A stretch of 64,000 nt of DNA, from contig NC_049980.1 of assembly GCF_000003815.2 (NCBI RefSeq), forward strand, positions 17,711,154 to 17,775,153, given 5' to 3'. The notes below the pieces were generated by a model, which did not search any database, was not told the origin of the DNA, and was given only the letters and a program-made list of their open reading frames with translations. The stretch comes from Branchiostoma floridae (Eukaryota > Chordata > Leptocardii > Amphioxiformes > Branchiostomatidae). Made by a program: the position numbers and the translations under genes. Every line of letters starts with the position of its first letter. Positions within the stretch are counted from its first letter, which is position 1. Below are positions 1-64,000 of this stretch, piece by piece.

Positions 1-2907
1 ACGTAGCTTTTAGATGCCAGGTGCAATCAGAATGTCTCCGTATAGCACAACATATGAGGACACGTGTACTAAAACCATATACTAGTATTAGTGGGAGACC
101 TTAAGAACCATACGACATAGTGGTTGGCCGTTTACGTATACAGACAAAAGTACAAATTTCACTTTAAAGGATACTTTGAAATATGTGTCATAACGCTATG
201 ATTCAATAGCAATCGGGCGCGGGGACTCATTCGCGCACATGTAGTTTCGTATAGATAGTCGCATGTGCGTATCTGAGAAAGTGGATGTTGTCTGGTACAT
301 GCGTTTGATAAGGGTGAGCTTGGTGGCTATCAACGTCAAGATGCCATCTGTCGTTTTACGACAAGGGATCGTAAAGTGGATAATGGTGTGCCCGGGCGCT
401 ATATGTACATGTAGATAGATTGATTTTTGCTTTCTAAATGTATACAACAAAGACTTGATCGACACCGAGATACTTCGTGTGGGTAGAAATGTAAAAAATG
501 TGTTTGGGAATAACGATCGAGCAATTGAAGACAGCCCTTGTTGTTACAGACTTAAACTTGACGTGGCCTCTTTCAGGTACATCTCATACTTCGTACTATA
601 TACATTGTATTGAGGACTGTTATGGGTAAAGTAGAACCCGTACGTCACTGGTACATAGAGATCGGTTTGGAGCCGAGATTTTGGGGCACTGCCGTCTGGC
701 AGGTGCAGTTGACATACGCACCGTACCTGACCCGTGAACAGTGAAAGCTATCACCAAGTCGCCATAAATCTCCTGAGGCGTCGTCATGTAGAGATCGCAA
801 GGTGGGGTACAATAGGGGGAACAGTCGACAAGCGTGTTACAAGATTGGAAAGGTACAGTCAGTTATCAGGTCAGTAATATTTGATATAAATATTAAACAT
901 TTTGTCCAGTTAATCATATTCGAGGATTCTTGCATACAGATATGGGGTTTCAAACGTGACCTGTTTGCCACATGTGTTCAATGATTGCTGTACATCTTTG
1001 ATCTCTGTGAACATGCCGCTGAGGTTATGCATGCAATCTGCTTGATTCTAGCATCGACGATGGATGATCATGGATGTGAATGAACGGTGAATGACTGTTT
1101 AGATCAATTCTAGGTTAAGGATGGGGTTAGGCTGTGTGAACTATCAATGTCCCAGCATGGCTACCAATCGAGACTGATGGGAAAACGGTCAATGGTCAAT
1201 ATTTATGTTCCCGGAGTGACGATGGCGTATCAGGAACAAATATATTTGACTCGGAAGTATTGGGAGTACGTGGGGTAAACCGTTATAGAACTGTTGTGTC
1301 TCAGGACCATTTGCAGAAGTTGTTATACCATACAATTATTATGATATGTACAAAGGAACGACATTCAAAACGTGACTTCCCGTTCATGTTTCAACAGAGT
1401 ATTTCTATGGAGCTGAATTATACGCATTTTAGGTGAATATACTTAGGCTATGATGATTTGATTACTACTATAATACTAGTATAACGATCACATCCGAGTG
1501 CGCATCAATTTTAGACCGTGTCTTAGAATGAAAGCAAAAGTTTTCAACTATATTGTAGATCATACACTGAGCAGCAGCAAAATACCGAATTCATGCCGTT
1601 GATTGCAAAAATGATATTGGAAAAATTATACTGAATGGCAACGTAACTCCAAAGTCAAAGAAGATGTGAAAGACGTCCAAAAATCAAGAATATATTGTTC
1701 GGTATACCACACTGTTTGTTCAACCTTCCCGACCGCTTGGATTTCATAACGAATGCAACATTTCTGGCCAAACTTTTCATTCGCATCAGTTTTGGGGTTA
1801 CCAGATGATGTCATCCATATAATCAAATCAACGTGGCCTAAACGGCAGGTTACCATTTCAGAAACACGCTTAGTCTTACTCATAAGTAGCAGAGTGGCGT
1901 CTTCATTCATATTCCCTTTTGACACGGAATGCAACATAAAGAGCAGTTCTCTAACAGTGATGCCAGTGTTCACAGTATGCGTAGTAGTAGTAAGGAAGGG
2001 ACTGAAGTGACGTCTGTTCCAGCTTGTACTCTCTAACAAACTGCGTTCGAGTGGACTTGTGTGGGACCCAAATAGTGTGCGCAACAATGCCCAAGTAACC
2101 CTACCCTTCAGGGGGCAGAGTGGCCTGTAAGGGGAACTGTTCTTTGTGCCGCTGCTCTTTGATACCTGGTACTGTAATAGTGTGTTCCGGGGCTCAGCAT
2201 GAACGGTTTGGTGCACTGGACGGTCGGTATATGCTGATAATTTCACCTTTAAGACGCAAGTAGAAAGACTGCATCAAAAAGGTGACGTTGTCGATATATC
2301 CCTGGTCAACCGGGCAGAGGTGGACAGGTAAAAGGCATCCTGATATACTATATTTGGCAAGATTATAGTGCAAAGATTTGTAGCTTGATGAATGGCTTGG
2401 CTCAGACACGTTCATATCTAAACCGCATTTGGCAAGGATAAGTATGTACGGCTGACATACTTAATTTACTGATAGTCAGTACTAGTATTCAGTGGGAGAC
2501 TGGTATCGCACAGTTAAAATCTTGCTCTAGTATTCGGCGCAAGCCTAGTAACAGCGCCTTCCGACGTCTTGGACAGCATTATGAGCTAATGGGGAGGGAA
2601 TCGTTAACGTACCGACGGGCCGGGCTTACTACCCTCGAAAAGATTAGCATTGTGAAGCATTGCAAACGACATTAGCGACTTGGCGCGGTGCCATATGTTC
2701 AAATTGTGTTATGGAAAAGTGTTCTGTACATTTCCAATGGTTTTTGATGAATTGAATTAGGATTGCCTCAAACAGTGCCTTCAGAAATTGCGTACAAAAG
2801 CTTCAATTTGCGATAGACAAACAGAAGTGGCAATCTATTACCCTACTGTCGTGAATCCCACAATTCACACAAATCGGGGTATAGGGCTTTCTGAATTCAC
2901 ATATGTT
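1..2907. other. non-coding stretch, no supported gene
   Basis: No reading frame here has splice signals plus a recognisable protein. The longest open frame (minus strand, about 1626-2246) runs through a MITE end at 1770-1841 and has no family resemblance. A short motif containing 'ctagtat' followed by 'gtgggagac' occurs near 81-97 and again near 2482-2500, a hint of dispersed repeats. Confidence 0.5.
1770..1841 (-). mobile_element. fragment (one end) of a dispersed MITE family
   Basis: The sequence ending 'caacgtggccta' at 1841, preceded by 'tcatccatataatcaaatc' and by 'gcatcagttttggg', matches the terminal and subterminal sequence of the elements at 8027-8831, 21098-21426 and 21986-22103. 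Only one end is recognised, so this is a fragment or a strongly diverged copy. Confidence 0.6.
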
Positions 2908-3204
2908 ATTACTGTGTGTCCAGGTCACATACCCCAGCCCAACACCACCTCAGCTGCAGCTGCTTGGTAATGCGTCTGGTGATGGTTTCAGGAACTCGTT
3001 TTCTCATGATGGCTTTGGTTACTGCGGTACACGACTTAAGTCTCATCCATGTGCCCAAGTTGGATTACTTCTAAATGTATTGCATAATCAATAATTCACC
3101 AAAATAACTACCCGAGTGTTCATGGGAGGGTCGACCGGTCACCGTCCTCGAATCCAAAGCATTGCGCAGCGCGTGCTATTATTCCTAAGTACTAATTTCG
3201 CCGT
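2908..3204 (+). repeat. direct duplication, copy 1 (gap-flanking)
   Basis: About 297 bp recur almost unchanged at 3992-4293. The copies differ by small indels, for example a CTG expansion in 'cagctgcagctg' in copy 2. The two copies sit on either side of a 539 bp run of N. In a heterozygous genome this pattern is typical of two haplotypes assembled in series, but a true tandem duplication is possible. Confidence 0.85.
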
Positions 3205-3220
3205 CCCAATTATAAAATTC

Positions 3221-3759
3221 NNNNNNNNNNNNNNNNNNNNNNNNNNNNNNNNNNNNNNNNNNNNNNNNNNNNNNNNNNNNNNNNNNNNNNNNNNNNNNNN
3301 NNNNNNNNNNNNNNNNNNNNNNNNNNNNNNNNNNNNNNNNNNNNNNNNNNNNNNNNNNNNNNNNNNNNNNNNNNNNNNNNNNNNNNNNNNNNNNNNNNNN
3401 NNNNNNNNNNNNNNNNNNNNNNNNNNNNNNNNNNNNNNNNNNNNNNNNNNNNNNNNNNNNNNNNNNNNNNNNNNNNNNNNNNNNNNNNNNNNNNNNNNNN
3501 NNNNNNNNNNNNNNNNNNNNNNNNNNNNNNNNNNNNNNNNNNNNNNNNNNNNNNNNNNNNNNNNNNNNNNNNNNNNNNNNNNNNNNNNNNNNNNNNNNNN
3601 NNNNNNNNNNNNNNNNNNNNNNNNNNNNNNNNNNNNNNNNNNNNNNNNNNNNNNNNNNNNNNNNNNNNNNNNNNNNNNNNNNNNNNNNNNNNNNNNNNNN
3701 NNNNNNNNNNNNNNNNNNNNNNNNNNNNNNNNNNNNNNNNNNNNNNNNNNNNNNNNNNN
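3221..3759. other. assembly gap (539 N)
   Basis: A run of N; content unknown. Open frames that cross it are artefacts. Confidence 1.
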
Positions 3760-3991
3760 ATGATGAGAATCCGTTGTTCCCTTCTTGAGTTATCCTCGTC
3801 AGAAGTTTTTGACAAAAATGCCCCTGCTATTCCCAAACTAGACGCTAGGGGGCCCAAACGTACGTAATTTTTTCCTGAGCACAAGAGCTATCTAATACTT
3901 AAAAATCTTGACCATAGCATGTTCAGAACACCGAGATAGCAAAACCGGAAGTTGCGCTGCAGTACCAAGGCCACACACCAGGGGGCCCAAA

Positions 3992-4293
3992 ATTACTGTG
4001 TGTCCAGGTCACATACCCCAGCCCAACACCACCTCAGCTGCAGCTGCTGCTGCTTGGTAATGCGTCTGTGGTGATGGTTCAGGAACTCGTTTTCTCATGA
4101 TGGCTTTGGTTACTGCGGTACACGACTTAAGTCATCCATGTGCCCAAGTTGGATTACTTCTAAATGTATTGCATAATCAATAATTCACCAAAATAACTAC
4201 CCGAGTGTTCATGGGAGGGTCGACCGGTCACCGTCCTCGAATCCAAAGCATTGCGCAGCGCGTGCTATTATTCCTAAGTACTAATTTCGCCGT
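3992..4293 (+). repeat. direct duplication, copy 2
   Basis: Second copy of the block at 2908-3204, in the same orientation. Both end at the same point ('aatttcgccgt') and then diverge completely, giving a sharp breakpoint. Confidence 0.85.
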
Positions 4294-4997
4294 ACGCCTA
4301 GTTCAATACTTTGTTCAGTCATCCATACTATTAGTATGTCTGGCGCAGGAACCATTGATTTTGAATATATTAGCGCATTGGCATGTAAATTATTTAATCC
4401 GCAAATCGTCTTATTTGCTTTGCGTTTCCAGGGTGGTAAAACAGAGGATGAAGCATTCGGGCACTGAAATTCTCAAATCAATTCAAGTCTTAATTACTGG
4501 AGTAATGCGGGTCACCAAAGGGAATCTGTGATGACCTTTCTTTCGAGAAATAGATTGAGTTCAATCCAGAAAGGGCTGCTGTGGGTGAACGCACACGTTA
4601 AGACGGTCCTTTCTATCAGACGTGCACTTTGTCTTCCTAGTTTAAGGTCCGCCGATAACCGTTCTTGCGTATAAGACTGACAGGTAAATGGGCCATTTTC
4701 TTCCTTATAAGTACATAACGCAAGCGGGAGGTCTGGCTGCATAGTGCTGGATTGTGATATTCATTTGTCTCTTGGCGGGGAACTGAAGACACAGTCGTCT
4801 TGCGGCTCCGGTCTACTGGCTTGACTAATTTTCCCGCCACAGCTCAAAGCTAATGCGCCGGATTCGTTTACCAGGTAGGAACGGGTCGATAAGTGTTGTT
4901 TGTGTTTGCACTGTTGTAGGTCAAACTGAGCTGCCCCGGGGCAAGCAAACACATGTGTTGAAGGTGTCTTTGAAGTCGTATTTCTTTGTGTCCACAG

Positions 4998-5606
4998 GAC
5001 CAGGGCAAGCCACATCTTCAGACCACTGAAGTCCCAGGACACCGTGTTGAGATGGTGCCTGTCCACGTCACAGAGAGGGTCTGCTTGACTCCGGAACCTC
5101 TGCAGAAGCACTGCTACAAGAGCTGCTGTGAGTACGAACAGGGGCACAGGTACATAGAGGACGTTCGCTACGTATTGGGCCTGTCTCAGGTCCACTACCT
5201 GACGTCGTACATCCACAACCCTGACACGTCCAGACCTGAGTACCACATCAGCGCCGTGCGGTGCGAGCCTCGACACAAGCCACGCCGGTGGCTGTCAACA
5301 GTCATCCTGTATCCCAAGAGGCCTGTTTGGAGTTACATTTCTACTGTGGAATACAGCATAAACAGACCCACTTCGCGGAAGCGGTACATGACGAAACTGG
5401 ACATGGCGGTCGGGGATGGCGATGAGGAAAACAACATCGTCGCCACGAACATGCTATACTTTCCGAAGAGGCGAACTCCGTCCTTCTGGTCCTTTTTCAT
5501 CACCGAGGTGAACAAGGAGCACGTAGACAAGAAATTCGCAGAACTGAATAACTTCAAGATCAAGCGTGACTGGCAAAAACAACTGTCCTTGCAGGTTATG
5601 GCATAG
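4998..5606 (+). CDS. terminal coding exon of an unidentified protein
   Basis: An open frame of about 202 codons follows a good splice acceptor (pyrimidine-rich 'tttctttgtgtccacag', exon from 4998) and ends at TAG 5604-5606. The frame has no ATG before an internal Met (5052), so it looks like the last exon of a longer plus-strand gene; upstream exons were not identified and may lie in or near the 3.2-3.8 kb gap. Visible traits are a Cys cluster near the exon's N-terminal side (C-x10-C-x3-CC around 'KHCYKSCCEYEQGH'), many aromatic and basic residues, and a charged C-terminus. There is no signal peptide, membrane segment or domain that I recognise. Codon use and GC content are higher than in the flanking DNA, which supports real coding. 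An antisense frame (4761-5276) is a shadow. Confidence 0.6.
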   Translation, partial: DQGKPHLQTTEVPGHRVEMVPVHVTERVCLTPEPLQKHCYKSCCEYEQGHRYIEDVRYVLGLSQVHYLTSYIHNPDTSRPEYHISAVRCEPRHKPRRWLSTVILYPKRPVWSYISTVEYSINRPTSRKRYMTKLDMAVGDGDEENNIVATNMLYFPKRRTPSFWSFFITEVNKEHVDKKFAELNNFKIKRDWQKQLSLQVMA

Positions 5607-5639
5607 ACTCTATGCAAGGCTTGTCGATTCTAAACATAA

Positions 5640-7300
5640 TTACGGAGTGATACTGTACGAATGTACGTACACGCTTTACTCACCAATGTGCATGTACCTC
5701 TACATACCGGCTGATTGCTATTGATTTGGCGACAAACCCAATTTTGGGTAATTACGCGACTAACGCCTGGGATTACGTCACCTCAGTCATTCAGTTGGAC
5801 CTGTATGACCAGCGGCAGTTGATCGGTAATATTGACGGGAATAAGCCGGGTCTGTAGAAATCAACACACTTTGGTGTCACCCCCTACAAATTTAGAGCAC
5901 GTAGAGATAGGAGGGTATATATAGTTAGACATGATAATCATAACTTAATTGGTCAATGGTTGTGTATGAAATAATGTCTTAGCATGCGGCACTATGTACG
6001 TTTTTCAACTTCAAACTAAACGTTGACATTTCGTTCATATACGACAGAACGCATCAAGAAATGTCAAATACAAATGTACCTGAAACGTATCAGGAACGAT
6101 GATACTTGAAACAATGTACATCTATGAAACAAATGTATCATCTACTTCTTGACACAAGATTCTATGCTCTTCAGTTTGCATATATAGACATGGTTCCTTC
6201 TTTCGATTCAAGATAATGCAAATTGATTTTTATACTTACGAACTTAAACTACCTATATATCAACCCATTGTCAATATCATTAATAAAAATATTGATAATC
6301 CCCAATATCCCCGCTTGTTACTTTAATACCTCATAATAATGTGACAATTTCTGTTATTGTTTTCCTGATCACACAGTGACCAGAAAAACCTAGAAACCTT
6401 TCGCCGTAACATTCCATGACATGAACAGCGACACTATTCGAGTTTTTGTAGGCGGGCGGGCGGTGATCCAAATCGCCTAGCTTCAGCATTGATCATGAGC
6501 CCTCAATCCAGCTAAACAGGCATAGGAGACAGTTGCCATTTCACTGCCACACGGTAGTTGGGAAAACACACAACAGGCAACTTGGTAGGTAACGACATCA
6601 ACTGACTTCCCAGCTCCACCGTGTTACGGCAATGGGCAGACGGCCTGACTGAATGTAATTGACTGGCATGGAAGAGCAGGTTTAGCAATACATTTGCACC
6701 TTAATGAGGCGAAAACAAACTACAAAGCAAAAAGTGATAGCAATATTGTAGGTACTGTCAGTATCCCAGTGGACGTTAAGTAAATATGAAGCAAAAGCAG
6801 AGGCCAGACCCTCAGCTTCTGAGTACTAGTAATCTCCGTCTACAAGATCGTCAGTATACTCAATGTCATTGGATTGTTGACCTTCCCTGCACTACATAGG
6901 TGTCCATTGAGAATTGTCTGCTAATGCATTTCACCCTGGGACCAAAATAAACTCTTTAAAACCCTAAACCCCAGCTTTTGACTGCTTTAAGTGCCCCCAG
7001 GTTTTAAGATGCCACTTGCTATTTACCAAGTCACGGTCACCTGGTATGATCCAGCAGACAGGAAGTATTGACTCGACAGGGGAATATCTGAACCACTGGA
7101 GACGTTTTATTTTACAGTCATGTTCCTCAGTAGACCACATTTATCTTCTAGTTTCATTTCTGGCATTTACAATACTTCTCACCAGTTTTCTTCTTGAAGA
7201 ATGGTCACAACTAAGGCAAATATTTGAAATCATATCTTACCAAAAGTGTATCATGATTATAAGAATGATAAAAAGTTGTCATGATTGTTAAGAAGAGACA
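5640..7300. other. intergenic, nothing recognised
   Basis: AT-rich sequence between the 5 kb exon and the 3' end of geminin. No coding exon, RNA gene or clear terminal-inverted-repeat element was recognised. Confidence 0.5.
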
Positions 7301-7306
7301 TTTTAT
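7301..7306 (-). terminator. GMNN: candidate GMNN polyadenylation signal (AATAAA)
   Basis: TTTATT on the plus strand reads AATAAA on the minus strand, about 330 nt downstream of the geminin stop at 7632. It gives a plausible 3' UTR length. Confidence 0.45.
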
Positions 7307-7631
7307 TGGATAAACATATAACAGACAAAGAATAATACACAAAAAAGTATGCTGATTGCCTGACTTTAGATGTTTTTTTTTGCATGTTCTGAACAAGGCA
7401 GAGATTAGAAATGTTGGCCCCGGCAAACAATCCTTTTACAAAATGTTAATCGCATAGCTTGTTACCGGTAGTTTCTCCAGTACAACATGCATAAAAAAAT
7501 ACTTTAAGTTAAAACTAGCAGCATTGCAAAATATATACAGCATGCAGAGAAAAAACAGTGATTCTAACCAATTCATCACAGGACATTTTACAGGTCTGAA
7601 AAATGCTAACAAAAGTTCTGTGTCAAGCAAA

Positions 7632-10276
7632 TCAGGTGCCGCCAGATCCTTGATGTGATGTGGCTCCTCCTTCCTCTGTGTGGGAGGAAGCTGCAGCTGA
7701 TGAAGCATTGTACACTGCATTGTCTTCACTCTTTGGGTTCTCCTCATCTTCAGTTATTGGCTGAAATACAATGAAGAATTTCAACCTCCTTGCTCAGATA
7801 TAATACTGACATTCTTTGTATAAAGTGTGAAATATCAGGTAATCTGACAAAAATGCCATGCCTGCAGCAGCCAGTCTCCCTACTCTTTCAAAGTTTTGTA
7901 CTATATTTATACAACAACATCTATATCATATAGCAAAACTTTCATGGCTTAAAAAGGAAAATGCAAACAAAACAGTATCTTTCCATAGGAGGACTTATTG
8001 AACACATTTAAACTTCTTTAACTGTCTAAGGCCATGTTGATTTCATATGATCTTCTGGGAATCCCAAAACTGATGCGAGCGTGCAAATAAAAGAAAAGTT
8101 TGACCAAAAAACTTTGCCATGATCATTATAAAATCAAAGTCCGGAAGAGTGACAAAAAAAGGTACCTTCAATATGAAACCAAAGTGGTCAAAAAGGTTGA
8201 ACAAATGACTGAACATGCAGAATATAGCATACCAAACAAGAGATTCATTTTTGTTCTTTCACATCTTCTTTGACCTTGTAATGTTCTATGACAGTAGTAT
8301 CTGTTTTCTGATATTTATTTCTGCAATCTACAGCATACAGGGCTCGAAATTCATTTTTGGGATTGGGTGCACTGGTGCACCCAGCTCAAAAAATTGGGTG
8401 CACCAAAATTTTTTTGGGTGCACCACTTAGATTTAAGTAGAATTTCAGAAAAACCTAAAACAAAACTTAGTTACATCAATACATGCTGTCAAAGTACCAT
8501 GACAGACATTCTTTTTTTTTTCTAACACTTAGATGTCCAGAATTTGATGTATACTAGTATACTTTGATATCTTTACATACATAAACCCAAGGAAATATTT
8601 GGGTGCACCCTGTGCACCCACAGAAAATAATTGGGTGCACAGCTCCAATTTTGGGTGCACCTGGGTGCACATGCACCCAGTATTTCGAGCCCTGGCATAT
8701 ATTTACTTATTTTGAAGCCGATTTGTATAATTTAGAGTATGGTTGAAAACTTTTTTTTTTAATTTTGGGAAACAGATGAAAATTGATGCACACAGGGATG
8801 TAATCCATATAATCAAATCAACATAGCCTAATGATGGAAAAATAACCAATACCTATCAAGAATATTTAGTGCAACATGAAATGTACCTAATTTTTGTGCT
8901 CTGTGTAGGGCTTACAATACTTACCTTTAAGATAGCTAGAAGGTCCTCAGCCTGCTCAGCCATCTTCTTCAGAGTTTCATTTTCCTCTGTCAGATCCTGA
9001 ATCACTTCCTCCTTCTCCTTGATCACAGCTTTCTTCTCGTCCAGCTGTTGGTGAAGCTGTGGTAAATAGCAAAGATTTGAAGGCTTTTTTTTCTAAGGAG
9101 GGGAAGAGATCCTCATGCTCTAGCCATGTGCCCCCTTGCCCAGGGGACCAGAGTCTCTGACAAGCATCATTTTCATTTGTTAACAAATTTTTCAACAGTT
9201 ACGTACTTACAGTTACATACTACAATAGCATGTGTAGTGTGTGATATTGATGGGTACACTTACTTCTTCATTTTCCTTCAGTGTGTCAACTAGTGCCAGT
9301 CTCCTCTCCTCTGCAACATCCTGCCAGTAGGACTCAGGCGTAGGCTCTATGGTAGGGTAGGCAACATGTAATACTTCAAATTATAGCAAAAATATACGGT
9401 GTCATATTAAGTATTGATACAGAAAAAAATTCTAAAGAAAAAATATTATCTTTTTTTTCCAAATATAGAGGAAACTGAAAGGAAAAGTATAAGGTTAGCC
9501 TTTTCCTAAGCATGTACCTGTAGTGCACTATGAAGGTAACTTATCTTTACATACAAGTACATCTTAACAATAGTACAGATTCAATAGCATCATGTACCTG
9601 TTTAACATGGAGATGTGAGGTCATTTAACCTTAAGACTTAGAGGTCACTTAGGAATAACACCTAATTTCTGGACAGACCTGTTTCTGTATCTTCTATATA
9701 GCTGGTATAACCGCCCTTCGGCGTAACACACCACACCACTATCAATGCAGTGATCCTAACAAATCATATCATAATAAGGAGCCAAACTTCTTCAATCAGT
9801 GACTAATGGAGATGTGAATCAAACCAAATGAAACCAAACTTCTGTACATACCATTCTTCATGATATCTAGTGCCTCCTGTGCAAGAGACTTCCTATCCTC
9901 ACAACTGCTGCTTTCGTTAGAAGAGTCTTGGTCTTGGAAGATCACAGGGGTTGTAGTTGTTGTTGTACGTGATACCAAGTCAGCCCTTGGTAGTTTGACT
10001 GGCTTGTTGCGCTCTCCGTCCGAGCAGCTTTTCCTCTTGGTGCTTTTCTGATTGAATAATTTCATAAAATCAAGAGTTTTACCAAGAGAGAAGGTCGATA
10101 CAAAGTGAGTCAAGTTCAAAAACTACTAATGCAATGCTTAAGAAAACTAGAATCGAGCATGCTTAGCTTACCTTGTCAAGGAACCTTAGGATGGTGTTAT
10201 TGCCAGCCAGTTGGCCGGGTTTGGCTGTAAGCTGGAGAGTCTGAAGCTTCCTTCTCTTTGGAGATGCAGTTGACAT
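7632..10276 (-). CDS. GMNN: geminin, DNA replication licensing inhibitor (5 exons)
   Basis: Exons (minus strand, in gene order): 10172-10276, 9852-10047, 9264-9346, 8925-9056, 7632-7760. All have GT-AG borders, and the phases join in frame to 214 residues (human is about 209). The diagnostic part is 'SYWQDVAEERRLALVD' (about residues 106-121), matching the conserved YWK(E)VAEERR segment. It is followed by a leucine/glutamate-rich coiled coil to about residue 172 that includes 'LTEENETLKKMAEQAEDL'. In known geminins this coiled coil dimerises and binds CDT1, blocking MCM loading outside G1. The N-terminus is basic ('SPKRRKLQTLQL'): RRKL fits an RxxL destruction box, and KRRK could be a nuclear signal. 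The acidic, Ser-rich C-tail is shorter than in vertebrates. The ATG exon begins directly at an acceptor ('tttatttacag'), so an upstream exon must exist; see 12118-12267. The last intron holds a nested pair of transposons. Confidence 0.92.
8027..8831. mobile_element. MITE with 'TAAGGCCATGTTGAT' ends, interrupted by a hAT-like insert
   Basis: The left end 'taaggccatgttgattt' (8027) and right end 'aaatcaacatagcctaa' (8831) are inverted repeats of about 30 bp. Subterminal sequence is shared with copies at 21098-21426, 21986-22103 and 1770-1841. A second element (8338-8694) has inserted into it. It lies in the last geminin intron. Confidence 0.7.
8338..8694. mobile_element. hAT-like MITE, CAGGGCTCGAAAT ends
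   Basis: Perfect terminal inverted repeats 'CAGGGCTCGAAAT' and 'ATTTCGAGCCCTG' bound 357 bp filled with short 'gggtgcacc' repeats in both orientations. CAGGG termini are typical of hAT elements. The flanking 'gcata' at 8333-8337 and 8695-8699 is a shortened target-site duplication (8 bp is usual). A related fragment lies at 50220-50325. Confidence 0.75.
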
Positions 10277-10430
10277 CTGTAAATAAAGGTACTAGTATGT
10301 TGCTCATGAAACAATTGGCCTCGGACTAAGTGATAGTCTCCCTCATAGTCATAGTCATAGTGACCTGCCCGACCATTGCCAGGAAAGTAAATCCCCAGCA
10401 GTGGAAATTGTGCAAAGGTAGGCTAATGAA

Positions 10431-10575
10431 GAAATCCCCTACAACAAATAGGAATCCCCTACATCAACATGGAAAACACCTACAAATGGGAATCCCCTGC
10501 ATCAACATGGAAAAGCCCTACAAATGGGAATCCCCTACATCAACATGGAAAAGCCCTACAAATGGGAATCCCCTA
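10431..10575 (+). repeat. 38 bp minisatellite, 3-4 copies
   Basis: The unit begins 'ggaatcccctacatcaacat' and continues through 'ggaaaagccctacaaat', repeated with few changes. It abuts the mobile element copy that begins at 10580. It lies in intron sequence upstream of the geminin ATG exon. Confidence 0.85.
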
Positions 10576-10579
10576 TAAT

Positions 10580-10907
10580 TACCTCCATGAAATGTCATGG
10601 AATGGAGGTTATATTTTCTGTTATGTGTCTCTGTCTGTGTAGATGATTACTCAAGAACGGCTGGATGGATTGGTTTCATACTTGTTGTGTTGGTGGGCTG
10701 TGATGAAAGCTCGAATCGATGAGATCTTGGGAGCCGTATCTGTCGTTATAATCGATGTAATAATATCAGAAATCACCCCTATATTTGAGATATATTGGTA
10801 CAGGCATCGTGCTGTATGTGTTTGTTAATGGGATTAGCTGCAAGCAGATAGTGAGGTGACAGCTGTTTGGGGAACCCCCAGTAGTTTTATTTATTTTATG
10901 TCTGCTT
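10580..10907. mobile_element. partial copy of a 'TACCTCCATGAAAT' element
   Basis: It shares about 330 bp with the left part of the element at 10947-12034, including the 'tacctccatgaaatgtcatg' terminus and the following 'ttatattttctgttatgtgt'. It ends near 'ttatgtctgctta' without the right inverted repeat, so it is truncated or a tandem partial copy. Confidence 0.75.
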
Positions 10908-10946
10908 AGGACTGTTTGAAATATTTGTAACAGTTGGCACAGTAGT

Positions 10947-12034
10947 TACCTCCATGAAATGTCATGGAGGTTATATTTTCTGTTATGTGTCTCTGTCTGT
11001 GTACAAGATTACTCAAGAATGGCTGGATGGATTGGTTTCATACTTGTTGTGTTGGTGGGCTGTGATGAAAGCTCGAATCGATGTGATTTTGGGCGCCGTA
11101 TCTGTCGTTATAATCGATGTAATAATATCAGAAATCCCCCCTATATCTGCGATATATTGGAACAGGCATCGTGCTTTAAGTGTTTGTTAATGGACTTAGC
11201 TCCAAGCAGATAGTGAGGTGATTTGTATGACAGCTGTTTGGGGAACCCCGAGTTTTTTTAATATGATAATTAGTTTTATTTATGTCTGCTTAGGATATCA
11301 TGTAGATGTGAAGCGTAAGTATAATTGTAAGAAGTTGAGGTACATTTAACAGTAATGCTTAACAGGTATGGATGTCTCACATACTGTACTGCTGATTTGA
11401 GTGACATGGTGATTAAAATGCCATTAGGTCCTGTCATCTTAGATGGGTTGAGTGTCAGAAGTTTTATGGGCGATACAGATGTTCTGATTTCGTTACGATA
11501 AGGGACAGTTGTTAGTTGTCTCTTTCGTAGCCAATGGTACTTGTTTTTTAGCAGACGGGGTTAGCGCCAAGTATTCATCTTACAGTTGATGTAGGGCTAT
11601 CAGAGGAAAGTGTGCATCTCATTTTTGTACCGTGTGAACAGCTGATGTTATGACATATTGGTGGAAAATCAAATCACCATCTGACTAAAGTTGGCCACAT
11701 CCCTTCTTCTTTCTGAGTTTCCCAACTTCCTCCCACCACACCGCTCTGAGGCACATAGTCGAACCTCAATAATGCTGACAACCTTAGACAGTTTAAATGC
11801 CAAACATCAAGCTTAAGGAACACCACGCTACCATATGCTGTCGACCTCTTAAACGCACACTACACAATTAAGTGTCACATTTTAATAATTACTAATCAGA
11901 TGGACATCCTCTGTGTCATTAAATAAATACACCACTACTTTCCCATAACATTTATAACCAAATTACTCTCAAATACAACCGACTATAAACATACATACCA
12001 TCCACAAAAAAGCAATAAATATTTCATGGAGGTA
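10947..12034. mobile_element. 1.1 kb TIR element, 'TACCTCCATGAAAT' ends
   Basis: The 14-bp inverted termini 'TACCTCCATGAAAT' (10947-10960) and 'ATTTCATGGAGGTA' (12021-12034) match perfectly. The left terminus is followed by its own complement ('gtcatggaggt'), forming a small terminal hairpin. No transposase frame is visible, so it is non-autonomous. The outermost TA at each end may represent a TA target site, as for Tc1/mariner-type elements. Confidence 0.7.
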
Positions 12035-12117
12035 TGAGGTCCCCGAACTCTAGTTTAGTATAAGATGAAACCAATGGGAATGGTGATGTTAGCTATGATG
12101 ATGATGATAATACTAAC

Positions 12118-12267
12118 TTTTGACCTGTCTTTGAATGACTTGACTTTCCTGCGCTTGTGTTGCTGAGGTGATGCCATCTTCAGTACTTCTAACATGGATG
12201 CTGACGTGGTACTTCTCTCCTCACTGTCACTGCAACCACTGCTGCTGGTGCTATCTCTGGGGATGGT
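12118..12267 (-). CDS. GMNN: candidate upstream coding exon of geminin
   Basis: Exactly 150 bp (50 codons, phase 0 at both ends) lie between a good acceptor ('ttcctctatacctag', minus strand) and donor GTTAGT. The frame is open and Ser/Thr/acid-rich and ends in a basic 'SPQQHKRRKVKSFKDRSK'. It joins in frame to the ATG exon at 10276, which itself needs an upstream exon. The 'SSSGCSDSEER' stretch resembles 'SSNESSSCEDRK' in the 9852-10047 exon, and the two basic SP..KRRK stretches also resemble each other. It could therefore be an extra N-terminal exon, a duplicated exon, or part of another transcript. An internal Met offers a start within this exon. Confidence 0.55.
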
Positions 12268-12826
12268 CTAGGTATAGAGGAAATCATATACCGGTAAACT
12301 CAATTGTATCTCTAAAGGCGCATCCACACTTGCTACAATGCCAACAGCAAGTTTCAAAGCAATATAAGGGCCTTAAAACTATTTTTTTTTTCAAATTCAC
12401 TTTTCAAGTCATTTTTACACACAGTAATTGAGTAAATTTAAATACACATGTAACACTATCCTATTGTATATCCACCTTCATTGAGCAAAGATACAACATC
12501 ATTGGGAGATGAGAACGCCGCTGGGGGGGTCATTATTTCAAATTTTCTGAATGCACGTGAACATAACTGATGATTCCTGAACGCTTCATCATCATCGGAG
12601 ATATTGTCACTTGATCGAAACAGGTTTCAATTTACAAACACCGAATCAGACTCAATGCGCTCAGTGACCTTACATGTTCCCAAATCACTGAAAATTACTG
12701 ACAGAAAGCCGTTAGTGACTCCATCCTGCACTGATTTATTGTTGGGCATAATAAACAAAGGGGTCAATTTGCGGCATGTTTGTGTATTTCGCGCAAAGTA
12801 CAAAAAAAATTGAAAAAAAAAAGTGC

Positions 12827-14165
12827 TACTGTAAGTCTCTTTATTTCCGGGGTGTTTTTAGATTCGCGGTATTCGCGGAGACCTTCGTACCGCGAATCTA
12901 CTTCTCCGCGGATGTGTTTGGTGCAAATGTGCCCCCCTCCCCAAATTCACGGCCGACCTCGAGATACTAGTAAGATAAAAGCAAGGAGTGATGCAAAAAC
13001 AACACACATGCGATCATGTAAACGATATCAAAATTTTATTCAAAGTATACATATGTACACAAGTAATGCCTGGCTTCAATAATTTAGTTACTTGTTACAA
13101 AGAACAGTAAAGGAAAACAAAATCGGCCGTATACCGCGTGCCGAAAAAAAATAATACGAGGCCACGCGCAGCATAATTTCTCGTAACATCGGATCACTTT
13201 GAAGTTCTATTCCAGCGTTCTCTTCCATAACTCCGGTTTACACTCCATCATATTCGTACTAAAATATACTTTGTAGCTGCCGTTGACCACTGTTTGATTC
13301 ACAGATTTCGAAAATGCAAAGCTACAAAGTTGTCTGAAACCTCGATCGCCATAATCCTTTGTTCTCGACGAGCTTGGCTTGGAATCAAGACGCCGAGAAA
13401 AAGACAAAAAAATCATGCCTACAGTTTCTATAAAATGTTCACTCTGTGCTCCAGTTGTCAACCAACCTGTATTTGACCTTTTTATTCCTGAATCCATGTT
13501 TGCACTTCCATAGAAAGGCTCTTTTAAACAACCGAAAACCGACGCTTCTACAAGCTTGTTGTGACTAGCTTGGGATTTCCCAAGCAGCATGGGCGAACAC
13601 TTTTTTAAAAGAAGATACAAACACCTTTACTTGTCAAATGAATAAAGTATAAAATCACACACTCCTTAAATATATGTCCTTTATAATCATACAACATATG
13701 TGATAAATAGTTGTGCATTTTTTTATGGTTAAATTAGAGCACAATTGCACTGCTGGAAGCATTTTCACCCATACTATAATCGACTGTCCCGATGACCCTA
13801 CATGACCTCCAAGGCGCCATCTTGCCAATCTGTGCCGCCGTCAGAACTAAACACAAACTTGCCAATTTCTCCTTGATTTCTCGCTAATTAACATTGTCTC
13901 AACATTTTCGAGATTTTCCTGACCATGCAAAAGTGAAATACTATCGAAAAGGATTAATATTGCCTTACGGACTGTCGGTAAATTCGCCGAAAATATATAG
14001 TTCAACCCACATGTTATTACGCGTAAACTTGCGCTAGCGCTAAGTACTCGGTCGCGAACTCTTTTTCCCACACATCGTCCACCGCGAATCTGAAGACAGC
14101 GCGGATTGGTCATTTGACCGAAACCGCGAATTTTAGGCGCCGCGGATCTAAAGAGACTTACAGTA
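12827..14165. mobile_element. 1.34 kb DNA transposon with 'TACTGTAAGTCTCTTTA' ends
   Basis: Termini 'TACTGTAAGTCTCTTTA' (12827) and 'TAAAGAGACTTACAGTA' (14149-14165) are perfect 17-bp inverted repeats. Subterminal sequence rich in 'ttcgcggt/accgcgaa' occurs inside both ends. If the outermost TA is the target duplication, the TIR is CTGTAAGTC, which suggests a TA-targeting superfamily. A 137-codon minus-strand frame (13207-13620) lies inside, but I see no transposase motif in it. Confidence 0.75.
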
Positions 14166-14202
14166 TTATGGTGAAGTACTATGTCAATGAAGCCGTTGTG
14201 AA

Positions 14203-14475
14203 GCCGCGTAGCACAGTGGTATTGTGTTCGCCTCGTGACCGAGAGGTCGCGGGATCAAATCCGCCTGCTGTACTGCCGGTCTTGTGCCCTTGAGAAAGGC
14301 ACTTTACACGACTTTCCTCAAGTGAAAATGAGTCGTCCCTCGGATAGGACGTTAAATTGAGGTCCCGTATCTGGGGAGAGCCACACCCCAGGCACGTTAA
14401 AGAACCCGCCACATGTGCGATGGTGCGGTGTGAGTGGTCCAAAACCTACAGTTCCTTGGCCGCACCTGGGGCAAT
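14203..14475 (+). mobile_element. tRNA-derived SINE
   Basis: The 5' part carries RNA polymerase III box A-like 'tagcacagtggtattgt' and box B-like 'ggtcgcgggatcaaatcc' (14245-14262) with tRNA spacing. Downstream, 'ggacgttaaa', 'gaggtcccgt' and 'cacgttaaagaaccc' form a central domain I recall from SINEs of many marine invertebrates. A 59-bp tandem repeat follows directly. I did not identify a target-site duplication. Confidence 0.8.
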
Positions 14476-14652
14476 TACTGTCGTATTGAGGTCACCTGAG
14501 TGGCGCTGAATGGCAGCTCGCTCCAGACACTTGCGACAGTCGTACTGAGGTCACCTGAGTGGCGCCGAATGGCAGCTCGCCCCAGACACTTGCGACAGTC
14601 ATACTGAGGTCACCTGAGTGGCGCCGAATGGCAGCTCGCTCCAGACACTTGC
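14476..14652 (+). repeat. 59 bp tandem repeat, 3 copies, at the SINE 3' end
   Basis: The unit contains 'tgaggtcacctgagtggcgc' and 'gaatggcagctcgc' and ends 'ccagacacttgcga'. The three copies differ at a few positions. It may be an expanded 3' module of the SINE. Confidence 0.85.
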
Positions 14653-15588
14653 GATTTAGCCCCGCCTGTTGTAAGCTCCTCGCAATTCAGCCCCTGGCTG
14701 CAAAGAGTGAGTAGTCGGCCCACCCAATAACAATATCGTACCGATTGTCTTATCCAGAATATTAATATTTTTAAAAATTGCATAACGCTATATATGGATA
14801 TATGGATGCCTTTAATGATTAATCTATATCTGATTATGACAACCTAGCAACAGAGATGGGCTATGCTTCATATCACCCCCATTAAACTCCTTTTCCGCCG
14901 TACGCATAAACTATCCACATACCCGCTAAAAAATCTCTGCGTACCCGCTAGGCTCTGCGTACCCGCTAAAAAAGCTCTGCATACCCTAAAACTCTCCACG
15001 TACCCGTCCCTTTCCGCCGTACGAAACAGCCGACACCCGCTCGGTCACAGGGCATACTCACACGAAAGTCGCATCTAATTACCCTGTACGGCAACGATAC
15101 ACGGTCTCGCATAGCCTATGCTATCGGAAACATTCCTGGCCACCTCTCTGCCCAGTGGCGTTGTACAAATCGCGCCAAATCCTGAGAACACTTCTGCAAA
15201 CTGTGATGAGAAGCGGTCTGTTGAGAAGCAGATATCCCGCGTAACCAGGAAGTGACAATCGTCTGTGGTGATAAACTTGATTTGTACCCGTTTCAGCACG
15301 CAGAGAAAATTGCTGCCAACTTTGAAGGTTGATAAAACGTCAAGTCAACTTAAACTATCCGGTCTTACAGGCCACTAGGAACAAACGGTGACAACTATCG
15401 CCAGTTCATAAGGATAATATATAGTGTCTACTGTCTGTTCACAGCCAGGGGTCTTTGTGGGTCTGTACACAGGGGTATACTAATGGAGGGTGACGTGAGA
15501 TAAAGGGCTAGTGGACCCAACCATAGTGGAATTATGTTTTATGGCAATGTGTGGTGATTTGATAAGATTGTATGTAGCACAAATATAC

Positions 15589-15757
15589 TCTCCAAGCAGA
15601 GGTTAGGCTCCGACTGTTTCTTTTTAAACTATTTTTAGGCATCTTCATTTGTGACCCAACACGAGACATCAAGAAAATGGTACAAAATAGAAAGCCCGAT
15701 AAAAACACCTAAAAAAAGTTAAAAAAAAACAGCTGGCACCTAACCTCTGCTTGGAGA
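15589..15757. mobile_element. small MITE, copy 1 ('TCTCCAAGCAGAGGTTAG')
   Basis: Perfect 18-bp inverted termini TCTCCAAGCAGAGGTTAG (15589-15606) and its complement (15740-15757). The total is 169 bp with no coding capacity. Related copies lie at 17960-18083 and 58340-58438. Confidence 0.8.
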
Positions 15758-15835
15758 TTAGCACAAACATTTTGTACACAATCGCAGATATTCTATTATC
15801 AGTTAAGTCACCCTCACACCTGGGTCACCACTACA

Positions 15836-16450
15836 AATGAGTGCAGATAGAGATTCCCACCACCAGTAAATACATATGAACATCCCCCAACACCAGTGAT
15901 CACAGGTGAAGATCCTCAAACACCAGTGATCACAGGTGAAACCCCAAACACCAGTGAATACATATATAACATGTGAAGATCCCCCAACACCAGTGAACAC
16001 ATGTGAAGATCCCCAAACACCAGTGAATACATGTGAAGATCCCCCAACACCAGTGAATACATATGAACATCCCCCAACACCAGTGATCACAGGTGAAGAT
16101 TCCCCAACACCAGAGAACACGGGTGAAGATTCCCCAACACCAGTGAATTACATATGAAGATCCCCCAACACCAGTGAACACAGGTGAAGATCCCCCAACA
16201 CCAGTGAAGGCATGTGAAGATCCACCACCACCAGTGAATACAGGTGAAGATCCACCACCACCAGTGAATACAGCCTACAGGTGAAGATTCCCCAACACCA
16301 GTGAATTACATATGAAGATCCCCCAACACCAGTGAACACAGGTGAAGATCCCCCAACACCAGTGAAGGCATGTGAAGATCCACCACCACCAGTGAATACA
16401 GGTGAAGATCCACCACCACCAGTGAATACAGGTGAAGATCCCTCACAACA
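15836..16450 (+). repeat. 30 bp minisatellite with higher-order structure
   Basis: About 20 units of roughly 30 bp with consensus 'caccagtgaacacaggtgaa' plus 'gatcccccaa'. A block at about 16127-16266 is repeated at about 16288-16436, a second-level duplication. As 30 is a multiple of 3, several frames stay open on both strands; the plus frame reads a repeating TPVNTGEDPP decapeptide. Unit drift and lack of gene signals make coding unlikely. Units have no spacers, so it is not a CRISPR. Confidence 0.9.
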
Positions 16451-16700
16451 TACAGAAGGCCAGGACAGAAGAGTAACATCTACAGATCAGCTTTATTTAT
16501 TCATTTGCTTCTGTGCATATATGGTACAATACATTTGTATTGAGAACATTAGAAAACACCTATTTACATGTACATGTCTTAATCACTACTTTTATTTTGA
16601 GTTCTGCATATTCTACATACTGTTGCACCTTTTGTACACATTAACAGTCTATGTATAATCAATAGATTACTAAGATAATTAATAGCCTGCTTCTTCACTA

Positions 16701-16795
16701 TTAGCACCAACAAACACCATATTGAGTGACATCTGGCTTCCCATTATGTTTGTGGACATCCTGTCCCTTCATCATAGTATCCAGAAGTTCTCCAT
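16701..16795 (-). CDS. candidate terminal exon, unknown small gene
   Basis: A minus-strand acceptor 'ttttcatttag' is followed by an open frame that reads GELLDTMMKGQDVHKHNGKP and further to TAA at 16701-16703. The frame needs one base from the previous exon, which the donor at 17255 would supply. The protein is not recognised. It lies inside the inverted-repeat-bounded segment. Confidence 0.3.
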
Positions 16796-17254
16796 CTAAA
16801 TGAAAATGGAAATAAAATGTTCTTTATCATTATCACAAAGCATAAGAAGCCATTATTTAGCTATCTACTGCACACAGGTGCCCTGTAATGAAATCATACT
16901 AGCAATTGAGTCCAACTTTAACCTCATCATAGAAGAGTTGCTAATGAATGCATGGTACACCTGTCATTTCAGACAAGACTGTTTTCAATATGCACAGACT
17001 CCTTTTTTTCATTACTAGATTACCTTTCCATTCATACTCACTATATAAGGTCCTACTAGGTCTAAATTTGCAGGAGAATTAAAGATACTGAAACATATAA
17101 AAAATTAATGCATTGGATTTAAAGAAAAAAAACTGGTGCAGCAGTAACAGCTCAACTAAACTCATTCAGCAGGAACCAGAACTAAAATAAACACGGGCTA
17201 CACAGCACCACACAAATCATTGCTTTATCTCAACTTTTCAGCATTATCCTCAAC

Positions 17255-17326
17255 TCTGAAGGATGCACAATGGCTGAAAGCGATGCTTGATGGCGGTGTG
17301 AGCTGCGTTGATTGCTGCAATACGTG
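17255..17326 (-). CDS. candidate internal exon, unknown small gene
   Basis: Acceptor 'ttgttttatcag' (minus strand) and donor GTTGAG bound 72 bp. In one frame it reads 'RIAAINAAHTAIKHRFQPL' and joins in phase to the exon at 16701-16795. Another frame is also open. A GTAAGT donor near 17490 could belong to an upstream exon. No family was recognised; the call rests on splice signals and phase only. Confidence 0.28.
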
Positions 17327-17959
17327 CTGATAAAACAATGATTCTGTATCATATTCTGGCAACATATGATGTATAAAGTCCAGCTAGACAGATAACTTGT
17401 TATAAGTCATGTTACCTCATGCAGATGTCTATATCATCCCACTAATATTCCTCTGACTCTGTGGAGCTAACTTTGAAATGCGTAACGTTACTTACTTGTC
17501 TACCGATTTCGTTCCCTTCTAAGCGTGCTGACGCTGATGCGAAGCTCACTTCCGGGTTTCTTGGGCCCTACAGACCTCTTCTCACCACATTTTCACCACA
17601 AGTGTTCTCATGATTGGGCGCGATATGTACAACGCCACTGGGCAGAGAGGTGGCCAGGAATGTTTCCGATAGCATAGACTATGTGAGACCGTGTCTAGTT
17701 GCCGTACAGGGTATTTAGATGCGACTTTCGTGTGGATAAGCCCAGTGGCCGGCTATTACGTACGGCGGAAAGGGACGGGTACGTGGAGAGTTTTAGGGTA
17801 CGCAGAGCTTTTTTAGCGGGTACGCAGGGCCTAGCGGGTACGCAAAGATTTTTTAGCGGGTACGCGGATAGTTTATGCGTACGGCGGAAAAGGAGTTTCA
17901 TGGGGGTGATATTGCTTGAGTAAATCCATGTGTAAATCTTGAGCAAACCTGGTTTTGTA

Positions 17960-18083
17960 CTCTCCAAGCTAAGCTTCGGCTCCGACTGTTTTTGACGTGT
18001 TTTAAAACGTTTTTATCGTGCTTTCTGTTTAGGCAATTCTGTTTTCTCTATGTCTCGCGGTCACGAAACCTCTGCTTGGAGAG
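17960..18083. mobile_element. small MITE, copy 2 ('CTCTCCAAGC')
   Basis: Inverted termini CTCTCCAAGC and GCTTGGAGAG, 124 bp in all. It shares the internal 'ggctccgactgttt' with the copy at 15589-15757. Confidence 0.7.
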
Positions 18084-18127
18084 AATGAGTCTTGTTCAGC
18101 TAGAAACGCCGAACTCGCTTAGCCCGA

Positions 18128-18270
18128 GTAGTACCATCCTCCGCAGTGACCACTAGCTTTCGCTAGGTTTATATATAGTTATAGGAAGCGAAAGAAATTA
18201 TAATTTGAGCCAGCGGAGGTCACAGTGTAACTGTGGCTAAGCCAGCGGTCACCACGGAGGGTGGTACTGA
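18128..18270. mobile_element. ~143 bp inverted-repeat element (MITE or hairpin)
   Basis: 'agtaccatcctccgcagtga' (18128 onward) pairs with 'accacggagggtggtact' near 18250-18270, an imperfect inverted repeat of about 30 bp around an AT-rich centre. No coding capacity. Confidence 0.6.
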
Positions 18271-18405
18271 GGCCATCCCGGCCAGGCCAAGCCTCGCTAC
18301 CTTGTGTTAAATTTCCATTTAAAATGCGGGTACCCGCATCTTATGGCACAAAATATGATACAAATGAACTAGACAACACCATGACATACTGTCCTCGGAC
18401 ATTAC

Positions 18406-18477
18406 CTTAGGATACGACAAAGTCGTGGATACTGAGATTTCTGCGGAGAGACGCGCGTTCTGTTCCACCGACGCCAT
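18406..18477 (-). CDS. candidate first coding exon (possibly distal GMNN start)
   Basis: ATG at 18477 opens a 24-codon frame (begins 'MASVEQNARLSAEISVSTT') that ends at a GTAATG donor, phase 0. It sits in a local GC/CpG-rich patch with an E-box CACGTG (18498-18503) and an E2F-like site just upstream. Phase 0 allows it to join the 12118-12267 exon in frame, which would make a 288-residue geminin. It could equally start the unidentified gene with exons near 17.3 and 16.7 kb. No protein similarity was recognised. Confidence 0.4.
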
Positions 18478-18561
18478 TTCGAGTTTCCCACCACAATCAC
18501 GTGCTGAGAAATACCCACACTGCACCACGAAGGCCGGAAGTGGGCCCGTGAACGACTGTAG

Positions 18562-18573
18562 TTGGCGCCAAAT
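18562..18573 (-). promoter_or_regulatory. E2F-like site TTTGGCGCCAA
   Basis: On the minus strand the sequence reads TTTGGCGCC, a match to the E2F consensus TTTSGCGC. It lies about 85 bp upstream of the candidate start at 18477. Geminin is an E2F target in vertebrates, which is why the site is of interest here. Confidence 0.4.
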
Positions 18574-18940
18574 TCAAAACGAAGAACCTGCGTTGGCATG
18601 ATCAGGCATTTGTTACTTCAGATTCAGGAAGGGCTGCAGGGATTTCACCTTCGAAATACCCGTTACAATCAGTCTTTACATGCCTGTTTGAATACGAGAA
18701 AATCACAAGAACCCCCAAATCCTAAAATAAACTCCTCAACAAAACGTACATATTGACTGGTACGTTAGTTGCATTGAACAATATGTGTAATGTTTCTGTA
18801 ATGCATAGTGGAGCAGTAATCCGAGAATTCAATAATGCACTGCCCCTAAGGGCCCAGACTGCCTTTTTGTAACCTGTTCTACCTGGTTTTACAAACTAGG
18901 AATTGTGCAGGCATGGGGTAGATGGGGGCCCCCAAGCCCT

Positions 18941-20230
18941 TTTCCGTAGCGCGTAATCGGCGGTTTTAATGCATTCTACGTACTCCGTAGCGGGACAGCT
19001 CGAATTCAACGTAGAGCGTAATCGGTGCATTTTGCTTCGAGTGATATTGGCCCCTTTAATTTAACGTATTACGTAGAAGCTAACCGGATTTTACCGTAAA
19101 ACGTAATTCATATGAATTGTTCGTAAAGCATAATCAAACTTAACTAGTCTACCGGCAAAGTTTACCCGTGAAAATGTATGAAATTGCGTCTCAAAGTGTC
19201 CAGATTTCAAAATTTCGCCGGACCTTCCTTGCAATTGGCTCACCCCTTCGGCAGTGGACATGGTGACAATATGTTGCGGGACCCGTCGGCTCCCAACTAG
19301 TAGAGATTTCTTTACCTAACTTAGCTTATTGAACAAGCAAATGTGCAGGAAATGGCATTTGAGGGGGTCAAGATTTCAATTTTTTCTCTGGGCGGGCCTT
19401 GGCCTCTGTGCGACGGCTTGGGCCTCCGGCGCTCACGACTCTCCAGCGCTCGTCGCCCTCAAAAACTTCTCTCTGACAGAAATGTCATTACATTGAGCAT
19501 ATAGTCTGCCAGCAAAATTTGTCCCTCTAAATGCAGGAAATGGTGTTTCAGAGGGTACAAATTTTCCCGTACGTAGTCTATGTAACACAAACTCCGCTGT
19601 CCAGGGCTGTAACTGGCCCCTCCCCGCGGAGGGCCGGCGGATGATTGGCGGGCTGCTATAAGCGAGATTTAATCAGGCTATCCCGTACGTACCTTGCGAC
19701 AGTTCGTGCTTTCACTAGTTTCAGCGCTGGAAATCTGAAAATGATGTTTGGGGGCGTTGTCCTCAACAGCTTAAGCTAAAACCATGTGAATTTCTAATTG
19801 AAATGCCATTCAACTTATCTTAGCCTGTGAGCAAAGTTTGCCCTTCAAAATGCAGAAATAGTGTTTCAGAGGGTCAAGATTTCACAATATTCCCGGGGGA
19901 GCATGCCCCCGGACGCCCCTAAGATTGTCGCGCCTCCGCTTTCGATGCTACAAGTGCTGAAAATTACGTCACATAAGAAATTTGCTGTCGCCTCCTCGGC
20001 CAGCAAGACGGGCGCTTTTATATCGTGTAAGTAGCTGTTTGAATCCTGTTGATGGAATCATAAGTTCAAGTTGTTAGATCTCCTCTTCACGTGTTCTGCC
20101 GTCGGTGGAATTCAGCCAAATTACGATAAAGATTTGCATAATGCATTTGGAAACTTCGTAATTTAGCGTAGAGCGTAATGAAGCGTCCATAATTTAGCGT
20201 ATTACGTAGCCGGCCCTCCCGAATTTAGCG
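18941..20230. repeat. repeat complex with AATTYAMCGTWRAGCGTWA motif arrays
   Basis: Degenerate copies of a ~20-bp motif ('aattcaacgtagagcgtaat', 'aatttagcgtagagcgtaat' and others) cluster at 18941-19140 and 20150-20230. Between them a ~60-bp module ('atgcaggaaatggtgtttca' then 'gagggt') recurs about four times (near 19160, 19340, 19510, 19830). The same motif and module occur in the other orientation at 26672-27262. No transposase was seen. The right side enters a gap. Confidence 0.7.
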
Positions 20231-20283
20231 CCCAGCTTTCCGGGTCCCCCCCCCCCCCTTGGGGGCCCTCGTAGATTCACAAA

Positions 20284-20578
20284 NNNNNNNNNNNNNNNNN
20301 NNNNNNNNNNNNNNNNNNNNNNNNNNNNNNNNNNNNNNNNNNNNNNNNNNNNNNNNNNNNNNNNNNNNNNNNNNNNNNNNNNNNNNNNNNNNNNNNNNNN
20401 NNNNNNNNNNNNNNNNNNNNNNNNNNNNNNNNNNNNNNNNNNNNNNNNNNNNNNNNNNNNNNNNNNNNNNNNNNNNNNNNNNNNNNNNNNNNNNNNNNNN
20501 NNNNNNNNNNNNNNNNNNNNNNNNNNNNNNNNNNNNNNNNNNNNNNNNNNNNNNNNNNNNNNNNNNNNNNNNNNNNNN
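20284..20578. other. assembly gap (295 N)
   Basis: A run of N directly after a poly-C tract and repeat-rich sequence. Confidence 1.
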
Positions 20579-21097
20579 ATGACATCAATTGCTCCTGCAC
20601 ATGCTCTACACAAATCTAAAAGTCTACAGTTCAAAAGTGACCAACATTTTATATGGACATAAGATTACATCAACCAGTTTCCGCTGATCACCATGATAAG
20701 GTTGTGTTAAGTACTGATACATCTGATTTAGGACTTCTGGTCCGTTTTTACATCCAACACCAACACTGGAGCCGAGGTGATATAATACCAGCCTGATTAA
20801 CTGGCACTTATAGCAGTCCGCTACTGGCACCCTGCAGGGATGGGCCCATTTGAGCCCCAGTGGTGTTCACCTTACACAGACGTCATATTATGCTGAATGA
20901 TCTGATGTGAATACAATGTACAAAACATCAACTTCTTTATAATGTGAGAGGGGATAGTCAACACATAATTTCAATATGAAAGATGCTTAAAACACTGTCA
21001 GGTAATCCATTTTTCCAAAGAAAATAACATGACATCTCAGTGAACTATTGCTTTATTTATCCTACATAATAAGTATAACAAGACTGTCATTGCTTGG

Positions 21098-21426
21098 TAA
21101 GGCCATGTTGACTTGATTATAGGGTTGACATCAATTTCCATCTGTTTCCCAAAAAATGTTTTCAACCATAGTGTAAATCATACAAAGCAGCTGCAAAAGA
21201 AGAAAATATATGCTAGCTGTAGATTGCTGTCTTAATACCAATGTCAAAAATTAAGTTTGTTGTTAAGCAGATCTCTACCATATTCTGCATGTTTTAGACC
21301 TTCCTGACACTTAGATCACATAATGAAGGTAACTTTTTTTTGGTCAAACTTTTTTTAATCACACACTCACATTAGTTTTGGGCTTCCCTGATATGTCATC
21401 CATATAATAAAATCAATATGGCCTAA
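21098..21426. mobile_element. MITE, 'TAAGGCCATGTTGA' family
   Basis: The left end 'taaggccatgttgacttgat' and right end 'atcaatatggcctaa' are inverted repeats of about 30 bp, 329 bp apart. Same family as 8027-8831; here uninterrupted. Confidence 0.75.
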
Positions 21427-21985
21427 TGATAATAACCAAATGAGTACCCTAAAGCCAGTAGTCTAGTTAGCTGAGTACCACTTGTAATAATGCTTATTGC
21501 TTTCAAAACATTCAGAATTATTCAGAATGACTTCTACAAACACAGATGAACTTTGAAATTACTAGTATGCTTTCAAAAATATTCAGCATCATATGCCTAA
21601 AACAACAGTGAAAGTCAACAAGTTTTTCACAGCACACACATAACAACATTATACTTGTCACATTAAAAGGTCTCACCTCAAAATACATACTCTTCCACAA
21701 ATAGAACTTGCTTTGAGCATCCATATATCAAAATACATAATCTATACAAACATTGTGTATTGGGCAAAAATATTTCAATGGTTTGGTGGAGACAGCCACA
21801 GTTAATTCCTCACTTTGTCAGCCCTAAAAGTTTGAATATCTTTTCCTATTACCATGTATCAACCACATTTTTGTAACGTTTAGTTTAATAACCCTGGTCT
21901 CCAGTGAGTTAATAAGTATTATGCCATTAAATCCCAAAAGGGAAGTCATACTCCAGTTTCCCACCAGACAGCCACCACAATAATA

Positions 21986-22103
21986 AAACCATGTTGATTA
22001 GATTATATGGATGACATCCTCTGGGAACCGCTGAACTGATGTGCACATGCAAATAAAAAAGTGTCGTTTCGAAATCTAAATGTCAGGAAGGTTGAACAAA
22101 TAC
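21986..22103. mobile_element. MITE, same family, running into a gap
   Basis: 'aaaccatgttgattagatta' followed by 'tatggatgacatcctctggg' matches the family's left end and subterminal region. The right end is hidden by the 100-N gap at 22104-22203. Confidence 0.65.
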
Positions 22104-22203
22104 NNNNNNNNNNNNNNNNNNNNNNNNNNNNNNNNNNNNNNNNNNNNNNNNNNNNNNNNNNNNNNNNNNNNNNNNNNNNNNNNNNNNNNNNNNNNNNNNN
22201 NNN
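22104..22203. other. assembly gap (100 N, nominal size)
   Basis: A run of exactly 100 N, so the real size is probably unknown. Confidence 1.
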
Positions 22204-22338
22204 ATCAGACCCATCCATATCAGACTCGGGTGATCAGATCCATTATCTCCTTGATGAAACTAACAAAAGATCAGATGGCAAAATGACCACTACATTTTCA
22301 CTTTCTCAGCCAAAGACTGTCAGTTTAAAATGTGTTAA

Positions 22339-24595
22339 TCAGAAGCCTGCCCAGTCGCTGATTTCTGAGTCTTCCTCCACGTTGACTTTCAGACATCGGA
22401 CGCCCTCCTTCAGCAGAGGGGTGCCCTTCCCCTTGCCCATGATTCTGGCATGCAGCTCCACAAAAATCTTCTTAGTGACATCTTCTTCTGTTGTCAGGAA
22501 GAGCTCCTCCTGTCAAAGATAAACAGAAGTGCAGTTAGTGGAATGGCATCCTCTGCAATCAATATCTCAGTATATACCACTTGTTGAAAGATTGTTCCTA
22601 CACCTAAAAATTGTTCCTACACCTAAAAATAATCAGGAACAGCTTCTGCTTACACCAAATGTTCATTCAATAGGATATATAATAGTATTGATCTGTTTCA
22701 AAACTTCTGCTTAAAAAAAATAGGGTTACAGTTTATACCTTACATAAATCATGGCAGAAAGCAATATATGAAAAATGCCAAATATTATGAAAAAAATGGG
22801 CCCCTTTCGTCAGGCTCAGGTCTGTTTGCGGACTCTGTCTTTGACATTTTTCTACCATGTGTGAATTCCATAAACTATCGTTTATTTATCAATTGAAAAC
22901 CTTCAAGTATTGGAATTCACTTGAGAAGCTTGAGACTAGGACCTTGGGCAACCTGAAATGTTTATGGGCAACCTGGTACTGGGCAACCTCAAAAAAGTAT
23001 TCCAAATCTTTTTCTTGTGTCATCTGAGCATTTCGCTCTTTGTCGCAGTATGTGGTCATGTTTGAAACAATCTTGCATAAAGTGACAGGTGAAACAAGTA
23101 ATCTCACCTTCACAACCCCATCCTTCTCTGTGCAGACCTCTAACACTAAGGTGTGGCTGTCCTGTTGGTTCCCCTCTGTGTCAGTGTTGTTGTCTACGTT
23201 GTGATGAATCTCCTTAATAGTGAAGTAAACACTCTGCAGGGGTGGGGCTGACAGACTGGGTCCGAAGCCGTGTCTGAGGGTGAACTTGGCCTGGTATGTT
23301 CTGTGGATCTGTTTCAGGTGCAGTAAAACACATGGAGAAGAATTAGATTAAAAATGAAATACCACCTTTTAATTACTCCATAATGAATTGGGTGGGCAGG
23401 CAGCACTCACAGCACTGTAGAGATACATGAGCTCATAATAGCATGGCTACCAGGCTACATCCAAAATGGATTGCTTTGAGTTATACAGGAAGCAGCTGTT
23501 CTGATTTGCAACTAGCAAACCTATTACATGGTAAGTGCTTTGACATTTACCAGCCACTTGACATCACAGTATGCCGTATAAAATGTCAACACTCCGAGCT
23601 TCCATTGTTTGTGTTTCTGCAAAGGGTAAATGACATTCAGCTATGGACATGAGAACTTTGGCAAATATATCACTTGCATGTTGAATTTCAAGCCATATTT
23701 GCATGTAATATTGGTATTCTAGGCAAGAACGGCAGTTGTACCATCTACTCTGATGTAGACATTGCAGCTTAACAGACATGTTTCTTCACAACACAGTATT
23801 GTAACCCAAAACGTCTGAGTGGCTCCATGAGCCTTGTTTTGTGGTGAACTCTAAGTAAATAAAATAAAAAAAGCTACAAAATAATGCTATAGAAAAAAAT
23901 GGTGAAACAGACATTAATAATGCTTTTGATTTCTTATGCAAAGAATTTATATAGCTGGATAAAATAATGCTTGATGCCTTCCATAAGCATTAAGGCACAT
24001 TTTGTTTCTTGTACAAATGTACCTTCTGACTCTGATTGACAAGTCGAAAGAAACATTACTATGGTAGGCAAAAGGACATTCTCTCTTCATACAAGCACCT
24101 CCAAATTAGGCATGACAAAATTCAAACAGTAACAAACATGTGTGATAAAGATTATTTTCTCTACTGTTCTCAAGTGGTCAGCCTGAGAAATGCACTTCAG
24201 CTATCTTCATGTAAGCAATCCAGCAAAAATGTACATCAGGTCTGTTCCAATACAAAAACATGTACTAGGACTAGCTAGCCAGAAGATGACAGAAAATTCA
24301 CAGGTACATATGAAGAGACATAATAACTGACTTGTAGGAAGCCCAGGTTGACAGAGAAGTGGTCCTGGTCAGTCTGTGTGACCCGCAGCTCAGGCCCATG
24401 TAGGTCGGCAGGAAAGTGGACGTGTCCAGCAGGCGGGTGACCATGTTTGTGGGTGACCACTGTCGAAGATTCTTCATCGACTGGACTCAACTTTTCAGCT
24501 CCAAACTGAACCTCCCTTGCAGGCTTCTTCAAATAATTTTCTGCAGCTTCATCTGTCTTCCCTTCTTCCGAGAACTGTACTGCAGTCTTGGGCAT
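22339..24595 (-). CDS. ADISSP: ADISSP/C20orf27-like protein, downstream copy (complete)
   Basis: Exons (minus strand): 24332-24595, 23108-23308, 22339-22509, all phase 0, giving 211 residues (human is about 174). The signature N-terminal part 'HVHFPADLHGPELRV' then 'NLGFLQ' resembles human HVHFDEKLHD and VGFLK. Exon 2 ends 'EKDGVVK' and exon 3 begins 'EELFL', as at the human KEGVLKEEILL junction. The C-terminal exon has 'RIMGKGKGTPLLKEGVRCL' and ends DSEISDWAGF, close to human RVMDRHHGTPMLLDGVKC and DSEHSDWHGF. The family (UPF0687) has been described as adipose-secreted signalling protein; no catalytic residues are known to me. The ATG at 24595 is preceded by an in-frame TAA, supporting a real start. 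The N-terminus has no obvious signal peptide. Confidence 0.88.
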
Positions 24596-24643
24596 CTCTT
24601 GGCGGATCTTTTACTATGTCTTCATCTGTGCCCACACACTTCA

Positions 24644-24768
24644 NNNNNNNNNNNNNNNNNNNNNNNNNNNNNNNNNNNNNNNNNNNNNNNNNNNNNNNNN
24701 NNNNNNNNNNNNNNNNNNNNNNNNNNNNNNNNNNNNNNNNNNNNNNNNNNNNNNNNNNNNNNNNNNNN
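24644..24768. other. assembly gap (125 N) between the two ADISSP copies
   Basis: A run of N exactly where a third exon of the upstream ADISSP copy would be expected. Confidence 1.
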
Positions 24769-25132
24769 CAGCAAAGATTGGTTATTTTGTCTTTTACACA
24801 TGACAAATGTAAAAATATCAATCATTTTTCATTATGGTACAATAAAACCTCCAGCTGCTGAAATGTATTTATTAGGCGGGGAACTTTCACCATGCTATTT
24901 TGCCTAAGTCAAAAGCTGGACTGCTGGGAAGAACGGCCAAGGCCTACAGAGTATTTGCTAGACAAATAAAGGTTATTCATTCATCCATTCAATACATAAT
25001 CCCCATGGGCTACTTAGAGGTTTTTCATCAACATAGTGGGATACCTCAAAATTATGTGCCAGATGAAATCTGGCTTTGGCCTTTGAGTTTTGGAAATAAT
25101 AAAACTAAAACCCAACCTTTACGAATACCTAC

Positions 25133-28125
25133 CTTGCAAATGCCCTCTGTAAGAGGATGAATCTCCAGGCATACAGAGTGGCTGTTGGGTTTCTCCTCCC
25201 CTTCTGTTGTCTGCAAACTGACCTCCTGTATGGTGATGACTTCAGAGTTCTGCAGGGGAGGGGCACACAGCTCCCGCCCAAACTCATGCTGCAGGACAAA
25301 CCGTGCCTGGTATCTGCGATGGACCTGTGAACAACATGATCACCTCAATTATTATACCAGAGAAGGGCTCTCTCCAGGGTGCGTGGTGTCTTTCTGTAAC
25401 AAAAATTGTAACCATTTCCTCTCCTTTGCCGGACACAAAAATCCATATTTTATGACATGTTTTCAGGTTGTCAACAGTGCCACAAAACGTGCTAAAATCA
25501 AAGTATGTCAATTTGTTCTTTATAAATGTAGCATCCAGTATCCAGGCTAAACTGAGGCCATGCTGATTCAATTTCCTGGCTCTCAGATTTTGCATCTTGG
25601 CTAAGTCACTTAGTAAGTGTTAACATGAAATGAAATGAAATGAAACATTGGAAAATTGAGATGGAAGAAAAGCTGGCCAATTAGCCAATCAATGATGAAC
25701 AGCATATCCATTTAGGCAAAGAACAGAGCTATTTGTAATCAAATGTATGCTTACAGTAGATTGGCAAAACAGAGAACAGACATTCTGTGATCTTTAAATG
25801 CAATGATATTTTAATTTGAAAACAAGTCTGTGCAGGTAGACACCAGAAATACCCGCACATATCCAATTTATCGTGCACTCACCTGCATATGCATGTGATA
25901 TTTCAAGCCCTAATTGTACTCACTGCTACTCATTTGTCTGACATTTTCAATCAACATTGAATTGTTTTTCTTGTGTAGGAAATGGAAACGTCAATCATCA
26001 TTACATTTGCCCTTGAGTCCTCAAGCTTCCACTTGACTAACTTACTAGTAGTGATATTGGAAAATTGTAATGGAAAATGAGGTGGCCTATCAGCCAATCA
26101 GCATGTAAAGATAAAGGCAAAAGTGTGTAATCCTATGAAATAGGAATCCTAAATTAATGCTAGTAATTAATATACAGAATTAGCAGTGCAAAAAGAAATA
26201 AAGAATGGGATCTTAAACACATAAGATATATTATATAGCTGCATCAATAGTTCATTATATATGGCAAGTGTTGTGTTCTAACTTACTTATCAAGCTGCAT
26301 GCTTCTACACAGGAATATTGGAAAAGGACAAAACTACATGTGTATTCAATCCCATATGAAACTGGTGCAAAATCATCTTTACTCAAACCAGGATGATTTT
26401 GCACCAGATCCATACGGTTGCCCTGATGTGTATGACTGATATGGATAAACTGCCTATGACGATGATGGGACTTAAAGTTCAACTGAACTCTATTACTGAT
26501 AATAGTGATATACCCACTTCATCTTCACCAGAAAATATGACACTTTCCCTTACACCTCACAGCAAGTCAACATTGAAGTATTTGCTGTTATTTGCATGCT
26601 GGTCTGCTATGACCTTCGTTTTTGTCCATGTCCGTTTTTGTACATGGAACATGAGGGTCTGCATGGGGGGTTCTTGGTAACGCTTAACGGTGAAATCAGG
26701 AGGCCCGTTAACGCTCAACGGTAAATTCAGGAGGACTATTGACATTAAAAATTGTCAGCGCTTGGACCGCCGAAGGGGTGATACGTCCCAGGGCAGTCTG
26801 CGGGTATGCCCCGCCGGGAATATCTTTTTAATCGTGACCCTCTGAAACGCTTAATTTCCTGCATTTTTTGCCAAAATTTGCAGACAGATTAATGTCATTT
26901 TGCCTGAAACTAAGCTTAGTTTCCCACTGAAATCTGTATACAGGCTTTTGAGGGCGACGGTTCCGCAACAATTTTTTTCCATGTCCAGCGCCGAAGGCCG
27001 GGAGGCTCGGAAAAATTTTGAAATCTAGACCCTTTAAAACGACATTTCCTGCATTTTCAGAGGCTCCATCTGGCATGTAACGTGTTACGAAGAATTTCTT
27101 TGTAACGCTTAACGGTGAATTAGGGATAACAAATAACGATTAACATTGAATTAAAACAACCAATAACGTTTCACGAAGAATATACCGATAACGCTTAACG
27201 ATGAATTAGAGCGGGTCGGTAACGCTTAACGGTGAATTAAAATGGCTCGTAACGTTTAACGAAAAAAGGCATGCAGGCCCTCTAACATTAGTGACATGTA
27301 ATGGTATTTTAGGAATAAGATATTAATGTTATGCATTGTGGAATAGTCTGAATAGCATTAATTTTTATAAAAGCGAAAATTGTCTTTTCCTTCTATGTAC
27401 AGAGAGGAAAAGATTTTATTCCATTTCGTTGCTGCTGTTGGGTTATGCAACTGGGGGTACCTGTGTACATGTAACATTAGTGACATGTAACGTTAATGTT
27501 AGCAGTCGTTAATGTTTATCAGGAATGGACTGTGGAATAGCCAGCATTTCTAAAAGTAACAGCGAAAGTATGTAATATAAATGGTCTTTTCCTTCTCTGC
27601 AGTTCTATGCAAAGAGAAAAAATATATTTCATTTCGTTTCGTTGCTGCTGCTGCCAGTGCTGGGTTATGAATGCAACTGTTGGCCTGTAAAACTGGATCA
27701 ACAACAATCTGCCACCCATGACAGGTGGTAGCGCGTAGCGTCACGCTTTTAACAACGCGCAGCTATAACGTCCTTGGCCAGAGGTCCTTGGCCTCATCAA
27801 CAACGTTAGAAGGTACCTGAAGGAATCCAACATGTACAAAGAAACCGTCTGGATCGACGAGATCCACATAGATGTCGGGTCCGTGCACGTTCCGATCGGG
27901 GAAGTGAACGTGAACGTCAGGGTCGTGGTGGTGGCCAGGGCTCAAGATGGAGGAATTCTTGGTCTGTAAGGACCTCATGGCGTGCACACAGTCGCTGGGG
28001 TCCCCTGTGATTTCACCGTCGTTTTCCACGTTGGTTCGCGCCTTTTTGGATGCGTTGTCACCCTGTGAGTCGTGGGAAATCTCAATGAGCGGTGAACTTC
28101 TTTTCGTTGCGTCGTCCTGTTCCAT
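25133..28125 (-). CDS. ADISSP: ADISSP/C20orf27-like protein, upstream copy (3' part not seen)
   Basis: Exons (minus strand): 27817-28125 (103 codons, ATG at 28125, context caacaATGg) and 25133-25324 (64 codons), phase 0. Exon 1 carries 'DVHVHFPDRNVHGPDIYV' then 'HVGFLQ'. Exon 2 'VHRRYQARFVLQHEFGREL' parallels 'IHRTYQAKFTLRHGFGPSL' of the downstream copy, and 'CAPPLQNSEVITIQEV' parallels 'SAPPLQSVYFTIKEI'. No counterpart of the C-terminal exon is visible between 25133 and 24596. It could be in the 125-N gap, or this copy could splice to the shared terminal exon at 22509 (phase 0 fits). The first exon is in a CpG-rich region, divergent from PPP1R42 by about 890 bp. Confidence 0.82.
26335..26435. 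repeat. hairpin-forming inverted repeat
   Basis: CTGGTGCAAAATCATC (26362-26377) and its exact complement (26392-26407) are separated by 14 bp. Weaker pairing extends outward to about 40 bp per arm. It lies in the first intron of the upstream ADISSP copy. Confidence 0.7.
26672..27262. repeat. second copy of the motif-array repeat complex
   Basis: The motif 'taacgcttaacggtgaatta' recurs at least eight times with variation (26680-26730 and 27080-27255). It flanks an internal part ('cctctgaaacgcttaatttc' then 'ctgcatttt') that is the reverse complement of the module in 18941-20230. It lies within an intron of the upstream ADISSP copy. Confidence 0.75.
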
Positions 28126-29014
28126 TGTTGACAAACAAGATGTTCTACGTAAGGGATCTGGTCACATGTATATGTAGCACGTCCGCCACCTCAACCACTA
28201 ACTACCAGCCGAATCCAACTTGAACCAGTACTGAGCTTCATACCATTACCGCCAGGGGACGCTGTGATACCACTACGACCTCTGACCCGGTTGCCATGAA
28301 ATCTTTCCGCCGTGGCAACGTTATTATTTGCACCACGTGACACCAGATATCCCGTTGGCCTTATCACCCTTCCCTCACTAAGTTAGATATACATCCGTAT
28401 CAGAAATATTTGAACATTTTATGGAAAATATTGACTCGGAATAATATTTGAAAGAAATTATTTTCGTGTCTAGAATGATCAACATAATGAGAACGTTCCT
28501 TACACGTGTTTCTCACCTTTTACTGTGGTACTATTTTGTTGAGGGATAAGGCGGGAAGTGAGTGGATCGGTTTAATCGAGTATTTCGTTAGCACGGGCGG
28601 AGGTTGGTACTCTGACAGGCAGGAAAGTGGGGTTATATGAGTAGAATGTTTGCTTAGGGCGTTTTGGGACGATTTGTGTTGCTGAAGAAGTCAAGGACGC
28701 GTGGCTTTGTGACGGTTACGTGACAGGAAACAGGCTGAATCTCGTCCCGTGCGTTGTTTTCGTGAGATTTGTAGTACGTGCCCTCCCACAGGTCCGATCG
28801 TCGGACATGTTGACGGTCGGAGGAAATCGACCATAAACACACCTGACTCTGATCCGCGTCGTGTTCTCACCTGTCTTCTTATCCTCGACATGTCAAGAAA
28901 CCACTCACCTGGATAGACAACCTTGACCGCTACAGGGAAGGCATACACTCTCGTAAGGCAACGGCACTGTTGGCAGTGAAGTTCATATATTGTTATAAAA
29001 ACTTATTTTCAAAC
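28126..29014. promoter_or_regulatory. divergent ADISSP / PPP1R42 intergenic region
   Basis: About 890 bp separate the ADISSP upstream-copy ATG (minus) from the PPP1R42 ATG (plus). The ADISSP side is CpG-rich. 'GTTGCCATGAAAT' at 28290-28302 resembles the first half of an RFX X-box, and 'GTGGCAAC' follows at 28311-28318; the spacing is not canonical. The minus-strand open frames at 28654-28948 have no recognisable product. Confidence 0.4.
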
Positions 29015-37023
<8,009 letters not shown>

Positions 37024-37045
37024 CTGCCACCCACTCCCAGAGTGC

Positions 37046-37051
37046 AATAAA
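37046..37051 (+). terminator. PPP1R42: polyadenylation signal AATAAA, proximal PPP1R42 end
   Basis: AATAAA lies 23 nt after the stop codon of the 36888-37023 exon, giving a very short 3' UTR and supporting that exon as terminal. Confidence 0.6.
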
Positions 37052-37651
37052 AATGTATGTCATCATTCTTGCTGGTGACTTTTTTGGTGGTGGGTACTTA
37101 GATACATGTATATCATCTTAGCCTGTATAAATTATGATGGGTTTTAGGATTTGATATCTTTTGGGAATGACTTTGACCAAGAAGGCTACCAGGTTTTGAA
37201 TATATCATGGATTGAAAGAATGTGAATACCCTTATTGCTCCTTTTATACATGCCCATACAGTGAGGATACATTTGCCTTCTCTAGGCTTGCCGCCTACAG
37301 GTTGTCTGGATTGTAGGAATTATTTGGCAAAAAGGGAAATAAATTATGGAAAATCAGTTAAAATATCATTACATTGTTTAGACCAACTCCCTTGTTTAGA
37401 CTCAGCGAAAAGAGAATTTTTAAGTTGACCAAGGACATCCTTGAGTCGACTTACGACTTACAATCCCTAGAAAAAGAAAACAGTTAAGTCGTTTTCACTT
37501 TCAATAACCGTTTTCTCTTTCTTTAAGTTATTTGGATGTTCTTTCCCTAACAGGTAACTAATATTGTTGATAATAACAACTGATAACAACTGTTAATCAG
37601 TTTAGTGTAAATTTTATCCTAACCTTTTAATATACCATCCACCAGATCTAG

Positions 37652-37808
37652 GTATGCAAGAATCTTAGTGGGTGAACCAGGGGGCACGCCCATCCCGAGG
37701 GACCTTCCGCCACCAATCAGAAGTTCACCTGTCCTCAGACCGTCACTTCAAGCGAAAGCCATAGACGTGCGGAGCTCCAACCAATTTGTAGATTCCAAGG
37801 TTCTGTGA
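37652..37808 (+). CDS. PPP1R42: alternative terminal exon of PPP1R42
   Basis: Acceptor 'ccaccagatctag' is followed by 157 nt in the phase needed to follow the exon ending at 36210. It would give a 451-residue isoform ending in a Pro/Arg-rich tail ('GEPGGTPIPRDLPPPIRSS') and stop TGA at 37806. It has the GC-rich composition of coding exons. It and the 36888-37023 exon cannot both be used, as each has its own stop. AATAAA at 39114-39119 could serve this longer form. Confidence 0.6.
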
Positions 37809-38809
37809 TGGTGTTCAATTCCACTCAAGCTCATCAAAAGGGATTCATTCACATAACGTTCTTAGGAAAATTGGACAGGTGGTATTCTGAATATCGCTGT
37901 TCGTAGACTCCAACCTGACTACAACTGCCTCCAGTCCAAATGAATTTTTGTACAAATCTGTCATGTAGACAGCTTATCATCCATAATGTGATGGCTGTAT
38001 AAACACTATTATTTTCCATGTGATAACTCTTTTACGGATGTTACTCTGGAAGTCATTGGCTAAGAAGAAGTTACTTGTAATCTTAAGTGTAAAGCTGCAT
38101 GTTTTCATCTTCAAGAGACAATACATTGAAATTGTCTTGGCAATATTTGCCTCACAGCTGTGTTAACTTTGATGCTCATGTTGGCAATGGTTTTCAAGAA
38201 GTCATCTGATATCTATCACATTGTTTGCAGCATGACTAACTTGTGTTCCCTTGGCAAGGTGTTATGGTGTATTTCTAGGCCTTAATAAATACATAAGGAA
38301 GTTCTACAGTGACACAGTGAACACAACAGTAAGGAGTTATAAATTGATGAAACTCCAAGTAAGGTTGTTGATTATTGATCTTTATACTACTGGTAGCTAT
38401 TGCATGAACATCATTGTGTATATATTAGTAACAAAGTGGGGAGTAAGTGCTGGTTTTAGTTACTCCTATGTAAGGGATGTGACTAGGTCATTTTTTCAGC
38501 CCTTCTCAATATTACCTTTGCCAAAAAGAGTTGTACGTCATCCTGTCAGGACAGATCTTCAAAGTGAAACTGCCGACTGCTGCTATCTTTCTTATGCACT
38601 TGGAAGTGTTGTATTTTTTTGTAACTTATATCAACAACATTTCTGCGTTCTGCCATGTTTGTTTTGGAATGTTGTTTTGTGACTTGGGCAAGAAGATAAC
38701 TGTCATTGCAGGTGGACAAATTAAGATGTCAAATGTATATGCATTTTGTTTAATAGGTTCAATCCACCATTTTTGTAGCTTGATTCACAACTGACATACA
38801 CATACAGAA

Positions 38810-39060
38810 TAGGGGTGGGTACCGGTATATGAAGTTCAGGTCCAGGTCCCTGGGCCTTATTGTGAATGGGCATTACTCAAAACTATGGTCCATTTCGTTA
38901 CAAAGGAATCTGTTTGGTGGAGTACCCTATATTCCAGCTCCCCAGTATAATCCGTTAATTTTCTTATCGGTCCAACATCCGGTCTGCTGAATTTTTTCCA
39001 GACCAGTCCATCAAGAAATAACAGTTTTGTACTGGTACACTGTACCGGTACCCACCCCTA
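38810..39060. mobile_element. hAT MITE with 8-bp target duplication
   Basis: Inverted termini 'TAGGGGTGGGTACCGGTA' and its complement bound 251 bp. The exact 8-bp duplication ATACAGAA flanks both sides (38802-38809, 39061-39068). The terminal sequence and 8-bp duplication are typical of hAT. It lies in the convergent region between PPP1R42 and PIN1. Confidence 0.9.
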
Positions 39061-39786
39061 ATACAGAATATATCACTGCTGGTGTGAATTTGACCTTGCT
39101 GCGCAAACGTTGAAATAAAGTGCACAGAACAACATCTGTGCCTGGTGTAATTACTTGTACGGTTTTATTAATTTCTTCAAGGTTTATCATGCCATTTTCA
39201 CCTTCAAGTGCTGGATAATTGGTAGAGGATTACAATGTAAGTTTCATCAGCAGCTAGGAATATGTGAGCATAGGATAGAGCTGGCATACTATTCATCATA
39301 ACATCAAAGCTTAGAGATACAAAAAAATTGTGTTGCCTTGTCTGAAACAATTCAACCGTTTCAAATAACTTGAGGTGAAGTGCGGTGGCTTCACATCCTG
39401 TTTGGTCCAACACTCAGTCAAAACACCATTACTCCTTATACTCCTTGATTGCAATACATGTACTTGGTTGGCCTGACTACCAGTCTGTTTACAACAATAT
39501 ACACTATAATGTTAAACACGATAGTTGCTATCTTGATGCCAACTAAAATTAGCAAAGATTGGAACTTTGCATAACTCTATGGCTGAGATTGGTTATACTA
39601 AGGAAAAGTATCACTAGGATTGCATCCATTACAGCTATTGTCTCTAAGAAGCACTCTTCAGTATATTGTATTTCAATGACAACACGTATAGTGGCCTTGG
39701 GACTGCCTCTGTCAAGCATGTAAAATACTTGCAAGACAGCCACTAATGACTGATTAGCATGTCACCACCGTAAACTGAGCCTACGA

Positions 39787-42245
39787 CTACCCAGTTCTAA
39801 GTATGATATGGATGCCGGAATCAGTGAAGACTGGCTCACTCAGCTCACCCACTTTCAGCTTGAAGGTTGCCTCTTCAAAGGGCTTCTGCATTTGGCCTGG
39901 TCCGAAGAAGCCGAGATCCCCACCCTTCCTGGCTGAGCTGCAGTCACTTTCAGTCGCTGCCAGGACTGCAAGAGTCACCTCGCCAGACACGATTCTTTGA
40001 CGGAAATCTGTGGGAACACGATGAAATCAGGGCTCTAGCCAGCTCAAATTTTTTTTCCGTCAGCCAATTCCCATTGTCCCGAAAACCACGAAAATTTATT
40101 TCTCAAAGTTCGTAGAATGCTTGATAAGGACTTCCAGGAGTTAGAAAGACTGAACTGAGACCTTGAAAAACAGGTTTTTAATGAGATTATCGTAGGCAAA
40201 AGGACGCCGATACACATTGTCAACGATCATAACAATAGCAAAACAAACAGTGTGTAGCTTTTACGGCCGTGGACGGCGTCCCCAAGCCGCCTGTAGCTTC
40301 CATCAATGATTTTGTCCGTCAAGGTTGACGGATTGGTTTTAAAATTTTTCCGGCACGCGCAGCAAATTTCCGTCAATTGACGGAAAAACGTACGCTGGCT
40401 AGAGCCCTGGATGAAATACATAACAATAATGATGATTCCATTGACTGTCATATGAGGGGGTAGTCAGAAAACTTCCCCATACTTCCAGGATCCATTTCAA
40501 ATGTCATCTTCCTTATAATTATTAGAAACTGAAATTTTCAAGCACAAAGAGAAGAACAAGTTGGACTGCAGGGACTTATTTTGGTTCATACAGTAGCTTA
40601 CCATTAAGCAACTCCAGGGCTTCCTCCTGAGTGCGTGTTATCTTGTCCTGTTTCCAAGATGAAGGTCGTCTGGAGCCTACATGCTTCACCAGTAAGTGGG
40701 AACATCGCACCTGTGGGAGACAGTACCAAGTAGTCTCACAAACACTTGTCATCAATATCTTATTCTTTCATCTCTGATTAATAAAAACATTACAATGTGC
40801 TGTGGGTTTTCTTAAGAAGGGCACTGCACTCCCAGGCTGTAAAAAGGCACCCCCTTACCCAAGGAACAGTTTCTCTGACAAGCATAAAATTCAGAAACCA
40901 TTTAACCTACTAGGTCAAATACAGCTGCAGTCTTCAAGTTCAACTGTGACCTGACTGTAATTTTCCACTCTAAAGAATCCTCAGATCAGAATATTACCAA
41001 CATTTTTTTTAAGATTGTCAAACTCCACCATGAAGTCCAAAAATTGCCATTATGTGCCATAGCCCCCAACAAACTGCCATAGCTGCCAAATACATTGTTG
41101 CAGTCATAGTACAGTACTAGTCTTACCTGAGATGTTGCAGCATCTGTAGGCTTCTCCCACTGACTTTGCTTTGTATGCACATTGAGATAGTAAGCTCTCC
41201 CTGCATCAGTGTAAAGCAAACAGCATTGTTCAGATGTGATAAATACTTGCAGTAAGTTACAAGTATAGTTATTGATCTTACCACATAAGTACGTTTCTGA
41301 GGCAAAAAAAAATGTCTTACCACAACAAGAATGCTTTTAGTCCAATATTTCAATGCACACACTTTTATGATACCACAGAGGTTTCACATACCAATCATGT
41401 TACCAACATGTTGAAGTGGTTATATTAGGCAGACAAGGTCTACCAGTAACTGCCACTCTAGTACCTTACTTCTGGCCAATACACTTGAGTTGTAAAGTAT
41501 TCAGCCCCATGTCTACAACTTACAAGTTTATTTATACATGTGTATAACATTATCATAAACTTTCCTTGCTTCAAGTAACAATGCATAGAAAGATGTCATT
41601 TTAATTTCCGACTGGTGCAAAGTTGGTCCCGACCAGTCAGTGGAAATTACTGTGTTCAGGCAAACCCGTATTAGCAGCCACCTTTGTATAGCAGACACCT
41701 GGCCATAGTGGCCACTTTTTGTCGGTCCCTTGGATTCGTAATGATTAAGAAATAGGCTTAGCGGCCACCTGTCCAACACGGCCACACGATTTCCGGTCCC
41801 GTTGATACAGAAACACTGCGTATTTCGACCATACTGCAGCCTTATGTCACCCTGCGAGGATTTAGAGTTCCTAACAGGGTCATTTTGGCGGTAGCAGAAG
41901 GTATACATAATGCATGCCTTGAGCATGAAATTGCAAGTCTTTGTTGGGGAATTTACCGATCGAGACAATGTTACTTGGTGAGAAAGATTAGTGGGAACCG
42001 AAATCATGTGTAGCTTGCTCATGGTCAATTGATCAACATTTTCTCTATAGTGGCCACCTGTCTATAGTGGCCATATTTTTCCAGTCCCTTGAGTGGCCGC
42101 TATAGACAGATTTGACTGTACTCATAGCTCTATTGGACCAGACTCTGACCAGTGATTAATTTTTTTTGGAATAAGAAGTTGCCCAACCCTGGCTCTTGCT
42201 GACTCTCTTCTCCCAGCCCTCTGGAAGGTCCTCCTGATCGCCCAT
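39787..42245 (-). CDS. PIN1: PIN1, phospho-specific peptidyl-prolyl isomerase (4 exons)
   Basis: Exons (minus strand): 42188-42245, 41127-41200, 40602-40710, 39787-40007; 462 nt, 153 residues plus stop. The WW domain ('[10 protein letters not shown]', '[17 protein letters not shown]') keeps W11, Y23 and W34 at human numbering. The linker is 10 residues shorter than in human. The parvulin domain has '[17 protein letters not shown]' (basic phosphate-binding K53, R58, R59; catalytic-site H49), 'ESDCSSAR' with catalytic Cys103 (human C113) and 'GIHIILRTG' with H147. So the enzyme should isomerise pSer/Thr-Pro bonds in the nucleus. '[18 protein letters not shown]' replaces the human EEDFESLASQFSDCSSA, an altered helix. 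The first donor is GTTGGG, weak. A hAT insertion lies in the last intron, 20 nt from the acceptor. Confidence 0.95.
40028..40409. mobile_element. hAT MITE in the PIN1 last intron, 8-bp TSD
   Basis: 'CAGGGCTCTAGCCAGC' and its exact complement 'GCTGGCTAGAGCCCTG' bound 382 bp. GATGAAAT is duplicated exactly at 40020-40027 and 40410-40417. The interior has 'tttttccgtcag'-like and 'ccgtcaattgacgg' repeats. The element edge is 20 nt from the PIN1 exon-4 acceptor. Confidence 0.93.
41655..42120. mobile_element. DNA element, 'ACAGTCAAACCTGT' family, copy 1
   Basis: The right end 'gacagatttgactgta' (42120) and left end 'tcaggcaaacccgtattagc' (41655) are diverged inverted repeats. Many subterminal 'tatagtggcca' and 'ggccgcta' motifs lie inside. 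Inverted and better preserved at 62771-63337. It sits in PIN1 intron 1. Confidence 0.75.
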
Positions 42246-42401
42246 TGTTTCTGATGTTCCAGCTTCTCCTTGATTCTACAGTTTCCAACCTAAATTAAAT
42301 ACAGGATAAGACAATTGTTAGTTCAACTACGAAATGAGAGTTTCACTTTTGCAATGCTATAAGATACAATACGAATTACAATGATTAACAACATTATTGT
42401 G

Positions 42402-42660
42402 ATTTGCACGAACCTTATGCGAATGACGTAATGTCACGTGACTTGGTGATTGGCTGGTTTCGCATAAGGTTCGTGCAAATTGCATAACGAAGGTTTGTGT
42501 GTGTCACATAGTGATTCGTACGAATCACACTTGGTTTGTATGTTTTCGCATAGTGATTCGAGTGATAATTTCATAAGGTTTGTGCATTTTCACATAGTGA
42601 TTCGTGCGTATCACATTATGTTCGCACAAATCTCATAGGGTTCGTGCAAAATTTTCTAAA
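42402..42660. repeat. 22-bp perfect hairpin plus 'cataaggttcgtgca' repeat cluster
   Basis: 42402-42423 and 42459-42480 are exact inverted repeats of 22 bp ('tgcacgaaccttatgcgaa'), with a loop that holds the palindrome GTCACGTGAC. Further 'cgcatagtgattcg' and 'cataaggttcgtgca' units continue to about 42660. It begins about 160 bp upstream of the PIN1 ATG, so it may overlap its promoter. Confidence 0.75.
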
Positions 42661-42871
42661 GTCACCTCTGACCATACTGATACCAAGGAGGTTTTTCCCA
42701 TGGGAATGGAAATGCAAAACCTTTGTCTAGACTATGATACACGTCAGGACAGTAGTGACACTCAGCAGTCAACAAACACCATATTGTAGCCTACCTAGCA
42801 AAGCACCACAACACCTCATTAGTCTTACAAAATTCATGATGATGCAGCAGCATGTATACCAAGGATCATAC

Positions 42872-43543
42872 GGAATCAGGACGACTCGGACCATTACTAA
42901 CTCGGCCCATTGAAAATCTGGTCAACTCGGACCACCCCCCTGGTCAACTCGGACCAACCCCATGTACCAGTCGGACCAAATTACGTATTGAAAAAAAAAG
43001 TTAATTTGACATTTCTTGGTACATTTGTACTAACGGTTAGTATTATAAAGATTGTCCCCAGCTGCTACTATTAGAACGTGTCATATGTGCCGCGGGCGCC
43101 GGCGATATCAAAACAAAGTGGACACGGTCGGCTTGAAAAAAATCCTTAATTAGCAATTAATCTTCAACAAGAATGACTCATTCTCTGATCAATACCCACA
43201 TCTTATTTGTCTAAAGCTATTCCGAAGAGCAAGTAATAATAAAGTTTACTACTGTCCCCTATTAGAAGCGCCTCACACATATACACATTGCGTATTTCGG
43301 GGTCAACGACCTAATGTGCGCCTCATGGAATGCCGAAAAGTTCCTATGAATTACACAATCCAATCAATCCAACCAACAGTTTTCTCATTTCAGAGTATAT
43401 ACATATAAAACTAGTGTTGGGGATTACATTTTCTAAAAAAAAATCAATCAAATAGCTGTCCCGGGGTGATGGTCCGAGTTGTCCCGGCAGATGGGCCGAG
43501 TTGACTGGGCCGAGTTGGTAATGGTCCGAGTCGTCCGACAGTC
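42872..43543. mobile_element. 672 bp TIR element with 9-bp target duplication
   Basis: The inverted ends carry arrays of 'gactcggacca' and 'aactcggccca'. GGATCATAC is duplicated exactly at 42863-42871 and 43544-43552. The 9-bp duplication suggests a Mutator-like (MULE) or similar superfamily. There is no coding capacity. It lies between PIN1 and PRIM2. Confidence 0.8.
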
Positions 43544-43635
43544 GGATCATACTAAATTTATTTCCAGAACATAACGTCATAAAAATAACGTTATACCACA
43601 ACAACCGACACTTCAGTTTCACAGTTATGAGGGAT

Positions 43636-43889
43636 AGCACGTCACCGGAACGTAATGCGCCTGCGCGAACCCTGGTGGTTTGGGGCTTGGTTTGGACAAC
43701 GTTGCATTGAAATCCCGCTTGTTGCACAGTATATGTTAGAGACATAGTTTCATGCAAAACGTACACGGGATTTTACCCTTATTTACGCACGTACTTTCTT
43801 AAATGCGGCCCTTTAGTAAACCGGGGGTTTAGCAAGGTTTAGCATGTCTATACTTTTCGCGCAGGCGCAGTACGTTCCGGTGACGTGCT
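43636..43889. mobile_element. 254 bp MITE with 34-bp TIR and 9-bp target duplication
   Basis: 34-bp inverted termini beginning 'AGCACGTCACCGGAACGTA' differ at a single position. ATGAGGGAT is duplicated exactly at 43627-43635 and 43890-43898. The near-identity of the arms suggests a recent insertion. The termini are CpG-rich, and the element lies about 400 bp upstream of the PRIM2 start. Confidence 0.9.
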
Positions 43890-44233
43890 ATGAGGGATTG
43901 GGTTGCACTTTTAACTCCAGGTTATTGATAAATAATATGAAATTCACGAATGAAGCTGCCGTTGTCGGGATGTCCCTACCGTTGCGTTGAGATGATCCCT
44001 GGACGTTTCTTCCCTGACAGCAAGTTGCACACCGGCCGGGTCAAAGGTCATGGACTACGGGCTGTGTAGTTCAGTTTCAACGAACACAAAGTCATCTGGG
44101 GTTCGTTGAATTTCCATATTTTTCTACCTTTCACGTTCATAGGTTTTTTAAAACTTACTTGGGTTAATAAAATGGAAAAGTCCACCCTGGGAACGACAGG
44201 TAAGTACGCATGCGTCGCGCCCTATGACCTGTA

Positions 44234-44246
44234 TTTTGGCGGGAAG
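44234..44246 (+). promoter_or_regulatory. PRIM2: E2F-like site TTTTGGCGGGAAG
   Basis: The sequence matches the classical E2F consensus TTTSGCGGGAA and lies 53-65 bp upstream of the PRIM2 ATG. Vertebrate primase genes are E2F-regulated at G1/S, so the location is meaningful; function is inferred. Confidence 0.6.
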
Positions 44247-44298
44247 TCCGGTAGAAAGTAAGACTTGTGATTGTGAACTGTTCACATATCTCTCCAAA

Positions 44299-47200
44299 AT
44301 GCAGTTTTCAGGCAACCGCACGAAAAAAAGTCGGCGAACGGTAACACTGACGGGGGGAAGAAACGAGAAGCAATACCCACACAACCTCCAGTTCTACAAA
44401 ATCCCTCCAACCGAGACAGTGTCGCTGGAAGAGTTTGAGACCTTTGCGATTGATCGACTCAAAGGTTTGATACCTAACGTTATTCACCTTGCATACCTTG
44501 CATCCAGCCGATAGGTACCCTTGTCGGGTAAATATTCTGAAGTTTCCTTAGGTTAGACTAGCCAAGCTGACCTGGCTAACCTTGCTTAAGAATCACATGC
44601 CATGGGGAGGTTGAACACCATAGGGTTTGACTGGCTAATGTTGATTCAGCAAAGTTTAAAATAATTCGCTACCGCACCCCCCCCCCCATCTCTGTGCTGT
44701 ACCACAACTATGTGTACAGGTGTATATTTTTTATAACAAATATATCAAATCATAGTGATTCTTTTGCACATATCATACTCCTCTTTATTTTCCCCCACAT
44801 TTTAACGTTCCAGTCCTAAAATCTGTGGAGAGTGCAGGAATCAAGTACATGAAAACATCTGAGCAGTACCAGACCAAACTGGAGCAGGACATCAAGAAAC
44901 TCATGCCCATTGCTGTCAGGAAGGTTAGGAACTATACTTGTATCTATATTATACATGTATAGCCAATTTCACACACTAGAAAATATACTGTAGCTCGAAA
45001 GTAAAACTGACATGCTTTTCAATCCAGCCATTTTGCATAATTTTTATTTCTATCTTATCAAGAAATCGACATTTCTTGGGTTCATACTCATCAATTGAAA
45101 TGAAGTGAACTTCGAAATGAAGTGAACTTCGAAATGAAGTGAACTTCATTCATTGTTATGTCTATGTTTTCCAGACTGATGTGGATGGTGGGGTGCAGGA
45201 CAAAGACTATGATGACAGGAGAAAGGACCACATCTCTCACTTTATCCTCAGACTGGCCTACTGTAAATCGTATGTTTCTGCCTTAAATGCATTCATTGCC
45301 CCATATCCACATCCTGCCATAATAGTTTGTTAATCTTGTTGCAGTTTTGCTTTGGTCGACATTGAAGATCCTTGACTATCTACATGTCTGACACATTGTA
45401 CACTTACATGTATTGTTTTCCTTGTAGTGGCCATTACTTATTTCTTAAATGGGGGGATTATGCTATCCAGACAGAGGTACTTAGGTTTTATCCTCCAGGA
45501 AATTAGCATTGACATACTTCATATTGACATACTTTCATTCAGTAAAATAATGTGTATGATTTTAAATGTTAGCCATGTCTGATCCATGTCATAAGATAAT
45601 CACATCATCATGAATGTGATACAAAAGTTACTCAAGTACCCCTCTTATTGTGTACAGTAACGCATACATGTCCCGGTGTCCCTTCAGTGAAGACTTGCGG
45701 CGCTGGTTCCTGACCCAGGAAATGGACCTGTTTCGCTTCCGCTTCCAACAGGAGTCGAAGGATGCCATTGGTCACTTTCTACAGCTGAATAACTTAGACT
45801 ATCAGCCTGTAAGCTCACTTAACACATTGGGTACCTACTGCCTGGCAAAATACACCAGATATTATACATTTGATGGAGTACTGCAAGAAGTAGGCAGGTT
45901 CAGCAACATTGATGTGACTTAGGCATATGGCATATTGATTCTTGCCAAACACTTTCTCCTACAGGATTAGCCAGTATGTATATTTGCATTGACTGAGACA
46001 ACTTCTAGCTAATGATTGCAAAAATTCCAGATGTACCAAAACACTTTCTAACATCTGTCATTTTCCTGGTACATGTAATTATTATCTCAGGCCACACCAA
46101 TTTAATTTCTTGGTTCACGGATTCGCTCGCTCCTATTTTTTGCAAAAAAAAATAAAAATAAAAATTACCACTCAGCAAATTTTCACCATTAATGAAACCA
46201 TTTACCAATTTTCTGGTGTAGCAAATTGGCCTTTACATTATAAGCTTCTTAAAATGTGGGTATTATCATTGCAGTTATATTTTTCATTCATGAAGAATGG
46301 GACAAACATAAAAACTGACACTACTTTTGTAATTTTCAACGGACAGGTGCTGTTACTGTACAGTAATAGTGTTTTTGTACTTTTTTCAAGCTGAAAACTT
46401 TTTACTCTTTATGTTTTGGATTAGACTTTACCTTTACCCCAACCATTTTACAATTTTTTTTCGCCCTCTCGCTCCATATTTTTTATGAAAAAATCCGTAA
46501 CCAAGAAATTAAATTGAAGTGGCCTCAAGGTCTTTAAAAATGATGTGAGGATAAAGGGTGGTACGTGTATAAATGTTGTAATATGTGGTCATGCTCAGAT
46601 CCCAGAGGAAGAGAAGAAGGCCCTGCGTGATGAACTTAAATCATCATCTTACGAGATGAAGGGAGACAAGTTTGAGACTACTGACTTCTACAAGGTATAA
46701 ATGTTAATCATGTTTATGAAGTATCATCTGTTTGTCTTTGTGCTATTGCCATCTCTCACAGGGCTTTGTATACAATTTTTCTGCATGTAAGATTGCCTGT
46801 ACCAGAGAAACAAAGATGATTAGCTCTATTTTGTACTTTGTGTAGTAGTTGTTGCCATACATTTAACCATGTACAATTGTTGTTGCCATACATTTTACCA
46901 TGTACAATTGTCGTGCAATAAAGTTCTATATTAATGAACTGAGTCCTCCCCAGAGGATGGAATAACGGAGGCCCTCCAAATACTCCTAGCCCAGCTCCAC
47001 TATACTACTTGTGAAATTTGGTGTGCTTCTTCCCTATTTTCTTGGTTAGTTTTGCTATAATTAATGAAAATTCACAGATTTTTGTGCCATCTGGCCCCTT
47101 TTTTCCTGTGGCATTGTCTGCAAAAACTTGTGAATGGGTGATGTTAAAAACAATAGTTGTTTTGCCACTGGGGAGAACCCTGATCGGAAATGCCTGCACA

Positions 47201-50200
47201 ATTCCACTTTAATTTGTACTACCTTGCACATGGGGGTAGTAAAATGCATTGTCTGAGCCCTGTCTCCCTTCTTTAGAGATGTACTTTTCCAGGCAGTTAT
47301 TAATCCATTATTACGTGTACCCTATTGCAGGTGCCATTTCAGGAAGCCCTAGACCTGGTGCGAGCAAGGAAAGTTTACCTGAAGAAGGTTGGTTCTAATG
47401 TTACACATGAGACACCACAATTTTTCTCCAGAATGCAACTTAAGTCATTCTTATGAAACTATTCAAAGCAACTAATGTTGACAAATGAAACTGTAAGTTG
47501 GGGAAAGTTTGTTGTATATCTTGCCGTTGTGCTGGACCTTCCGGTATATTCCCTCCTTCACCCTGTCCATATAGGGCTATGTGTACGTGCCCCAGAGTGA
47601 GCTGGTGTCCATCATCCTCAGTGCCTTCAGGGAAAACCTATCCAAGGCTCTAGCAGTAAGTCCAGTTTACATTCTCATCTGATTACTGTTGTTTGGGGAT
47701 ATATCAGGGGAGTTGGTCTGGTAAGGGCTTGTGTAAAAGTGGAAAGTGGATNNNNNNNNNNNNNNNNNNNNNNNNNNNNNNNNNNNNNNNNNNNNNNNNN
47801 NNNNNNNNNNNNNNNNNNNNNNNNNNNNNNNNNNNNNNNNNNNNNNNNNNNNNNNNNNNNNNNNNNNNNNNNNNNNNNNNNNNNNNNNNNNNNNNNNNNN
47901 NNNNNNNNNNNNNNNNNNNNNNNNNNNNNNNNNNNNNNNNNNNNNNNNNNNNNNNNNNNNNNNNNNNNNNNNNNNNNNNNNNNNNNNNNNNNNNNNNNNN
48001 NNNNNNNNNNNNNNNNNNNNNNNNNNNNNNNNNNNNNNNNNNNNNNNNNNNNNNNNNNNNNNNNNNNNNNNNNNNNNNNNNNNNNNNNNNNNNNNNNNNN
48101 NNNNNNNNNNNNNNNNNNNNNNNNNNNNNNNNNNNNNNNNNNNNNNNNNNNNNNNNNNNNNNNNNNNNATTCATGTGTTTGGTTGTTTCAATGTATCAAG
48201 TCTCCATTTGATATCTATTCTTAACTCGATTTACTCATGTATTCTTCTTCTCTCCATTCTAAAAATTTAGGAGTGGTCAGTATGCTACTTGATATGATTT
48301 TGTAGGGATCAAAAGCAAGTTTATAAGTATTGGTGGTTTCAAAGATCTTCTAATTGGTACCAGCCATTATTTTGAATAGAAAATTATTGCCATATAAAGT
48401 TCCCATGTCTACAAGCTTGTTGTACCTCAACCCCACAGTACTCAGTACCTGGGCCAGGACTACAGTAACAGAAAGTCCACAGCTGGGAAGGTGGCACCTG
48501 AGGATATTGAACCTGTGAGTTCCTTTACCCAACTCAGCTACTGCTAAGTCATGTACTAGACAACTGTCATTGATGTCAACAAAACATGTACAGTATTTGT
48601 AGGAAACAATCAGTTTACTTCTATGACATGTTGAATGTATAATAAACTTGCCATTTTCCTGAATATGCCCATGGTGATCCAGTGCACTGTCAAGTGGCAA
48701 ATTTGTGAGTAATTACAGCAGTTTTTCCTCCAAACAAATCAATATGCTTCCTGACTTAATGTATACCTCTTCCTATTACTACACAGCTGTCAAAGAAGTC
48801 CTTTCCTCTCTGCATGCGAAACCTTCAAGAGACCTTGCGCCGGGAGCACCACCTTCGTCACGGTGGCCGTATGCAGTATGGACTGTTCCTGAAGGGCATT
48901 GGATTACAACTTGAGGATGCACTCCGATTCTGGAGGTCAGAGTTCACCAAGATGATGGATGGAGACAAGGTGAGGGGAAAAGTCAGGATTCTACAGAAAT
49001 GATTTGATCTTGGATTAGTGTTATTATAGTAACAAAAGTAGCTCTGAGATCAAGTCCATACACAAACATGTGTTCGTCTAGAAGGATATCTAGTTCAAGT
49101 AGTTATAAGATAGTAGTGATATGAGTTGCAGGTGTAGTTACACCACTTACCATTTACATCTGTCCTAGTTTGACAAGTCCTACTCCTACAACATTCGTCA
49201 CAACTATGGGAAGGAGGGTAAGCGAACAGACTACACTCCGTACAGCTGCATGAAGGTGATCATGACTAACGCGCCGGCAGTAGGCGACCATCACGGTTGC
49301 CCCTTCCGCCACACGGACCCCGAGCTGTTGAATCAGAGGCTGCAGGGGTACAGGGTCAACACCACCGGGGTTCAGGAGGTCAGTAGATTTATGCTCTTGG
49401 TGCTGTTCAGATAGTCACACTAACATGAGTGGTGCTGAAAACTTACCACCCAAGAGCCCTCTCGAGAGACTGGGATAAACATAGATAGAGGACCTGGGAT
49501 CAGCTATGGCTGATAGAGTGCTGTGTTTTCCAAGTTGTGCATGGACTTCATCATGGTCAAATGAAAGGATGTTGATGATGATGATGAACAGGAGTGGTGT
49601 TCTCAGATACTGACTGTTCGCAGTTGGGTCCCAGTCATGCAGCTTGTGCTTCTGTACAATATGTCTTGATCTGAGTTAAGTTCGATAAAGTGTGTCTGAA
49701 TGTTTTATAAATTCATTGGATTTTAGACTCACTGGTTGGCCTTCAGCAGTTATGTACAGTGAAGTCTTTCAATGTATTAATATATAAATAAATAAATGAA
49801 TATATCTGTACATAAAGAAAAAATTACCATTTCTGTCAAGTACATGAAGAAATAAGTTACCATTTCTGTCAAGTTTGTCATAACCAGGTTACATGATGAC
49901 CCTTACAGATCATAGAGCTAGTCAAGGGAGGACATTACCAGCTTGCCTGCACAAAGTATTTCGAGATCACGCACAATGTAAGTTTTTACTTTTGTTTTTT
50001 GGAGTTATGGTTCCATTGGGCAACTTGTTATGGTCATTAAATGTAACTAGGGTCAGGGATGTGACAACATACACCAAAGTACAATATCATTGAAAAGGAT
50101 TCTCATGTCCAGAGTTACCAGCAGAAACCGGAAGTCGGTCGGTGCGTGGCGCTTGATATCGGTTCAGCACATGCACAGTTTTGAAGCTCTTTACATATAG

Positions 50201-50690
50201 ACTAATATGCAAGCCTACGAAAATGTTTGGGTGCACCAGTGCACCCACAGAAGCAAAATTGGGTGCACAGCTCAAATTTCAGGTGCACCAAGGTGCACAT
50301 GCACCCAGTATTTTGGGCTCTGTAAGATGCTATTTATTAGAAGCAGTGACAGCTAGATGAAGCCACTCTGGACAAAATGTATGTATCCATCCTATCAGCT
50401 AGATATACATCTATAAAGTGTGAGGTATGAAGAACATTAACATGTTGTCCATGTCCCAGGTGGATGATGCTGGTTTTGGACTGAACCATCCTAACCAGTA
50501 TTTTGAGGAGAGTCAGAAGGTGCTGAACGGAGGGCATGTCCCCAAGACTGCACCCCGCACACCAAGCACCCAGAGGTCCAAACCCATCAAGAAGGAGACT
50601 GAAGACTTTGATGATGACTTCCCCATGGATGAAGTGGAACACCTGCTGACTGCCTCCCAAGATGTTGTAGGGGAAGTAGCACCAGAATAG
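44299..50690 (+). CDS. PRIM2: DNA primase large subunit p58 (PRIM2), one exon lost in a gap
   Basis: Visible exons: 44299-44464, 44814-44923, 45175-45269, 45688-45808, 46599-46694, 47331-47387, 47575-47655, [missing], 48439-48514, 48787-48969, 49169-49378, 49909-49977, 50460-50690. The start 'MQFSG' matches human MEFSG; an in-frame ATG at 44224 would add 25 residues. Landmarks are '[15 protein letters not shown]', '[14 protein letters not shown]', 'RKVYLKKGYVYVP' and '[20 protein letters not shown]'. All four Fe-S cluster cysteines are present: 'SFPLCM', 'TPYSCMK', 'HHGCPF' and 'YQLAC'. The cluster domain supports primer initiation with PRIM1 in the DNA polymerase alpha complex in the nucleus. 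The gap at 47752-48168 hides one exon of about 22-23 residues, phase 0 to 2, giving about 520 residues in all. The tail is acidic, like human. Confidence 0.96.
45098..45148 (+). repeat. 17 bp tandem repeat, 3 copies
   Basis: 'gaaatgaagtgaacttc' three times in PRIM2 intron 2. The unit contains the palindrome-like GAAGTgaACTTC. Confidence 0.85.
46090..46524. mobile_element. Harbinger-like MITE, TCA target duplication
   Basis: 'GGCCACACCAATTTAATTTC' (46090) and 'gaaattaaattgaagtggcc' (ending 46524) are inverted ends; similarity continues through 'ttggttcacgga' / 'tccgtaaccaa'. TCA is repeated at 46087-46089 and 46525-46527. A 3-bp duplication is typical of PIF/Harbinger. 435 bp, in PRIM2 intron 4. 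Confidence 0.8.
46850..46920 (+). repeat. 31 bp direct duplication
   Basis: 'gttgttgccatacattt' followed by 'accatgtacaattg' occurs twice in tandem with one base difference in length. PRIM2 intron 5. Confidence 0.8.
47752..48168. other. assembly gap (417 N) hiding a PRIM2 exon
   Basis: Phase and homology show that one PRIM2 coding exon between 47655 and 48439 is absent from the visible sequence. Confidence 1.
50220..50325. mobile_element. fragment of the CAGGGCTCGAAAT hAT-like element
   Basis: 'gggtgcaccagtgcaccca', 'ttgggtgcacagctc' and 'tgcacccagtattttgggct' align with the interior and right end of 8338-8694. The left end is missing and the right end is degraded. It lies in the last PRIM2 intron, about 135 bp before the exon. 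Confidence 0.7.
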
Positions 50691-50818
50691 TTTACACATC
50701 AGACAGGTCATCCTTGTGGGTGTCATCCCATCACACCTGTTAACTTTTGTTTATCATTCTGTTTGCATTGACAAAAGCCCTCTGATGAAAACGAAAGAAC
50801 TTAACTTCCCAACTAACA

Positions 50819-50965
50819 NNNNNNNNNNNNNNNNNNNNNNNNNNNNNNNNNNNNNNNNNNNNNNNNNNNNNNNNNNNNNNNNNNNNNNNNNNNNNNNNNN
50901 NNNNNNNNNNNNNNNNNNNNNNNNNNNNNNNNNNNNNNNNNNNNNNNNNNNNNNNNNNNNNNNNN
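50819..50965. other. assembly gap (147 N), PRIM2 3' UTR or intergenic
   Basis: A run of N about 130 bp after the PRIM2 stop. Confidence 1.
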
Positions 50966-51821
50966 ATCAATGTAGTGAAATATGTGAGGAAAATTTCCCC
51001 CTTGAACATCTTTCAAAAAAATTATGAATGTGTACCTGTAAATGTGTAATAAGTTGAATATAAATAATAGTACATGAGAAGGGAGTCCACAAAATGATTG
51101 TGCCTGCTTGTGATTGCCTTCCCTCCCCCAATAGTTAGGGATATTTTTGGAACGTTAGTACATGTTTATCTTAAGTTTTTCTAGGGAAATGCATCATGAC
51201 TGTTTTATAAAAGAAATAGTATTTTTAGCCGGTACAAATTACCAATCATCAGGACATTTCCTTATCAGAATCATCATCAAGTAACCTTTCCAAAGGGTAC
51301 TACCGTAGATGGTCAGGTTGGAAGTGAGGTCAGGGTCTGCCCATTGTGAAAAACCCTAGGTCAGTGTATGTTGTTTTCCTCTCATTCAGATGAGGTAAGA
51401 ATAACTACTTACACATTTTCAAGCCACCTTGTGATCTTTGATGACAGTAAAATCTTTCATTTCCAAGTGAGTTTTACTTTCATTCATGTACTAATATCTG
51501 CTGCATTGTCCATACAATAACAGACACAGTGCCAGCTCCACACATTTAATGATCATCAATACTTGTAACATAGTAAGAAATGATGAGATGTTTGGAAATA
51601 AAAAGACAAATCTAGCTTGTGTATATGGATTGCGGTTATGTTTTGTCACCGGAATGGTTGTCAATGTTATTGAATATACAATTACAGTATACTTTGTGAT
51701 GTCTGAAGTATACTTGCATTGGCCTAGAAATAATGAAAAAGAAAATGTGCATAGGATTTTTCAAGGAACTGGTTGTTTTCAAGAAATTTATGCAGTTTGC
51801 CAAACTGTGCTGGTGGTGAGA

Positions 51822-54800
51822 TCAGGATTCTTCAGGCACACTGTCCTGTCTTCTGATGGACAGAATGTGGGAGAAGGCCAAAACTGCTGCGCTCAGTAGG
51901 AAGCATGCTCCCACAAAGTAGAAGGATGCATCATAGCTGCCAGTTGTGTCATACAGGATCCCTGGAGAGAGGGGAGAACAGAAGTTGTTAACTGATGGGA
52001 ATGCATGAAACATTGACAACAAGAAGTAGTGAAAAACATCATACACACCCTTTGAATTGTTTATTGTGGCATCAAATGCCTAACTTGAGATCTCATCTCA
52101 TCACTACTCCATCCACTCAGGTGTAAAAATGGATACCTTAATTCAATTGGGGAGGTAAAAGGTGGAAAGAGGGGATTGGTTTCCGTGAGTGAGTCTTGCA
52201 TCAAATGCACACTTTTGTCTATGTTTGATGTGTATCATTACAGTCTTGAAGCTTTTCCTGTATACCTTTCCTGCACAAAGTAAATGTTCTGCTGATGGAA
52301 ATGTACTTCATCTGGATATAAAAACAGACCCACCTGCAGTTGGTAGTCCCACAGTCAGGCCGATACTGGTGATGAACATGACCATCCCCATGGCACTGGC
52401 GATCTTCTCCACTCCCGCCACGTCCACCACCAGGGTCGGGATGAGGGGATAGCACAGACCGTTGGCGAGTCCGTGCCACACTGCATAGGCTGCCATACCC
52501 GAATATGTCTCCGTCACCGGGAACACGACAGCGCCCGCTGCTATGATGACGTTCAGAGTGATGAACTGGAAAGTGCGAGTGCAGCCTGGGATTTTGGACA
52601 GGCCGCCAGATAACAGCCGCCCGACCAGATCGGAGATGGAGATGATGGATGGAAGGAAGGACACCTGGGTTTCCTCAATGCCTGCATGCTGTGCCCTGGG
52701 AACAACGCCGATCCCGGGAACAAGGTAGCCAAGGTGGAAGAGAAAGAACGAAATGCTGAGGAGCACAAATGGTACGCTTTTTATCAAGGATAGATCGAAT
52801 AGTGTGGTTACGATGGAGTGGATGGAGAGTCCTGGCTTTCCTGCCAGCTTGGTGTGAATAGTTGTCTCGTAAGTGAGTTGTGAGCTGAGTGACAGCAGTG
52901 TTTCACTTCTGGACAGGACATCCAACATCCTTTGGGAAGAGTACAACATCCTTCTTGACAAGGACATGCTGGACCTTGCCGGGCGGACGGCACGGACGGA
53001 GACGCTTTCGAGTTTGTGTGTCGTGTCGTCGTCAGTCATCTCAGGTATGCGGGGTAGAGACTCTTGACTGGAGGCTGGCTCCAGCAGTCGCAGACTGACG
53101 GCACCGATGGAACATTCACTAAAGCCTCGCTGGCGTTCACGTCTGACGTGCGGTACAGGAGCGCCTGGCACCGTTGGCTCTTGGTCTTGTGATATGTCAG
53201 TAATGTCCTCATATTCCTCCAAGGGTGCAGCGAGGTACGTTGTTCTGGTTGTGTCGTGGTGGTTGCTGTAGGCAGGATGGGAGGTCGCCGCTGAGGAGAG
53301 AGAGTCTTGAGAGATGTAGGTTTGTGACGGACCGCGGGCAGGTGGCACGTGTAGAGGTCTCATCAGCGCTGCAGCCACACACAAATGCAGAGTAACCCCT
53401 GCCTGCACGATGATCGCACCTCTCCAGCCGTACTCGTCGATCAGCAGCTGGAAGACTGGCGAGAAGATGAAGCCCCCTACTCCGGTTCCTGTCACCATCA
53501 TGGCGTAAGCCAGGTGGCGCTTTTCATGAAAGTACTGTCCAACAATAATGAAGGTTGGATTGTACACCAGTGCAAATCCGAGTCCTGTAGACAGGAATGG
53601 GAGTTTTAAGATGTTTAAAATGTTTTAAGTATTGTTTCTGTTCTTTTGATAATAATGAACTTCGCTTAGTGCCGCATTACAATTGATCTTGGAAACACAG
53701 TCTTGACTAGAGGAAAAGAGTATGTATACGCAAATCCAACTTTTGTACCTATTTGATACTAATAATAGATGACTTGATCTTAACANNNNNNNNNNNNNNN
53801 NNNNNNNNNNNNNNNNNNNNNNNNNNNNNNNNNNNNNNNNNNNNNNNNNNNNNNNNNNNNNNNNNNNNNNNNNNNNNNNNNNNNNATATAGAGGCTAATG
53901 TGTTGATGCACCTGTCTGAGCCCTTTACAAAGGTTGAATCAATATCGACATCGTGTGGATTGTTCACTAACCTGACGTAAGGCCCAAGGACAGATGCAGA
54001 TGAACTATGCTCGTGGAGAAGCTTGTCAAGAGAAGCCCCACAGCACCCACCACCCCGCCTATCATCACTAATGGACGAGCCCCAAATCTTCGGCACAGTA
54101 TGGAGGACACTAGACCTGGGAACATAAAAACTGTTTGCTTATACACGGTGGCTGGTATGTATTCCATGTAAACATGTTGATAGAACTATTAATGAAATTA
54201 ACAAGTTATATAGATTCATATAACCTCTATATTCTGTCTGACCTATAGATCGTTTTCACGTGACGTCACAGTCGTGTTAGAACGTTCTGTGAAAACGATC
54301 TATAGATTCTATACCTCTTTCCCCTAGACCTTTAATGAAAGGCGGTCTGCGGACCGATTTTAGCTTTCATGAATAAACAAAGGTTCAAACAAACAAGTAA
54401 TGATTTTTGATGGCGTTGATAGTAGCCTGCAACGATCTAGTCAGCATTTGCAATCCCAACCTGTCGGTGACGCTAGTACTAGTAAGGACCGCGGTCGACC
54501 TTGAATTTTCGATGAAATACAATTAAGCAGAAAGGTCCAACTTCTCCATGAATTTCCTAGTCGCCCAGTCTTTCTGAATAAATGTTGCCTTTCTCGACCT
54601 GTGTCAAGCCTTAGAGCATGTTGAGAACTTATAAAACATATCGATAGAACAGACTGAGTTCGCTCACATTGTGATCTCTTTTTTTTTTACTCGAAATAAA
54701 AAGTCAAATGACACGAAGCCGATTCAGTCGCGTTCATTTGTCAACGCCAACTAAACTGGTAGCATGAAACTGGTAGCATTACACTATTCGAATTACGCCG

Positions 54801-55621
54801 GTCTCGTAGAAACGTTAAATGATAATTACAAANNNNNNNNNNNNNNNNNNNNNNNNNNNNNNNNNNNNNNNNNNNNNNNNNNNNNNNNNNNNNNNNNNNN
54901 NNNNNNNNNNNNNNNNNNNNNNNNNNNNNNNNATGATACTGATGGACCAAGAGATATCGGCAGACCCCACATCGAACGCGTCTACAAATTCTACGAAAAA
55001 CACCCCAACTGCCCTGGCAAATCCTCCAAGGCAGGTCTCCACAATGAAGGCGGCCAGGACAATCATCCAGCCCCATCCTCCGTCTGGTGCAGCCGCTGGG
55101 ATTTCACCAGGACTGTCGCTAGTAGTTTCCTTCCCAGTGCTTTCAGAAAATCTTCTGTCCCTTTCTGTTGTTTCCAGCTGCAAGGGTCGCTTTTGGTCCT
55201 GTTTTCGCTCTCCGCCGAAAATCTTACTTACAACTGTATCCCCATACCTGTCATGTTTATGGTTAATGTTCTGCTGTGTGTCATGAGCCTTGCATGGATG
55301 TGAAGTTTTCAGCCGGTCGTGTTTTGAGGGATCTCTTTTCACCCACACAGGTTCTGTACAGTTGTCCGCAGGAGTTGATTGTTCGCACAGGAAGGTGCCT
55401 ATGATGGTGCCTGCTCGCAGGTTAAAAACGTCCACATCTTTAAGATTTGGAAACCTTGGTCCACAGATGAGAGTGTCCGTACTACCGCTATCCGTGTCGT
55501 CTTCTCCTGGTTGCTCATTGTCTTGGAGGTCGCCATCCTTCTCTACTTGGAGGAGAAATTTGCTCGAGTTCCCAGTATAGCCGTCATTATGGCACTCAGT
55601 TTCAGACGTTTTTGACACCAT
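51822..55621 (-). CDS. SLC16 monocarboxylate-transporter-like protein (4 visible exons)
   Basis: Exons (minus strand): 55621 to at least 54933 (its end is in a gap), 53972-54115, 52334-53584, 51822-51961. The MCT signature PDGGWGW (residues 179-185) starts TM1. 'FARAVGVFFVEFVDAF' then 'ISWSISI', 'CRRFGARPLVMIGGVVGAVG' and 'NPTFIIVGQYFHEKRHLAYA' follow as in the family. TM1-6 and TM7-12 are split by a ~190-residue Ser-rich loop. The C-tail is short ('RRQDSVPEES'). Oddities are a ~178-residue hydrophilic N-terminal extension, where most MCTs have 10-30 residues, and a total of about 750 residues. MCTs carry lactate, pyruvate or other substrates across the plasma membrane; the substrate here is unknown, and it resembles the orphan SLC16 groups more than MCT1-4. 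About 10 residues of TM2 are hidden by the 100-N gap. Confidence 0.88.
53786..53885. other. assembly gap (100 N) in an SLC16 intron
   Basis: A nominal 100-N gap; adjacent exons join in phase across it. Confidence 1.
54243..54305. repeat. perfect 17-bp hairpin
   Basis: CTATAGATCGTTTTCAC (54243-54259) and its exact complement (54289-54305) flank a 29-bp loop with 'gtgacgtcac'. It lies in the SLC16 intron between exons 1 and 2. It could be a very short MITE. Confidence 0.8.
54833..54932. other. assembly gap (100 N) cutting SLC16 exon 1
   Basis: The exon 1 frame enters the gap in TM2; the donor is hidden. Confidence 1.
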
Positions 55622-58600
55622 GCTTTTAAAATTTCTTCCCCATTGAGGACAACATTCTGCTTAGTCCTCCACACAGTCTTGTTGCTATGTAGGATCTCAT
55701 CCTTTGTGGCACGTCACAATCATGTTTGGTATTGTTTGTTTTTTGTTTGTTTTTTGTTCCAGAACAATTGAGAATGTTAACGTTATTCCAAATTCACAGG
55801 CCTCCGTGTCTGTTTATCCCTTGGCAATGAGTGTTATCTCCGACGGTGTTTAACAGGTTCAAACTTAGTTCCAGTTCATTTTTCGTCTAGTAATGACTTT
55901 AGAAAGGCAGAACAGAGTGTCAGGCAGCATTTTGGTATGATATGACGACACCTAGAACAACAGAGAAGTGCGGAAGTTATCACGTTTTGACGTCTATCCC
56001 TCTCAATCATTCATACTAGTATCTAGATGTGTTCATGGGTCTAGATGTCATGGGTCCGTATTCTGTTTATATCTGCTTACTAGTATCTAGACAAGTATTT
56101 TGCTGGATATTTCTGTTCTGGGGACAATTGTGAAATATGTAGCTTAGTCATCCCATTCTACTTGAAGCACACTCAACATGTATAACTTTAATTTACTGAC
56201 GGACAAATTTGGCTAACTACCCGTCCACCATCCTCCTAACGCCCGGTCCACGCCATTAGCCTATAAACACAAGTCGTTTTGACACGACTGTGGTCCCTCT
56301 GCCGGTAGGAGAATGCCCGCCCACCTACGTACCTAGTAGACGGTCGAAATATAATGATCGATTTCGTTTACAAACGAGGTATGAGGCATTGAAACCAACC
56401 CTCTGAAAGAGCACTTGTAATCCTTTTTAAAGCCGTTCTTACAACATAGAGATTAAACCTGCTTTTCGCAACAAAGTGCCTCATGGGAAGCATTTCGTCT
56501 TTCCCATGATCTGCAGCGCAGCAATGGCTGATATCAAAGAACTAAAACTTCTTAAAGAACCAAAACTTGAAGAAACTACTTAAACAGATTATTTCCATAT
56601 TCACTACGTATACAGCCCAGCTCTGGCTGGCTATAGCAGGAATAGTGCTATCGTCAGTCTGCGTGAGAGTAAATACTGATGTCGAATGTATCGTGGCGTC
56701 TGACGGTAGAACGCACAGAATTAGATGAGGCAAGTCACTAAAATCTTAAAATTCTTACCCGTCATTTCTTTCTCGATAAAGTCACACACGGCTGGTCTCC
56801 TCTCTTAGCTTATCTTTTCGTCATATTCCCATGACAAGAAACAGACACCATCTTAGGGTAAATGTTCGATACCGGCTTAAGCCTGTATGGTCGATAAATC
56901 TCGAGATCTCAGCCAATCATAATGAGGACACCTGTTTTCACAGGCTGTCTGCGTCATGATGTCGCTATCTGTATGTTTATGCAGTTTACGTGACGAAACT
57001 CGTACCGCCAGGAATAACGATACAGCCCACTAGGTAAAGATAAGGTTTTTGATCACCAACTTTAAGTTGGTTGTTGGGTATATGGGATCAGCTATCCTTT
57101 TTGTATCTTTCCAGTCCCTTAGTTTGACGTCATCGACCCCTCTTTAGGTTGGGGCTTCTAAATCAGGGATTTCAGCTGAACAAACAGGGTCACTATGTGG
57201 AACGCAGTGTTTGCCGAAGGGTGCTGGTCGCTCACATATGTCCTAGTCTGACTATATTATCACACAGTTGTCAGACGCCAATGATTCCTGTACTGATGTC
57301 CTCCTTTTTTATTTCATAACATTGGAAGTTTATGAAAGGTGAAACCTTGCCAAACCCAAACTTACCGTTCATGCTCATAGTGAGCTATGTAACCTTACTT
57401 CTCTGATTTGGTCATTGTTCCCCATTGATGACGCTACCTTCACTTGTGCCAGGTCCTCATTGTACGTACGTATACATGCAGATGATCATCCCTTTCTCTG
57501 AAAATACCCTAGGGTGGGCGGTGTTTTATGAGCCCGTAGCCAGCACTGCCATGCGATTTGTGAAATAACTGCAATTTAAACGCCTGTTCGGAAACAGGCA
57601 TCCTCGTGCCTGGAATTGTCGTCGTCTAGCTGAGGCAAGCCGTCTCTATTCTTAGCGAGAAAACGTGACAGTTTCAAGTTGATCACTTTGTTTTCTGACA
57701 TATATCATAGGTATAAACAAGGAGCGTATAAAAGCTCCTTGGTATAAGCTTCTTGGCTTTGTTGTACCGTTCGGTCCGAGTGTATTGCAGGTCATCATCA
57801 TGCGGCAAATTGTAAAAAGAAGTAGCAAGATTACAATTTTAAAGATGGGGGATGTAAGGTATTGGTTTGTTTGCTTTCTTAAACATTGGCCAAAAAATGT
57901 GCATCACTATTCAGTCTGGATTGAAGACCGCCATTAACTTTATGGCAGTTTGTTCTTCAATTTGTTCTTCTTATGATATTGTGAAGTGAGGATGACAGGT
58001 AGGATTCGAAATTTTGACGAGTGCCCGCCTCTCACTAGCCTTGGTTGAGGCTACTAGTAACCTCTGACATGACACCTTTGTGATCTCACCAACTTACAAT
58101 GTTTTATGAAGTTTACTTGCAAGTTTATTTAAGTCTTATACCTTATTGGCAATGCCAGACATAAGACTGATGAGAGTTTGCATACCAGATGTAGGCTTGA
58201 CTGACAGATGGGTTCTGAAATCGAGATTCAAAGGCTAGGCTTCTCAGTCCACTATACTCTCCCCCTCCAGTACTCTGCACACACCCTTCTTCTGGAGGAT
58301 CAAAGCTTCCAGATCTTCATTGATGCACGGGTCAGCTATTCTCCAAGTAGAGGTCAAGTCGGGGGACAGTAGTGACCGGGATGTCTTACCCAAAAGTCCA
58401 GACCACTACTATCGATGACCCAACCTCTGCTTGTAGAGTATGGATCCGGCGGGAGGCAGCGTATCTCATGGCCTACCGCCTGCCCGCAATCGCATGCCGT
58501 AAATTTATCCATCTCAACTATATAAAGACCCCAAGCTCCTGGGGAAGGGGTTTCTTTGGGTTGATGCTGGCGGATCAATATGGACCTGCCGTTTAATCAA

Positions 58601-59888
58601 TAAAACGATTGGACCAAGGAATAATTCGAGGAGGAATATCTCCCTTATATTAATCATCTTCGGAACCTCCGTTGGTATTGACAGAAAATCTCGAATAAAT
58701 GATGGGGAAACTTCAAAATTGTGAACGCACGCATTATCGAGAAGAATGAGCGTTGAAAGAAGATTGAGGCCTAGATGACACAAATTCGGAGTATTCATGA
58801 TTGAATGTCCGAGTTCAGGCCCGAACTGTTGATGACCGTGGCAGGGAGAAGGAAAAGACTGACTACAGTGTACCACTGTTTAACTAACGCGAGATTTCAC
58901 GAGATTATGGCAGCGTCCTGTCAGAGAGGATGACGGGAAAGAAGAAAGTGTTGTCAGCTGTAACTGAGGGTCTGTGTAGGGTGTTTCTTGATAGCTGTAT
59001 GAACTCAAATCTGTATTGATGTGATCCATAAAAGAAGGAGATAAGAAAAAGATATTATTCATAGTGAAAATGACATATAGTGAGGTTACTGAATGGTTTT
59101 TGATAACATTCTATCTTGAAGGGGTTTCCAGCTGCCCTTATGCGTATTTTGTATTTATACATACACAGTCTCTATTCCCGGGTTGCCTTGGGCGGCATCA
59201 TGTACTTCCGCGCTTTGTATAATATCGTGACACCACTTTTAGCTTGAGAGGAAAGTAGCTTTCGATTTAAGTGTGCACTCAGAATGGAGAAGGCTGCAGA
59301 GATGAGGTTATCAAAGTTGTAGCTTCCTTTTCCAGGCTAGCCTCAGGCGGACAAGTTGGCTTTGGACAGGCCAGGATCTCAGGTTCAGAAGTATCCGTGT
59401 GGTGTTGAAGTGGGTTGTTGTTCCACTGCACCGGCCGGTGGTCAACCAGGAGTATAGAGCTAAATCGAAGCCTTATAACGTCAAACACTATGGTTATTGT
59501 GTTATTAGTAGGACCCTGACTACCCATTGTCATTTGTGAGGGCAAATGCAGGAGGTTTGTAGAGGAACCGTATGCTTAGTAAGTCCATTGAATTGACGAC
59601 CTTTGCTTTGTGATCTGTGCCCCCCTCCCACTTCTCGGATTAGAACTTCGTTCCAGGCAAGAAAAGGCTATTGAATTCTGCAACGACAAACTCATTTAAC
59701 ATAGGATTCTATGAAGAAGAAGGGTCCGACCAATCTTCTAGAAGATAACCGGAGATCCATGACTTTGACGCACGCGAGCCAGTCCGTTCAGGAGGACAGG
59801 CTCGAATCACGGAGGGAATCCCAAACAACACCCACAGACCTTGCTATGGTAACGCTTCTATGATTTTTATCAGCAACATAGACTGTAG
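55622..59888. other. non-coding stretch upstream of SLC16
   Basis: No coding exon was recognised. It contains a small MITE (58340-58438) and T-rich simple sequence near 55740. Short open frames in both strands have no splice-signal support. Confidence 0.5.
58340..58438. mobile_element. small MITE, copy 3 (diverged)
   Basis: Ends 'tctccaagtagaggtcaag' and 'acctctgcttgtagagta' match the termini of 15589-15757 with a few changes; about 100 bp. Confidence 0.6.
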
Positions 59889-60107
59889 CAGATCGGCACC
59901 TTGGAAATACAGGGTGAAAAGGACACCCTTTCCCGAAACGGGAGAGGGATGGAAATATGGAGCCCCAACGGCCGACAGCACCAAGATCTGCCCGTGCTGC
60001 CCCTGGATAGGAATATCCCGGATTACGTCCTGGCCAGACGCGGCGCCATCAGCTTCAGTTCTAGTACTGGGGGCTCCACCTTCACCAGCAGTGTACCCGT
60101 TTTACAG
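59889..60107 (+). CDS. candidate coding exon of an unidentified gene
   Basis: 219 bp (73 codons, phase 0 at both ends) between an acceptor ('cagcaacatagactgtag') and a consensus donor ('tttacag|gtaaac'). The open frame includes 'PLDRNIPDYVLARRGAISF' then a Ser/Thr/Gly-rich run. GC content is clearly above the flanks. The protein is not recognised. A second frame (from an ATG at 59860) is also open, but it runs past the donor and looks less protein-like. Partner exons, if any, probably lie upstream or beyond the right edge. Confidence 0.4.
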
Positions 60108-60179
60108 GTAAACATACATGTACACCTGTTTCTACATGTGGCCGGCATCTGTCCTCAAATTTATGCAGCACCTCTAGAA

Positions 60180-62770
60180 TGATTTGGAACTTTAGATGTT
60201 ACTCCTGACATTTGGAGTCTTAGAAATAGTATTGTGATTCTTTCTTCCATATATACTGTACTATCATACATGTAACTGTTTCAGTCAGACCCCATACAGT
60301 ACTATACAAAATATTTATTCCAACATGGTACATGCATGATCAGCTAAATCTATGCCATTGAAAATTATATCAATTTTTTAAAACTGCTACCAACTGCCAT
60401 CTGAAACTAAACCAGTAGTGGTATCTAAGGTAGAAGATTTCTGACATTTTCTCTACAATAAGTGAGCTCAAACGACTTTCAGAATAAGAATGGCAACCAT
60501 GCAAACTATTGTAAATTCTGCACTGTAAATTGCCTTAACTTTTGGTTTAGGTACAAAAGGTATTAGGACTTGGATCACAGTTGTGTGATCCATCTGGCAT
60601 CTCCCTAATGATAATCCGATGTCAATGAACTTTTTTTGTATGTTAAAAATGGTTTTGAATTGTACTTTTTGGCAATTTATACTATAGTATTAGTACACTT
60701 TGCCAAAGTGACCCAAAGGGCAATGTGGAAACTGTTGGAAGTATAAAATTTGTAGCAACCTGCCATCTCAATCTGACAAGTTCACAGCTAAAAAGATGGA
60801 TTTTTTCCCTTAAAATGTATATACAAAATGTAAAAAAAAACACTGATGACGTGTAGTGATGACTGTATGAATAGACTGGGTAGACTAACTCCTTAGAGCA
60901 TGGTTCCTTCTATGGCAATTTTACTGTCTTGGGTGGTTCTGTGGGTATGCCCAATGACCTGGATTAACCTTGCATATGTGCATCTGCCAATGTACCATGC
61001 TGGCTGTACTACCTTTGACGAAACCTAAATTGTATTAATAACAATCTAATACATGTAGATGACATTTCTGTGATGGTAACCTTAACTAAACCATAACTGT
61101 TCTTCACCGTGACGGGAAACTGATGTGAGGTAACCTTTGCTCAGTTCACACCTGTTGATGGCCTGCTATGACCTCACCTGTGCCACTTGCATGACTTTGT
61201 TGGCCCAACTTATTTGTTCTAAAATAAATCAGGTCTTCCATAGTGTTCCTTAGAAGAGTGCTAGTATATCATCCATAGCTGTTTGTTTTGGTAATGAATT
61301 TACTGCCTAAAGTTCCCTTTAATTTGTCTGTCTTCTTGTGCTATGGCTACAGCAGAACAAAAGTCACATTATCAGTATTGAGAAATTGAGAATAAACATT
61401 CTGTATGGTGATGATAGTTGGTATTCACAATTATGACATGTTGTTAGGGCACAAATGGTTATCTTCTCCTCACAAGTTTTCCCCTAGAAATGCCCTTATC
61501 AGGGGCAATCTGCTCTCGTGTCCTGGATCTAGGTGTGTTTCTGTAGCCTAGAGGCACCCTTTCTCAGCCTGCCCACATCATGGCTACACAAGTGTTTTGC
61601 TACGTGACACAAACAAAGAATTGGGTAGCAATTAGTCCCATGCATTACTCTCACCCTCGCATTCAGTCACTATTGAATGGTAAATCATCAGTGTTAAATG
61701 GCTTTCGTCTGAAGGAGCTTGATGATTTTATGGACATTCTATACACTTTGCTTCCATGCATGCAGAACAAGAGAATGAATATCATGTTTTTGTAAAAAAA
61801 AAAATTGCATGGCAATGTCATATCAGAAAGGGGGTTGGTGTGGATTTTTCCTGAGCTTCCTCATTGCGGAGTTGTATAGTTGGGTTATTCTTAGGCTTCT
61901 TGAGGGAAGAAATTTCTGTCAGATGGGTTACAATTGAAGACCACATGTAACCTAGGGAATACCATCCCTGGTCAATCTGATTTTTATCTTGTCAGAGAAT
62001 CTGCTGCACACACTCTCCCTCTTCAGAAAATAATGACGACTTGTAAGTGTCCACAGATAGACATAATGTTTGTTATTACAATTATGTCACACGTGAGCTT
62101 TGATAATGTTCAACTTCATTACAGGTGAGGTGTTCAAGACTGGTGTATATTTCAGGGTATCTCACAGGGTTCTACTTGTATCATACAGGCTTGCTTTATG
62201 TATACCACAAACAGCTCTGTTTGGAATTTGAATAATGGATTTGGACATGAATTGTTGTTTTTACAAGTAACAATTTTGAAAATTTGAGCACAAATTTTCT
62301 CAACTTGTATTGCATTTTGCATTGAAATGTGTGTTTTATCTTGGGTTGGTATGAAATAGAATGATATATTATACATGTACAACACTGTGAAAAAAGACAT
62401 GATAATGCATGGTATTGTGACCTCTGACCTGCTGGGTTATTGTGATCATGCACAGCCATGTACTACTGCGTCAGTTTCTTGGTATTCTATTGGTGCCGAA
62501 GACATGTCTTGCTGAAGCTGCGTTCCTTTATGGCCTTGGAAATGCCTCTGAACAGACCCTGGTTCCAGTACCAGTATATGCCATGATGCTTCCTCAGGCT
62601 TACCTGACACATCTCCCCCAACCCTCAGATACCAGGACTACCAGCTCCATCGTTGACCAAGCAGAGCTGAAGTTGGCGGCCATATAAAACAAACAAACAC
62701 AGATTTTATGAAGAATAACGCGGCTGAAATACCCGATTGAAGGCTAAAAAACTCCCACTTTCCACAAAGC
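60180..62770. other. intron-like or intergenic sequence
   Basis: AT-rich, with no recognised exon of high confidence. A GC-richer patch at 62500-62690 has two overlapping open frames (one reads 'LLKLRSFMALEMPLNRPWF', the other 'LVPVPVYAMMLPQAYLTHL'), but no clear splice borders and no recognised family. Confidence 0.4.
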
Positions 62771-63337
62771 ACAGTCAAACCTGTCTATAGCAGCCACTCA
62801 AGGGACCGGAGAAATATGGCCACTATAGACAGGTCGCCGCTATAGAGAAAATACTGTAAACAATAAGTTACACATGATTTCAGTACCCACTGATCTTTCT
62901 CAACAAATAACATTGTCCTGATCGTCTCAAAATTCAACTGACCCTGTCAAAGTCAAATCTACCGAAAATGATTGATGTTGCCATGCGCAATGTTGGTAAA
63001 TTTTCCGACAAAGACTTGTGCTCTAATGTTCAAGGCATATGTACCTGCCGCTACCGCCAATATGACCCTGTTGGGAAATCCAACTCCTAACAAACTACGA
63101 TTTTAAACTCGACGCAGGGAGACATATGGCTGCTGTTTGGTTGCCATAAGAAGTGTTTCTGTATCAACGGGACTGTAAGTCGTGTGGTCGTGGCCATATT
63201 GGACAGCTGGCTGCTATAGACTATTTTCTAATGCTAATAAGTAGGTCAATGGGAAAAATTCAAGGGACCGACAAAAAGTGACCGCAATGGCCAGGTGGTC
63301 GCTGTGCAAAGGTGGCCGCTAATACAGGTTTGACTGT
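62771..63337. mobile_element. DNA element, 'ACAGTCAAACCTGT' family, copy 2
   Basis: ACAGTCAAACCTGT (62771) and ACAGGTTTGACTGT (63324-63337) are exact 14-bp inverted ends. Subterminal 'tatggccactatagacaggt'-type motifs are repeated at both ends. The interior matches 41655-42120 in inverted orientation, including 'tttctgtatcaacgggac'. 567 bp, no coding capacity. Confidence 0.85.
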
Positions 63338-64000
63338 ATGAGTACAGTATGACCCAATGAACCCAGATGTAAGCCGGATCCATGCCGCTTTTGCGTTAAT
63401 GATGACAATTCTTTCGCCATTTGGGATTATTAGAAACCATTTTAGATCCACCTCACGAGGAGGTTAAAACAAAATGCACATGGAATCTGAAACAGAGCGT
63501 TCATGATGGCAAATAAGTCCATTTCGGCTCCCCAAAAGATATAGAACCGTTTGTATTTTTGCATCATGAACAGTAGCATCAACTCAGAAGGGTGGCGGTG
63601 GGGGCTGTTGTAGAATTTCATTGGTGGCACGTTGGCCCTACAGCTGAAGAGCTTGGCCTGTATGGACCCTGAAGACAGTCTGGCATCCAGCTACATGAAT
63701 CTCAACCATTACAGGATAGGACAATCGATGGGCTTAAAATGTCTGACTGTCATTAGAGACCTTTCAGATTTTCTTGTGGTGATTGAATGTGCATCATTGA
63801 CTTAAGCATTTGTTAGATTTTATTTTATAAAGGGAATTTCTAACTGAATAGCAAGCAGGGGTAATTCCTTAAATTTAAGTTAAAACCTAATACAAGGAGG
63901 GGAGGTTCACTTTATTACAACTTGCTAATGTACCTTAGCCTGATATGATTTGTTGCCATTCTTGTTCATTTAGACAAGTGCAAGACATTAACTTAAGGTG
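63338..64000. other. unassigned right edge
   Basis: An open plus-strand frame from about 63614 to 63805 includes 'MDPEDSLASSYMNLNHYR' after a possible acceptor ('ttggccctacag'), but no donor or family was recognised. It may or may not relate to the exon at 59889. Confidence 0.25.

Follow-up and report, generated by a model that had tools for sequence, protein, structure and literature searches.

For mouse Adissp, non-classical secretion is described as both predicted and demonstrated, with secretion and adipokine activity both presented from mouse data (PMC9741603), and binding to PP1c has been reported for the human protein (PMC7072304). A literature search found no publication under the name DUF4517, and among the matches listed apparently no publication treats ADISSP and amphioxus together. 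Two genomic arrangements bear comparison with the locus described here. The UGT1, GCNT2 and protocadherin clusters are described as having multiple variable first exons and common downstream exons (PMC1885805). Tandem duplicates are reported to be more abundant in Branchiostoma lanceolatum than in vertebrates (PMC9673378).

The Branchiostoma floridae locus resembles mammalian ADISSP/C20orf27 in that its predicted products match positions 2-151 of the DUF4517 profile (copy A by using terminal exon C3), and that copies A and B likewise begin without a signal-peptide-like start; it differs in carrying two tandem copies. With ordinary tandem duplicates it shares adjacency, strand and intron phases, but exons 1 and 2 occur in both copies whereas exon 3 is readable once. 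If that exon were shared, the locus would show the same tandem 5' modules on a common 3' exon as UGT1, GCNT2 and the protocadherins, albeit with just two modules of two exons each.

Layout and Family Membership of the Locus

Within the window, the 64-kb stretch of DNA analysed as a whole, the minus strand carries two pairs of first and second coding exons and one terminal exon. Copy A comprises A1 (27817..28125; 103 codons from an ATG) and A2 (25133..25324; 64 codons, phase 0 at both ends), and copy B comprises B1 (24332..24595; 88 codons, also with an ATG start) and B2 (23108..23308; 67 codons, again phase 0 at both ends). The sole visible terminal exon, C3 (22339..22509), has 56 codons followed by TGA. 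An assembly gap of 125 N (24644..24768) lies between A2 and B1. The initial annotation had described tandem exon pairs of an ADISSP/C20orf27-like gene, joined throughout in phase 0, with the third exon visible once, and this description holds: all five stretches are open on the minus strand, every join falls between codons, and internal exon ends carry GT and AG. Searched with tblastn (E up to 50), the window contains no readable second terminal exon, C3 matching itself at 115 bits and its next best target at 20.0 bits (E 0.33). Exon-by-exon searches of the same kind paired A1 with B1 (47.0 bits) and A2 with B2 (49.7 bits) among the matches listed.

Splice sites were scored with frequency tables, and the ranks that follow are valid only within the 64-kb window. 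The donors of the second exons are strong, AAG|GTAGGT of A2 falling in the top 0.4% of that strand's GT sites and AAG|GTGAGA of B2 in the top 0.3%; the first exons end in CAG|GTACCT (A1) and CAA|GTCAGT (B1). The C3 acceptor scores 7.72 (top 0.13% of AGs), that of B2 1.85 (top 6.6%) and that of A2, CACAG, 1.98.

Membership of the family is carried by the profile matches. With C3 lent to copy A, the chain A1+A2+C3 scores 118.7 bits against Pfam DUF4517, and B1+B2+C3 scores 126.6 bits, each over positions 2-151 of 151 and against a curated cut-off of 27 bits; these matches show the predicted products to belong to the ADISSP/C20orf27 family (UPF0687; Pfam PF15006, DUF4517). C3 by itself reaches 71.1 bits (positions 95-151) and holds the conserved C-terminus GTP-L...DSE-SDW-GF, and A1+A2 without it reaches 34.1 bits (positions 2-92). 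On its own, B2 stays under the cut-off at 14 bits, and A1, A2 and B1, each scanned alone, gave no match to the profile. Against a human C20orf27 sequence, B1+B2+C3 is identical at 54 of 149 aligned positions, C3 at 24/56 (ungapped), A1+A2 at 27/87 and B1+B2 at 25/71. Two peptide patterns, drawn from C3 or from the exon 2-3 join, yielded no confirmed relative among 88 pattern stretches in a viral contig collection or 56 in a prokaryotic genome contig collection. One match to a solved structure (E 0.56) was dismissed as chance, and an Rfam scan of 15000-36000 gave 0 matches.

Age and Constraint of the Two Copies

Judged by their codons, A and B are old tandem paralogues under long constraint. 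Their proteins are identical at 56 of 136 residues; over the same 136 codons, identity is 0.56 and 0.65 at the first and second positions and 0.31, the chance level, at third positions, with 7 of 23 fourfold sites identical. The protein divergence and the third positions at chance rule out a haplotype, allele or assembly copy. The exons of copy A are free of stops, and in a neutral simulation (substitutions only) only 13 of 2000 copies of A were still open at 0.5 changes per site. Together, constraint, open exons and simulation argue that A has functioned as a coding sequence throughout most of its existence, and copy A should therefore possess a C-terminus.

The Assembly Gap and the Missing Terminal Exon

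Three readings had been offered for the single third exon: a second copy in the gap, two 5' halves spliced to a common exon, or a fused two-domain protein. The first is now favoured, the second is kept at a lower standing and the third fares badly. On balance the locus is probably an ordinary tandem duplication in which the terminal exon of copy A is hidden in the gap. Along the minus strand copy A would lie upstream of copy B, and each would yield a separate three-exon mRNA and a separate single-domain protein (about 210-225 residues); C3 would serve as the terminal exon of copy B, and that of copy A would sit at 24644-24768. We infer a hidden exon in the gap and independent transcription of the two copies. 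Between A2 and B1 the gap is the only spot able to house the whole terminal exon of copy A, and it occupies the interval where the third exon of a tandem copy is expected; by simple arithmetic, the chance that any of the nine gaps in the 64 kb (539, 295, 100, 125, 300, 417, 147, 100 and 100 bases) falls in that 537-base interval is about 8%. The sequence just before the gap is intron-end-like, combining a branch-like TAAC with a pyrimidine tract of modest strength. This combination occurs at 2285 of 61466 positions, and the sign is weak, the pattern having been picked post hoc.

Space speaks against a hidden exon. As drawn, the gap (125 bases) is shorter than C3 alone (171), and the 3' end of A together with the promoter and 5' leader of B must also fit, the start codon of B lying only 48 bases from the gap. 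If the gap holds the exon, its real length would exceed the 125 N drawn. The readable flanks yielded no exon-3 remnant, three stop-free fragments and six further fragments (one of them a longer form of an earlier fragment) giving no Pfam match. Two words at the gap edge were rejected as chance look-alikes, KCVG... having no profile match and SVWAQ an in-frame TGA ahead of it.

CpG Landscape and a Possible Common Terminal Exon

The principal alternative is a single transcription unit with two promoters, in which both A1-A2 and B1-B2 splice to a common C3; we consider this possible but rather unlikely. Just one terminal exon is readable, phase 0 places the A2-to-C3 join in frame and restores the full-length profile match of copy A, and both splice sites required, the A2 donor and the C3 acceptor, are strong. 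The gap nevertheless occupies the very interval for a private exon, and an A2-to-C3 join has to skip B2 despite the usable splice sites of that exon. To our knowledge, alternative 5' modules on a common terminal exon are a rare arrangement, and because of this rarity the prior for a common C3 is low. Examined for the traits of UGT1-type clusters, the locus has tandem 5' modules and one visible C3, with the gap between the modules, and of the promoters a CpG-rich domain at A1 and none visible at B1, where 125 bases are unreadable.

CpG composition supplies the remaining support for a common C3. Two-state segmentation places A1, together with the start of a divergent LRR gene, in a CpG-rich domain (26601..29100), and A2, the gap, B1, B2 and C3 in a single CpG-depleted domain (20301..26600), which runs from intron 1 of copy A past C3 and under each of the three segmentation settings stays unbroken at B1. 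The A1 region holds 68 CpG against 67.9 expected, and the B1 region, with 1275 readable bases, holds 16 where a ratio of 1 would give 59.6; outside the 125-base gap, B1 shows no CpG-rich promoter. If CpG depletion reflects germline methylation, the depleted domain reads like one methylated gene body, and the pattern looks like one transcription unit rather than two. CpG depletion is also compatible with two neighbouring methylated genes and a narrow hidden promoter. We infer that the CpG-rich domain is the promoter of copy A. In annelids, gene bodies are reported to be methylated and promoters hypomethylated, but of the unmethylated regions only 7.71 and 14.08% are promoters (PMC11292947), so that a CpG-rich block is not necessarily a promoter. 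The fuller form of this alternative, an old invertebrate chordate locus in which promoter-proximal A1-A2 and internal B1-B2 share a strongly conserved C3 to give two ADISSP isoforms that differ in their N-terminal halves, one with a PP1-docking-type motif and one lacking it, is somewhat more doubtful.

Other Readings of Copy A

Transcripts from the A promoter might instead run A1-A2-B2-C3, skipping B1, or A1-B2-C3, with A2 and B2 combined or used as alternatives. Simple exon definition predicts such splicing for an A transcript entering B, B1 having no good acceptor and the acceptors of B2 and C3 being usable in phase 0. It is very unlikely all the same: a doubled A2-B2 middle segment would probably disrupt a compact domain, A2 and B2 are each constrained with no sign of joint use, and copy A must be without its own terminal exon.

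Less likely still, copy A may have lost its terminal exon and end within intron 2, its product then being truncated and closing with a tail of 26 residues. The frame does stay open for 26 codons beyond A2, to a stop at 25054-25052, and a poly(A)-type hexamer AATAAA lies downstream (24873-24868). Such hexamers are commonplace, however, with nine AATAAA or ATTAAA on the minus strand in 20000-28200; the strong A2 donor is retained; and C3 holds much of the family match, scoring 71.1 bits by itself where complete copy B scores 126.6.

A fused two-domain protein, A1-A2-B1-B2-C3, is almost certainly not made: phase 0 junctions would permit it, and an AG within B1 (first exon base 24373) is in frame with A2, but that AG scores -1.5, is equalled or exceeded by 27.5% of the strand's AGs and would cost B its first 74 residues, and the fusion is rendered unlikely by the in-frame TGA, TAG and TAA between the gap and the start of B, and by splice scoring that found no good acceptor before or within B1. 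The TAG and TAA (24611..24616), just 5' of the B start codon, block any in-frame fusion entering B1 from the gap, and the three AGs between them and the ATG score -9.97, -7.58 and -10.23, being equalled or beaten by 93.5, 81.1 and 94.1% of the strand's AGs, against 1.98, 1.85 and 7.72 for the acceptors of A2, B2 and C3.

N-Termini and Possible Function

The N-termini of A and B are dissimilar, and both lie outside the Pfam match. It had been suggested that they diverged in localisation or secretion; the difference itself stands, but the suggestion is weak, no hydrophobic stretch occurring in the first 48 residues of either copy, and the predicted sequence of each N-terminus being unlike a signal peptide. 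Relative to human C20orf27, the stretch preceding HVHF is longer by 29 residues in B and by 43 in A. The only concrete N-terminal difference between the copies is a loose RVxF-type match, REVQF, at residues 27-31 of B (24503..24517, derived from the B1 frame), with zero matches in A. A stricter RVxF-type pattern matches HVHF in both copies, and an RVxF-type motif may be tied to the ADISSP/C20orf27 family; a literature search for C20orf27 with RVXF found no publication. By analogy with the mammalian proteins, the two copies would encode small proteins that leave the cell without a signal peptide, bind the catalytic subunit of PP1, or both. Retention of PP1 binding by B and its loss by A are a guess drawn from a single short motif.

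Significance for the ADISSP/C20orf27 Family

If the locus is a plain tandem duplication, as we favour, the animal gains a second, long-constrained ADISSP-like gene. Were C3 shared, the locus would instead be a compact case of partial duplication creating alternative 5' modules, a design of the UGT1 and GCNT2 kind, built from two-exon modules, for a small signalling protein. In that case, the two N-termini would constitute a natural test of the role of the ADISSP N-terminus, whether in PP1 docking or in secretion.

Exon Organization and Family Assignment

Two tandem ADISSP/C20orf27-like genes, copy A upstream and copy B downstream, are read from the minus strand in the order A1, A2, gap (125 N), B1, B2, and C3, the last being the single readable terminal exon. 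The first exons (A1, 28125-27817; B1, 24595-24332) each start with ATG, the second exons (A2, 25324-25133; B2, 23308-23108) are open in frame, as is C3 (22509-22339), which ends with TGA, and the gap (24768-24644) separates A2 from B1. The exon junctions are GT/AG and all lie between codons, bearing out the initial annotation of exons 1 and 2 as doubled in tandem and joined in phase 0. Among sites on the same strand the A2 donor ranks in the best 0.4% of GTs and the C3 acceptor in the best 0.13% of AGs, with the A1 and B1 donors ranking lower (top 5.1% and 5.5%). When joined, A1+A2+C3 scores 118.7 bits and B1+B2+C3 126.6 bits against Pfam DUF4517 (cut-off 27 bits), each over positions 2-151 of 151. 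DUF4517 is the ADISSP/C20orf27 family, and the human protein scores 191.6 bits against it. C3 by itself scores 71.1 bits, A1+A2 without C3 34.1 bits, and B2 alone 14 bits; A1, A2, and B1 scanned singly gave no Pfam match.

The Putative Terminal Exon of Copy A

Each exon was searched by tblastn against the whole 64 kb (E up to 50). Reciprocal matches were obtained for A1 and B1 (47.0 bits) and for A2 and B2 (49.7 bits), while C3 found itself at 115 bits and otherwise only matches of 20.0 bits or lower, taken as noise. Exon 3 is therefore visible once only, as first noted, with no second terminal exon readable within the 64-kb window. A diverged copy of C3 should have been detectable, since C3 outscores the other exons against the human protein (24 of 56 residues kept without gaps, raw score 121, compared with 90 for A1+A2 and 100 for B1+B2). 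Neither the 364 readable bases from A2 to the gap nor the 48 bases from the gap to the B start contain a C3-like fragment by tblastn or by Pfam scanning of nine stop-free fragments.

The terminal exon of copy A is probably hidden in the gap. This reading is favored by the position of the gap, which occupies the sole interval expected for the third exon of a tandem copy; the chance of a gap in a given 537-base interval is arithmetically about 8% (nine gaps per 64 kb). The readable intron directly before the gap holds a modest pyrimidine tract together with a word resembling a branch point, a combination equalled at 2285 of 61466 positions in a test chosen after the sequence had been viewed. Against it, the assembly shows the gap at 125 bases, fewer than the 171 of C3, and the A 3′ end, the B leader, and the B promoter would also need room there. 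The gaps of the window vary in length, and 100 is both the smallest and the commonest value (3 of 9), so that the lengths look like estimates with a lower limit.

Sharing of C3 by both copies is the less likely reading, and the CpG landscape fits it. Two-state CpG segmentation gave the same local result in three settings: A1 and the first part of a divergent LRR gene lie in a CpG-rich domain (26601-29100), and a CpG-poor domain (20301-26600) runs unbroken over A2, B1, B2, and C3. Around the A start there are 68 CpGs where 67.9 are expected, and around the B start 16 where 59.6 are expected at a ratio of 1. TG/CA is mostly elevated in the CpG-poor block, the pattern expected from deamination of methylated CpG, and gene-body methylation is described for mosaic invertebrate methylomes (PMC11292947). 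Should depletion of CpG be a mark of gene-body methylation in the germline, the block looks like a single transcription unit with the A promoter as its entry point. This pattern fits a shared C3, and also fits two adjoining methylated genes with a narrow promoter within the gap. Against sharing, the position of the gap favors a hidden exon instead. Known cases of old duplicates with a terminal exon in common are few and loss of exons in draft gaps is common, and the hidden exon is weighted above the shared C3.

The remaining probability falls jointly to A1-A2-B2-C3 or A1-B2-C3 splicing, truncation of A, a C3 at another genomic site, and further alternatives. Of the three readings initially proposed, that of an A-B fusion protein is nearly closed. 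TGA, TAG, and TAA lie in frame in the stretch from the gap to the B start, and the three AGs located after the last stops and before the ATG are equalled or outscored by 81 to 94% of the strand's AGs, leaving one weak in-frame AG within B1 (24373) that would cost 74 residues.

Genomic Context

The divergent LRR gene (plus strand, 28853-33000) starts approximately 0.9 kb from A1 in the same CpG-rich domain. Pfam LRR_4 is found in two of the four ORFs scanned in this interval, at 39.3 bits and at 20.3 bits (below the cut-off of 27), and the start of the gene resembles PPP1R42. On the minus strand, ORF 33284-33919 carries a reverse-transcriptase-like phrase, with no Pfam match at 0.01, ORF 40989-41336 encodes a WW domain (32.6 bits), and the long ORF 52311-53624 an MFS transporter (80.2 bits); the Pfam scan of window ORFs covered 10 of 158. 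Across the whole window (1-64000), CpG-rich and CpG-poor domains alternate sharply (observed/expected 0.03-1.16 per kb), a pattern that mosaic methylation would produce. Intron 1 of A contains degenerate TAACGCTTAACGGTGAATTA-type repeats (26670-27260) where the CpG ratio is very high, reaching 1.89, and a minisatellite (15856-16442; 30-base unit, about 19 copies, a 158-base period also fitting) lies within a CpG-poor stretch.

N-Termini and Predicted Function

Mouse Adissp is predicted to be secreted non-classically, and brefeldin A and monensin did not block its secretion (PMC9741603). Separate signal-peptide-driven fates for A and B, one form of the initially suggested divergence in localization or secretion, are not indicated by sequence, because no hydrophobic stretch occurs in the first 48 residues of either (mean hydropathy over 9 residues peaks at 0.23 and 0.27). 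Human C20orf27 is reported as a binding partner of the PP1 catalytic subunit that lowers PP1-GADD34 binding (PMC7072304). Under a loose pattern, B has an RVxF-like word, REVQF, upstream of the domain, and A has none; in the human protein a comparable word, RSIRF, precedes the same HVHF. Such words arose in 687 of 20000 shuffled B N-termini, and shuffles of A are uninformative since its first 71 residues contain no F or W. From these words we would hazard a weak guess that B retains PP1 docking and A has lost it. A stricter pattern misses REVQF and instead picks out HVHF in A and B alike, so little reliance is placed on the motif.

Age and Constraint of the Copies

The A and B proteins share 56 identical residues over 136 aligned codons, with identities of 0.56, 0.65, and 0.31 at first, second, and third codon positions. 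Fourfold sites agree at 7 of 23, near chance, and by NG86 dN is 0.58 and dS not computable. When neutral decay of 2000 copies of A was simulated with substitutions only, 434, 84, 13, 2, and 1 were still open at 0.1, 0.25, 0.5, 0.75, and 1.0 changes per site, respectively. Alleles or recent assembly duplicates were rejected, given third positions near chance and long coding constraint on both copies. Because first and second positions are kept while third positions approach chance, and few simulated copies stay open, A and B have both been under coding constraint through most of their history, and a recent functional loss of copy A may be compatible with this.
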